Below the pieces are notes generated by a model that saw only the letters and a list, made by a program, of their open reading frames with translations, was not told the origin of the DNA and made no database searches. Shown here piece after piece: positions 1-64,000 of a stretch of DNA of 64,000 bases (positions are counted from its first letter, which is position 1; each line of letters opens with the position of its first letter). A program made the translations under genes and the position numbers. The DNA comes from Acanthamoeba sp. SK_2022b (taxonomy: Eukaryota > Discosea > Longamoebia > Acanthamoebidae), in NCBI GenBank assembly GCA_027943245.1, contig JANDJZ010000094.1, forward strand, positions 1 through 64,000, given 5' to 3'.

Positions 1-265
1 GTCGCTGTTATTCGTGGTCTGCAGAGCGTACCGCTACCGGCCCAACCCGCTCAACAACCCACGACGCCAATATTACTGATATGGCCACCTAGCGTCACCT
101 CTTCCTCCGTTCCCATCTTCTCTTTGTTGTCCACTTTGTACAGCTCGGTCCGAATAGAAGACATAACCACATGACAGGTCAGCCAGCTGCGCCCAGGCAA
201 ACGGTTCAACTCCAAATATACTCTTGATGATCCTGGTGGGAATTTGGGGGCAACAATACCAAGAT
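1..265. other. Left edge, no gene recognised
   Basis: No open frame of convincing coding character and no RNA gene is seen before the tRNA-Ala. The base composition is less GC-rich than in the gene-dense part of the window. Confidence 0.5.
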
Positions 266-338
266 GGGGGTGTAGCTCAGATGGTAGAGCGCTCGCTTAG
301 CATGCGAGAGGTAAAGGGATCGATACCCTTCTCCTCCA
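266..338 (+). tRNA. tRNA-Ala (AGC)
   Basis: The sequence folds as a 73-nt cloverleaf. The D stem is gctc/gagc, the anticodon stem is ctcgc/gcgag with loop ttAGCat, and the T stem is aaggg/ccctt with loop atcgata. The anticodon AGC at 299-301 reads alanine codons. The acceptor pairs 266-272 with 331-337 and has one T-T mismatch (271 with 332); the discriminator is A338. There is no intron. A T-rich stretch follows and could terminate RNA polymerase III. Confidence 0.93.
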
Positions 339-792
339 ATATTTTTATTCCTTACCGGGGATGGCAAAGGTCAGAGATCAGAAAAGGGTGCTGCTGACTG
401 TTGTGCAAGGCGACAGCTTGCTCTCATGGCCCAAGCCACCTCCCATTTGCAGCCCACCAGGGACACCCTCCCACAACTACCACTTCCACCCTTGCCACTT
501 GTGGTCACCCCCACACATGCAAAAATGCTGCTGAAAAAACTCCCATCTGCCCATCACGCCTGGCCACAAAGCACACCTGCAGGAAATACGAACTTCATGA
601 ACAAGGAGAACAGTTGGCTGAAGAAGAAGAACAATGCCTGGATGCAGAATGAGATGAAGCCCTTGGAGACAAAGATGAAGATGTTTAAATACACATGAGC
701 TGTACCACGACAGCATCAGGGTAATTTTAAAATGTTGACAGTGGAGGTCAACAAATCATCACAAGCATGAAATGACATATGAAGATGTGTCT
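339..792. other. Intergenic stretch, no supported gene
   Basis: Short open frames cross this stretch on both strands, but none has a recognisable domain or splice structure. It lies between the tRNA-Ala and a decayed transposase and is probably part of the mobile-element-rich end of the window. Confidence 0.4.
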
Positions 793-1032
793 TTAAAAAC
801 TAAATACTTGCTCTGTGGGGCTGAACTTGGGGCAGTATTTTGGCAAAAGCAAAAACTCTGCCCCAAGAGCTGAGATTAGCCCAGGGGCTGTCTTGCAGCC
901 CCATGGATGGAAGGAGCAATTGTCACCTACAATGACATCAGGAAATATAAAAGGAAGGCAAGATTGAATAAAAGTTATGAATTTCTCACCATTGCTTGTG
1001 TTGGTGGTGAGGGTGTAGATAAGTGTCATCAA
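793..1032 (-). pseudogene. IS630/Tc1-mariner-type transposase fragment (DDE catalytic half)
   Basis: About 79 codons read as the C-terminal catalytic half of a DDE_3 (IS630/Tc1/mariner) transposase. The second catalytic aspartate lies in GDNCSFH. The LLPKYCPKFSPTE segment carries the glutamate, so the spacing between the two acidic residues is about 36. These enzymes cut and paste a short DNA element with terminal inverted repeats. No N-terminal DNA-binding half or first aspartate is seen in frame upstream, so this is a fragment rather than an active gene. Family assignment rests on these motifs; the exact subfamily is not clear. Confidence 0.72.
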
Positions 1033-1944
1033 GTTCTGTCAGTATGGTGATGGTCCAGCTTTCCACAACAATGTTGCATCAGAAGTGCTCTTGAATTGGT
1101 TGTTGGCCATGCCTGGACCAGATGACAAGGTTGCCCAGATGAGTTTGGTTGACTTGTGCCTTGTCAAAGACTTTGATGTGGTAGTGTTGTCAGATCAGCT
1201 GTTCAAGTGGCCACAGCAGGAAGGTCTCATAGAGGAGGCAGTTCACAGGAAGCCATTTGCATGGGTCTTCAAAGGTCACCTTTTGGCAAGAGTGCTCACA
1301 ATTTAGATTTCAATTGAGCGTGCTGCACCCCCATCTCATTGAGTTTGTTTCTTCCAAAACTTGTTGGACCTCCTTTATCATTGTTGCTGTTCCTTTTTCT
1401 TCTATCAAAAGAAATTCCACCATTAGCTGCACTTGATGTGGCCCCATCTTTCACTGTCCACCAGTTCCATGTTTTCATGGCTCTTTCTCCCCACCTCAAG
1501 CCTGCCAAAGTACCATCTCCACCACAAAAGAGAACTAGACAAGATCTCTGCCTGTAGTGCCCACTTGGAGTGGCTTGCCCTCTTGCTACAAATCACTTCC
1601 CACAGCACATCCCCACCCCATTATGCCACCAGGTGCCCAAGTTGATCCTGTGCAGTTGGACATGGTGGGTTTTGCCAATGCCAATTCATGCAAGCTTGGG
1701 GCAATACATACAAAAACAGGCTTGGCAAAGGTGCTATGGTGTTAAGGGACTTAATTTCAGAGCTTATGTGGCCAGGTTGGTAGTAGCCCCCGTGTTTGGC
1801 CTTACAGTTTCACAAGAACGGGTATACTGGAGGATATGTTTTGGTGTTTGCAAATTCCCAATCATTGCTGGCACAGCACCAATAGGCCCTCTCAGACGTT
1901 GAATGCGATTCTTTGTTAAGCAGAAAAATGCGGTGAGACAAGCA
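1033..1944. other. Unassigned sequence beside the transposase fragment
   Basis: A plus-strand frame stays open for about 93 codons and ends with a stop near 1306; its product resembles nothing I know. It could be a remnant of the same mobile element or chance. The remainder up to the tRNA-Gly shows no supported gene. Confidence 0.35.
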
Positions 1945-2015
1945 GCATCCGTGGTCCAGTGGCAAGATTTCCGCCTGCCACGCGGGAGACCCGGGTTCAA
2001 TTCCCGGCGGATGCA
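1945..2015 (+). tRNA. tRNA-Gly (GCC), copy 1
   Basis: A 71-nt cloverleaf with a perfect acceptor (gcatccg/cggatgc), discriminator A, anticodon loop ctGCCac and T stem cccgg/ccggg. Two further copies with the same sequence lie on the minus strand at 15286-15356 and 29556-29626. All three share AGCA immediately upstream and TATCTTTT immediately downstream, the latter being a likely RNA polymerase III terminator. Confidence 0.96.
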
Positions 2016-2228
2016 TATCTTTTACGGTTCTTGCAAGTTACCAGCACTTTCATTGGGAGTGACCGGTCCCCCAGGGCATAAAAAGCGCAGTATTGTCTGC
2101 GTCAAGCAAATCCGCCAAAAAGATAAGTTTCGCGGGGCTTTGGCCAAAACGACTGAGATTTCATGGAATATCAAAAACTCCCACTGAGTGCTTTCCAGAA
2201 ACATGCCACCAATCGCTAGCTGACCTGT

Positions 2229-3056
2229 TTATGAGATTATACGATCTTGTATGTGCACACATTCTTGGTAGAATGAAACGAGATCTGCATAGCGAATGCA
2301 AGCAAGTGCACGAAAGAGTAGAGTGGAGACAGGTGTGGTGGCATCACAGGTATTGCAAATGAAGTTCTTCAGGTACATGAAGACTAATTTGCACAGGTTG
2401 AGCTCCAGTGAATATTTTGGGAGGAAGATGAAATTGATCTGGTAGGTGGCCAAGAAGCAGGTCCCAGGTCTTGTCGCCAGAGTGAATGGTTGTGTTATCC
2501 ACAATGAAGAAGTTGCCTTGTTGCAGGCAGCCATGCTCAATCAAGGAGATGACGAAGGCAAGAAAATCGAGTTTTGTGTTGGAGTTTGTTCAAAGATGGA
2601 AGTGAAAGGGAGTGTGGGTGTTGGAGAGGTTGAGGAGAAGAGTGAGAGAAAAGCTGTCGTTGAGTTGCTGGCCATTGATGAGGTAGAGATCAGCTCCATG
2701 GGGGCCAACAGCTCAGTTGCAGTGGAGGTTGCATGAGACAAAATGGGCTTTGTCGCAAACTTGAGGTGGTAGAAGGGGAACGTAGGTACCAGTACCACCC
2801 ACTGGGCATAGTACTCAATGTTCACTGCTGTGTACTTCTGGATCTGTTGTGTTGCTGGCTTTTTCCATGACCACCGCCAGCTGTGGACAATGTGAGCAAC
2901 AAATGATTTGCTGACATCTGCACCAGCTCTATTGAGCAAGTCAGTGTGTTGCTGCAGATCAAAGTCTGGATGAAGACAGACATTAAACCACAGCAGCCAC
3001 TGTATGGCTTCATCCATTTCCTCTCCAAACTTCAACCATCTGAACAGAAAATGCAA
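2229..3056 (-). pseudogene. Decayed IS630/Tc1-mariner-type transposase
   Basis: Read on the minus strand, this is a near full-length transposase broken by frameshifts. The N-terminal part (3056 to about 2760) resembles a helix-turn-helix DNA-binding region, with a WRWSWKKP segment typical of the family. The catalytic part holds FIVDNTTIHSG, containing the second aspartate, and a FLPKYSLELN segment, where the position expected to be the catalytic glutamate reads lysine (LCK). The frame shifts near 2740 and again near 2430, and two TGA stops interrupt the middle at positions where CGA would be expected. The first catalytic aspartate region (after LKF) is also damaged. The copy cannot encode an active enzyme. 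It lies about 200 bases from the tRNA-Gly. Confidence 0.75.
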
Positions 3057-3554
3057 TCAATAAAAATTATTGAAAAAATCAAATCAAATTAGCATACCAA
3101 AACCCCCCCCATGGGCCATTATGGAAGGTTGGATCAAGGAGTTTCTCACGCCAGTATCAGGCAACATTTTGCTTGACATGGAAGGTCCTTGCAGCACATG
3201 TTGGCCCAACCTCACATGCCAACAAGCCTAATGCCATTCAAGATACATAAAAATACTCCCTGTACAAAATAAGACCCATAGCATCACAAAATTTTATAAG
3301 TAGGAGGCAGGTCACCTCTTCTTTGCTCAGATTTTACTGATTTCAAGGTCGCATTGTGACTGGATTGTTCAACGAGGCATCTAATTAGAAAACAACTTAA
3401 TTGATACTCATACACATAAAATGCAATAAGATTGGCAGTGTACAGTGTATGATGTGGGCTGGCTGTAGTTGTGATTGTGCAAATAGAGTTGGCAACAGCA
3501 AACCTGGCATTCCCACCAAATTGAGGGGGCTGAATTAATTCAACTAATACTTTT
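3057..3554. other. AT-rich spacer, no supported gene
   Basis: This AT-rich stretch separates the decayed transposase from the next open gene. No RNA gene, repeat array or convincing coding frame is visible, and I could not identify terminal inverted repeats by eye. Confidence 0.4.
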
Positions 3555-4682
3555 ATGGCCAATGAGGTGTTGAGACAAGGCAAAGAGCAGTTGGTTGTAC
3601 ACAGGGCAAGCATAATGTTTACGCCCAGCACTGACAACGCTGACCATGATACATGGCCTTCTCTCTCAGAGATCAAAAGCTATGGTGCGCTCTATGCCCA
3701 CATGAGTGCTCATGTTCAGTTTAACAAAAGCGACTTTGTGTGGAAGACCTTCACCAAGGATCAGCAAGTCAAGCAGCTCAAACTGAAGGCCACCATCACT
3801 TGGCAAGGGGGTGGTAAAGCACCCAGCCGGTGCTCAGTATGTCATCTCCTTATGTATGAAACACATCATGGGGCGCAGCATGTCTGTGTGTTTGCACCAT
3901 GCAAGAGCTATAAGCACTGCTTTGGTGCCCACAAAGATGGCACATACCCCCTTTTAGGTCTTTGCTTTTGGCATAACCGTCTCACAGGTTTTGTTCACAT
4001 AGCCCACGCTGAAGAGTACATGGCACTCCAGCAGCAGAAACAGCAAGCACACCAAGTTGTGACCAAACGCAAGCTGGACAGCAAGTGCAAGGAGGCAGAT
4101 GTGAAAAGGCACAAGAAAGATGAGCTTGCACTCAAGATGTCCCGCCTGAATACCTTCAACAAGTGCGTTGGGGAAGATCTGGCCAATGAGATGTACATCC
4201 ATGTGGTTGTTGACCTCTGGAGTGAATCAGAAGAGCTTGCCAATGAACATGCTGCTGTGGAGAAGCACCTCAGCATCCTACAGCAGGAACAGGAGGACCA
4301 AAACCCCATGTACAAGAAGACTCACAGTCGTGTGCAGGACCTCAAGGAGGAGTTGAAGGGGATGATTCGTCCCACACCACAATCATACTACTCCCCACCA
4401 CCTTCTTGCTTCACCCACATGCTCCAAGCTAGGGTGGTGAAAACAGCCTCACCTCAGCGGCCTCAACTTTCTGCCCTCTCCAATGAACAACTTGAACTGC
4501 ACAAGCAAGAGAACAAACACAAAAATCGGTACACACTCTTCCCTTTGCTTCTACTCCACCTTCACTGACAAGTGCTACCCACTAGAGAGATTGACTTGCT
4601 GCTTGCCTCATGTGTCACAACGTATGATGACAATCAACTGCGGCACAATTTCAGGTGGCTGAGAGAGGAGATGAAACAGTGA
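3555..4682 (+). CDS. Unrecognised cysteine-rich, coiled-coil protein in the mobile-DNA region
   Basis: I do not recognise this protein. Two exons join cleanly: 3555-4528 and 4586-4682, with a GT-AG intron of 57 nt, giving 356 residues. Without splicing the frame would end at 4568. Residues about 90-145 contain a cysteine/histidine cluster (CSVC, then HVC, PCKSYKHC, LCFWH) that could bind zinc. The middle is rich in Lys, Gln and Glu with likely coiled coil. Base composition is less GC-rich than in host genes nearby. It lies between a decayed transposase and a tRNA-Lys, so it may be element-borne cargo or a domesticated gene, but this is inference from position. More exons upstream or downstream are possible. 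Confidence 0.55.
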
Positions 4683-5378
4683 TTTGCTCCCCCCAACACT
4701 CATGAAGGTACACCACTCTCCGCCACAGTGACCTCACTCACTAATTGTTTATCAGTGACAGATCTTACTGAGGACAAAGATGAACTCCAAAGCACCCCCC
4801 CCCCTTGGGCCTCAACAACAACCACAACCACCACCACAATCACTAAGACCACTTCCCCTGGGGCTCAGCTGGTTAGAGGTGACAGCATTGACTGCTTGAT
4901 CCTGCTGTGAGCATGGCCAGTGTACATCTTTCAATTGGATTAAATGATTTGCACCAACCCAAAGGGCGTGAAGACTGGGAAAGCAGACCACATGGGTTTT
5001 CTCTGGGCGTGCACTCTTCCCTGATTGGGCAGTTAGTAGTGTACATATTGGTTACTGTGTTTCCCACACACTACTGAGATTATCCATGAAAACTTGCCAC
5101 GTCATGCTGACTGTCTTCCAAAGGTTGTCTCCAGAAATGTTGTCTTTTTGGTGGATTTGCTTGATGCAGACAATAACAGTTGGTGGGCTGTCTGAGGCTT
5201 GATCTTGACTGTGGATTAGCAGACTATCTCAATACATTTTATCCACCTTTAAAGCTGTGATTGATCTCCACAAGCCATGAAATGGGATGTACCATGATCT
5301 CCTGCGTAGCACTTGGGTAGATGAGAAACTGTGTGAGTGGTTTGCCAGCAACAGCTATCCCCACAAGGCACAAAACAT
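4683..5378. other. Unassigned sequence, no supported gene
   Basis: A frame from about 4690 to 4910 rich in threonine (an ACC/ACA stretch near 4815) may be low-complexity coding sequence or a 3' untranslated region. Nothing else is recognisable before the tRNA-Lys. Confidence 0.35.
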
Positions 5379-5451
5379 AGACGACCGTGGGGCTCGAACC
5401 CACGACCACAAGATTAAGAGTCTTGCGCTCTACCGACTGAGCTAGGACGGC
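5379..5451 (-). tRNA. tRNA-Lys (CTT), imperfect acceptor stem
   Basis: On the minus strand the D arm, anticodon arm (caaga/tcttg with loop ctCTTaa) and T arm (gtggg/cccac, loop ttcgagc) are canonical for tRNA-Lys(CTT). The acceptor is not: gccgtcc faces ggtcgtc, giving mismatches at pairs 2-71 and 5-68, and the discriminator would be T instead of the usual purine. GTTTTG follows downstream and could terminate transcription. It may be a functional variant or a tRNA pseudogene created by a sequence break at the 3' end. Confidence 0.75.
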
Positions 5452-5673
5452 TTATTGAAATCCAACTGTGACATACGATCACAAGTGCGACACAACTCCG
5501 CAATTCTTCCGCCCAGCACCACAATTTATGTGGTGTTCCCACGAGGAGTCTTTCCAATACTGGAGTGGTCGGAACCCACTGTGCCTTTTGTCTCCCTCGC
5601 CATCCTACTTCTGGTCTGATTACTGTATTAACACTGCAGCCAAAGGGGTGCCTGCGATGCAGATACATGGCAC

Positions 5674-6571
5674 TCAGAGCACGAGCACGTCAGAGAAGAC
5701 GTTGAAGTCGTAGACTGCGATGTTGTTGGAGATCTGCTTGGCGAACGTCTTCTGGGCCACCACTTGACCGTTGCGCACCACTTGCACGCTCTGCACAGAA
5801 ATGCACAAGCCATCGGTGAGGAAAAGACGCACGCTGCACGCTTGTGTGAGATGCGGCTACCTGCGAGCCCTGCTGGAAGGGCATGGTGATGTTCTTGAGG
5901 CCGGCCATCACCGGGAACCTGTTCGACGACGAGCCAGAGTTCACCACCACCTCGGCCGGTGATCTGAGCAGCGACACCACGTAGATGTCGTCGTCCATCG
6001 ATTGGCTGTTTTGGATCGGGCCCAGCGGGTCATTCGACGCCACCGCGTACTTGGACGACGAGCGATAGAACACGTAGACCTTCTCTTGGCTGAGCAAAGC
6101 ATGGTGGCGCTGGGTGATCAGGCATGCATGGGCGCGTGGGACAGGATGGAGGGGAGAGGAGGCGTACTCGATGTTGGGGTAGTTGCCCCCGTTCTTGTAG
6201 GCCTGAGCGAAGTACCGGGTGAGGTCGAGGAAGGCGAGGTGGGGGAAGGTCACGTCCTCGTCGTCGCCCCATGGGGCAGTGGTGGGTCCGATGTAGGTCC
6301 TCTCCCTACCCCACGGGACACGCAGTACGCGGTGAGATCTCCAACCTCACGGATAATGGCACAGGGAGAGGGAGGCGGCGTACGGGTAGTCGTTCCAGGT
6401 GACGATCTCGACGAAGTCGGGCTGGAGGGCGATGAGCGAGTTCCAGTGGTCGATCCACATACCGGGCCCCTTGTAGTTGCCAAACACCTGAATGCAGGCA
6501 CGCCCACATTTACACACACACATTCACCGTTTATGAGCAATTTACGGCGAGTGATCGGTTTCACGAAGGCC

Positions 6572-6653
<82 letters not shown>

Positions 6654-7783
6654 GGCCTTGGGCTGTGTACCCAGTTGGGGAGGGTCACGGGAGCGCCGGC
6701 CATGTGCTTGGAGAACCACGGGCTGATGGGAGCCATGTACGACTTGCCGAGAGACTTGGCCGCCGTCCTTGTAGGAGGGACAGAGAAGCGAGTCAGGCAC
6801 AGCGCCAGCAAAACAACAGTCCCGGACTGAGAAACGAGCGTACAGGTAGTTGACGTCGGCCTGGTTGCTGACGTCCTGGAGATTGCCGTAGAAGAACGGC
6901 CACGCGCTCCACTGGTAGATGCCATCGAGGAACGGGAACTGCGAGAACACGTCCACCACCTGCGACGGAGAGGGGTAGCCCACTTGCCCTGAACCCGACC
7001 AGTGGCGGGTCAGCACAGCGATTGAATGGAAAATTTAAGGTGGCGGTACTCACCGGGCCTCTCGTTGTTGGGGACGAAGAACGGGATGAAGTAGACAGGC
7101 ACGCCCTGGTTGCGGAGAGGCGTGATGACGGCCTGATCCCAGCCCTGCTGGGGCGTCGGGTAGCCAAAGGTCTTGTCCTGTCCGACGAACGTGGAGAGGA
7201 ACACCTTGCCGTCGACCTTGAGCGTGTTGGGGTGGTTGGCGTAGCGCGAGGCCATCGACACGATGTCACCGGCCATGTTGCCCAGCGAGCCCGTCAGATC
7301 GACCGAGAAGAAGAGCTTGAAGCCCGACCCCAAGTCCTGAGCTGCTTGCCATATCTTGTCACATCTGCCGTCGAGCCCCGCACGCGTTTAGGTCGAGGAG
7401 GAGCGGTTGGTAATGGCAATGCGCCGTATTTACCTGGGAATGGCCCAGCTTACGGCGGACCAGTCGGCAGTATTGATAGCAAAGCCGTCGATACCGGCCG
7501 ACTGTGCCAGCTTGATGTCAGTAATGAAGCCCTCCACGTCGTCGCTCGTCGAAGGCACCCACAACTGCGCGCCGAGGTGTCAGAAAGAAGGGGGAGAGGA
7601 GGGGGGGGGAAGAGCGAAGAACGGGTAAAAGAACGAAAATTGCGATCTCAACGATGCCCGCACCATGTAGTGGGCAAAGACGAGCTTGGGCGCAGCTGCG
7701 GCGGGCCTCGCGCTGCCCGCAAGGAGAAGGGCGACGAAGAGGAGACCAGCCGTAAGGGCGAGACCGCGAAGGCTCGCGTGCAT
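5674..7783 (-). CDS. Secreted GH71 alpha-1,3-glucanase (mutanase-like)
   Basis: A multi-exon gene for a glycoside hydrolase family 71 protein, which cleaves alpha-1,3-glucan of fungal-type walls. The ATG at 7783 opens a signal peptide of about 31 residues (a Leu/Ala-rich core ending in AAAAP). It is followed by the family's N-terminal strand KLVFAHYM, a DGFAIN segment, GFKLFFSVD, STFVGQD, IPFFVPN, DGIYQWSAWP and a WNDYPY segment. The C-terminal part (KVYVFYRSSS and onwards) is a beta-rich tail ending in DVLVL. About six introns interrupt the gene, one holding a long TTG/CAA repeat. Family assignment is from motif order. Digestion of fungal or cyst-wall glucan is inferred. The KICS2 gene lies upstream on the same strand about 220 bases away. 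Confidence 0.82.
6572..6654. repeat. (TTG)n trinucleotide microsatellite
   Basis: About 27 TTG units with one imperfection near 6607-6610, inside an intron of the GH71 gene. If misread as exon it would give polyasparagine or polythreonine on the minus strand. Confidence 0.95.
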
Positions 7784-8003
7784 GTTGTGTTGAAGTGGTT
7801 CTGGTTCAGCCAGCAGATAAAAACCACCACCAAACCGCCCACCAATGGGAGACCCCCCTCCACGCTATTCGCCCACCAATTCCTACGCACTGAGTGGGAA
7901 GGTGGTTGCAACTTCCGCAACAAGCCAATTGGTGGACTCCATCAACTATGCTTTTATCGGTCTGGAATGTGGTTGGGAGAGGGGCGATAGTTGGGGGGGG
8001 GGG

Positions 8004-10474
8004 CTATTTGGGTCGCAGTCGAGTGAAGATGGAGGTGTTGCGCAGGTGGTCGGCGATGGTGTTCATCGAGCTCTTGATGGTCCCCTCGCTCGCCCTCTGC
8101 TTTCCTCGGTAGATCGCCACCTGCACACCGACAAGAGAGATCAACCCAACCCACGAGAACGCGGCGAAGAAGGGAGCGGCGAAGGCGTACGAGTGTGTAG
8201 GCGACATCCACGCGTATGGCGGCGTAGGTGTAGTCGATGGCCTTGTCAAAGTACATCAGCGCCTGCTTGTACTGCCTGTGCGTATCCGACGTCGAATACA
8301 CGCAACACGCGAGACATTAATGACACGTCACATTGTGCCCATTGTCACTCTAGTGACGGGGGAGAAGAGAGCTGGCGCGACGCACTTGAGGTCGGCGTCG
8401 TTGTCGAGGATCATGCTCACCACGTTGGGCCAGTGGTCAGCTGGCGGCTCCTGCCGGCGATACGTGGCCGAGTGCGTGGGATGTGAGAGGGAGCGAGCGA
8501 GGGAGAGGGAGGGAGGGCGAAGTCGACGTACGCCGGGGTAGGCAAAAATGGCGGGCCAGGAGTTGAGCCCCTTGGGCGCTTCGTATCGCTTGACCGCCGA
8601 CGGCGGCATGTACCCGTCCGCGCTGAACTCCATGCCTTTGTGCGCACGCGTGGCGTCTGCGTCAGCCCGCGACGGCAGCTCGCGGGGGGGGGGGGGCAGA
8701 CGGGTTGGATTACCCGGTATGGCCTCTCGCGGCACCTCGTACACCACGCACACGCTCACCGCCTCCGTGCTCTGCGCAAAGTTTTCGATGCTACGCGCGA
8801 ATCCAAACTGGGGAGTGAGACAGCGCGCCCGTGGCCGTGCACGGGCAATGGGGGAGGGAGGGGGAGGCGTACACGGCGTAGAAATCGGGGCGCGAGGAGG
8901 CGGACAGGGCGCGGATGTCCATCGGTCGCCCGTTGGGCATGCGCTGCTGGCTGTAGATGTTGCCAAAGTACAGGAGCGTCTTGCTCAACGTGACCTGAGA
9001 GAAATCGCGGAGCCACGTGTAGACGCCGCACTGCACCTTTGCCTTGTCGTCCTTCCGGCTCGCTGTCTGCTTCGCGTGCGCGGCCGCGTGTGTGAGCAAG
9101 GCTCGCATTGCGTGACCCCCATTCGTGCACGAATGGCGATTGGAGCGACCCGGGGGGGGGGCACCTTGGACGACTGGCACTCGGCCAAGAGGTTCTTCCA
9201 CTGGTCGAGGTCTGTCTTGCACTGGAACGAGAGAAAGGTGCAGTCCTTGAACTGGTAGCTGCCGATCGCCATCTGAATGCGGAACAGCTTCTGGAGGATC
9301 ATCAACTCGTAGCTGCGTCGAACAAGAAACGCACGGCACGCAACGCGCGAAGCGCTCGCCGGGTGAGCAGACCCGGGACAGGCCAGCGACCGCATCGCCG
9401 GCCCCAACGTCCAACGGTCGCGTTGGGAGGGAGATGAGGTGAGGTTGTGGGGGGGGGGGCACATACAGGACGTGAGTCCGCAGGGTCTGGGTGAGCGGGT
9501 GCGAGAAGGACTTGGGGTTTCGCACGCGGTCGGCGAGCTTCGAGGTGAGCGAGGACAGGTTCTGGTAGCGCGGTGGTGGCCCCATGGAATTGGCCAAGGT
9601 CCCATAACTGCACACACAGCACGCGCGGAGAGAGAAAGTGGCCGTGCATGTGGGGGGGGGGGCTCGTGTGTGAAGAGCACGCCTCTCGAGCGTTCAATGG
9701 GCAAACGGGGAAGAGGCGCGCGTACATGGTGACCATCTCTAATCGGCATTCGATCAAAAGGCAGCAGTCCTTGAGCATGACGGCGAAGAAGGTGGGGTTG
9801 ATCGCTTCCTACACGTCCGAAAGAGGTGGGTGAGCAGCACGCCTCTCGAATACGATGGAGAGGAGAGAGAGAGAGAGAGAAGAAGGCAAACCTCCTGCTC
9901 TCCGCTGTGAGCGTCGTCCACTACATCGAGCTCGTGCGCTGACTTGGCGATGGAGCGCAGGTTGTTGTTTGCCTGCGTGTAGAGCCCTCGTAAAGTCTAC
10001 GGGCCGCGCGAAGAACATGTGAGATCGTGCAGGTGAGCAGCAGGGTAGAGCCATGAGGGAGAGAGCACGTACCTCCTTCTTGAGGGCCCGTGCTTCGAGA
10101 AAGGAGAGGGAATAGTAGGAGGCCTCGGCCATCGCCAGCGTGACCAGCGGCGTCAGCAGCGCCGACCAGGGGACACCAAGCGCGAGGTTCTGTGCTGCTC
10201 GTGAGCAGAGTTGCATTTTGTGCAGATTTACTGGATTAAAAAGGTGGGTGGGGAGAGTTACCCGTTTGTCCTTTAGCAGGCTCGCCGCGTGGGTGTGTCG
10301 AAGGGAGGCAAATGCTTCGAGGTAGCGCGACATGAGATCGACCACATAGCGGCGCCCAAACGCCTCGCCGCCTTGCCCACTCGGGCCCAACCCTTGCCCG
10401 GGTGCAGCACCCCCTGGCTGACCAGCGTCGTCGGCACGGGCACCCTTTCCTCCTCGCCCCCACAACCAATCCAT
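8004..10474 (-). CDS. KICS2: KICS2 (C12orf66) homologue, KICSTOR subunit
   Basis: About eleven exons on the minus strand. The start is the ATG at 10474 and the stop is at 8004. Conserved blocks follow the animal protein in order: an N-terminal AMAEASYYSLSFLEARALKK helix, a CLLIECRLEMVTMYA block, FLSFQCKTDLDQWKNL, the LSKTLLYFGNIYS block, DFYAV, the hallmark EAPKGLNSWPAIFAYPG, HWPNVVSMI and a terminal NTSIFTRLRPK. In animals KICS2 with KPTN, ITFG2 and SZT2 recruits GATOR1 to lysosomes and so restrains TORC1 when nutrients are low. The same role here is inferred. The extreme N-terminus is Gly-rich and poorly conserved. Introns carry poly(C) or poly(G) runs and a GA repeat. Confidence 0.8.
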
Positions 10475-10651
10475 CTTGCTTTTTTCTTTTCACAATAAAA
10501 ATAAACAAAAAAAAGTACGTCCGAAGTGTCCTGTGAAGACAGACGCCTAGGCAGCGACTACATGATGTGCCCAGCGGTAAACAAGGGCACAAGGGAGTCT
10601 CGGTGAAGAGGTTTTATGTTTTTTACGGAACAAGCGAGAAGGGAGAAGGAT

Positions 10652-11282
10652 TTAGCGACCCTTCTGGCCCTTGGGAGCCTTAGGAGCCTTGGTGGCCTTG
10701 GGCTTGGGGGCGGTGACCTTCTTGCCCTTGGCGGCGGGGGCGGGGGCGGCCTTCTTCTTAAGGTCCTCCTTCTTCTTCTGCCTTTCCTTGATCTCCCTGC
10801 ACATGGGCAGCAATTTGCTCGTCAGACAAAGACTTATACAAAAGATGGCAATAAAGAGGGAGCGTACTTGAGGGCAGCCTCCTTGGCGGCGGCTCTGATC
10901 TCGGGCCTCTGAGCGCGCTTCTGCTTGATCTGGTCGAGGGTGGCACCAACGATGTCCCTCTGGACCTTCACGACCTTCCTGGCCTTCTTCTTCTGGACCT
11001 CCGTGGTGGTGCCCTTCTTGTGGATGCGCCTGTACACGGTCGTCCAGAGCACCTTACGGGGGTTGCTCTTCTTGAGGAACGCCTTCTCAGCCTTGGCGTT
11101 GATGAAGACGAAGGTCTTCATGTCAGTACGGGCATAGCGCCTGCCATGACCGGGGTAGATCTTGTAGCCAGAGAATTGGCAGATTTCAGTCCTAATGGGG
11201 ATCAAAGTAACGCCCGACGTCAGATAACTAACCTACACGCATAGACGGCACAAGGGCAGCGTGGCGGAAGCACGTACTTCAT
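10652..11282 (-). CDS. RPL24: 60S ribosomal protein eL24
   Basis: Three exons: 11278-11282, 10868-11191 and 10652-10796, joining to 474 nt or 157 residues, the same length as the human protein. The N-terminal zinc-ribbon-derived domain is evident (TEICQFSGYKIYPGHGRRYA), followed by RTDMKTFVFINAKAEKAF, NPRKVLWTTVYRR and a Lys/Ala/Pro-rich tail. eL24 binds the 60S subunit at the intersubunit face and bridges to 40S. The first coding exon is only ATGAA, so the start codon is followed at once by an intron. The gene is head to head with the Rac gene. Confidence 0.96.
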
Positions 11283-11823
11283 TTTGTTTCGAGAAGAAAG
11301 ACCAACCGCTTCGGGGCTGATGTGGGATGAGGAGGGGAGAGAAAGAGAAAAAGCAAGCACGGCATTTCCCGCATACTTGGCTCTACAACCCAATCTAGGA
11401 AATTTGGGGTGATCCCGAAAAACATTGCAGAAAATTGCAAAGAAAAGCTTTTTCCTCTCAATACAAGAGAAAAGGTAAAGAAAAGATAAGCAAAAGAGAA
11501 ATTAAAGTCCGGCGTGTTCGCGCTGGTAACCGGTCGGGGCCACAAATTAAAGGTTTTGGAGTCCAAAGCATTAAATCAGCCCATACGAGCCAATAGCGGA
11601 CCTGACGCGGTGGTGTCACAGGGCGTCTGCGGCGACCGGTGCCTGTTAGGCGAAAGAGGTGGCGCCTTGTGTTACCCCACCAAACTTTTGCCTTGCGTTC
11701 GTTTGCGTAACCGACCTTGTCCCTGTTGTTCGTGCTCTCGTCGCCTTCAACAATCCATTTAGCAGCTATCCACCAGCCGCTTCGTAACTCGATCAACTCC
11801 CGTACATCTTTCTCTATTTTGCC
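11283..11823. promoter_or_regulatory. Shared intergenic region eL24/Rac
   Basis: This 541-bp gap separates two divergent genes and must hold both promoters and 5' untranslated regions. Pyrimidine-rich stretches lie before each start. I see no clear TATA box near either ATG. Confidence 0.5.
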
Positions 11824-12708
<885 letters not shown>

Positions 12709-13193
12709 GCGTCCCCTCCACCGTTCTCAATCTCCAACGCAATTATCTCAGTATGTATCCTTCCCATGTATCGCGGTCGATCATTTTGTTCGAGCGATTC
12801 ATCCAATTTTGTACAAATCGCTTATCTCAATCCCCCTTCTCTTCCTCGGCAGCCTTGTTTTAAACGGGTATCCGCTAGGTCCTGTGGCCCACGGCTGGTG
12901 CCATCATCTCCCACCTCGCTGCACCTCTACAACGTTTTGTTCTCTGAATCTAGATTATTTATTCCTGCACGCGGCAGAAGCAAGAGGCCAGCAACTCACC
13001 CATCTCTCACCACGAGAGGGAAGACCAATCTCTATGTAATGTATATATACGACAACGATCAAAATGAACGCTTGGCATCTCTTCCCCACCCCTGTCGTCT
13101 TCTTCCGCCGTTGCAGGTCTTTTCTTTTGCCGCTTTTCTCGTTGCTTTCGTGGTTGGAAGATTTCACACAGCTCCTGTCGCATCCTCTGCAAG
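12709..13193. other. Intergenic region after Rac
   Basis: Contains the Rac 3' untranslated region and the promoter of the next gene. No RNA gene or coding frame is supported. Confidence 0.5.
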
Positions 13194-13936
13194 ATGAGGC
13201 GTCTGTGGCGTATGGCAAAGTTCGCCTGGCAGGAGTACCGAACATTTGGGCACAAGGAGTACGAGCACATTCAGGATCTGCGAAAGAAGGCCGACAATTG
13301 GATTAAGGTTTCGGATGCAGAAGCTCAAGATGTCGCCCGACAGCAGAAGGAACTGTACTCCAAGACCCTTGACCTCTACAAGCTCGCCCTTTCTTCGAAG
13401 AACCCATCGATTCAGGTACGTTACCCATTTAAATTATTTTTTCTATTTTTTTCTTTTTAAATGTGGTTTTTGTGGAGCGTAGCAGCCGTCCAGTGCTTCC
13501 ACAACCGATGCTCGTCTCGCTGCGCTGGGCCAGCGTATGGCCGCCTTCCAAAACGATCCACGCCACCAAGAGGTTGCATACCAACCCTTCTTCAATGCCG
13601 ACTATTCTTGCTGTGGTGATGTTTGCTTACAGCGCTCGGGCAGGTCATCAAGCACATCCAAGCGGGCAAACCTGTAGCTGACGTGGTTGAGGTTCGTTTG
13701 TGTTCCTCACCTCGCCTTTTTTGCTTTGTTTGGCAACTCTTATCACACTATCGACCCCTGCCCCCCCCCTCCCAACAACTCAAACCGACCAGATGCTCCT
13801 CACCTCCGCGGCCAAGGAGAGTGGGAGCGATCGTTCCGCCGTATGGGAAAAGGTGAAGCGAGAGCTCGCCAAGGCCGACAACAGGAAGCAAGATTCAGTT
13901 GCGCGACCCAGCGGCAAGGAACAAGAGGTGAAATAA
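13194..13936 (+). CDS. Small charged protein of unknown function
   Basis: I do not recognise this protein. The ATG at 13194 opens a clear exon to 13415. Later exons start at about 13483 and about 13627, and the last one runs from about 13792 to the stop at 13934-13936. The product is about 165 residues, highly charged and mostly helical, with no signal peptide or membrane span. The N-terminus (MRRLWRMAKFAW) is basic and amphipathic and could act as a mitochondrial presequence. The join between the second and third exons does not resolve to a clean phase by eye, so one boundary is uncertain. Conserved blocks include DARLAALGQRMAAFQNDP and GQVIKHIQAGKPV. Confidence 0.6.
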
Positions 13937-14220
13937 ATCATTGCCTCGAAGCAGCGCAGTCTTTCTGTCCGCGCACAGCTGGAACTCAGTGTTTGGTCAG
14001 CATGCTGTGGCGCCTAGTGTCACTTTCCATTGGAGGATATCTACAGCCCAAAAAAGGGGCCAATGTACATCCAATGTACAACACACCATCACCCAATGGC
14101 CAAAACTGGTAGCAGAGTAATTCACGTGGCCGAGGATGCTTGGAAGAGGGGGGGGGGGGGGCACGAAGAGATGCTATTCACACAGAGCCGTATGTACATT
14201 AATACACCACCCCGAGAGCT

Positions 14221-15197
14221 TTAGACCCTCCCAGTGGAAGCAGGAATGATGGTTAGATCAGTGTCAATGTCGTCCATGACAGCTTCGCCTGTCCCAACCT
14301 CGGTGGGCGCCGTCGCTGAAGCAACAGCCACAGTTGCGGTCACCTGCGCGACCTCGTGACTCTTCTTGACCATCGCCGGTCCCGTCCTGCCAACAATCAT
14401 AACCATCACGATGAACGAGACATTAGCTGGACGCGTAATGTGGCAGCGCGCCCAACAAAATCCAATGAAAACGAACCTATGAAGGGAGAGGATCTTGATG
14501 AAGAGGTCGATCCTCTGCTCCAGAATGGTCTTGTAGGTGCGGAGCTTGGCCAGGTCAAAGTCGTACTGCGGGGTGCGAAACGAGGCCAGCCTGCGCATAC
14601 CAACGCGAGTGGCGGTGGTGAGGGGAGGGCCAGGCCAAGGGCAAGCGCGCGGCGGTGGTTGGGAGAGGGCCATTGGCGAACCAGCGCTGGGTGTTGTGGT
14701 ACTCGGTCTCCTTGTTGAGACGCTCGAGGGTGAGGCGAATCTTGTCAAGCATGTCCACGATGTTGTTGAGGGCGATGCCCGCTGCCTCGTCCGCCTTGAG
14801 GTCGTCCGGCACGTCCTTCACCAGGGCGCCCACCGTCTGTAGCATGGGCACGATGTCCAGCTGCGCAGGCAACACAGAGAAGAGAATAAAATCGAATTTA
14901 AGCTGATGCTGATTTGTAGATGGATTCTGAGACGCGCACCTTGTCCAGTTCTTCGTCGAGGAGCGGGTGGGAAACGATGCTGTCCATTACTCCAAAGAGC
15001 TGCGAGACGGAGCGTGCGGCAAGCCCACTCTCAATGGCCTTCACCAAACCAACACCTGCGCCAAGCAAAAGGGCCTCCATGTGGGAATTGATTGCAGAAA
15101 AGGCCTTGTGTTTGCTCGATTGTGTGGCTGTGGATTGAAGTAATCTAATCGCGTTTGCTGCTCTGGCGGGAGTTGTTTGCTTCTGAAGAAGATTCAT
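14221..15197 (-). CDS. Helical protein of unknown function, possibly mitochondrial
   Basis: I do not recognise this protein. Four exons on the minus strand run from the ATG at 15197 to the stop at 14221. The first exon ends at DEELDK near 14940, the second begins LDIVPMLQTV and the third begins YDFDLAKLRTYK. The N-terminus (about 30 residues rich in Gln, Thr, Ala and Arg) resembles a mitochondrial targeting sequence. The middle is helical with a small-residue stretch (LLLGAGVGLVKAI). The last exon is rich in Ala, Thr and Val with an acidic end. It is followed upstream by a tRNA-Gly gene whose transcription runs the same way. Confidence 0.6.
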
Positions 15198-15285
15198 GGT
15201 GCAAAAATGACGGAAACCAAGTACGGCGACAGAAATTTCCGCGGAAGCGCGCTGTGTTCGTACACAGCGGCATGAGTAAAAGATA

Positions 15286-15356
15286 TGCATCCGCCGGGAA
15301 TTGAACCCGGGTCTCCCGCGTGGCAGGCGGAAATCTTGCCACTGGACCACGGATGC
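15286..15356 (-). tRNA. tRNA-Gly (GCC), copy 2
   Basis: Identical over 71 nt to the copies at 1945-2015 and 29556-29626, with the same AGCA upstream and TATCTTTT downstream. It lies about 90 bp upstream of the start of the gene at 14221-15197. Confidence 0.96.
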
Positions 15357-15661
15357 TGCTTGTTGCGCAGAAGTACATACTTGAACCGCAACACACGAGC
15401 TACACCGGATGATAGCCTTGTTGTGCCTCGTGCTATGATGGCAGTGTCTCCAGCGCTGGTTGCATTCTGGCGCTCATGGCCTCTTATGTACGCACTTCTT
15501 CTGGGCGGTTGTAAGGGTTGTGCCAACTCTCGACCTTAGCCGTCCGTGCTGAGACGTCACCGGGTGTCAACCTGCCCGAGATCGGCACAACCAGCGCCAC
15601 TGCCGCTGGCTGCCGGTGTTTTGTTCGCCCAGAACGCACACTGCCAAACAAACTCACAAGC

Positions 15662-16600
15662 ATGGAGCCAAGAGCACGAAGCAACTTCAGGGCACAACAA
15701 GCGGCTGGGGCAGATGCCTGGGCTCAGAGGGCAGGCAACGGCCCGAGAAACAATGGTGGTTTCTTCAGTGGCTGGGGCGGCGGTGCGCGGCCAGAGCACG
15801 GTGGCGGTGGTGGCTTCTTCAGTGGCTGGGGTGGCGGAGACCAGCAGCAACACCACCAGCAACACCACCAGCAGCATCAGCAGCAGTGGGGAGGTGGAGG
15901 CTATGGGCAGCAGTACCCACAGCAAGGGGGCGGCCACTACGGCTACAACGAACAGCAAGCGCCAGCTCCAGGGGCACAGGGCGCCAATCCATGGGGTCCC
16001 TTTGCCAACATCCAACTGACGCCCACAACCATCGCCAAGCTCTTTGCCAGGTGTGCCACGTTCTTTTCTTCACGCTGTGTTGGACTTGCAGGAGCTGCAC
16101 TTACGCTGTTGACTTCTGTAGTTTGTTGATTGATGCAATCGGCTTTGCGACATACGCGGTGCCGGTGCTGGGGGAGGCTGGCGATGCCGTGTGGGCGCCC
16201 ATCAGCGGCTTCCTCATCTATCTCCTCTACGGCAACGTGTGGCTCGCTGGCGCAGGGTAGGCGTCCTTTGCCTTTTTCCCAGTCTTTCTCCCTTCTTTAT
16301 CTTCTTCTAACCCCACGCCCGGCAGCTTTGTGGAGGAGCTGATGCCTGGCCTAGACTTCATCCCGACCGCCACCCTCGGTACTTCATCCCACTTGGACAT
16401 CACCACCCCCTTTTCATCTTTGCTCGCTTTCGTTCTTTTTGTCTCGTGCCCCTCCTCCCTTCGCTCTTCTCACGCACGGACGCGACGCGTGTCCAGCGTG
16501 GGTGGCCGACAACACGGGCCTACTGCGGGCAGGCCAACAGTTTGGCTTCCTACGCAACCTCTACTCCATGTTTGGCGGCGGCGGCGGCCCAGCGCGCTAG
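15662..16600 (+). CDS. Gly/Gln/His-rich protein with C-terminal membrane domain
   Basis: Four exons: 15662-16050, then exons beginning near 16122, 16326 and 16500, with the stop at 16598-16600. The N-terminal half is low complexity, with two FFSGWGGG repeats, a run of QQHHQQ type and Gly/Tyr/Gln-rich sequence that resembles prion-like or phase-separating segments. The C-terminal half is hydrophobic: a LIDAIGFATYAVPVLGEAGD segment, WAPISGFLIYLLYG, FVEELMPGLDFIPTAT and AWVADNTG. This pattern resembles small bacterial membrane proteins of unknown function that share the GEA.D..WAP and IPTAT segments (from memory, not searched). The cellular location is unknown. Confidence 0.7.
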
Positions 16601-16978
16601 CTACGAGACGACGACAGCCCGAAAGCAAGTGGAGCAGAGCGGTGGCGGCGGCTGTGTATTCCTTAGGCATACCGAATCTAAATAACAAAGCCCAAAAGAT
16701 GTACAAAGGAAAGAACACAGGGCAACCGAGAGGTAGAGGTCGGGAGAGGTCGGAGAAGAGAACAAATAGCGTAGATGATACAACGCGCACCACTACAAAA
16801 AAATAGGACAGAAGAGAGCAAAGGCAGAGCAGAGGTGGAAGAGAGGCACGCTTGGGGGTAGCGGATCAATCGCAACGCTCCCGCCTGCGTGTGTCTCTTG
16901 GCAGCGTAGGGGGGTGGGGTGTAGTAGTGATGGTAGTGGTGACGGAGGGACGGACAAAAAGGCAGGGCGCAGCACTCC

Positions 16979-19900
16979 TCAGTTGGACTTCTTGAGGTTG
17001 AACTGCTGCTTGGCCTCCTCCATCTTGTCCAACAACATCTTCTTGGTCTCCGTCGTACGTTTCTAGTAGCATAGAAGAAGAAGGAGAAGGAGAGGAAGTG
17101 AGTGGGGGGGGGGGTGGATCCACGTGGGGCTGAGCGCTCGACGGCGTACCTTGAAGCTGTCGATCTCGGTCATGACCTTGGTCTCCAGCTCCTTTACGCG
17201 GGAGGAGAGCACCGGGCTCTGCTCGATCGTTTCCTTGACGATCGACTGCACACAACACGCGAGAGCTCATAGGGTCAACACGACAGCCAACCGGCGGGGG
17301 CGCAAACTGCGAAGGGGACCAAGCGCGAACCTGAATCGCCTGAGCGGCGCCGGACCGAGGGCGAACCTTCTCACCGTAGAGCTTGCTCATGTGAGGCCTG
17401 GAGGGAGGGGCGTGAGAGGCGTTCTCGTTGATTTTTTATTTTATTTTATTTTATTGTATTTATTTGAGTAAAACCAATATCAGAAATCAAATTGAATTTT
17501 AATGAATTGAAAACAAAAAATAAAATATAATAGAGAAAGGAGGTGGCTCGTACTTTTCGACCTTGGCGATGAAGAGCCAGTTGCACAGATGAGAGAACAG
17601 GGCCAGAGCAAACACAATGCCGCTGTTCGCAATCAACGCCGCTGTTGGTGGGACAAAAAGCCGTGCCGTGTCAGGTAAACAGGACGAGGCAATGAAGAAG
17701 AAGAGGCGCGCACAAAAATGAAGAGAGAGAGAGAGAGGAGGAGGGAGGAACGAACTTCCGTAGTAGCCGGCGAAACCGGTGACGACCTCGGGGTTGTTGA
17801 TGAACCGGTAGATGCCCGTGTAGTAGAGCTTGGAGGGGACCTCGTCGATGAAGAAATCGCCGTAGAACCAACCGAACTCGCCCAGCACCTCGAACGTGGA
17901 GACCGAGCTCCACAGGTTGATGCCGATCAGGACCACGCCGATGGTCTGCTGCATCCAGTAGAAGTTGTTGGTGCGGAGATCAAACACGTTCTCGGGCACG
18001 TCGGCCAGCTTGTAGGCGCAGCAGAAGAAGCTCACCCACGTCATCGTGAGCGAAAGGTTGAAGAGCCTGTGGTGGTGGTGGTGGTGGTGGTGGTGGTGGT
18101 GGTGGTGGTGGTGGTGGTGGTGGTGAGGAATGTGACCGTTAGTGAGTGGAATGCGTGTGCGTGTGTGTGATGACACAGGCGTACTTTTTCCAGTTGCGGA
18201 AAGCCTGGCGCTTGGTGTAGCCCTTCTCGAAGTAGGTCGCGATCCAGCCCTTATCGAACGACTGGCGGTAGAGGATGTAGCCCATGCCGAACGAGTGGAT
18301 GCACCGCCACACCACCGCTTGGCTGCACGTGGGCGACACGCACGACACACGTTCGCACAAGAGATAAACTCGAGTCTTAGGGCCGTGCGTGTACACGCAC
18401 ACGTAGACGCACACGACACGGGGCATGAAGAGAAGGTGTGTCGACATACACGACGTAGAATATGGGGTGAAGGTCCATGAAGACGGTGATGACGCTGTAG
18501 AAGAGGATCAACGACATGAATAAATCGGAGGACCTGATAGGCGTGCGTTTGAGTGAGTGAGTGAGCGAGTGAGTGAATGAATGAGCTCTCGCCCACGCGA
18601 CACGCGATAACGCGAGGAGCGAGCGCTTACCGGAGGGGGTTGAAGTTGTAGAAGACGATGAGGTCCTTGCGGAAGTAGCCGGTCTTGGCGCCGTACAGCA
18701 CGGTCTGGGTCTGGGTATCGGGGTCCTCCACCATGTCGGGGTAGATCTGTTCACGTCGTGGGTGGAGGAGGGGGGGGGAGAGAGAGAGAGGGTTGAGCGC
18801 ATCGTCGAGAGCCGAGAGCGGCCAGGCCACCCATCGCACGACGAACCTTCTTGATGTGCGGAGTCTCGACGAGGTTGAGGAAGAAGAGCTGGCAGATGTG
18901 AGCGAACAGCGACACGTACAGGATCGTGTACGACTGGCCGATCAGGGACGCGCCGTACATGAACAGGTAGCTGTGAAGAGGCGAAGACGAGAACGAGCAT
19001 CGGTTTAGCCGAGGAGCGGATGGCGGAGAGAGCGGTTGGGGGGAAGAGGGAGTGTAGGCCTTGGCGTACCCCAGAGTGTACATAGGATGAGGGAAGATCG
19101 AGAACACGCGGTTGAAGGTCAGAGAACGCTCCATCATGAAGAAGAAGTCGCCCCAGTCTGCACACCACACGATCACGATGGCGATGAGCACAAAGTGAAG
19201 GAAGCTCGGCGCCGGCAAAGGTGGCCGCGCGTACACCAGGCGTAGTCCTCGACGACGCGGTAGGCGTCCATCTTGGCCCACACACTGAACCCGATGAGAG
19301 CCGCTCCGACCTGATGGAAAGAGAAGGGGAAAAGCAAAGGAAAGCGAGAGCGGAGGTGAGCGAGAGCGGAGACGAGAGAGCAGCTGCGGGAAACGAGCAG
19401 GTTTCGCGGTCGTACCACGTAGGACAGGAGGACGAGGCCATCGACTTGGATTTGCCAGGGCCAGTCGGCGAACACCACGCACATGAGGACGTAGGAGGCG
19501 AGGTCCATCGCCAGGACGAGGTCCACGAGCAATCGCCACGCCAGCCACGCGTTGAAGCCGGCCGGACATTGCTGCGCGGTTACACGACGCACGACGACAA
19601 TTAGGACCAAAAATGTTGTTCAAATAATAAATAAATAAATAAAAATATTAAGGCGCGAGACGACGGAGGTAAACTGGAGTCCTACCTTGTAGTCGTAGTC
19701 GGGGCCCATGTCGGAGGAAACGAGCTTCTTGAAGATGCCGTAGAAGGTGGCATCGGGGTGGGTCATCTTGTTCCACCACTTGGTGAAGAGCGACGAGGTG
19801 GACTGCTTGTAGAGCAGGTAGCCCAACCCCGCATCGTAGGCCAATCGCCAAAACGCGAAGAAGGCGACGTAGAACTGCCAAAAAACGAACGCGAGTCAGC

Positions 19901-20496
19901 ACAAAGCAGTGATGCGCGGCAAGGATGATGTTGAATAGAGATGGAGAATGTACCCATTTCGGGAGTGGCATAAAGACCAAGAAGAGGCAGATGCCGCCCG
20001 CCAGCCACTTCAGGAAGCTGGTCACGCACAGCTTGAAGAATTGCTTCTCAAACGGGTTGGGCGTCTTCGGCACCGTAAACCCTGCATCGGCACGAAATGT
20101 AAATTAATTTTGCACACAAAAAATCCACAAATTAAATCGGCAAGCCGAAGCAGTCCCTACGGCGAGGGTAAGCGTACGTTCACCCTCCGTGGTAACTCCC
20201 ATGTATACCGCATTCGTGCTGGAATCCTTGCGATTCGTGGTGGTTTGAGCGGAGACAACTGGGATTTCCTCCTCGGTCGCTTTTCGCTGTCGCAACGCGC
20301 TCTCTTCCACGGCACCCTCTACTGCCTTCTCTTGGCATTGCTGTTGGTCTTCTACAACATCGAGGTCCCCATTGGCCTCCTTCTCATTGCTTGTAGAAGG
20401 TTGGTTCTCTTCAACGATTTCAGCATCCTCGGGCTTTGTCTCATCCGATGGCACAGGCGCCAGGTCCTGGAGGCGTTCAGCCTCCTCGCTACTCAT
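16979..20496 (-). CDS. CHO2: Phosphatidylethanolamine N-methyltransferase (CHO2/PEM1 type)
   Basis: About thirteen exons from the ATG at 20496 to the stop at 16979 encode a large multipass ER enzyme. It transfers methyl groups from S-adenosylmethionine to phosphatidylethanolamine on the way to phosphatidylcholine. Diagnostic blocks are PKTPNPFEKQFFK after an acidic N-terminal tail, DWPWQIQVDGLVLLSYVV, IGFSVWAKMDAYRVVEDYAW, WGDFFFMMERSLTF, FSIFPHPMYTLGYA, a second methyltransferase-like repeat with GYILYRQSF, and FGWFYGDFFID. The last exons continue EKPHMSKLYGEKVR and end in a Lys-rich coiled coil. The acidic first exon (about 105 residues) is not conserved. The gene is head to head with NDC80, 305 bp apart. 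An intron near 18070 holds a GTG repeat. Confidence 0.88.
18071..18124. repeat. (GTG)n trinucleotide microsatellite
   Basis: About 18 uninterrupted GGT units in a CHO2 intron; on the coding strand it reads CAC/ACC. Confidence 0.95.
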
Positions 20497-20801
20497 GCTT
20501 GGGCACAGCCAGCGACGGAATCACAAGACAGAGGCAAAGAGTAGCCCCACACACCGCCCCGTGAAGTATGAAGTGCCTTCTGGCTGACGTGGCCAGCACC
20601 TTTCTCTGTTGTTTCTGGCGGATTTGCATCTGGGATCATCGGCTGAAACGATTTCCCAAATCGTTTGCGAAACTTTCCGATGACCGAACGTTCAGGACTG
20701 TTCCCGCCAAAACAGGTCACTCGCAACGGCAAGCCGCCCGTTGGCTTGTTGCTACCAGATCGCATCGCGTGAAGCTGTGAGCTGAATCATCTGCACGAAC
20801 A
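20497..20801. promoter_or_regulatory. Bidirectional promoter CHO2/NDC80 with E2F-like site and inverted repeat
   Basis: This 305-bp region separates two divergent genes. TTCCCGCCAA at 20701-20710, within GTTCCCGCCAAAAC, matches the E2F/DP consensus used for cell-cycle genes. A perfect inverted repeat of AAACGATTT (20646-20654) and AAATCGTTT (20658-20666) with a 3-bp spacer lies 35 bp to its left. No TATA box is evident. Use of the E2F-like site by NDC80, a mitotic gene, is inferred. Confidence 0.55.
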
Positions 20802-23187
20802 ATGAGCAATCGAAGGGGAACGCTCGCGAATATTACAAATCTGCAGGGCCGGCAATCAATGCTCGGTCCGCCGGCGCGAACCAAGCCAGGGGAAGGAGTC
20901 GACCTCAGGCCCAACCCCAGATCCACCCTGAGCGGCCTGCCGCGCCCGTCTCTTGGGCCTCGTGCCTCGATTCAGAATCCGAGGGCCTCTCTCATCCCAT
21001 CAAGCCGGCCCTCACTCAACCAGAGCGGCATTCGGCGCCTGAATGCCTCCTCAATGGCCGTTGGTGGCCAGAGGAAGGATCCTCGCGATTGGAAGGACAA
21101 GGGGTTCATCGTCACGTGCCAGAAGCGGTTGATGAAGTTCTTCTCAGAGTCAGGCTTCCCGTACGCGCTGGGACCCAAGACGCTCACCTCACCATCGAAC
21201 AAGGAATTCTTCCAGATGTTCCAATTCCTGTACCAGCGCTTCGATCCTTCCTACAAGTTCGGGGCCAAGCCCGAAGATGAGATCCTCCCGCTGCTCACTG
21301 GCCTCAGCTACCCCTTCAAGATCACCAAAGTGCGTTATTCGTGAGGCCATCGCGTCAATGAGGCACTAATGCTTGGCTTCTACGCAGAACTCGCTCATAA
21401 CGCCGGGAGCTCCTCACGTGTGGCCTTCCCTGATGGGAGCGCTCCTATGGATGACCGAGCTTCTGGAGTACAGCGAGATCGTGGGCCGACACCAAGACGA
21501 TGGCTTCGGTACGACATCACTTGAGCTCCTCCGGCACTTGTACTCCCAGACAACTTACCACACCTCTGCGCAGGCAACGAGGAGGAAGACAGGGATAAAT
21601 GGACGTGCACCTTCATCGCTCAGGTATATGAGGCATGGCTGAATGGCGATGACCAAGAGTATGACCGTCTCCACGGGGACGTGATTAGCTTCTATGGTAC
21701 GTGTCTTCTCCGCGTTGATTACCAGCGTGGCCTTTTCGTTCATCTAACATGTGACTTCGGGCCGGCAGAGTCGAGGAGGGAGATGGCGATCTCGAGTGTC
21801 CAAGATTTGAGCAAATCGATCGAGGCCCTCACCAAGGCGATCGACGAGATCGAAAACGCTCCCGTGCGTTCCTGTCCCGCTCTCGCTAACCATTGTGTGG
21901 ATCAGATGCTAACGAAACTGATCTCCATTTCTGCGTACAGCCGCGTGTCAAGGCGCTGACCGTCAAGAAGAACGATTTCCTGAAGGATATCGGCAAGTTC
22001 AAGAACTTTGCCGCCGCTATGCAAGATCAGAAAGACGCCGTCGTAGCTGCCATCGCGGAGATGAACGGCACCATCGAGGCCGAGCGTACGGCTACACTTT
22101 GGTGATAATGGTTTCCAGTTGGGATGGTTGGCTTAACCGACATCCCGTTGTGTTACAGAACGTGAGCTTGAACAGCGCCAAAGGGAGAACCAAGAGCTGC
22201 AGGCCATCATTGATGCACAGGACATCACGCCTGCGGATGTGGAGCGAATGATGTCCGCGAGGCAGACCCTCGAGCAGTCACTGCAGCTTCTCTGCGAGCA
22301 GCGAGAGAGCATCCAGAAGGACGTGTGGACACGGTAAGTCCTTTCCCAAATGTTTGTTGTCCGTTTTCCATCGCAATCCTCCTGACTCGTGCACTGCGAC
22401 CCGCCACTATAGTGAAGTGGAGGTCCAGAAGGCCTCGGATAGCTTGGACCGAGCGATCAGCATGTTCAACACGACGGCGACGAACCTGCGGTTGGTCGGA
22501 GCGTCGGCCAAGTACCCGAAGGACGTCATCGGGGACAGCTTCAAACTCATCACCTTTGCTCCGCACGCGCCTACCGCCGATCGGATGCTCAACTGCTCGA
22601 TCAAGCAGGACATCAAGCCCTGCCTGTTCAAGCTCAAGGATCACCTGCTCGAGAAGGCCAAGGCGCTCCACGACAGGTACATGGACACCCACATGGAGCT
22701 GGAGGCCGTCTGCGAGACCGTGGACGAGCAGCGGGAGAGCGTCAACGCCATTGAGGCCAAGCTGCAACTCTCTGTCCAGTCCTACCGCACCAACAAGCAC
22801 TCGATCGCCGAAGCCGCCAAACGAAGCCGTACGCTTTCCCCCCCCCTCCCCAACGCACGCCATTGAATTGTTTGCTCGCCTTTTTGCTGATCGCGCTGCT
22901 GCTACGTTTCTTCTACAGAGGCCGAGGTGGAGAACATTCGACAGGAGGCCAAGAAGACGAGGGCCGACGTGGCGACGATGTGGGCGCAGAGCGAGAGGGC
23001 CGTGCAGGGGGCCGGCGAGACTGTCGAGGAGTATGAGAGGAACTGCACGCGAGAGAGGGAGGCCATGATGCAGGTCATCACCGAGACCCTCGGTGCGTTG
23101 ATGGAGCATAAGAGCACCATCACCGACACCTTGGTCGCTCTCAACCAGAGGCTCGACGAAGAACTGGCCGCCTGCTCCAACCTCTGA
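20802..23187 (+). CDS. NDC80: Kinetochore protein NDC80 (HEC1)
   Basis: About eight exons from the ATG at 20802 to the stop at 23187. The N-terminal tail is basic and rich in Arg, Pro and Ser, as expected for the Aurora-regulated microtubule-binding tail. A calponin-homology domain follows, recognisable from GFIVTCQKRLMKFFSESGFP, FLYQRFDPSY and SLMGALLWMTELLEY. After it come a long coiled coil (QDLSKSIEALTKAIDEIE and onwards), a less helical block around FAPHAPTADRML, and a final coiled coil ending in ACSNL. NDC80 with NUF2, SPC24 and SPC25 joins kinetochores to spindle microtubules. The divergent CHO2 promoter region carries an E2F-like site. The C-terminal coiled coil binds SPC24/SPC25 in other species. 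Confidence 0.93.
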
Positions 23188-24507
23188 TGAAGTCACGACT
23201 CTCTTCAATCCTTCCCCTCTCCCGTATTCTCCCCCCCCCTAACCATCACCGCTTATCATCACCACCACCATCGCTTCGTTAACCAAGTCACGACCTCCCT
23301 ACGTACATCACCCGCTCCCCAGTTCATGAAGTGGTTTGATTTTTCAAACTTTTGAATGTACAGTTACACGGCGTCGCGCTCCACCCCACGTTTCTCCCGC
23401 TTTCTCCCCAGCACTCTATGCCATCCACTCCTCCCACGCACTCCTCTCTTTGTTCTGCGGCGTTCTCTCAGCGCTGGCAGTCCAGTGTGGATTGGGTAAA
23501 CCGGGATCAGCTCAGCTCAGAATCAGTTCGGGTCCACCGAAACGCTGGTGATGGCGATGGAGCGGGGTGAGCACTACGCGTTCGTTCTCGTCGATTCCAG
23601 CCTTGGTGGAGTGACAGGTGGACAGAAGCATGTAGCACGCGCGCCGTTGTCGTGGTCCAGCGGGTTGGGGATCACAAGTTGACGGCGGATGGCCGAAACC
23701 ACGCGAACTCTATCGGGGTCTGGCATGAGAACCATCAACCGTGTTGATGCCGCCACTGTGGGTCCGTGCCACGGCGCCTTCCTCTCCGTCGAGAGTAGGC
23801 GGCTTTGGGCGACATTTCGGTGTGGTGCCGGTCTTCGGAAAGACCTCAGCGGGAGGGTTCAGCGGCTTTTTGAGATTTTGACCAACGAATTTTCGGTCAG
23901 ATCGCGAAACAGTTGCGCCAATGGCGTTGAAGATCGCGAAGATTGCTGGCGGACACGCGGGGTGGGGGTAAAAAGGCCAAAGCAAGTGAGCCACCCATTC
24001 CCCACACCAGCCATCCACACAACATCCCCCATTCGTACGAAGAAGAGCGCTCTCTCTTTTCTCTCTTACGCCCTGCGTCTGTGCGTGAGGTTTTAAGCAC
24101 TTCTTTTGGCCCCAACCCCTCCTCCCCCTACACGACCGTCGCCACTACACCGCCGTCTTTTCATCTTCTCTCTTTCTCACGCCCCACTTGCTTCCTGTGT
24201 GGCGCCACTCCCTCTTCACTCCACTCCACTTCACCGGCACCCCACCACCCCACCAAAGAACACCAGCGCCCCCTCACAAGGGCACCCCACCACAATCACC
24301 ACGGAGTCCACCAACGTGCAGAGCTATCTCCCTCTCCCTTCGTTTCTGAAGTCGCTGTTCGACAGTAAGAGGTCTAGCAAGCACGGCGGAAGCATCGGCC
24401 TCGACGAAGGAGCCAGCCAGCAGCACCACTCGACCCGGCGAACAAACAGCGACCAGTCCTCGTCTTCGACCACCATCGCCAGCGCCGGTAGGCGGAACAG
24501 CAACGTC
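23188..24507. other. Long spacer, no firmly supported gene; possible upstream exon of the SET gene
   Basis: About 1.3 kb without a convincing gene. The frame of the SET protein stays open from about 24106, and the Ser-rich stretch 24316-24507 (containing FLKSLFDSKRSSKHGGS) looks coding. It has no in-frame ATG, so an upstream exon spliced to the AG at about 24313-24315 is possible. The rest is C-rich and T-rich promoter-like sequence. Confidence 0.4.
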
Positions 24508-25149
24508 ATGGGCGACCACTACGCGCCGGTGGCGGCCGCTACGCCAACGCACGACGAGATCATGAGGCACTACGACTACAACTGCGTCGAGGTGAGGATG
24601 TCGGGCATCCACGGCTACGGCGTCTTCGCCACGTGCGACCTGCCCAAGGGCAGCTACGTCATCGAGTACATCGGTCGGAAGATGGAGCGGGCCACAATCT
24701 TCCAGGTTCTCACCAAGGAGCAGGGCCGCTACGTTTTCAACCTCGACGAGAAGTGGAGCATCGACGGCTCTGTCCCCGAGAACAGGGCCGGCCGCATCAA
24801 CCACTCGTGCGAAGGCAACTGCCACATCAAGAAGGTCGATGGCCACATCTGGGTGGTGGCCAAGCGCGACATTCGAAGGGGCGAGGAGCTGAGCTACAAC
24901 TACGGCTACCGGCTGAGCGGCCTCAGGGACATGGAGAAGAACTGGCGCTGCAACTGCGGCGCCTCCAACTGCATCGGCTTCATCCTTCGCAAGAAGGACT
25001 GGCCCGAGCTCAGGAGGAAGCTCGCCGAGCGCGAGGAGATGAGGCGTCGCCGCCTCCAGAGCCTCATGGACCTCAACAACAAGGCCAAGTCTGAGGAGCC
25101 CTCCTCCGAACGAGCTCCTGCTCCTTGCCACCTCTCTCTTGTCAACTGA
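24508..25149 (+). CDS. SET-domain histone-lysine methyltransferase-like protein
   Basis: From the first in-frame ATG at 24508 the product has 213 residues; the open frame extends upstream without an ATG, so the N-terminus may be longer. The SET core is complete: GIHGYGVFATCDLPKGSYV, EYIG, a RYVFNLDEKWSIDG segment, RINHSCEGNC and ELSYNYGY, the last holding the catalytic tyrosine region. A post-SET zinc motif CNCGASNC follows. This combination is typical of enzymes that methylate H3K4 or H3K36, using S-adenosylmethionine. The C-terminus is a basic, helical REEMRRRRLQ segment. There is no visible PHD, AWS or chromodomain. The coding part is intronless, unlike its neighbours. Which lysine it modifies is not decided by sequence alone. 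Confidence 0.83.
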   Translation: MGDHYAPVAAATPTHDEIMRHYDYNCVEVRMSGIHGYGVFATCDLPKGSYVIEYIGRKMERATIFQVLTKEQGRYVFNLDEKWSIDGSVPENRAGRINHSCEGNCHIKKVDGHIWVVAKRDIRRGEELSYNYGYRLSGLRDMEKNWRCNCGASNCIGFILRKKDWPELRRKLAEREEMRRRRLQSLMDLNNKAKSEEPSSERAPAPCHLSLVN

Positions 25150-25620
25150 GCCCTCCTCCCTCTTCTGCGCCCCCTTCCCTTCCCCCTTCCTCCTCTACTC
25201 GATCGTCGGCTGAAGGCACGAACTCGACACGAACAGAGCCGACGGCCAGCCGCTGGCGCCACCCTCCCTCCCACTGAACGAGCGACGAAGCCACGGTGGC
25301 CGCCCTCCTCTCCCTCTCTCTCACCACCTTCTTAGACTGCCCCAAGCCATGCTATGCAACGCTTCGTGCGACTTCCCACCCTGTCCATATGTTCTCTACT
25401 CTCTCCACCCCTCTACACATTACTCAAAAAAGAACAATAAATTATAATCAAGTTAACAAAAACGCGTCAAGTTTCCGTCGAATTTTTCCCTTTCGCGATT
25501 AAAAGCGAACCGGGATTTAACCGTCTACGACTCGAATGCCTCGAATTACGTTCGCGCAAGAGTTGCCGCACTAGGTGGAAGCTCACAGCGCTCACGCAAG
25601 CAACGAGCTCGGGAGCAAGG
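25150..25620. other. Intergenic region
   Basis: Pyrimidine-rich 3' flank of the SET gene, then AT-rich sequence near 25430-25510 before the next start. No further gene is seen. Confidence 0.45.
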
Positions 25621-27457
25621 ATGCAAGCAGACGCGCATGGTGGCGTGGCCATCGTCAAGGTGCCTTTTGCGAGGGGCTTCGTCGTGATCAACGATTTGCA
25701 GGAGGCCCGCAAGATTTTGTCCACGGAAGATGATTACGTGCGCGGTACTTGCATTCTCTCTGGAGCACTTCACCTTCTCTTCTTGAGTGCGTTTTGTTCA
25801 ACTCCCACGAACCACGCTCGAATGCTCCCCCCCCCGGTGCCTGCAGGGCTGAGCGTGTTCGACCTCCAGGCCAAAGCGCAGGTGGACGATCACGAAGTGA
25901 CCGTGGCCGAGCTGATGAACCACCAGGTCGCACAGATACTGCCTTTCCCCGACGCCGATGTCCAGGTTCGCCGCCCCGAGGCCGGTCTCGTGCACGACCA
26001 GGTCTGTGTGTGCGTGTGCGCGTATGCGCGTGGTGCTGATCCTACGCGGCACGTGGCTGCTGGCGCTCTTCTCGAGACAGAGGCTCGAGGGCATGATCAA
26101 GTCGGTGTCCGCCAAGATGGAGGCCTACCCGCTGCTGCCCTCGCTCGTGCCCGAAACCATTTACCTCAACCTGACCACCGGTGAGCCGCCACACTCTCCG
26201 CTTGCCCCCCCCCGCAAACCACGCGCCATGTGCACCCCTGATTCGTGCTTTCTCTCCTTTGTGTGCGCGTGTGTCATCGTAACGTTGCCCTCTCTTTGTG
26301 CGCGTGTGGCATGTGTCGTGCGTGCGCCGCGTGTTGTGTGACAGGGTTGGAGGAGGGCACGGCGGCGTACTGCCGGGGCCTGAACGGGATCTTCCTGCCG
26401 CAGAACATGGTCAAGTGGGAGCCCTCGTGGGGCTCGCTCCCCATGCACGAGCTCTTCACGCACGAGCTGTGGCACATCATCTCCCGGTACGGCGCAGCAG
26501 GCGCCTTGTCCTCCTTGTCCTCCTCACTTCACCCGGTGACCCCTCGTTGCTCTGCTGCTGTCGTCGTAGTTGACTACTTCTTTCTCGCCTCCTTGGCCGT
26601 GTGTGTCGTTTGGCATCTCAGGAATTTGGACAAGTCGACGCGTGACCAGGTCTACGCCTGCATCGGGTTCCGGCCCTTTGGCGCGCCGTTCCAGTACCCG
26701 CGACCGATGGTCAACCGCAAGATCTCCAACCCCGACGGCCCCAAGTTCGAACACTACATTCGCTTCGTCGCCGATGACGCCGGCAGTACACACGCCTCTC
26801 TCCCTCCCACACCTACGCACACGCACACGCACACGCACAGGACATCACCGGTGGGCCTGACTCGTCCGACTGGTGGCAGACGAGCTGACGGCGCTGCCCC
26901 TCATCTACTCGCGGCACCCGGTCTACTCGAAGAAGATCGCGGCGCTGTTCTTCCGCTACCTCACCGTGCAGATGCTGGTGGTGCGCCAGAACGAGGAGGG
27001 CGTGTGGGTCCCCGCCCAGAACCCCAAGAAGCAGCCCGCCGATGAACAGACCTGTACGCGTCTCCCACATCTTATTAATTTATTTAATTTAAAGAAAGAA
27101 GAAAAACGAGTGATCATAAAATGAAATAAAAACAAAAAAAAAAATGATAATAACAATATGTCATATCGTAGTCGACGATCTGTACCTGTTGGACATCGAT
27201 ACGCTGCCGGAGAGCTTCTGGTCGCAGGTCGGTCGCAACACCGGCTACTTCTTCCATCCCGACGAGACCACGGCCGACAACTTTGTCATTCTGGTGCGTG
27301 AGGCTGCTCCTTCTCCGAGGTGCACGCTCTTAACACAGCTCGCTTACCTCTGTTCTTCTCCCCCGCGTTCCCTGCGCAGGTCCACAAGGACACCAAGACC
27401 GCAACCACGCCTGGCATCGTCCAGAAGCTTGCGGCCGTGTTTGGTGGCAGCTACTGA
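25621..27457 (+). CDS. Putative zinc metallopeptidase-like protein with HExxH motif
   Basis: About eight exons, ATG 25621 and stop 27455-27457, encode about 340 residues. The first join is clear: exon 1 ends at 25744 and exon 2 starts at 25847. Later joins give PETIYLNLTTG|LEEGTAAY and HELWHIISR|NLDKSTRD in matching phase. The segment LFTHELWHIISRNLD contains HELWH, an HExxH zincin-type active-site motif (two zinc ligands and the general base). A third ligand is not obvious. No signal peptide is seen, so a cytosolic location is likely. The family was not recognised; similar HExxH proteins of unknown function occur in bacteria, so transfer is possible but unproven. It could also be a catalytically inactive structural relative. 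Confidence 0.65.
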
Positions 27458-27576
27458 CCTCGGCTAACGCTTGGTCCTGTGTTAGAAGAGAAGTATTTAT
27501 AAAATATTTATAAAAGATTTTGTTAAAAAATATTTCTTTATATATTTTCTGTTCTTGTTTTCTGTTTACAAAAAAG

Positions 27577-29442
27577 ATGGAGCAGCAGGAAGAGGTGGTG
27601 CACGTGGTCATCGACCGAGCGGGCGGGTATGAGCAGCTGCGCGTGGTGCGGCAGGACGCTGCCGAGCTGAAGCCGCTGGGACGGGGCGAGGTGCGCGTGG
27701 CAGCAGTCGCGGTGGGCGTCAACTACGCCGACGTGTGCGTGCGGATGGGCCTCTACGCCTCTGCCGCCCGCTACGTCGGCTGGCCCATCACCCCAGGTAC
27801 ACCTCCCACATCTTATTATTTTTGCTTTAATCTTGATAAGATAACTAAATAAATATAATCACTAATAATAAATAAAATGTTTTGTTGTTTGCAGGATTTG
27901 AGGTACGCGTGAAATGAACAGGCATAACTGTCGATGGCCAACGCTCACGGCTCGCTCACGGCTGACGCGCAGTTTGCGGGAAGGGTCGTGGCGGTGGGCG
28001 AAGACGTCACGGAGCGCACCGTCGGCGAGTGCGTCGTGGGCGTCACGCGCTTCGACGCCTACTCGTCCCACATCACCGTGCCGCAGGACCAGCTCTTCCC
28101 CATCCCCTCCGGTAGCGATCGCCCGCCCGCCCACCCACGCCGGCACCGGCCCGGGCCTGTCACTCACGCGACCTCCGCCAGGTTTCTCGTTCACGCAGAT
28201 GGCCGGCGTGCCGTCCGTTTTCCTCACCGCCCACTACGCCATGTTCGAGCTGGTGCGGCGCAGTCGACATGTCCAATCGCACGCGCGTTGCCTAATCGCG
28301 AAGCGCGTGGCTGGCACAGGTGCACCCGCACTCCTGGCAGACGCTCCTCGTCCACTCGGCGGCTGGCGGCGTGGTTCGCGTTCCCTCCCCAAGGCGTGGC
28401 CGGGATTTGGCCGCGGGCGCAGCGTTGACCGTGGTTGGCGCACGGTGTAGGGAAGCTCGCTGGTGCAGCTCGGCAAGAAGATAGCAGGGTGCAAGGTTGT
28501 GGGCGTAGTGGGTTCCTCGCACAAGGTGCAAGCCGTCTACGACCTCGGAGCCGACCACGTCATCGACAAGAGCCAAGAAAACCTCTGGGGTTGGTGCTAC
28601 ACACTCACGCGCACGCTAAACGCCGCCTGCCCTACTTTTTATTTATAATTATTTTATTTCTTTATTTCATTTGAAATTTATTGTTTTGTTTAATAACTAA
28701 TACGTCATGTACCGGCAGAGAAAGCGCACGAGTACTCGCCAGAGGGTTACGACGCGATCTTTGACGCGAATGGAGTTGAAACGCTGAAGGAGTCCTACAA
28801 TCACCTCTCATGTGGTAAGCCTGCCCATCGGGCCCTTGCCAACTGCAGCACGGACTGACTCGAGCATGCCCTTCCCCCGCGCGCGTGGCTGGCATCAGGC
28901 GGCAAGCTGGTGATCTACGGCTTCCACACGATGCTGCCCAAGCAGGGCGGGAAGCCCAATTGGTTCAAGCTCGCGCGAGACTGGATGTGGACTCCCTCGT
29001 TCGACCCGCTGTACGCGCACACTCTGCTCTTTCTCGACGCACTACACAGCTTTGACAAGGTGGGCTTCTTCTCGCAATCGTTGGGTCACGACAGGAAGAT
29101 GACGGAGGAGAACAAGTCGGTCCTGGCGTTCAACCTTAGCTTCATGTTCGACAAGAAAGCGTTTCTGGCGGAGATGTTCCGACAGCTGCTCTCGTGGCTC
29201 GAGGAGGGGCGACTGGTTGTCCCGCCCATCACCCTCTTCCCCATCGAGCAGGTGGCCGAAGCCCACAAGCTCATCGAATCCGGCAAGTCCGTTGGTACGG
29301 TGGTCTCCCGTTACAGCCCGCTACTCACACGCACTCATACATCAACAACACAGGCAAGATAGTGCTCACCACCCAGTTCTACAGCGAAGCAGCTGACCAG
29401 TGGTGGAGGGATTCGCAGCAAGCCGATGATGCCCCGCCGTAA
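27577..29442 (+). CDS. VAT1-like medium-chain reductase (quinone oxidoreductase family)
   Basis: The start is ATG 27577 and the stop 29440-29442. Exon 1 ends at 27796, exon 2 is an 8-nt microexon 27895-27902, and exon 3 starts at 27973. Together they restore the family motif PGFEFAGRVVAVGEDV. Other landmarks are an N-terminal RVAAVAVGVNYADV segment, QMAGVPSVFLTAHYAM, the Rossmann glycine motif HSAAGGVGSSLVQLG, VVGVVGSSHKVQAV and LGADHVID. The large C-terminal half with KSVLAFNLSFMFDK is typical of the VAT1/zeta-crystallin group. These enzymes reduce quinones or alpha,beta-unsaturated carbonyls with NADPH; no zinc ligands are present. Two introns are AT-rich. Confidence 0.85.
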
Positions 29443-29555
29443 TGTGTGGCAAGGTGACGGCACTGGAACGGCGGACGGTCCGAAACCTTCCCCTCCCCTC
29501 CGAGGCTTGTACTTCGGTTACTTGCACACCACCGAAAAGGATTGACCAAAAGATA

Positions 29556-29626
29556 TGCATCCGCCGGGAATTGAACCCGGGTCTCCCGCGTGGCAGGCGG
29601 AAATCTTGCCACTGGACCACGGATGC
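29556..29626 (-). tRNA. tRNA-Gly (GCC), copy 3
   Basis: Identical to the copies at 1945-2015 and 15286-15356, including AGCA upstream and TATCTTTT downstream. It lies between convergent genes, 114 bp past the VAT1-like stop. Confidence 0.96.
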
Positions 29627-30007
29627 TGCTTATAAAAGAACCTAAATTGCTTATTCAACCAATCCAAATGAAACAAACCTTTCAAGGAAACTACTCGCGC
29701 AAACCCAAAGAGAAAATGACGGCGTCGCGCGTCACAAAAAAAGGCTTGTATTGACTTCTCTACACAGACTCCCGATCAACACTCACGTATCCACGCACAT
29801 CTCGCCCTCTTTATCCACGTCAGCTCTGAGGTGCACGTCCTCCTGTCGCCACTACGCGCTCGCCAATCCTACATTACACCTGCGAAATCCAGCACCTTGG
29901 CGCTGCCTGTCGTTCAAGAAAAGAGGAGGGGAGGAGCGTAAGAAGCTATTATGAGGAGGACAAACGACTGCGCCTGAGGCTGAGAGGAGAGACGCGCACC
30001 TGGGCAT
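29627..30007. other. Intergenic region
   Basis: The tail-to-tail gap holds the 3' flank of the PAS gene. No coding frame is supported. Confidence 0.45.
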
Positions 30008-32305
30008 TTAGAGCTTCTGCAAGACGCCAGTGAAAATTCTCTTTTCGCCGTCCCTCCTCTCCGTCACCGACAGGCGCACGGGCAACATCGTGCCATCCTT
30101 GTGGAGAGCCACCACGTCCCTACCTGTGCCCAGCACCTGTCGAGCGAATAAAACACGCGCGATGTCAGGACCCAATCTTACCGGCGCGAAAACTAAACAA
30201 AAGAAAGTGAAAAAAAAAAGAAAAAGAAAAAGAAAGGGGAGAGCAGAGGAGAGCTGACCTTGGCCTTGCCGGTCCTGAGGTAGCTGCTGATGTAGCCGTC
30301 GTGCCTCTGCTTGTCGGGGTTGGGCATGAGCATCTTGACGTTCTTGCCCACCACCTCGATGAGCGAGTAGCCGAGCAGCTCGGAGGCACTCTTGTTGAAA
30401 CCGTGAATGGTGGCCTTCTCGTCGATGATGACGCCCGGGATGAGCAGGTTGTCGATCACCTCGCGCTCCTCCTGGAGGATGGTCTTGTCGCTCTTCTTCT
30501 CCCCGTCGGAGATGAGACGCAGGATGCCCGTGAAGAACTTGTTGCCCTCCAGACCCTGCTCCGTCACGCCCAGGTTGACGGGCGCTATCGAGCCGTCCTT
30601 CTTCTGCGCGATCACGTCCCTGCCCGAGCCGATGATCTTGGCCTCGCCCGTGCTGAGGTAGCTCGCCAGGTACTGGTCGTGCTCGTCGCTGAAAGGACTG
30701 TGACGTAGCAAAGGCGAATATAAGTTTTTAGTATTAAAAAATAATTAAAATCAATAAAATGATAAAATGAAATAAAAATTATGATGCAGATAGACGTACC
30801 TGGGCATCAGCATCTTGACGTTGCGGCCGATGATCTCGGTCCTCTTCCACTGGAAGAACTCCTCGGCCTTCTTGTTGAAGAAATGGATGAGACCCTTCTC
30901 GTTGATCACGATGCCGACGTCGAGGATGTTGTCCAGAATGCTAAAGTCGATGGCTCCTAATCAAGACGAGGGAGAGAGACACGAGGCCAGGCGAGTGAGC
31001 AGCTAACGCCTGGAGAGATGGCCAGGATTGAGGCTGGGATGGGCGCAGTACCGCTGGAGTGGGCGGCCTGCGAGGAGCTCTTTGCGCTGGACATGTCCTT
31101 GGCGGTACCGATGAACACACGCTCCTTGCCCTTGTCGACCTTGAGCTCGCTCACGGACAGGAAGATGGGGAAGGTCGATTTGTCCTTCCTCTCGGCGATG
31201 ACCGTGCGAGGCCTGCCCAAGATCTTGGGCTCACCCGAAGCCAAGTAGTTCTTCAGGTATTCATCGTGCTGCCGGCCAACTGCAGGGACATACATGGAAG
31301 CAGAAGCGTGGGGAGGTGAGAATTCAACTAAAGAGGAAGGATGCAAGCAGCGCATCATCACTTTCAAATGACGATGAATTCCAGAAAGAGGTAGAGACAT
31401 GGATGGAAGAGGGGCGTACCTTGCTCGGGCATGAGCAGCTTGATGGGCTTGCCGAGAACTTCGCGTCGCGTGTAGCCCCACAGCTTCTCAGCGGCAGAAT
31501 TGAAGAAGGTGATGACGCCGCGCCTGTTGATGAGGATGCAGCCGTCCACAAAGTTGTCGAGAAGCAGAATCTCACTCGCGTTAATGGAGCCATCCACGTC
31601 CAGGACCTCACGAGGCTTGAGCTGCAGTCGAACAGCGCGGCCGTCGGCCTCCTTCATCGCGGCTTTGAGGTGCGAAGACTTCGTGATGGGAATGACATCG
31701 CCGTCGCTGTCCTTGTAGGCGATTACCATTTCCTTCTTGTACTCGGCCTTGATCTTGGAGTTAAGCTTGGTGAAGGTGATGTCCCTCTTCACTCGCAGCA
31801 CGGTCACATCCTCGCCGTAGAAGCACTTGAGCATCTGCTCATCGGAGGGGGCTGAGACGGAAGACGTGCCTCTTCCCGATTTGGACGACGATGTGCCGCT
31901 GCGCGAGGAGGGGTCGTTAGAAGACGTGGTAGCACCGCCGGCCGTCGATTCGCTGCTGCTGCTTCCATCTTCAGACCGCGCCTGGAAGGCGGCCTTGGAA
32001 TTCTTCTTTAGCTGCGCAATTCTCTTGAGGATGCGCTTCCTGTGCCCCAGCTGCCTGACGTTGATGGAAGCTAAGTCCTCAGCCTCGAGCTCGAACAGCT
32101 CGGCACCCGAAATGCTGTTCTCGATGAAGATGAGCTTGTACTGGCCCAGCTCGATAAAATCGAGCCACTTGCCCACCTCGCTAACGGTCCATGTGGTCGG
32201 ATCCTTGGCCTGCAGCCTTGCCAGCTCAGCGCTGCTACCATTGTCGCCAGCTGCCTCCTTCTCCTTACCGTCTCTCACGTTATCTTTTCCCTTGATCTTC
32301 TTCAT
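30008..32305 (-). CDS. SAM-PB1-PAS multidomain signalling protein
   Basis: The ATG is at 32305 and the stop at 30008; about five exons. Domains in order: a SAM domain (about residues 38-100, TWTVSEVGKWLDFIELGQY to LGHRKRILKRI), a Ser-rich linker, a PB1 domain (about 155-230, KCFYGEDVTVLRVKRDITF, YKDSDGDVI), and three PAS domains. The PAS domains show repeated FFNSAAEKLWGYTRREVLGK, FFNKKAEEFFQWKRTEIIG and GFNKSASELLGYSLIEVVGK, each followed by H/KLLMP and a GxGRxVxAxxKDG-type segment. PAS domains sense ligands, redox or light or mediate dimerisation; PB1 and SAM are oligomerisation modules. No kinase, cyclase or DNA-binding output domain follows, so signalling probably runs through protein partners. 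The combination is unusual to my knowledge. Confidence 0.85.
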
Positions 32306-32741
32306 TTTCTTCGATGTGTTCCCTGGTTTGGATTTTGTTCTTTTGATGAAACGTGGCCTCGGTCTCTGCAGGCCTCGCCTACCCTGCTCAGCGTGTGGTT
32401 GTGGGTTTGGCTGTGTCGTACGGTTGCTGGCCTCCCCTGTCTCATTTCAGGAGTCGGGGAGGTAGTGAGACCGTAACCCTACATACACCGACGGTTGCCG
32501 GGTCTACCAGTTGGATTACCAAGGCCAAACCGGGTTTTTGTCCATTCACCTCACACAGACACCCACCGAGAACAGCTGGTTCCCCAAGTCCGCGTGATAG
32601 GAGGTGACACAAGCACAGTGCTTCTCTCCATTTTTATGGCCAAAAAGAAGATAACAAAATAACTCTGTTGATGCTGGTAAAGTGAAAATAAATTGAAAAC
32701 AATTAATTACATGTGGCGGGTCGTTCGCAGCGAGTGCGGCC
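32306..32741. other. Intergenic region upstream of the PAS gene
   Basis: Contains the PAS gene promoter and the 3' flank of the next minus-strand gene. No gene is supported. Confidence 0.45.
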
Positions 32742-33482
32742 TTAGTCCCTGCCTCCCTTTGCTTTGGGGTCATCGCCGCAGTTCCACATGAGGTCCTTGA
32801 GTGGCGTGCCCTTCTCGCGTCTGCGAGAGTTGAGAGACGCTGAGAGGAGCGGCCAAAGCAGGGCCAAGATGACAGCAACCGCACCTGATGCCAGCAACCA
32901 CGTAGAAGAGTCCAGCCAGTACTATCGTCACCCCGGCGAGCACTGTGGGCACGACAACGGAACAGAAAGGACCCAGCCTGAAAGACAAGGGATTGGGGTA
33001 TGATCATCACCTCATGTTGCACTAACGTGGGAACGAGCGAAGGTTGGACGTGTGACGTACAGGATCAGGGCAATGCCGAGCGGCAAATGGTTGAAGTTGA
33101 CGATCCACAGGATGGGTCCCAGCCACCACGAGCCGAGCTTCAATGGGTACAGGAACAGATATATCAAGACGCCGACAGTCCTGCACGACCACGTTTTACC
33201 CGGAGAGTGAGCAAGGGGCGAACATAATAACAAAAAAAAAAAAAAAAAAAAAAAAAAACGTACACGCAGTAGGCGCCGCATGCTGTGCACACGGCTTCGG
33301 ATGGGTTGGAATAGAAGAAGTTTACAATGCCGCCGTTGATGGCAACTGCGGGTTTGCCCACAGCATTAGCATTGTAGATTATTATTTGACGACGAAGTTA
33401 ATCTACAAAGGAATGAAACAAACGTACGATAACCACCGGTAAGGGCCAGTGTCCGCCCCCACGCATTAAAGGCAAACTTCAT
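32742..33482 (-). CDS. Small multi-span membrane protein of unknown function
   Basis: About five exons from ATG 33482 to the stop at 32742 give about 150 residues. The coding order is MKFAFNAWGRTLALTGGY, then AINGGIVNFFYSNPSEAVC with ACGAYCVY, a hydrophobic TVGVLIYLFLYPLKLGSWWL, LWIVNFNHLPLGIALIL, GPFCSVVVPTVLAGVTIVLA and GLFYVVAGI, ending in a soluble REKGTPLKDLMWNCGDD tail. Three or four membrane helices are likely. I do not recognise the family. A poly(A) run of about 27 bases (33232-33258) sits in an intron. Confidence 0.65.
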
Positions 33483-33668
33483 CTCTGCTCTCGCTCTCGC
33501 GTATGGCGCACTACAACTCTTTTTACCTTCTTGTTGGACGATCGCGATGGCTTTCAAACTATTTTCGTGCTCGAGACGCTGCTCGGTCCCCACATTCTTT
33601 ACAATTAAGCCTCGCCTTTGCTTCCCGAGTGCCATGGCCGCCGATGGCAAGCAGGTCCGGACCTGGGC

Positions 33669-34684
33669 TCACTTGCGGAAGAGCTTCTTTTGGCTGTAGG
33701 TGGCGGAGGAGGGGATTTTGCCCTTGAGCTGCAAGCGGCGGTAGGCCTCCCGCAGGTGACGCGGCCGAATGGGCCCAGACTCGTCCCATTCTTCCATCAC
33801 CGTACGCGCTGCACAACGACACACCACAAGGCAGCGGTGAGCCTCACCATCATCCCTGTGCGTGGTGTGTGGGCATGGGCCGCGGGCTGGCACACTCATG
33901 ATAGGCAGGAGCGAGGTGGGGGTACCGGTCTCGACGATCTCTCCCACAAAGATCTTTGAGACGCCAGCCATCACGATGGCTGTCTTCTGGCTGACGTTGC
34001 TGCCGGACACGCTCTGCATCAACTGTAGGGCTAGAGGTGAGGCACGCAGTGGCCATGGCTGCGCGTTCGCGGGAAGTTGTGTGGGTCGAACCTTCTTGAT
34101 GGGGTTCTTCCCGAATGCAGAACGTCGGTAGGCCTCGTAGCGGTTCTGTTGCTCGGGCGTGAAGAGCTTCATCATCTCTCTGGCCGGGGAGGGGCAAAAG
34201 AGGTAAGCAAACAACAATACAACACAGGCGACCAAGCGGCAGCACTCACAACCACACGGAGAAGGTTGTGGCCAACGACGAGTCACTGCATGATCGTGGC
34301 TTGCACCACGACATAGCAAAAGCACTCGTGCGTACCCCATCATTTTCTTTGTCTCTTCCCTGTGCCTCTTCTCCTCCTCTGCTCTCTCGGCCTCGGCCAG
34401 CTTGCGTCTCTTTGCTGCCGACTCTTCATCCTCTCCTTCCTCATCTTCATCGCCTTCCCCCTCGCCTTCTCCTTCTCCCTCTCCCTCTCCCTCGCCCTCC
34501 TCCGAATCCTCTACATCCCCCCAACGTTAAAAGAGCGTTCGAAAATCGAGCGGAAGGTGAGTAGCCAAGTACCAGCGTTAGACTCTTCGTCCTCCTCTTC
34601 AGAATCGGCTAACTTGCGTTTAGTGCCCCTGGGGAAATCTTCAAGAGAGGCTTCGTTTGAGTCCTCCAATTCGTCCAGCTCCAT
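33669..34684 (-). CDS. TAF11: TFIID subunit TAF11 (histone-fold)
   Basis: Several exons, ATG 34684, stop 33669. The N-terminus is acidic, with a Glu/Gly-rich stretch (about 34430-34500) and a KRRKLAEAERAEEEKRHREE helix. The conserved histone-fold follows: FTPEQQNRYEAYRRSAFGKN, IKK, QKTAIVMAGVSKIFVGEIVE, VMEEWDESGPIRPRHLREAYRR. TAF11 pairs with TAF13 through this fold and contacts TBP and TFIIA in TFIID, so it works in RNA polymerase II initiation. Only the fold is well conserved; the acidic N-terminus is lineage specific. The gene is head to head with the RapGAP gene, 574 bp away. A small exon between the acidic and histone-fold parts is likely but its limits are not certain. Confidence 0.9.
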
Positions 34685-35258
34685 CTTGCGTCTTTGTGGT
34701 TGTATTTAAATAGTTAAATAATTTTTGTTTATTTTTCGTGTGCTGTTTTGTTTTTCCTTCACTCCAGCTTTTCTCTCACAAGCCACGGAGCTGCGGTTGC
34801 TCGCACTGATCCACAATGCCGTCTCTGATTCAGAGTACTCTGAGTAGCTGTGCTCGGCACCCATGCCGCCAATCTTCCGAACCTCCACATTCTCTTGCTT
34901 AAATCTTTTTTTTTTGTGTTTTGTTTTGTTTTGTTTTTTTTAAACGCCTGGCAACGTTGCCTTTCTTGGGGTGCCGGTTCAACCGAGAATGGTCAGTGTC
35001 GTTCCCGACGCGGCCAATTCGGCCACCTTCTCGTGTTCCACACGGAGTGTCTCCCTACGATCTTGAAGCACCACTTTCCTACGCTGCTTGTTCTCGATTC
35101 CCACTGGTCACTTCACCCTCTCGTTCCTCCCTTTCTCCTCCTCTTCCTCGACCACTCGTCAAGGGGCGAGCGAGGGCTTCATCCTCGATCGACAGCGCCC
35201 CCTTCTTAAGGTTGGCTCCTTTCATTTGAGAAATCTACGGCCGATTCGCGGATACTAG
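34685..35258. promoter_or_regulatory. Divergent promoter region TAF11/RapGAP
   Basis: Contains T-rich stretches near 34900-34945 and C/T-rich sequence before the RapGAP start. No TATA box or recognisable transcription-factor site stands out. Confidence 0.4.
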
Positions 35259-37551
35259 ATGTGGGGGAAGAAGGGGAGGTCGTCTCCCACGCACGAGGGG
35301 GGAGGGACAGGCCAGGGCAGCGGGGGTGGAGGTGGGACCGCCGAGGCCGTGGGCACACTTCGCCGCAGCGGGACCGTGTACGGGCAGCTGAGCTATAACC
35401 CCACCAAAGCGGGCCAACTAGACGCACAGATCTTGAATACGCAACTACAGAGCGTCCAGATGCAGCTCCAGGAAAAGCACAACGAGCTCAACTACTTCAA
35501 GGTGACCCCCCCCCCGCCAATTGCCCTGCCCTTGTAGAGTACTACTCAAGGTGATTTATGCGGCCTCCTTGTTGTTTCTACCCGTTGCAGGCGCACTGCG
35601 AAGAGCTGGAGAAGGAGGTGGCCAGGCTCAAGCTACAGCTGTCTCTTAAGGACCAGGAGCTGGAGGATCTCACAGCGCGCCTGGACCCAATGCCGACGTC
35701 AGCGCGCAGCCGCACCTTCTCTTCCGCCACGGGCTTAACCAACCCTGTTGTTGGGCCGCTCCCCGTGGCCACCCGTTCGGCCACTGTGAGCGGCGACGAC
35801 GCCTCGGCCGCCGCTGCCCATCTGCGCGGGACCGGCCGGCCCACCAAGGTGGCGCCCTGGGTGATGGGTATCGGCAGCTGTCGCCTCATGCGCCACAAAG
35901 AGCCCAGCAGCCCGCCCCAGCCGTCGCCGTTGAGCATCACACAGCCGCCGCCCACGAGCCCGCAGCAACCCGAAGTCAGAGGCAGCTCTCTGCGGTCGAG
36001 CGGCGGAATGCTGCGTTCCGCGGAAGGCGAAGGCGTCATGAGCGCCATCGGCGAGCGGTCTCGGCTCAGCGCCGAGATCCACCCCGCGCCCAAGGAGGAG
36101 CGCAGGCGCCTATCCATACTGGCGACGCTGGCGGCGGCCGGCGAGGCGTCCAAGGACTACGACACCTACCACTGCGATCTCGAGAACGTCACCAAGATCA
36201 ACGCGCTCGAAGCCGAAGTCAACGCGCTCGAGGCCGAGGTCAAGATGCTGGAGCGGGTCGCCAGCGGCGACGCGCTGGGTCTCGACATGGATGCGGACAT
36301 CATCGTGGGATCTCCGGTCTCGAGCCTGTCTTCGCCCGTCAGCAGCCCGCAGCCCCTCCGCATCATCGCCAACTCGGCGCCGGTGCCCACGCGGATCAGG
36401 CACCGCGTCTCGTTGGGCGAGGCCAGGGCGGCCGCTCCGCAGCATCAGCTGCTGCGGCAGCAGTCCTACGACTTTGACGAACAAGACAGCTTCGATGAGG
36501 GCAACAGCAGCCACAAGCAGAGCGAGGAAGATGAAGACGATGACAACAGCGGATATGAGCAGGAGACTACCGAGGCGCTCGCCGCCATCAACCCCGACCA
36601 GCGACGCCACCCTATGTCCATGCGCTCACTGTCGGCCAACTTCACAAAGGAGGTGTCGACCAACGCCAGCGCCAGCACGGGAAGCGCCGGCGAGAGCCAG
36701 GGCCAGGGCCAGTCGACTTCCGACGGCGACGAGCCACAGGAGTCGGCGCCGGCGACCGAGGAGCGACCGCAGCGGTTCACGTTCTGGGTCAAGGCCGGCG
36801 CCCCTTTGCCGCGGGTGGACGACGCCTCCCCGGCGGAGGGCAAGAACGCCAAACGGAAGAGCCTCTCCTCTCTCCGACTCGTCAAGGAAGAGAACCGAAG
36901 AGCCAGCACCAAGGTACACCCGATACGACACACGACGTGACAACAACGCCTGCCTTGGGTGGGCGAGAAATGGGCGAGACTGACCGTGTGCGCGTGTGTC
37001 GCGATTGCCCCAGGGCGCGTTTTGTCCATTGGTCGAGCAGTGCGAGGGTTTCACCGTCGAATGTGAATACGACTATACGATCAAGGTCCACCACAACCTC
37101 CTCTTGTGCCCCCCCCCCCATCTGGTTCCCATTCTGAACGGTCCGCTCCTGCAGACGGACACGAGCTACTACAGCTTCCTCCAGCAGAACTGGTACAGAG
37201 AGCACTACTTCTCGCAGGGTACGAGCACGCACGGACGTGTGTGTAGAGGGAGGGAGGGGGAGGGGCAACGCAATCGCCTCATTCGCTCCGCGGAGCAACG
37301 CCGGTCCCCGGCTGACTCGCCATCGTGTACACCCGTGGCCGAGTGCAGAGCACACGCGCTTCATTGGGGTGGACACGCCGCTCGGCACGGTGATCACGGC
37401 GGTGAAGCGGGAGAGGGACCCCGCCGCCCCCGAGAACTACATCTACAACGTCATGGTCCTCACTCAGGACGTACGTCGCGCCCATCGATCGCCAACCCCC
37501 CCCCCCCCAACAAGGCGAAGCCGCTCCCCCGCCCGCGCGGTCCGTAATCGT

Positions 37552-37634
<83 letters not shown>

Positions 37635-37653
37635 GTGTGTGTGTGTGTGTGTG

Positions 37654-37727
<74 letters not shown>

Positions 37728-39233
37728 TTCCAGGGTGACCAGAAGGCGACTGTACCGCCCAGCGCATTGGGAGCGGCCGCCGCCACGCCGGGGTGGGCAC
37801 ACAAGGTCGTGGAGGCCTCGTTTCCTCTCCTGCTCACCACCGGTATCCACCCACTGGGCCCCTCCTCCTCTTCTGCCACCGCGGCGGTGAGCTCGGTCTG
37901 TCGGTCTGTTTGTCTATACGTCTGTACGCTAAAGCGAGAAAACACGTTTCGTTGCGTCGGCCAGGCTGTCTGAAACAGATCGACCATCCGCAGCTGCCGC
38001 AGGCAATCGTTGGCCTCGAAGAAAAGGAGGTGCCGAGCGCCCCTCCCCCCCGAGTTCTCACTTGTCAAACTCTCCGACTCTGACTTCTCTCTCTCTCTCT
38101 CTTGGAATCGATAGCGGCCACGAAAGTACAAGATAGGCGTAGTCCTGGTGGGGAAGGACCAGAACTCAGAAGAACACTTCTTTTCCAACCGTGCGTGCCC
38201 TCATCATCACACGCGCGCACATGTGGTGGTGGTGGTGGTGGTGGTGGTGGTGGTGGTGGTGGGAGCTCACGGAGTCGGTGGCCATCGGGCTTGCAGGAAA
38301 AGGGAGTCCGGACTACGAGCTGTTCCTGCAGCTGCTCGGGAATCGGGTGCGGCTGCAGGGATGGGAGAAGTTCGCTGGCGGACTCAATGTAAAAACCGAC
38401 GTCACGGGAACCGAATCCATCTACACCGAGTGGCGGGGCAACAAGATCATGTACCACGTCTCCACGCTGTTGCCCTACACCCCCGACGACACCCAACAGG
38501 TGCAGAAGCCCCCTCCCCCCCCATTGCACGCATGCTGGGCCTGACCCGTTGCTGGTGCAGATCGAGCGGAAGCGACACATCGGCAACGACATCGTGTTGA
38601 TCGTGTTCCTTGACGACAGCACCGCCTCCTACTGTCCCAGCATGATCAAGTCACACTTCATCCGTATGTGCTTTCCCTCTCCCTCTCTCTCTCTCTTTCT
38701 CTCTCTCTCTCTTCCCCGACGGCAGGTATGTGTGATGGTGCGCGCAACTCTGTTGGGGGCAAGACGCTGACGTTGCGCGTCGTTACGTGTAGATGTGGTC
38801 GTGCTCGTGCGTGTCGAGAGGCGAGACGAGAACGGCAACGCATCACACCTCAGGTAAGCTCTGTCCTCGGGCTCGGGACGGCGCTTGATCGAGACTCACG
38901 CGCGACCTTTTATGTCGCACAGAGTGGCGGTGACGGCCAAGGAAGGCGTCCCACTCTTTGGGCCTTCGTTGCCCAAGCCAGCTGTGTTCCCTATCAACGA
39001 TCCGCGCAGCTTCCGAGACTTCTTCCTTTCGAAACGTGCGTCGGCTACGCAGCCCCACGCCCGCGAACTCACACACACGCTCATCGCCGTGTGTGTTGCG
39101 TGTGTTTTGTGTGTCTACCACTGCAGTGATCAACGCAGAGCTGGCGGCCTACAGGACGGCGTCCTTCTCGCGCAAGCTCCGGATCGCGCGCCGGGCCATG
39201 CTGGACGACATCTCGCTCAAGTACTGGACGTGA
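35259..39233 (+). CDS. Rap GTPase-activating protein (RapGAP domain) with coiled-coil N-terminus
   Basis: About a dozen exons from ATG 35259 to the stop at 39231-39233. The N-terminus is Gly-rich, then a coiled coil (QILNTQLQSVQMQLQEKHNE and HCEELEKEVARLKLQLSLKD), then a long Ser/Pro/Ala-rich, probably disordered exon to about 36914. The catalytic domain begins near 37015: ECEYDYTIKVHHNLLLC, a WYREHYFSQ segment, FIGVDTPLGTVI, RKYKIGVVLVGKDQ, FLQLLGNRV and HIGNDIVLIVFLDD. The GND asparagine matches the catalytic asparagine thumb of Rap1GAP. The protein should turn off Rap-type GTPases, which control adhesion in amoebae. Introns hold a long TG repeat and a TGG repeat. Confidence 0.87.
37556..37726. 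repeat. (TG)n dinucleotide microsatellite
   Basis: About 170 bp of TG repeat with two short TTG interruptions near 37630-37655, inside a RapGAP intron. It is the longest simple repeat in the window and can adopt Z-form DNA. Confidence 0.97.
38222..38262. repeat. (TGG)n trinucleotide microsatellite
   Basis: About 13 TGG units within the RapGAP gene, most probably intronic because the flanking exons join at the GT after 38190 and the AG near 38298. Confidence 0.9.
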
Positions 39234-39452
39234 TGAGTGCGCGCTCTGCCGATCCAGCGCGCCAGTTGTACAACACAAACCATTTTTCCGCTGCCCCTTG
39301 TTTTCCTTGCCCTGCGGACCGGCAAGCTGCCCAACCAAAGGATGATGTAGTGGCTGTAGTAAGTCTCATTAAAGAACAAGAGAAGTGGAAGATTATTGGA
39401 GAGAAGGTCTTTAGGGTGGGTGTTTAATTCGGGGTCGCATGGGCAAGCCGAT

Positions 39453-40075
39453 TTACACAACAGTGCCGGCAGAGCTGGCAATACGGGGCCACAGATCGGC
39501 GCACTCCTTAGCCACGGGTCCGGTGATGGCGGAGCCCTTCATTTCGCCCTTGGGGTTCACGATCACGCCAGCGTTGTCCTCGAAATAAATAAACACACCA
39601 TCCTGCCGCCTGAAGGGCTTCCTCTGTCTGATGATGACGGCGGGGGTAACTGCGGAGCGGAGAGGATGTGAGCGTTTCGTCAACACAGGCCAGACACTCG
39701 ATTGAGAAGAAAGGAGATCCGATTGACGTACCCTTCTTCCTGAGCTCGGGCTTACCCTTCTTGACGGTGGCCATCACCATGTCGCCAGAGGCGGCAGCGG
39801 GCAGCCTGTTAAGGCGGGCACCGATGCCCTTGACGGAGATGACGTACAGGTTCTTGGCACCGGTGTTGTCGGCGCAGTTCACCACGGCGCCGACGGGCAG
39901 ACCGAGGGTAATCCTGAACTTAGCACCAGTGGTAGCACCCGCTCCTACACATTGTAAGAAATGCAACGAATGTGGTCAGAAAGTGGCCTTCGGACCGTAT
40001 CGACACAGCCTGCGCGGCAAGACCCACAGAGCGCGCAAGGAAGAACAAGAACGCAGCAGTACCTCTCTTAGGCAT
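39453..40075 (-). CDS. RPL23: 60S ribosomal protein uL14
   Basis: Three exons (40063-40075, 39732-39944, 39453-39649) join to 423 nt or 140 residues, the standard eukaryotic length. The sequence follows uL14: [68 protein letters not shown], and the end [18 protein letters not shown]. It lies at the subunit interface and near the elongation-factor site. The first exon is 13 nt (MPKR plus one base). Divergent from the PH-domain gene at 40454. Confidence 0.96.
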
Positions 40076-40453
40076 GTTGATTCGGTGGGGAGATGGACGA
40101 TGTAGAGGAAGAAGAAAGAAAGAAGGACTGGCTCCTCCCAAACCCGGTATTTGCCCTGGCCGGCAGACCGTCGACAAATAACGCCCGTTTTTTCTGCTTG
40201 CTCCTCCCAAAAAATGAAATAAAAATTAATTTTGGCGGTTTTTGTCGCTTTTTCGTTCTTTTGGGTGTTGGCCTCTTGTTCTTGCCTCTGCACAGGTGAA
40301 GAGCCCCCCTCCCTCCTTTCCGTTGACCACCCCCATCCACCAACTCTTCTCCGCTCTTTCCTCTTGTATCGCCAATCTACTTTTGATTTTCAACGCAGCG
40401 CAGATCTCAAACCCCCCCCCCCTCCTGCGTTGTTGAGAAAGAAAGGAAGACGA

Positions 40454-40996
40454 ATGGAAACGCCGGAGCACCCGTCGGGGCAGCCCGCCACCAGCACTGG
40501 CGAGACAGAGTCCAACCAACTCGGGGAGCTCTCCTGGCAGAAAGAGGACTGGCGCAGCACACAACGCGCTCTCGGTACTCCCCAAAGCTTTCCCCACCAG
40601 CCGCCCCTCTGTTCGCGAACAGCAAAACGGACAAAATTGGTTAGTCTGCGATTGGCGGGTTGAATTGTACGAGGCTTGGGGACACCAGCTCTGCTGCTGA
40701 CAACGCACCGCGACGTCGCGATGCGTGTTTGCGTGTCTCTCTCGCATGTGTGTCGTTCGTGCGGTTGGCATGGGGCCGCGGTGGTGGCGGGTGAAGAGCG
40801 CGACAAACGCAGCCTAACCCCGCTTGCCACAGGCAGCAAGAAGTCGCAGGCGAAGCAGGCGGTGAGCGGCAAGCTGGCCGAAGCCGAGGGCGTCGTGTCC
40901 GAGGCCAAGAAGGCCATCACCGCCGAGAAGTTCGACGACGCCCTTCGCCTCTTCCCTCGAGCCCTCGCCATCTACGAGGAAGCCGTGCGTCTCCTC

Positions 40997-41065
<69 letters not shown>

Positions 41066-41485
41066 CACACACACACACAACACACACACAACACACACGA
41101 CGCACGCATGCACGCACGCATACGTGACTCATTCATCTTTGTTTTTGGGTCATGCAGGAGAAAGATGACGCACAGCGGGAGGGCATGTTCCAACTTTACT
41201 TTTCGTGGGCCTTCGCGCTGCAGGAAAAGGGCAAGCGAGAATACCTCAACATGTACGCCCACCGTTCAGTAAACCTCGTGCGTGCGTAGGCGCGCGCGAG
41301 TGCGATGCCGTCCACAATACATAGACACAAAAGGAGAGAAAAACGATTAATGAGGGCGCATTCGTTGACAGGGAGGGCCAGGATGAGGCCAAAGTCGACG
41401 CCGTCGACAATTGGTTCATCGAGGGCATCAAGAAGCTCAAACTCGCACTCGAGCAGAGCCCCAACAACCCAATGGCTCTGGTACG

Positions 41486-41545
<60 letters not shown>

Positions 41546-43724
41546 GCGTATCGCTTCTGCGATTGCGGATCACACTGACTCGTTGGCAATGCGTTTTCTA
41601 TATAAACAGCATTCCGCTGCGTGTGCGTTGATTTGCCGCGGCGACCTGCGGGACGGCATACCCGCCGACAAGCGCTACGCCAAGGCTTGCGTCAAACTCA
41701 AGTAACCAACAGCTCGCAGCCTCCTCGCTTGTGGATTCTGTTTGCTTGTTATTTTATTTATTTGTTATAGATTTTTTTTTTAAAAAAATCATTTCTTTCT
41801 TATTGTTATTAACGAATCGTTTTTTTATTGCCAATGTGTAGGCGAGCCATTGACTCCAACGATGAAAGCGAAACGCCGGCAGCTCTGTGGCGCACGTGGG
41901 GCAATGCTGCTCTTAAGCGAGGTACGATGTTCTCCTGTTCGCATGTGTTGTGTTGTGTTGTGCGTGCTGGCGGTGCACACTCACTTCGCCGTTGGATCTT
42001 ACAGCACAGCTGCGCAAGGTGAAGTTGGACGAGCGAGAGGAGCTGGTCAACGAGGCTGCCGAGAAGTACGAGAAAGCGCTCAAGGCCGATCCCGAGGACG
42101 GGTGCGCCTTCCCTCCCGCGCCCTTCTCTCTCTCCAGACCACACGGCCACGGCGAGAATGACGGCCCATGTCTCACATGCGTTTGTGTGTAGCATCACAA
42201 GCCACACGTATGCCCTGTTCATGCACTTCAAGGCCAACGACCTTCTCGCCCAAGCCGTGCGACAGAAAGACGTCGTACGCCGGCCCGGTCTTCGCTTTCT
42301 CTCTTTTCCTCGCTTTCTCTCTTCTTTGCCGGCTCATTCTTGTTGTCCGGTTTCTTTGCCGTCGTTCCAGGCGCCAAAAGTGCAGCTGCTGATGAAGGTG
42401 CGCGAGGCCGTCCTGACCGCCCTCGAATACAAAAACGACTGCACGCCGGCCCTCGCGCTCTGGAGCAGCTACCTGGAGGTCCACGTCGAGGTACGGCCCT
42501 GCCACCACACGAATAACGGCCAGGCGCGCTTTGGGAACAATAAATAATAACCAATCAAATAATTTAAAACAATATATATATATATAATAACGTTAAAACA
42601 AAAATGCTAACCTCGCGTTTGATGATCAGTACATCTCGCCCGACCGACAGCCGCAGATGTACCGCGAGTCGCGAGAGACCCGCAAGATCGTCGATTGGCT
42701 GAACCTGCGCCATCTCCTCCAACAGCGCGTACGACCTCACCACCTCCTCCCTGTCTTACTGCGATCACGCTACCTTATCGGCGGCGGCCTTTCTATTGTG
42801 ATCCACCACCACCTGACCACCACCACCACCACCACCACCCCACCACCACCACCACCATCACATGCTGACTCGCCGTCGTGCGTCTGCAGACGGACAATAT
42901 GCTCTACTTTGGATACGCGGTCAAGCAGGGAGGCAACCGACCGAATTGGTAAGTGCCCAGTCCCCCTGGTCGTGCATTGCCGACCGCTCAGCGTCGAATC
43001 TTGGCGGCGGGTGGCGATGCGCGTCGTCGTTTCCAGGAAGCGACGATTCTTCGTGCTCACGCCCAAGAAGCTGTTCTACTACACGGAAGCCGGAGGCAAG
43101 ATGAAGGGCAAGATCCTGCTCAACCAGGTCGCCAGCGTGACCATCGCCAACGTACATCCGCCGTTTCGCTTTCGTTCTTTACCCCCCCCCCCTCAAGTCA
43201 CGCCATCGCCCGCTGACGATGGAATGCATGGCATTTCCTCCTCCCCGCCAACGATGCGCTCCGCCAGGCTCCGCTGGCTCCGCGCGGCGCGCTGGGGCTC
43301 AAGGGCAAGGGAGGCCTCGAGGGCGAGCGCGAGGACCCGGTGGTCTCGGCCGAGGCCCAACAGAGCGAAGGCCTGGCGAACGATATCGACGGCTGGGACG
43401 AGGACGGATATGGCTTCCACATCGTTACGCCTGGACGGTGAGTTGTGCTCTCCCTCTCCCTCTCACCTCTACTCGCCGTCGACCCGTTGTTCACACATCA
43501 CAACCACACACACAAGAACATTCAATGTGGTGGTGGACTATGCGAAGCAGCGAGAGCAGTGGACGGACGCGATCTACCAGGCCATCTCGGTGATCCCCTC
43601 CCGGCCGAGCGGCAGCGCGATCGAGGGAGCGGCCGGTGGGGCCAAGGCCAAGGGGCGACTGGGTATGCTCTCCAGCATCCGTAAGCGCGCGTCTCGGGAC
43701 CGCAAGGACCTCACCGAAGACTGA
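40454..43724 (+). CDS. TPR-like helical repeat protein with C-terminal PH domain
   Basis: About fourteen exons from ATG 40454 to the stop at 43722-43724. Exon 1 ends in RAL near 40575 and continues with GSKKSQAKQAVSGKLAEAEG after an intron. The next two-thirds are helical repeats of TPR type, for example KKAITAEKFDDALRLFPRAL, QLYFSWAFALQEKGKREY, EAAEKYEKALKADPED and LLMKVREAVLTALEY. The C-terminal part is a pleckstrin-homology domain: KRRFFVLTPKKLFYYTEAGG, GKILLNQV, DGYGFHIVTPGR and VVVDYAKQREQWTDAIYQAI. PH domains bind phosphoinositides, so the protein may join repeat-bound partners to membranes. Function is not known. Several introns carry CA or CCA repeats. Confidence 0.75.
40998..41098. 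repeat. (CA)n dinucleotide microsatellite
   Basis: Long CA repeat with AACA interruptions near 41064-41095, inside an intron of the TPR-PH gene. Confidence 0.95.
41486..41541. repeat. (CA)n dinucleotide microsatellite
   Basis: About 28 CA units directly after the 5' splice site of a TPR-PH gene intron (GGTACGCCACACA context). Confidence 0.95.
42814..42857. repeat. (CCA)n trinucleotide microsatellite
   Basis: ACC/CCA repeat in an intron of the TPR-PH gene with one imperfection near 42838. Confidence 0.9.
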
Positions 43725-43862
43725 ACGCTGGAAAACAACAAGACCAAGAACCTCGTTTACCAATAACGCAAAGTGATCGCATCTTGCGACTGACCGGTTT
43801 GTGGGAAACGTTCCACACGAGGTAGACATCGTATTATTGCTTTCATTCTCAAAGCCAAGGAA

Positions 43863-43934
43863 GATTCCGTGGTGCAACGGTAGCACGCAAGCCTAACACG
43901 CTTGAGGTCGCGAGATCAACACTCGCCGGAATCA
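43863..43934 (+). tRNA. tRNA-Val (AAC)
   Basis: A 72-nt cloverleaf with perfect acceptor (gattccg/cggaatc), discriminator A, D stem gtgc/gcac, anticodon stem caagc/gcttg with loop ctAACac, and T stem gcgag/ctcgc. The T loop reads ATCAACA instead of the common TTCRANN form, but the B box still fits the minimal GWTCRANNC rule. CTTTTT follows as terminator. Confidence 0.88.
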
Positions 43935-44037
43935 CTTTTTGGCCAAGCCAATAAGTGGCGTGCCAAACCAACAGCCATCAGTCCCCACGTCAACTGTTTA
44001 CCGCGAGAAAAGAATCAAGACCTGCACACGCAGCACC

Positions 44038-44617
44038 ATGGCGACAGAGGCCTATGGTGTGCTGACGGAAGGGAAGGTGATAAGTTGGGTGTGGGGCCTT
44101 TTAGAAGCCCGCAAGCTGCTTGGTGGAAGCTCGTATGACGAATGGTCCGCAGAGGAGGTGGGGGACGGAAACCTCAATCTAGTGTTCATCGTGCGAGGTC
44201 CACACGGTGCTCTTGTGGTCAAGCAAGTACCCGCGCCCTCTTTCATTTTTTTCAATTTTTAATTATAATCCTAATAAATTGTTAATAAATTGTCCACACT
44301 GGCCAGGCTTTGCCGTACGTGAGGTGCGTCGGGGAGGGCTGGCCGTTGTCTGCACGTCGGGCGTGGTTCGAGTGGGAGGGCCTGTCGGAGCAACACCGGC
44401 ACGCCACAGGAAGGGTGCCAACGCCCATCCACTACGACCCCACACTCTACGCGTTCGCCATGTCGTACCTCTCCCCGCACATCATCCTTCGCCGCGGTAT
44501 GTGCTTCACGCACGCACACGCACGCACATGCACACGCACACGCACACGCACACGCACACGCACACGCACACGCACACGCACACGCACACGCACACGCACG
44601 CACGCACACGCACGCAC

Positions 44618-44663
<46 letters not shown>

Positions 44664-45116
44664 CACTCGTACTTGCCCCAACGCGCTGTGTTGGTGTGTT
44701 TGCGTGTAGGAGTGGTGGAGGGCAGGGAGTACTCGCGGGCGGCGGAGCACTTGGGCGAGTTCCTGGCCCGCACGCTCTACGCCACGAGCGTCTACAAACG
44801 AAGGGCGGCCGATGAGGAGGTCCGCGAGCGGCATCGCCAGGTCGAATTCTTCAACCAGAACCACATGCACACCATCACCGGTACACAGTAGTCGGTGCCC
44901 TGCGCGCTATGCTCTTCTACTCCCTCCACTTACTTTATGTCGCATGCTCGTCATGTGCCCGCCGTGCTCTAGAGGAGCTGTTCTTCGTGGATCCGTTCAC
45001 CGATTCCCCGCGCAACCGATGGACGTCTCCGCATCTCGACCACGTCGCCCTCGTAGCTCTGCCACTCCCCCTCCCTTTACCTTCTCTTCCACCACGGGAG
45101 GGCGCCCTCAGTGCTT

Positions 45117-45181
<65 letters not shown>

Positions 45182-46251
45182 TGGGTTCGTGTGCGCGCCA
45201 GGAGCTGCGCAACGATGAGGAATTGAAGGAACGGGCGCAGGCGCTCAAGCTGAGGTTCCTCACGCACAAGGAGGCCCTCCTGCACGGCGACCTGCACACG
45301 GGTTCGGTCATGGTCTCCCCCGACGACACCCAAGTCATCGATCCCGAGGTTTCGACCCACCCATTCCTCTCTATTCGTTGCAAGCTCCACGACACACACG
45401 CACGCACGCACACGGACACGGACACGCACACGCACGCGCACGCACACACGCGCACACATGTACGGGTGTTGACTGACGTATCCTGCACCCGCCCGCCCGC
45501 CATATCGTGCGCCCCAGTTTGCGTGGTTTGGACCCATCGGTACACAATGGTTGCCCAGTGCGTACAGGTCGGCAATCTAAGGCCTAGTGGATTGGTTTGG
45601 GCTGTTGGGGGCGGGGGCAGGCTTTGACGTGGGGCTGCTCGTGGGGAACCTGTTGCTGGGGTTCTTCAGCCAGGCCGGCCACGCCGCCGAGTCCCAGGGG
45701 GGCCCGGGCGCGCGCGCGGCCTACAAGCTCTGGCTGCTTGGCCTGATCCGCGAGCTTTGGCAGCACTTTGCGCGAGGCTTCCTCGAACTATGGGAGGAAG
45801 ACCACGGCGGCGCCGGCCACGAGGTGCTGTCTGGGACCTTCTCTACACAGCGCGCCGCGGGCCCCGAGCTGACGCTGAGTTGGTGGCCATTTGTTGTTGC
45901 GCAGCGGAGAGAAGCCGAGGAGGCGGTGGAGCGGATATGGGTCGACACGTTGGGCTACGCGGGGAGCGCCATCATACGGCGGATTGTGGGACTCGCTCAC
46001 GCGCTCGAGCTGGAAGCCATCAAGTTACCCAACTCCCCTCCCCATGGCCGGTGTGTCTACACACATGATGTTGTAGTAACCATAACCTGGTTGGCGTGAG
46101 CAGGGACCCCGTTGTGCGCGCTCAGTGCGAACGGCGTGCGTTGGCGCTGGGCAGGGAGATGGTTGTGTTGAACCACACTCGACCAGCCTTCGCCACCGTT
46201 GACGCCCTATGTCTACGCGCTCAAGCTGTCGACGTCGGGAACCACCCTTGA
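44038..46251 (+). CDS. mtnK: 5-methylthioribose kinase
   Basis: About nine exons, ATG 44038, stop 46249-46251. It phosphorylates 5-methylthioribose to 5-methylthioribose 1-phosphate in methionine salvage. Landmarks follow the MtnK family: AEEVGDGNLNLVFIVRGP, VVKQ joined to ALPYVRCVGEGWPLS, MSYLSPHIILRRG, FFNQNHMHTITG, FVDPFTDSPRNRWTSP, then the catalytic HGDLHTGS and DPE joined to FAWFGPIG|FDVGLLVGN. The last exon, after an intron at about 46024-46105, encodes DPVVRAQCERRALALG. The start has a Met in good context and no other in-frame upstream feature. Introns hold a CACACG hexamer array, a TG repeat and CA-rich sequence. Confidence 0.9.
44507..44662. repeat. CACACG hexamer and (CA)n repeat array
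   Basis: An intron of the mtnK gene holds about 15 CACACG/CACGCA-type hexamers followed by a pure CA run, a compound microsatellite. Confidence 0.93.
45120..45181. repeat. (TG)n dinucleotide microsatellite
   Basis: About 30 TG units in an mtnK intron, 20 bp before the AG acceptor that leads to the ELRNDEELK exon. Confidence 0.95.
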
Positions 46252-46337
46252 ATCACCACATCATTCAGCAGAGGACGACCTGTATGTAGCTCCCACAGTT
46301 GCCAAATAGATCACACGGGGAATGGAAAGGGTGTTCA

Positions 46338-47372
46338 CTATGCACGAACTTCACGCTCGGCGACAAAGGAGAGGGCGACAATGAGCTTGAGCCGGGCCTG
46401 GAGCGGGTTGAGGTCTTCGTAGCCCTTCACGAGGAAGCCTCGGTCGCTGTACTTGCGCAGGCTGCCCCGGTAATAGAAGTCGTCGTAGTTCTGGCCCCAC
46501 GGACATCGTGATACAATCACTATCGGCAATCTGGGTCCAGTTCAACTACGGTGAGTGGCGCCTCATGTGCGGGCGTGTGTGTTCATACACGGGTGGCGAC
46601 GCACTTGCTCGTCCATTTGGGCGACAGGTGCTCAATGTACGAATCGGGGATGGTACCAGTCCCCATTCCGCTGAGCACGAGCCCTGCACAGTGGCACGTT
46701 CAGAAGGGGGAGCTGCAACACCCCGACCCAGAGGATAGGTGAGATCAGACGTCACCATCAAGCGTCTGGAGGAGGTCATCGGGAACGAGAAAGTTGCCGC
46801 AGCCCAGAGTGATGGGCCACACCAGCACTCGGTCCTTTGGCCGTCTCTTCTCCTCTGAGTGTCCTACCCCAATGGACGGCAGGGCGAGTGGCGCAGAACG
46901 GTGGGGAAAGGGCGGGAGAGCCGAGTAGTAGTAGAGCGGCCGGCCGTTGCGTATCTGGCCGATGGGCCCGCCAGGCAGCGAGGAGAAGCTACCGATCAGC
47001 TGAGAGTCCAGCTTCTGCACGTAGCGCGCCGCATGGATGGCGTCGTTCATCACCACCAGAGTGCCCTGTACCCTCCCCCGAGACTTGAGACCATGCACGC
47101 TCCCCTGCCAAACTCAAGCGCACCCCCCCCCCCTTGCGTACGAGTCCTCGGGAATTGGGGTCGAGGCACACGGCCAGCGAGTCACGGATGTTGGCGTGTC
47201 CGTCGTAGCCCAGCACGTCGTGCGGCTTCATGGCTCCGGTCACCACCACCGGTCGTCCCAACGAGTCAGTGGCCGGGTCGATGAGCAGCTCCAACGCAAA
47301 GGCCACTTCCTCCTGAGTCCCTCGCGATCTCATAGTTAGTTGGGCGTGTGTACCATGGGGCGTGTCGCTGTG

Positions 47373-47405
<33 letters not shown>

Positions 47406-47770
47406 ACCATGCTGTCCGTGCCACAGATGACGAGGTAGGCGCGGTAGTGGTGGCGGTGAGTCACGACGGCGTCGCGCAGTGCCAACAGGCCGTCCCACCC
47501 GATGTACACTCCGCTCCGTGCCACGACGCTCAGCACGTCAACTTTGGGCTGGCCGACCTCCGCAGCGGAGCCCTCGCCCGTGCGCGGCCAGAGGGCAGCC
47601 ACGGAGGGGGCGTGCTCGAGCACCGGCGCAAGAAGCTCTGACGCCGAGACCACCACCTCCATCCAACCGTCCACTTCCCTCTGGCCGATGGTGCCTCCGC
47701 ACGCCAGCACCAACACGTCGCCCCTCAGGCCAGCATCCTCACCTTCCCCCTCTGCCGTGGCTCGCCTCAT
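46338..47770 (-). CDS. L-asparaginase (bacterial-type asparaginase/glutaminase family)
   Basis: About six exons, ATG 47770, stop 46338. The protein hydrolyses L-asparagine to aspartate and ammonia. The N-terminal VLACGGTIG carries the nucleophile threonine of the family. The second active-site block follows as LVICGTDSM (the Thr-Asp pair). PVVVTGAMKPHDVLGYDGHANIRDS holds the usual VTGAM-type core, and GTLVVMNDAIHAARYVQK follows. The C-terminal domain shows GLVLSGMGTGTIPD and KLIVALSF. No signal peptide is seen, so a cytosolic type I enzyme is likely. An intron contains a TG repeat. The quinolinate phosphoribosyltransferase gene lies 90 bp upstream on the same strand. Confidence 0.88.
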
Positions 47771-47859
47771 TCCAATTTAAAACAAAAAACCAAAAAAATC
47801 TTTGTTCAAGTAATAATAAAAATAAATAAACGAAAAGGGACAGCCCTTGTCTTTTTGGC

Positions 47860-49141
<1,282 letters not shown>

Positions 49142-49397
49142 GCTCACCACTCGATCTGACCTTACTTGTATTTTGGTTTGTTTCGGCGCGTGGTTCCTCT
49201 CTGAAATATAAAACGCGATTTATATTTCATCAGTAAATAAATAAAAAGATAAATAAAAGAAAATACAACAGTTTTTTCACTTCAACATACAAAGAAAAAG
49301 AAGCTACAAAGGGTCGTGCTCAACGAGTCGGTGGTAGAAGAGCAGAGCAGAGCAGAGCAGGAGTGCATCGACTATACGACAGGTGGGTGGGTGGGCT
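49142..49397. other. Intergenic region
   Basis: AT-rich, between the start of QPRT and the stop of the kinase gene. No feature recognised. Confidence 0.45.
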
Positions 49398-51045
49398 TTA
49401 CTCGACGACCTGGTAGCCGAGTGAAACCTGGTCCTTGTCGTGGGCGATGAACATCGGCTCGTAGGGCGAGCCCGGGCATGGCCGCTTGAGGTTGAGCTCC
49501 TTGTTGTAGCGCTTGATCAACGCGTCCAACGACGGACACTCCACCTGTGGTATCGCACACGCACACACGCCATGTCACGTCATGACCTGAAGCATCGCAC
49601 ACACATGTACGGAGATGTAAAGGATTGGGGGGACAAGAATAACGTGTCACCTTGCCGATGGCGTAGGGCGAGCCGGGGGAGTGGGTGATGCGGTAGTGCT
49701 TGAGGGCACCCTTGCCGTCGACGACGGTGAGGGCGTAGCAGCCGAGGTCGCGGCTGGAGAAGCGGAGGAGGAAGGTGCCCTTCTTCTCGCCGCCCATGCG
49801 TCGCTCGGCCTCCTGGGAGGAGATCTCGCCGTGGAAGTAGCGCTCGCGCAGCAGGTCGTGGATGCGGTCGAGCACGTGGGGCTCGGCGAGCGGGCCGAAC
49901 CAGTGGAGCATCTTGGCAAAGGACTCGAGCGAGACCTGCTGCTCGTCGCGCGGGTCGGCGGCCACGCGTCGGAGGCACTGCCACTTGATGTCGCGCGGGT
50001 CGCGGGGCAGCGGCACGCGGATGAGCTCGCTGAAGGCCTCGGCGAAGCCGCGCCAGCTGACCGTGGTCATGCCCAGGAAGCGCTCGCGCCACAGCTGCCG
50101 CGCCATGGGGTCGGGGAGCAGGCCGTCGATGATGATGAAGTCGAATCGCGGGATGATCTCCTCGAACGATGGCCGCTGGTCCATGTCCCCGTGCCAGCAC
50201 GAGTTGATCAGGTCCCGCAGGGACGACGGGATATCGCGCGGGAGCACCGGCCGCCGCGCGTCGACGCACACCGCCTCCACGAGCTCCGCCAGCGACTCGA
50301 TCTCCGCCCACGGGTCCTGCCCCGACAGGATCTCCCACAGCACGATGCCAAACGAGTACTGCAAATATATATATATATCAAAAAAATTAGTGCATAAATA
50401 TATTGATATATAATATGTATAAATAAATAAAAATTAATAAATTGAAGAGGAAAACGTACGACGTCGGCCTTTTCGTTGTACTCCTTGTTCATCAGCACCT
50501 CGGGCGCCATCCAGAGCGGGGTGCCGATGGGGCCGTGCTTCTCCTTCTTCGCCGCAGCGTCCTTCTTGACCACGCTCAGGCCGAAATCGGCCACCTTGAC
50601 CGTCCAGTTTCTGTCGACCAACAGATTGGCCGCCTGTCGTGATGCAGACGTGCACGTGTCAGTCACACAACAACAACAACAACAACAACAAAAACACAAC
50701 ACAACGCGCGCGTGCTGGCAACGAGGAGGAGGGTGGGCTCTACTTTGAGATCGAGGTGCAGGAACTGGGGCTTGGATCGGTGGAGCCAGTTGACGCCGAG
50801 CGCGGCGTCCTTGGCGAAGAGCATCTTTCGCTTGAGCGACAGCTTGAGGCTGCGATCGCGCAGCAGGTCGTACACGGACCCGCGCGGCATGAGCTCGGTG
50901 ACGATCAGCAGGTTGCCCGGCTGCGTGCACGCGCCCATGAAGAGCAGGACGTTCGGATGCCGGAGCGTCGACATGATCGCCACCTCCTTCCTGAAGTCGT
51001 CCTGTCACACACCGCCCAAACGCTCACATCAGCATCTGGCCACCA

Positions 51046-51115
<70 letters not shown>

Positions 51116-51369
51116 CGAGCAACGAGCACGCATACCAGCGTCTTGTCGTCGAACTTTTGTGTGGAGAGCTTCTTCACGGCGACGGGCTTGCCGTGGAGTT
51201 CGGCCTTGAACACGGTGCCAAAGGACCCGGTGCCCAGCGACGTGCCCGGGTTCTTGATGAGCAGCGGGTCGATCTCCCATCGCTCGAGCCCTCCCGTCAC
51301 GCCGGCTCGGCCGTCCGCTGCTCCGAGCCTGTTGCACCGTAACAACGACGTGAGCGAACGACACTCGCA

Positions 51370-51425
<56 letters not shown>

Positions 51426-52043
51426 CACACACACACACACAACACGCAAGCGTGATGAAAGAGTCACCGGGTTGAGGCGGTGCCGGAGGGCATGGGGCCG
51501 GCAGTGGTCGCGGTGAGAATGGGGTCTGGTCGCATCGACCGATCGAACGCGTGCGACGCCGCCATCGAGTCCACGTGGAACACTGCCGTCGCTGACAGAC
51601 TGCTGCCTGTACGGAGAAAGAAACACGGCGCCGCGTTTAGATAATCAATAATTGAATTGTGTTCTTATAAATATAATCGTTATATTTTATTTATAAATAA
51701 TAAAATAAAAATAAAAAAGCAAATAGGGAAGAGGGCGATGTACCGGCGGGGTTGCCAGGTATGGGGAGAGGGGGCTGGGGCAACGTGCAGAGGCCCTCGG
51801 GGAGCGCCCACAGACACAGCGTCTTGTCGTACGACGCCGACACCAACAGCCAACCGTACATGCCGGGTCGACGTCGACAAGGAATCAACAGCAAGCTGGA
51901 CGAGACGATTTGTGAGCGCACCATGTGTGGCACCACGGCGCAACACATGCGGAGCCTACCTGGAGACAGCGTCGGTGTGATAGCCGCACAAGCGCGCGCC
52001 CAGTTCAAGGTTTGACTCCCACACCGCGATCGACTGTGTTGCG

Positions 52044-52112
<69 letters not shown>

Positions 52113-52512
52113 AACAGGCACACGGTTGAGCAAGACGCACATGCAGGGTGCAGGGTAGTCCTTTGGAGAGGATTAGTGGGTGGGGAGGGCGTACCTTGTC
52201 CCATGACGCGGACCACACGTGCTGTCCCGACCAAGCCAGGCCGTACACGAGCCCTGTGTGTTGTTTGCCCTACAAAAAACACTAACGGTCAGGGCCTTCC
52301 TCCCCCGCCGCGGGTCACGAAATTCAGCCCCCGAGGCGCACGCACCTTGGCCACGCGGGCGACGCTGTCGGTCTCCCAGGCGGACACGGCCCGATCGTCG
52401 GACGAGGTGTAGACGTAGTCCTTGCCCGCCACCACGTCGTTCACCTTCCTCGAGTGCGCCTCGAACTCCTTCTCCATTTTGAACGTCTGACGTGTTTGTG
52501 CGTGCGTGCGTG

Positions 52513-52600
<88 letters not shown>

Positions 52601-54509
52601 AGTGAGCGTTAGCGAGCCATACACAGGCAGAGCGGGACGTGGAGGCGTGGGCGTGGGCGTGGGCTCACCTTGGTGTTGAATATGCGGATCTTTTTGTCGT
52701 TGCAGGCGGCCCATATGTGGCCGCCGACCTGGGTCATGGCGAGCACGAAGGCGTCGATGCTGATCTCCTTGTGCACGTCGAGCTTGCTCGCGTTCCACAC
52801 CTTGAGCTTGGCATCGCCGCCCGTCCACACGTACGCCGTGTTCCCTTGGGCTGCGATCGTGAAACCAACCGCACATCGCACAAGAGACTTAGTCAAAGCC
52901 GAAGCCAACGCCACAGGTCGGGAGCCGTACTGATGGGGCAGATGGAGTAGACTGCACCCGGGGCCTCCTTGACCAGCACGCCCCGTGAGTCTCTGATCTG
53001 GAGCGACCTCTCGGCTCCTGTCCACACGTTCAGGCCCACCGCTTTGACGGAAAAGATTCGGCCCTGGCCAGTGTCGAGCTGCCGCAGGAAGCGCAGGTCC
53101 TCGCCCTCCCACACGCGTATGCTGCCCGCCGAGTCGCCCGACCACACGTGCCACTTGTCGCCGCCCCACACGCGCTCCACCGCGCCAATCGACTTCTGAT
53201 GACCGGTCATCTACACAACAACACGGGCAACCGTGAGCATCGTGTGCGTGCGTGTGCGTGCGTAAGAGGCGAGCAAGGCACCTTGCGTAGAAAACGACCG
53301 TATTTGCGGGTGGCCGGCTTGGCGCTGCAGTGGTCCTCCTCCTCGGCTTCGAAGAGCAGCCCGTAGTTGACGATCATGAGCGCCACGAGATCGTTCATCC
53401 GCACTTGCCAGTCGAGCGCACCGGCCGCAGGGTGCCCGGTCGGCGCCCACAGCATATGCGGCGCAAACAGGGAGGCGAGCTGTTGCGCGTCCATTCGCGT
53501 TTTCTGTGCGTAGCGTGGCTTAGCGAGCGCACAGCATAGCATAGCACAGTACAGTCGACGAGGAGGAGGCAGTCAAGTACCTCAAAGTTGAGGTGCACCA
53601 TGTGGAGCAGACGTGTGAGCTCGGCCAGGACGGCCCGGTTGGCCGGCGGCAGGGCCGCTACCAGACGCGCCACCTCCTGCACACGCTCCACCCCGTCCCG
53701 GATCTCCGCGGCCTTGGTCCAACGCTCGAACTGGGCCTCCGTCAGCAGCGGGTCGGGCAGCCTGCCATGCATCGGACATGGATGGTCAGTTGGAATTCCC
53801 TCTTACTACTACTCCTCCTCTTTCTCTCTCTCTTTCGCTGCGTGGGGCAAAGGGAAAGCGGGCGAGGTCAATTGACGGGCTGGGGCACTACCGTCGCAGG
53901 AAGGTCTTGAGGAGGGACGAGACGGTGTTGACGTCCTCGGCCTTGGTGAAGTCGATCGCCGCGCCGCTGTTGATCTCCTCCTGAAAGCGCTGGACCTCGG
54001 GGCCGGAGCCCGCTGCCTTAAAAATACCAACAAGAGGCAGTCCTGCACGGTCCCTCGCGCGGTTGTCAGACATGTGTGCAAATAGTGCGAGTAGCAGTTG
54101 GGTGAGCGCGCGCAGCCGTACCGTAGGCGGTCAGGTAGGTGAAGGCCTTCTTGGCGAAGAGGGGCACCTGCAGCCACGGCCGCGCCTCGCGGTCTCGCGC
54201 CAGCAGCTCCTCCAGCGCCACCCCGAAAACGCCTTCGCTTGCTTCGCCGCCTCCACCGCCAGCAGCGATGCTCGCGGTGGCTGTGCTACTAGTCTGTCGC
54301 TGGCGTCCCAGCGAGGGGCCATCGCCCGAAGGCCTCTGCACATTACCCCCCCCCCAAGCGCATCGTTAATAGAGTGATTTTCATTCGATTCAAAGGTGGT
54401 TCACGTTGTATAGCCCCCAGGGCCGGGGGGGGGGGGCACGATAGCAATAGATGAAGCAATTAGAAACAAATTCGCGCTATTTTGGTAAAAGTACCGAAGG
54501 AGGGTCCAT
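49398..54509 (-). CDS. RhoGAP-like, WD40, TKL-type kinase and SH2 multidomain protein
   Basis: A single phase-consistent reading runs from ATG 54509 to the stop at 49398, roughly 1,250-1,300 residues. The first exon is MDPPS (54495-54509); the next starts at 54335 after an intron. Part 1 is RhoGAP-like: FGVALEELLAR, GLPLVGIFKAAGSG, VSSLLKTFLRRLPDPLL and MDAQQLASLFAPHM. Part 2 is a WD40 propeller (HVWSGDSAGSIRVWEGEDL, AYVWTGGDAKLKVW, HIWAACNDKKIRIFN, YVYTSSDDRAVSAWE, HVWSASWDK, SASYDKTLCLW). Part 3 is a kinase: GTGSFGTVF, VAVKKL, HLDLKAANLLV, DFGLSV, TPLWMAPEV. Part 4, after an Shk-like linker, is SH2 (FHGEISSQEAE, GTFLLRFSS). The kinase-SH2 half matches Dictyostelium Shk kinases. The join at 51744/51608 needs cDNA proof; otherwise two genes lie 130 bp apart. 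Confidence 0.72.
51050..51113. repeat. (CA)n dinucleotide microsatellite
   Basis: About 32 CA units in a kinase-gene intron between the exon ending DDKT and the next starting DDFRKEV. Confidence 0.95.
51359..51442. repeat. (CACG)n and (CA)n compound microsatellite
   Basis: A CACGCACG stretch followed by CA repeats in the intron before the exon encoding GLGAADGRAG. Confidence 0.92.
52047..52111. repeat. (CA)n dinucleotide microsatellite
   Basis: About 32 CA units in an intron within the WD40 part of the fusion gene. Confidence 0.95.
52515..52586. repeat. (TG)n dinucleotide microsatellite
   Basis: About 36 TG units then GA repeats, in the intron between two WD40 exons. Confidence 0.95.
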
Positions 54510-54963
54510 AGGTCGCTCTGGGAGAAGGGAGAGGAGTAATAAGTGCTGGAGTCCGAGTAGTTGAAAGGCAGGCTCCAGCCAAAGCACCCGTGCGACTTCG
54601 TCTTTGTCGCCGCTAGAAGAAAGCAAGCAGGACCTTTGAGTTCCTCACATGTGCCCGAAATTCCAACGACCCATTTCTTTTCATTTCCCAATGTTCCATG
54701 TGTGTATGATCGTGCCTGTTGGGCTGCTTTCCTTTCGAGTGCGCCCTCGGCCGCAGCCAACGCTTTGCGGAAGCACCGCTAGAAAGCGCAAGCCAGGAAA
54801 ACCGAACTCAACGTGGAAAGACACGCGGGAGGTATACGATCGTTGGCCGAGAGGAAACAAACCTGCTAAGACGCTCATCCGTTAGACTGATCACGGGCGG
54901 ACGAGTAAGCCCAGACAGATTCACCAAAGCGACAAAACCTCTGAGTGGGAGGTCAGTGGAGGG
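54510..54963. promoter_or_regulatory. Divergent region between the RhoGAP-kinase and pseudo-ATPase genes
   Basis: This gap holds the 5' ends of two divergent genes. A minus-strand frame is open around 54520-54620, but no ATG and no phase-matched splice to a downstream exon supports it beyond the MDPPS start. Confidence 0.4.
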
Positions 54964-57900
54964 ATGTCAAAAGTGGATCGTAATCAGAAAGCTAAAGAGC
55001 ACCACAACAACAATAAGCCCAGGCTGCCCACCACTACCACAGCCTACGGCGAAAGCGAAAAGGGGAGCAAGCTACAGAACAAGAAGAAGTCAACCAAACC
55101 TGCTGCCTCGCCCAGTGGCGAAAGTGAGAGCGTAGATGAGAACATGCTAGAGGATGGTACAGCGCTGATTATAACCACGGCGTCCAGGTCTTTTGCTGAC
55201 CGCCCCACCCCACACAGAGGGTTCCATTCCCGACTTCGTGACTAACACCAGTGAAGACATTACTCCCCGCATCCCCGACTCGTCATACGACCCCTTACCC
55301 TCCATACCTGACATAGAAGGTACTACCCCCAGCTAGCCAGTAGGAGGAATCCACTCAAAGACATGACTGGCAAGCAGATGACGATCCAGAAGATGATATG
55401 GGCGACCCGCTTGATTCTGCACGAGATCGCGAGAGAGAAGAGAAACGACAAAGAGAGAAGGAGAAGGAGCGAGAGAAGGAGAGCAAGGCTGAGAAGGAGA
55501 GAAGGAACAACAGCAGGAAGAAGACACAGCCCAAGAGCGCTGAGGACAGGGAGCGGCAGAGCGTTAAGTCGCCGCGCGCCAGTGGGGAGGTGAAGACGCC
55601 CAAGTCAGGTCGACGGGATAAGTCCAACGGAGCCGACGAGAAGGAGACGAGAAAGGTGAACGGAGGCGACAAGCGAAAGAAGGGCAGCTTCTTCCAGCGC
55701 AAGCCTGACAATACGTCGCGCAAGCTAAGTGCCAGCCAAACCCAGAGCCTCAGACCTGGCGGAGGAGGCGGAGAAGACACGCTAGATACAGACGACGGCC
55801 GCCGAAATACAATCGCCGGCTACAAGCCTGACGACAAGCGAGGCCGAGACAGCGACGCTGATGTCGGGCGAGGTTTGCAAAGGAGATACGCGCTACAGGA
55901 CATCTTCGTACGTCTCGCCGTCCCTTCTGTGACATGCCTGCACAGGCGACCGACGGTGCGTTGGTGAACCGCCGCAGGATTATCACGTTTTGTCCGTGGA
56001 GGCACTGCTGGCGCGATTCCGCACCAACATCGACAACGGACTCTCAACCATGGACGCCGATAAGAAGATGAACAAGAATGGACCCAACCACCCGACCGTG
56101 AGGTGCCCAGCTGTCGACGTTGATGAGTACGAACGCTATCGGCCTCCCTCTGCCGCTCCTGTCGCTCTCTTGATGACCACACGTCGCCCCAACATAGGCT
56201 TGCGACGAAGAAGGTGGTGGTCAGACGCGACGGTTACCGAAAGGCAATCGAGTCGCGGGAACTGGTCGTCGGGTAAGCCTTCCACAACCTCTCACCCCAT
56301 CCCTAGGTGGCAGGCAACTTACCCCACCATGAAGAGACGTGGTTACCCTCGAGCCAGGCCCTGTGTTTGCCGATATGCGTGTGGTGGGTGTCAATACCAC
56401 GGACATGCTCGTCGACAACTCCGCCATCACCGGCGACCCTGAGCCCTTGCCGCGCCAGGTAGAGCTGTCCCCCCCCCCTCTAGGCGAGCTTGACCAACCA
56501 ATGCCGTTGTAGGTGGACATGACGACAGAGAACTACCTGACGAGCGAGAACCTTTTGTTCTATGGCACCAACATCGTCGATGGCGAGGGAACGGGAGTTG
56601 TTGTCCGTACAGGTACGCTTGCAATTCGTGCAGCAAGGAGTTAAAACTTGGACTTTATTGGTATTTCCTCCGACAGGAGATGGAACGCTTCTGGCACGCA
56701 TGATCAAGGACAACGAGAGCGCCAAGCTGAGGAAAGAGGGCGGGCCCAAGGCCAAGAAGGCCATCATGAAACAGCTCGCCAAGAACGGGCTGGCCTTCAA
56801 AGAGCCCAATGCCGGTACGCCGTATCTCTCACCCAGTGAGATGCATTGGGAAGGAGTTTACTCACCATTAACACTCCAGCGAGCCGCTTGGGACGAGTGA
56901 CCACCCTAGTGGTGGACTCAATGGGAGTGCTCACGGAAAACAAGAGTTCGGTGAGCTTTATCATGATCGACAAAGAGATCCGAGAGGCCACGGCGCCCCT
57001 GCCCGAGGGCGAGCCCACCTTCAACGCGCTTCTGAGGGCGTGCGTGCTCGGATGCAACGCCTACTTCCAGGTATCCGAGGGCGTCAATAAGAACAAGCTC
57101 AACGTCGACCAGCTCGATGTAGAGGAATGGGACAACACCAGGTATCACATGGCACCACGCACCACACAGCTATCATGCAGCGCTGTTGACACTTGATGGG
57201 TCTCTGGCAGCGGCGCGCTTCTGCGGTTTTACGAGAAGAACCCAACCTTGGGCATGAAGCGACGAGAGGACGCCTTCTGCAGCGAGATCGTACGAACCAT
57301 GCTCCTACCAGGCACCGCCTACTTATGCGTGTACATAACACAGATGCGGGCCGCATGGGAGAAAGTGGCCGACGACTTGAATGACTGCCGCGTTAGCATC
57401 CATCGATGGGCGAAAGGCCCGCATGTGGGCGGGGAAGACGAGGTACGTACCTGGTTTCAGGATGTGCCCTTCCACGCCTACGTCTAATGTCTTTCCATTT
57501 GTCGATTCAGACGAAAGCGGGCTTCCTGGTGGTGTTGAGCGGTCCGCTGGAGGTGGTTCTCCAGCACTGTCACACTCACATGATGCTAGGTCAGAGCAAG
57601 AAGTTGGACAACGCCAGCAAGAGGGAGATCCGGGAGAAGGCCATGGTGCTTCAAGGTAGGACCAACCCTAATCTCTCTGTCAGGGTCTCTTACCGACAAC
57701 ATCTGGCGTCCCAGGCTATGGTGAGATCGTGCAGGCGTTCGCACAGTTGCCACTTCCCAGCAGCGATTACCCACATGATTTTGAGTTTGACTTCTACTCG
57801 CCCAACTTCCCCATGGTGCGCCTCCACCCTTGATTCGCTATCGCTTGTTCTCTACTACACCGGCATGCCCGCTCAATGCGGTGGTTCCCCCCCCCCAATA

Positions 57901-58797
57901 TCTTCCCTACAACAGAAGGAGCTGTGCTTCCTCGGTTTAGTGTCGATGGGCTCGCGCTTCTACAAGACCATCCCCTCTGCCATCGAGCGCTGCAAGCTCG
58001 CCAACATTCGAGTCATCATGGTCTCACAGGTACAGCGTCCTCTTGGTCACTGGACCACGATCTCCTGACGCGTCAGGGAATCCTGATCCCGGCACGCCAT
58101 ACAGGACCCTGCACTGGCTGTGACGGTCATGGCACGGAAGATCGGGCTCATCACCAAGGAGACTCCTGAAGATATTGCCAAGAAGGAGGGGGTGATGGTC
58201 GACGAGCTAAGCGAGGAGAAGCTGGGGCAGGCCAAGGCCATTGTTATCGACGGCAGCCAGATGGCGCTCATGATGGAGGAGGGCCTGTCCCACATCATGA
58301 GAACCCACGACGAGGTTGTCATCTCAGGGTATGACTGCCTTACCAACCTCCGCCTTCTTTTAACACTCATTCCACGTGCGCTCGGTTTTCAAGAGTGGAC
58401 GCGAGCCAGAAGCTGAAGATCGTAAGAGCCGCCCAGATGATTCAACAGGCCGAGGTAGGCTCCTTTATGCGTATGAAGTGTCACCCCCCCCCCCATCGCG
58501 ACTCAACCCGCCGAGCGCTTCCGTGCGTGCAGGTGGTGGTGGCCACTGGCTCGCAACTGGCTGACTGCGCGGGGCTTTCGGTGGCCGATGTCGGCATTGC
58601 CGCGCCGGTACTCCCACCCCTATTTTTTGAGGGGGGTCGCTTGTTCTCACTCACACGCGCATGTCGAATAGGGAAGCGTGGAGGGAGTGCAACAAGCTGC
58701 TGATGCAGTCATGACGGGCGGGGCGTTGGATTCGATCCTCGACGCGGTCGAGTTCGTGAGGAGGAAGAGCGAGGGCGGAGGCTGTATTCTACAGTGA
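54964..58797 (+). CDS. Membrane-helix-free P-type-ATPase-like pseudoenzyme with C-terminal CaaX box
   Basis: About eighteen exons, ATG 54964, stop 58795-58797. A charged, Lys/Glu-rich N-terminus (to about 55910) precedes a body that aligns by motif order with the alpha subunit of Na/K-type ATPases (LLARFRTNIDNGLS, RRDGYRKAIESRELVVG, NSAITGDPEP, FYGTNIVDGEGTG, SFIMIDK, DPALAVTVMARKIG). Every catalytic motif differs: TGES is TGDP, DKTGTLT is DSMGVLT, the KGAPE lysine is SGPLE, and GDGVND reads GSQLAD. The M1-M2 helices are absent at one exon junction, M3-M4 is replaced by a hydrophilic Lys-rich stretch, and M5-M10 are missing; the frame ends RRKSEGGGCILQ, a CaaX box for farnesylation. The P-loop aspartate (56915-56917) remains. 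The join near 55320-55345 is unresolved. It may be a scaffold or a nucleotide-binding regulator. Confidence 0.8.
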
Positions 58798-59140
58798 GTT
58801 ATACACAAATTCTTTGCAAGGGAGGTGCACGTGACCAACTATACTATTGGATTCCGTGGAGCTTCCGCAGCGCCTCGTTTGGGAATTGGTGGGCGAAAAG
58901 GTAAGTGAAGGGGGTGGTGTGTGGTTCGTCCAACCCGGACCAACCACCAGCGCCCATCGCGCAGACTTTTCCCACGCCAACTCCCGCAACCGCCGAACCT
59001 CGAATTTGTTGGCTTTCGTTGTCGGCAATAAATGGGGATTGGTCAAAGGCGTAATTTGGTGGCCGGCTAATTAACCCCAGCGGGCGCCACACACAAAAGC
59101 AAGACGAGCTTGTCTTGACTGTGACCTTCACCCACACAAC
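58798..59140. other. Intergenic region
   Basis: Between the pseudo-ATPase and secreted-protein genes. A GTGAGT follows the CILQ codons and could be a donor, but no plausible membrane-helix exon exists before the next gene. No other feature is seen. Confidence 0.45.
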
Positions 59141-59950
59141 ATGCGTTCTTTCTTCGTTTGCGTCGTCCTCGCCCTCGCGATTGCCTGTGCTGCTGCCCAG
59201 CAGACCAAGCCCAAGCTCTCTGAGACTTTCGAGTCCAAGGGCTTCGTCTCCATCAAGCACAACGGCACTCTCTACTTCGGCGAGGGTACTCCTCTTCCCT
59301 CAGAAGCTCCATCTTCACTTTTTTCCTTCGCTCTTGCATACTCCCTTTCCTACCTCCCCCCCCTCAAAAAGCTCATAGCGCTCTTTTTTCAACCACACTT
59401 TAGCCTGGTACCACGTCTCCCAGCCCGACGGTAAGGCCGTTGAGGCCTATGCTTTCGGTGGCGCTGAGCACCTCAACGTGTATGAGCTCCAGAGATTCGA
59501 CAAGGTAACTTGCAATTTTGTTTCAAGAAACCTTCAAATGCGAGCGCAATTTATCCCTCATTTTTATTTAATTCGAAACACAAACTCATCGTGGCGTTGT
59601 TCTGGGTGCGGTAGGGCAAGGCCTTCCAGGTCATCCACGATGAGAAGAAGCCCATCTGCCACACCAAGTCCCTCACCGGCAAGATGCCCCAGCTCTGGGA
59701 TTGGGTTGAGAAGGCTGACTACGTCCGCAACTTCACCACCGACGGCACCAAGTTCGACCTCTGGGCCTACAAGACCGCCGGCATCACCCTCGAGGTCGCC
59801 GTCCCCGTCGGCCACCCCGACATCCTTGCTTACTTCGGCCGTCGTTCCGCCGGTGAGGAGTTCTCCTACTTCCTCGAGGAGTGGAAGACTGAGAAGCCCC
59901 ACAGCACCTGGTTCGATATCCCCAGGGAGTGCCACTTCGGCCCCAAGTAA
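59141..59950 (+). CDS. Small secreted protein of unknown function
   Basis: Three exons (59141-59285, 59404-59504, 59615-59950) give 193 residues. The N-terminus MRSFFVCVVLALAIACAAA is a signal peptide, probably cut near AAQ. The mature part has no membrane span and contains FESKGFVSIKHNGTLYFGEG, WYHVSQPDG, FDLWAYKTAGITLEVAVPVG and a C-terminal HSTWFDIPRECHFGPK. Two conserved-looking cysteines (PICH and RECH) may pair. The arrangement is loosely like ependymin-related lysosomal/secreted proteins, but this is weak and unverified. Codon use is that of a well-expressed gene. One N-glycosylation site (NGT) lies early. Confidence 0.75.
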
Positions 59951-60791
59951 ATTGGTCGATTACTCTCCCCCTGTACTCGCGAGTTACTCGAAGATGCAAA
60001 ATTGTTTGTTCATCTTACCTTGCCCCCGCTGTGATTTTGGCCGCGAACACAATCCCCCCCAAAAAAAAACTTGGTACACCTTTTGTTATTGAACGCTCTG
60101 CCGCGCACCCGCTACGAGAATCTCCGAGGGCGGCTGTATTGCTGGGACGTTCAGCCCACCACGCTCCGGCACAAAGCCCACACACACCGGCACGCTCTCC
60201 GCACCCTTCTTCCGGGACCGAGTGCCGGCAAGGGACTTTCTGGCGGAAGGCACGCCCAAAGCTGACCAAACTCGCAGACCTTTCTGTAATACCTGGAAAT
60301 TGGGGTGGGCCGGTACTGGGGGAGGTATCGGCGACAGAGAGATCATGATCGTTGGGCTAGCATCTGACCGGAACGCACTATGAAACGAGCTTCCGCTCAG
60401 CAGCTTTTGTGCAACGCTCCGTGTAACGCCCAAGGGCCAAAGTCGAGGTCATGTTGGGAATGATCAATCGCCACGCCACCCTTACGTGGGAACGACGCCG
60501 AATTTCCTAAGCGTCCATCGACAACACCGACATTTTTGGCCAATAGATTATCAACCGCCGGCCTTTTCTCTAAATTTCATAATTACATGCCTCCGGTAGG
60601 TTGGGGTCTCGGTGTTCTGGAAATTGTTTTCCGCCGTGATCGATGTCTCGTGGCTCTATAAATTGTGTCTCCGTATCTTCAGCAAAGGCAACGATTTCGC
60701 CTTCTGGCCCGCGTTACCACACAAAGCAGACCACAACCGCCGTCGCTAGCACGCCCACGACAAACGTCCACTTTCCAGCTGCTGCGAAATA
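59951..60791. promoter_or_regulatory. Intergenic region with TATA-like element upstream of bZIP gene
   Basis: About 840 bp without a gene. TATAAAT at 60657-60663 lies about 130 bp before the bZIP ATG, a plausible TATA box with a 5' untranslated region of about 100 bp. No RNA gene is recognised. Confidence 0.5.
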
Positions 60792-61709
60792 ATGGCGGAA
60801 CCGCACCACAACCCCATGTTTAGGCCTCCCTTCAACCCTTCGGCGGTCCTCGCCCCTCCCGCGCACCCCACGCTCTCCGAGAATGAGCCCATCGATCAGT
60901 TCATCCAGAGCGGTGCGGAAGGCTCGAGCTACTACCCTGGCTTCACGACCCCATCTGAGCATGACTACTTCTCTCTGTTCGCCGAGTTCGCGATGGACTT
61001 GACGCCGCCCCCCAGCATGAAGAGGTAGCCAATTTCTTTCGTGGTGGCCTCGTTTGCCATTCTCTCCCCCTTCTAATTTCGCAACTAATGCGTACGTATT
61101 TACAGTAACCAGCAGCCTCCCCCCGTGCTGGGCAAGACTGGCCTTGCGCCCACCTACTCCACCACTGCCGTTCCTCCCGATGCCCTCAACGCCACCCGCA
61201 AGAGGAAGAAGGATGGTGTTTCTTCGAATGGCACGGGCACCGCCCCTACCACGAAGAAGGCCACTCAGGCCGCTGCCGCCGCCGCGAAGAAGACCAAGAA
61301 GCAGCAGGACCTAGGTCTCTCGGATGAGGATGACGAGCTTGATGGAGGTGCTGGCGATGGGACCCTACCCGAGCGTGAGAGGCGCCTTCTCAAGAACCGT
61401 AAGGCCGCCCAGCAGTTCAGGAAGCGCCAAAAGAACCACATCCTCGAGCTTGAGGCCCGTGTGGAGACGCTCTCGACCGAGAACTCGACCCTCACCTCGC
61501 AGGTGGATCTCCTCCATGCCGAGAATAAGCTCATTCGCGAGCAATTGGACTACATGCGCAGCTTCGTTCTCAACGCGCTCCAGTTCACCTTCCCCCCGAA
61601 CATGGCCGGCGGCATGGCGATGCACGATCTGCAGAAGAGCATGATGCCTCCTTCTGCCCTCTCGCGCAGCGCGGAATCTAGCAACGACAAGGAATCGAGC
61701 CGACCATAG
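60792..61709 (+). CDS. bZIP transcription factor
   Basis: Two exons (60792-61024, 61106-61709), 278 residues. The N-terminal region is Pro-rich with acidic spots. A Lys/Ala-rich segment then precedes the acidic LGLSDEDDELDGG. The basic region is ERERRLLKNRKAAQQFRKRQ, where the N-x-x-A-A-x-x-F/C-R core is typical of DNA-contacting bZIP residues, and the leucine zipper follows (HILELEARVETLSTENSTL, then HAENKLIREQLDYM) with about five heptads. It should bind DNA as a dimer in the nucleus. Homologues in amoebae are involved in stress and encystation responses; that role is inferred. A TATA-like box lies upstream. Confidence 0.92.
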
Positions 61710-62128
61710 ATTCACAGAGCGTTCCTTTCCTCTTCGCCTTTATCTCTCATCTCTTCGGGGCAACCTCATCGCCCCTTCAGTTTTCCTACTCGGTGGATTC
61801 AACGACCTCGCCGCGATGCTGCTGGTCTTCTCGTGTTTCCGCGGAACACCCGACACGAGAATCCGGATCTTCGTCGGTGCGGTCCAGCGCTTCACCTCGA
61901 GTCTTTCGACGTGTAGGGCGGCCTTCTCGATCGAACCCAGCTCCTCCTCTTCCATTGACGATCGGCCATCCTTTGTCGCCTTCCCTTACGGGTTGCGTGT
62001 CTTGCGTGCGTCTGGTAGTCATCAACTGCCGCCTTTGTACATAATACTGTCGGTTGTATTAAAACCTTTCCTTTCGAAATCTGCACACCTTGTACTCTCT
62101 AATCTATTTCTGCCAATCGATTGCGAAG
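61710..62128. other. Intergenic region
   Basis: 3' flank of the bZIP gene and promoter of the SpoU gene. TTGTATTAAAA near 62050 is AT-rich. No gene is supported. Confidence 0.45.
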
Positions 62129-62950
62129 ATGAAGAGGAAGGCTGCACATTTTGCATGCAGTGCGGCTTGGGTAGGGCGAGCCCACGCGGCCTGCAGGCAG
62201 CTACTGTCCGCCCGTGCGTGCTGCTCTACCTCAACGCCTCCGGCTCACTCGAGCGGAGCGGCGAGCGGTGAAGGCGGGGTGAGTCTTCTGGAGATGCAAA
62301 GGCACAAGCCGCCTGTGCCCCTAGCCCGTCCACGAGAGGTCATCGTGGCCTGCGTGCCCCTCAAGTCCAACGTCAACGTCTCCGCCATCGGTAGCCCCTC
62401 TCCCTCATCCACCCCTCACCTATCCCGTGCCTGCGCACCTCAAGCCAGGCACACGACACCACCTCACCACATGTCGTGCAGCGCGGACGTGCTCGTGCTT
62501 GCAGGTCCGGCAGCTGGTGTGTTGCGGCACCGCCAAGCTGCTCAACAAGGTGGCGCGCGATGCCACGCTGCAAGCCGGAGAGAGGGACGACGCCCGTCTG
62601 CTCCAGGCCCACCAGCTCGTAGCCTTCCTCCTTGAGGCGCAGGAGCGGGTGGCCTCCGTCAGCCTCTACAACTTTAAGTTTGCGCGCAAGACCGTGCTCG
62701 TCATCGGGAGCGAGAACAAGGGCATCCCGCCCGACATCCTCGCCGTCTGCGACCGAGGTGCCCCCCCCCCCCAATCTCCCTCTTTATCTTTGCCTTCACG
62801 TGTTGCACGACTGACTCTGTGGCCGTTGCCCCCCCCCCCACCCACTTACCAGTGGTGGAGATACCTCTGAACGGGCCACCGCACAGCCTTAACGTGGCCA
62901 GCGCCGCGGCAATCGGCCTCTACGAATACTGCAAGCAGCACCCCGCCTGA
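62129..62950 (+). CDS. SpoU/TrmH-family RNA 2'-O-methyltransferase
   Basis: Three exons (62129-62390, 62482-62757, 62853-62950) join in phase to 211 residues. SpoU (SPOUT) methyltransferases add a methyl group to the 2'-hydroxyl of a specific tRNA or rRNA nucleotide. Motif 1 is NVSAIARTCSCL (across the first splice), motif 2 VLVIGSENKGIPPDIL, motif 3 IPLNGPPHSLNVASAAAIGLYEY. The N-terminus (MKRKAAHFACSAAWVGRAH) is Arg/Ala-rich like a mitochondrial presequence, so the target may be an organellar RNA; this is inferred. An in-frame ATG 39 bases upstream (62090) is an alternative start. The target nucleotide is unknown. Confidence 0.87.
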
Positions 62951-63007
62951 AACGTGTCAACAACTGATGGCCAAGAGAGACGCACTTTTAAATGTACAAA
63001 CAAAACA

Positions 63008-64000
63008 CTAGTCCATCTTCTTGTTGGAGGCCGATGAAGTCGCCTTGGGGGCGGCTGCGGCAGCTGCAGTGTGGTAGCGCACGGAGAGATCGATGCCCTC
63101 TTCGGGCGTGAAGAGCGGACGCCAGCCGAGCTCGCGCTTGGCCTTCTCAACCGAGAAGTAGTACTCGGCGCGCGACACTACGAGCGTCGGTGGCGTCAAC
63201 ACCTGCAGCTGGCCCAGCGGTAACCGACCGCTGCACATCAAGTCATCATCATCACCACCACACGCATAACGCACGGCGGTCAGGGCGGGCACCAAAGAGG
63301 GAGCGGGGGAGAGATTACTCGGTGAGGCGTGCGAGGAATTCGACGATGTGGGCTAGGACGGTGGCGACGTAGTGCGGAATGATGCGGAAGGTGGTGCCAA
63401 ATCTACGTCCGAACTGGCTCGCGAACTTGAAGTAAGCCATGGGCGCGTCGTCGGAGACAAAGTAGGCCTAGGTCGTGGTGGGCCGCCGTTAAAAAGTGGC
63501 CCGTAAAGAGAAGGACGCTTCGCGAGCCAGGCCAAAAGAGAGAAGGGAGGAGGGGACGAAGAGGAATAGTCGTACCTGCCCAGCCGCCGGGGACCCAGGA
63601 ACGAGCTTCTCTTCGAGCTTGAGGAAGGCGTGGACCACGTTCTCCACCTGTCCAGCAGTAGATAGATCAATAAATTAAAATCAAAAATTAATTAAATCAG
63701 CAGAAATAAAGCCCATCACACTCGAGCCATTCATTGATGGTGTCTGCGCATACGTAGGCGTAGTCCTGCTTGTTGGTCAGCGTGCCCACGCCCGGGTAGC
63801 CGGTCCCGATCAGCTTGGAGAAGAACTACAGGCCCACAACGACGCAGTGACACACATCGAGTCAGGGATTGGAGGGGGGGGGGAGTGGCCGTGGTCGAGC
63901 CCATGGGCAGAATCGATCGACACGTACGTCGCGAGGCCCGTAGATGGCGTTGGGGCGGATGACGCCCGTGAGGAGGCCGTTGGGACCGTCGTTGGCCGCC
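63008..64000 (-). CDS. 3-beta-hydroxysteroid dehydrogenase family protein (NSDHL/ERG26-like), 3' part
   Basis: The gene starts beyond the right edge; the stop is at 63008. Several exons on the minus strand encode the C-terminal half of a short-chain dehydrogenase of the 3-beta-HSD type: GLLTGVIRPNAIYGPRD, KLIGTGYPGVGTLTNKQDYA, VENVVHAFLKLEEKL, AYFVSDDAPMAYFKF and the final YFSVEKAKRELGWRPLFTPEEGI. In NSDHL-type enzymes this half closes the substrate pocket; the NAD-binding Rossmann motif and YxxxK are upstream of this window. Sterol-4-alpha-carboxylate decarboxylation is likely but not proven. The Ala/Lys-rich C-terminus (TAAAAAAPKATSSASNKKMD) is not conserved. Confidence 0.83.

Follow-up and report, generated by a model that had tools for sequence, protein, structure and literature searches.

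The gene at positions 54964 to 58797 (+ strand) of the window, which is the whole stretch of 64,000 nucleotides analysed, and three relatives very likely constitute a conserved family of helix-free, CaaX-tailed and degenerate P2C proteins, as judged from their sequences. By homology and phylogenetic place, the window protein is derived from a P2C (type IIC) P-type ATPase. A conserved pseudo-P-type ATPase family, whose headpiece would be tethered by a lipid and act as a scaffold, was the best explanation of the results and a fairly probable one. The P-type fold, pseudoenzymes and the CaaX box are each known, and their combination appears to be new.

Gene Structure and Domain Anatomy

The gene was located on contig C1074 of an assembly of 44.9 Mb in 1129 contigs. 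A profilin gene elsewhere in this assembly matched PDB entry 1f2k (profilin II, from Acanthamoeba castellanii) with E 1.3e-74, and the organism was accordingly taken as an Acanthamoeba. Its ATG (54964) and the end of its stop codon (58797) delimited the interval proposed in a first-pass annotation of the DNA, and the spliced model, with 18 exons and 17 introns, encoded 898 aa in a frame open throughout, from ATG to TGA. Introns were GT-AG in 17/17 cases and 54 to 100 bp long, and would thus leave no room for a pair of helices. The model was built from splice signals and from comparison with the relatives, with putative splice sites. The 54-bp intron (57290 to 57343) was added from the alignment with the relative P0001; reading through it stays in frame and results in 916 aa. 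Motifs were numbered with the 898-aa model, and the 916-aa model, in which the 54-bp intron is retained, was used for the first protein search and the PDB match.

Exons 1 to 3 (54964-55156, 55218-55319 and 55378-55907; overall 54964 to 55907) encoded an N-terminal extension of 275 aa, charged and of low complexity, with a Lys/Glu/Arg-rich stretch. The ATPase core began in exon 4 (55978 to 56126; aa 276-324) with a Cation_ATPase_N-like segment, matched by PF00690 at aa 277-314. Exons 5 to 8 (56198-56272, 56335-56458, 56513-56612 and 56677-56814; overall 56198 to 56814) encoded the A domain and then a linker, and the PF00122 match (aa 326-446; 8.2e-19) stopped at profile position 110 of 181. The first part of the P domain and the N domain were encoded by exons 9 to 12 (56880-57141, 57211-57289, 57344-57442 and 57511-57655; overall 56880 to 57655), and the end of the N domain, the remaining P domain and the C-terminus by exons 13 to 18 (57715-57815, 57916-58029, 58105-58328, 58394-58454, 58533-58607 and 58672-58797; overall 57715 to 58797). 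Over residues 276-898 the protein aligned to Na,K- and H,K-ATPase alpha subunits in their cytosolic regions, and a PDB search with the core taken from the 916-aa model gave H,K/Na,K-ATPase alpha as the best sequence match (E 5.8e-66).

Membrane segments M1-M2, M3-M4 and M5-M10 were absent. A short stretch took the place of M1-M2, at the site of intron 4 (56127 to 56197), and P0001 had the same spacing without M1-M2. The M3-M4 pair was replaced in the sequence alignment by a Lys-rich hydrophilic linker (aa 434-462; 56703 to 56789), and the chain stopped after the P domain. Hydrophobic segments numbered 0, and the maximal 19-residue Kyte-Doolittle mean was 1.19, so that no membrane segment was seen. 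The first-pass annotation had described A, N and P domains in the order of a Na/K-type ATPase, no membrane helices, M1-M2 vanishing at a splice junction, a Lys-rich hydrophilic stretch for M3-M4 and an end after the P domain; alignment to P2C alpha subunits, its gaps and the hydropathy scan agreed with this description. The C-terminus was RRKSEGGGCILQ, in which a basic run preceded the CaaX box CILQ (58783 to 58794) and the stop codon (RRKSEGGG-CILQ-stop; 58759 to 58797), near where M5 would begin.

Relatives

A search for homologues, which the first-pass annotation had suggested for other amoebae, yielded P0121 from Balamuthia mandrillaris (1075 aa; 42% over 100%), named 'Potassium-transporting ATPase alpha chain 2', and two further relatives were found: P0001, a metagenome-contig protein of 1166 aa (37% over 98%), and P0236, a EukProt transcript protein of 773 aa. 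The first protein search (query aa 276-916 of the 916-aa model) scored 7996 candidates, 593 of them at E ≤ 0.001, with P0001 as the best match among the best 120 of the 593, which did not include P0121, the closer relative; further members may therefore be missed. The second search, with an alignment of the window and P0001 cores as query, returned 127 proteins among 7998, and P0121 was the best match (best 120 of 127 listed). The third search (query aa 376-640 of the 898-aa model) returned 3 proteins among 1746, which were P0001, P0121 and P0236.

The N-terminal extensions of P0121 (427 aa) and P0001 (518 aa) were similar in make-up to that of the window protein. P0236 was without the PF00690 part, and P0001 started with Val, so that its beginning may be incomplete. 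No paralogue or allele was seen in the same assembly, where matches off the window locus were pumps at 31-37%. Two short peptide patterns matched 61 stretches of viral contigs and 66 stretches of prokaryotic genome contigs, with 0 relatives in either set under a scan that can miss distant ones.

Membrane helices were absent in 4/4 members. The lone hydrophobic segment among the four, in P0236 from residue 149, corresponded to the strand leading to the P-domain Asp. A description of the family as a helix-free P2C headpiece with ITG[DS] or LTGS, D-x-x-G-[VF]-[IL]-T, a lost first Asp of GDG and a CaaX end was read from its own four members and is hence descriptive. The E-value of the best PDB match placed the likeness beyond chance, as did the features common to the three relatives, namely the same deletions, the lost motifs and a terminal CaaX box.

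Descent and Predicted Fold

The tree comprised 26 rows (4 members, 20 pumps from the searches and 2 pump frames of this assembly). The four members grouped together (support 100/99) inside a clade of P2C and P2C-like pumps (support 100/100), with the window protein as sister to P0121 (support 99/95); P0236 (2.15) and P0001 (1.61) had long branches and were flagged as deviant in composition, and the two frames of this assembly joined the outgroup as long branches. Among NCBIfam models, the IIC model was the best for each of the four members. Scores for TIGR01106 were 276.8 bits for the window protein and 203.9-239.2 bits for the other three, all far below the curated cut-off of 946.1 bits for a whole pump, and 1649.9 bits for the sponge pump P0122.

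Structure prediction, also among the suggestions of the first-pass annotation, was obtained for the relative P0121. The model (pTM 0.52) had predicted headpiece domains as in Na,K-ATPase, with the P-domain fold at good confidence, and an N-terminal part of two long helices (141-190 and 258-370) plus disorder. Among the 50 Foldseek matches listed for the whole P0121 chain, TM-scores were 0.30-0.42 and rmsd 8.9-17.6. The input alignment contained pumps, and agreement of the model with pump structures is thus partly built in.

Conservation of Catalytic Motifs

Pump controls were the 233 other proteins listed by the searches, used as such because 232/233 have DKTG[TS]; many of them were closely similar to each other. 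The four members were compared with 18 pumps picked from the 233, in which 90 columns were invariant in at least 17. Eight of these columns fell where three or all four of the members have no sequence; the remaining 82 comprised 25 kept in all four, 21 lost in all four and 36 mixed.

The Glu of TGE was lost in 4/4 (D, D, D and S), and in the window protein ITGDPEP (aa 381-387; 56426 to 56446) replaced TGES. DKTGTLT was replaced by DSMGVLT (aa 483-489; 56915 to 56935), in which only the Asp and Gly of DKTGT were kept; its Lys and both Thr were lost in 4/4. LSGPLE (aa 626-631; 57535 to 57552) replaced [ML]KGAPE, whose Lys was lost in 3/4 and kept in P0236. MVSQD (aa 734-738, split by an intron; 58018 to 58107) replaced MVTGD, with Thr changed to Ser and the Gly lost in 4/4. 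TGSQLAD (aa 837-843; 58545 to 58565) replaced TGDGVND; the first Asp and the Gly of GDGxxND were lost and the second Asp was kept in 4/4. The Asp and Arg of DPPR and the FNST Phe, among others, were also lost in all members. In pumps, DKTGT is the phosphorylation motif, TGE the dephosphorylation motif, and TGD and TGDGxND the hinge and Mg motifs; the lost motif residues take part there in the handling of Mg, ATP or the phosphoenzyme. All four members kept the phospho-Asp, many glycines and the Lys of the P domain, which in the window protein is part of DASQK (aa 814-818; 58398 to 58412). With regard to the HAD motifs, the window protein kept the nucleophile Asp 483 (motif I), Lys 818 (motif III) and the acid Asp 843 (motif IV), and lost the residue at +2 in motif I as well as the first of the two acids in motif IV.

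The altered forms TGDP, DSMGVLT, SGPLE, SQD and GSQLAD listed by the first-pass annotation were all present. Its view that every signature was altered holds with one correction, since 4/4 members keep the phospho-Asp, the Lys of the P domain and, within TGDGVND, the second Asp. These three residues, and the KGAPE kept by P0236, count against a dead scaffold and leave room for some chemistry or binding of nucleotide.

Two lysines bind ATP in the N domain of pumps. The residues at these positions were lost in 3/4 members and kept only in P0236, so that nucleotide binding, which had been suggested, is doubtful for the window protein.

Proposed Origin and Role

A P2C alpha subunit would have lost its helices by excision of M1-M2 and M3-M4 and by truncation of M5-M10 after the P domain, and would have retained the cytosolic A-N-P headpiece with the loss of many phosphorylation-cycle residues. 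It would have acquired a CaaX box at the C-terminus and, in 3/4 members, a long charged N-terminal arm. The CaaX Cys may be farnesylated and, with the neighbouring basic run, may fix the headpiece at the inner face of a membrane; from the sequences, the membrane domain was probably exchanged for a lipid anchor. The non-cycling A-N-P body would act as a docking or regulatory scaffold at the membrane, and the charged arm may space or recruit partners. The prenyl-tethered regulatory scaffold is quite possible as a mechanism, at somewhat less than an even chance, with prenylation, catalytic death, the scaffold role and the partners all putative. More speculatively, a whole ion pump may have become a signalling or scaffold protein with a lipid anchor, a prenyl group standing in for the transmembrane domain, in a lineage whose ancestral P2C pump may be gone; such a membrane-surface switch may still shift between E1- and E2-like states without turnover.

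The principal alternative to the scaffold reading is an enzyme with residual HAD-type chemistry. Its headpiece would still bind nucleotide or a phosphate ester, with the kept Asp as the HAD nucleophile; tethered to the membrane, it would work as a phosphatase, a phosphotransferase or a sensor of nucleotides. Consistent with such an enzyme, 4/4 members conserve the phospho-Asp, the Lys of the P domain and, of GDGxxND, the second Asp, and have Ser where TGD has Thr; P0236 keeps KGAPE and has a Lys that aligns with the ATP-site Lys of the N domain; and the P-domain fold is predicted with good confidence for P0121. However, 4/4 members have lost the Lys and both Thr of DKTGT, the first Asp of GDGxxND, the Glu of TGE and the Phe of FNST, and 3/4 the KGAPE Lys, and these losses make it rather unlikely.

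Other P-Type ATPases and Prenyltransferases in the Assembly

Matches to PF00122 occurred on 20 contigs besides that of the window; all 20 were sorted by BLAST and 14/20 were classified by NCBIfam, with contig C153 left out of the pump classification. By summed BLAST scores, 18/20 were nearer to other types, with near ties for C311, C312 and C180 and a small margin for C159, and C536 and C488 were nearer to P2C. The IIC model was best in 0 of the 14 contigs classified by NCBIfam, several of which were fragments under the model cut-offs: C536, C488, C159, C1126, C311 (zinc pump) and C303 were heavy-metal types, C318 was KdpB, C322 and C677 were magnesium pumps, C592 was PMR1-type, C493, C1000 and C601 were PMCA-type, and C479 was type IID. 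Contigs C312, C869, C1007, C494, C239 and C180 were assigned only by BLAST. The whole-genome search with the IIC profile resulted in 13 stretches, 0 of them above the cut-off; exon by exon, 8/57 candidates were scored, and the window gene itself was not recovered. An intact P2C pump was thus not found in the assembly by BLAST, NCBIfam or the whole-genome IIC search, by which a gene could be missed.

The first-pass annotation had considered that the protein could regulate or compete with an ion pump. A mimic of the pump headpiece, competing for partners of an active sodium-type pump, agrees with the P2C headpiece sequence and with the predicted fold of P0121; the result of this imperfect search for an intact P2C pump, and the 0/14 contigs with IIC as the best model, weaken the proposal, and competition with a sodium pump is therefore improbable.

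The CaaX box formed the last four residues in 4/4 members (CILQ, CMVQ, CIIS and CSVQ), which extended to the whole family the C-terminal motif that had been noticed in the window protein. P0121 ended in KKKSGGGGCMVQ, at the position matching the window C-terminus, and P0236 had an additional Cys upstream of the CaaX box (CQFCSVQ). A Cys at -4 was found in 0/233 of the pump controls. From composition, Cys at -4 with X in QSMACT was estimated at 0.0034 per protein, a value not multiplied over the four members because they are related. The X residues Q, Q, S and Q are of the farnesyl type. In the assembly, PPTA (PF01239) occurred on 3 contigs and Prenyltrans (PF00432) on 2, families that also include other prenyltransferases and cyclases.

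Prenylation was read from the motif, and the family may be real with its CaaX end unprenylated, the protein being a soluble or nuclear adaptor. This is very unlikely given the position of the box at the extreme C-terminus in 4/4, its X residues, its retention in P0001 and P0236 where the preceding tails differ, and the prenyltransferase-family genes of the assembly.

A decaying pump gene, or a gene-model artefact with helices in unrecognised exons, would account for degenerate catalytic motifs in a window copy known from genomic sequence, but is scarcely credible against seventeen canonical introns too short for helix pairs, an open frame of 898 aa, deletions, motif changes and CaaX ends common to three relatives, the origin of P0236 in a transcript assembly, by its TRINITY name, and the scant room for introns in the contig of 3870 bases that encodes the 1166 aa of P0001.

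Comparison with Known Systems

Na,K- and H,K-ATPase alpha subunits (P2C, type IIC) shared with the family the A-N-P order, the best PDB matches, the IIC model, the place in the tree and the predicted fold of a relative. Unlike these pumps, which have about ten membrane helices, DKTGT, TGE and GDGxxND, the window family was without helices or these motifs, and had a CaaX end and a long charged N-terminus. The soluble archaeal P-type-like ATPase of the MJ0968 type also has a catalytic body related to the P-type but lacks a membrane domain; it differs in being small and active, in not being a full A-N-P headpiece and in having no known lipid anchor. Ras-type GTPases, whose fold is unrelated to that of P-type ATPases, are anchored to the membrane by a basic run and a C-terminal CaaX box. 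The basic run before the CaaX box of the window protein and the extra upstream Cys of P0236 resembled this arrangement.

For alveolate guanylate cyclases that carry a fused P4-ATPase domain (PMC6592433), it has been proposed that the P-type body regulates another domain; those proteins differ from the window family in their P4 type, the presence of transmembrane helices and the cyclase fusion. Loss of catalytic motifs with retention of the fold is a feature of pseudoenzymes in general (PMC10211241), and that review contained 0 uses of 'P-type ATPase'. Within the accessible text of a paper on Na,K-ATPase evolution (PMC9609216), Amoebozoa were among the groups, and 'Acanthamoeba' and 'truncated' did not occur; in the corresponding text of PMC10471605, an ATPase was mentioned once, a calcium ATPase. 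No helix-free or CaaX-tailed P-type ATPase was described in the searched part of the open-licence PMC literature, in line with the earlier remark that no described family was like this one.

P-type ATPases are defined by the coupling of headpiece and membrane domain, and the family has discarded the membrane domain and many catalytic residues. Retention of the headpiece, with a probable lipid anchor near the start of M5, suggests that the headpiece can have its own selected function. The family is a natural test of an A-N-P body freed from transport, and adds a P2C-derived family to the pseudoenzymes. The name 'Potassium-transporting ATPase alpha chain 2' given in NCBI to the Balamuthia protein is unsupported by the anatomy read from the P0121 sequence, and such a misleading name matters where pump genes count as drug targets in these amoebae.

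The window gene was seen in a single copy only in the assembly. P-type ATPase scores were identical within the C311/C312 and C601/C869 pairs of contigs of this assembly, which suggests that these are redundant or haplotype contigs. Five contigs carried single-frame P-type ATPase genes (C536, L004:499-3222; C677, L051:614-3322; C322, L050:496-3252; C311, L005:640-3012; C318, L052:698-2767) that scored 1172-1759 bits against models of bacterial pumps (CopA PRK10671, the Mg-ATPases PRK15122 and TIGR01524, PRK11033, and KdpB), in each case above the model's cut-off; the five are probably bacterial contigs within the amoeba assembly.

Upstream, the window gene adjoined a gene with RhoGAP domain exons (53395-54130, minus strand; E = 6.6e-11 and 7.9e-9). 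Downstream was a small multi-exon gene (59142-59950, plus strand), whose start resembled a signal peptide (MRSFFVCVVLALAIACAAA) and whose scanned frames matched no Pfam family above that family's own cut-off.

In the N-terminal arm of the Balamuthia mandrillaris relative (P0121), residues 258-370 were predicted to form one charged helix of 113 residues, and a comparable Lys/Glu/Arg stretch lies around aa 111-150 of the window protein; this charged segment could be a spacer. The EukProt transcript relative (P0236) ends in CQFCSVQ, in which a second Cys precedes that of the CaaX box, an arrangement seen in doubly lipidated proteins.
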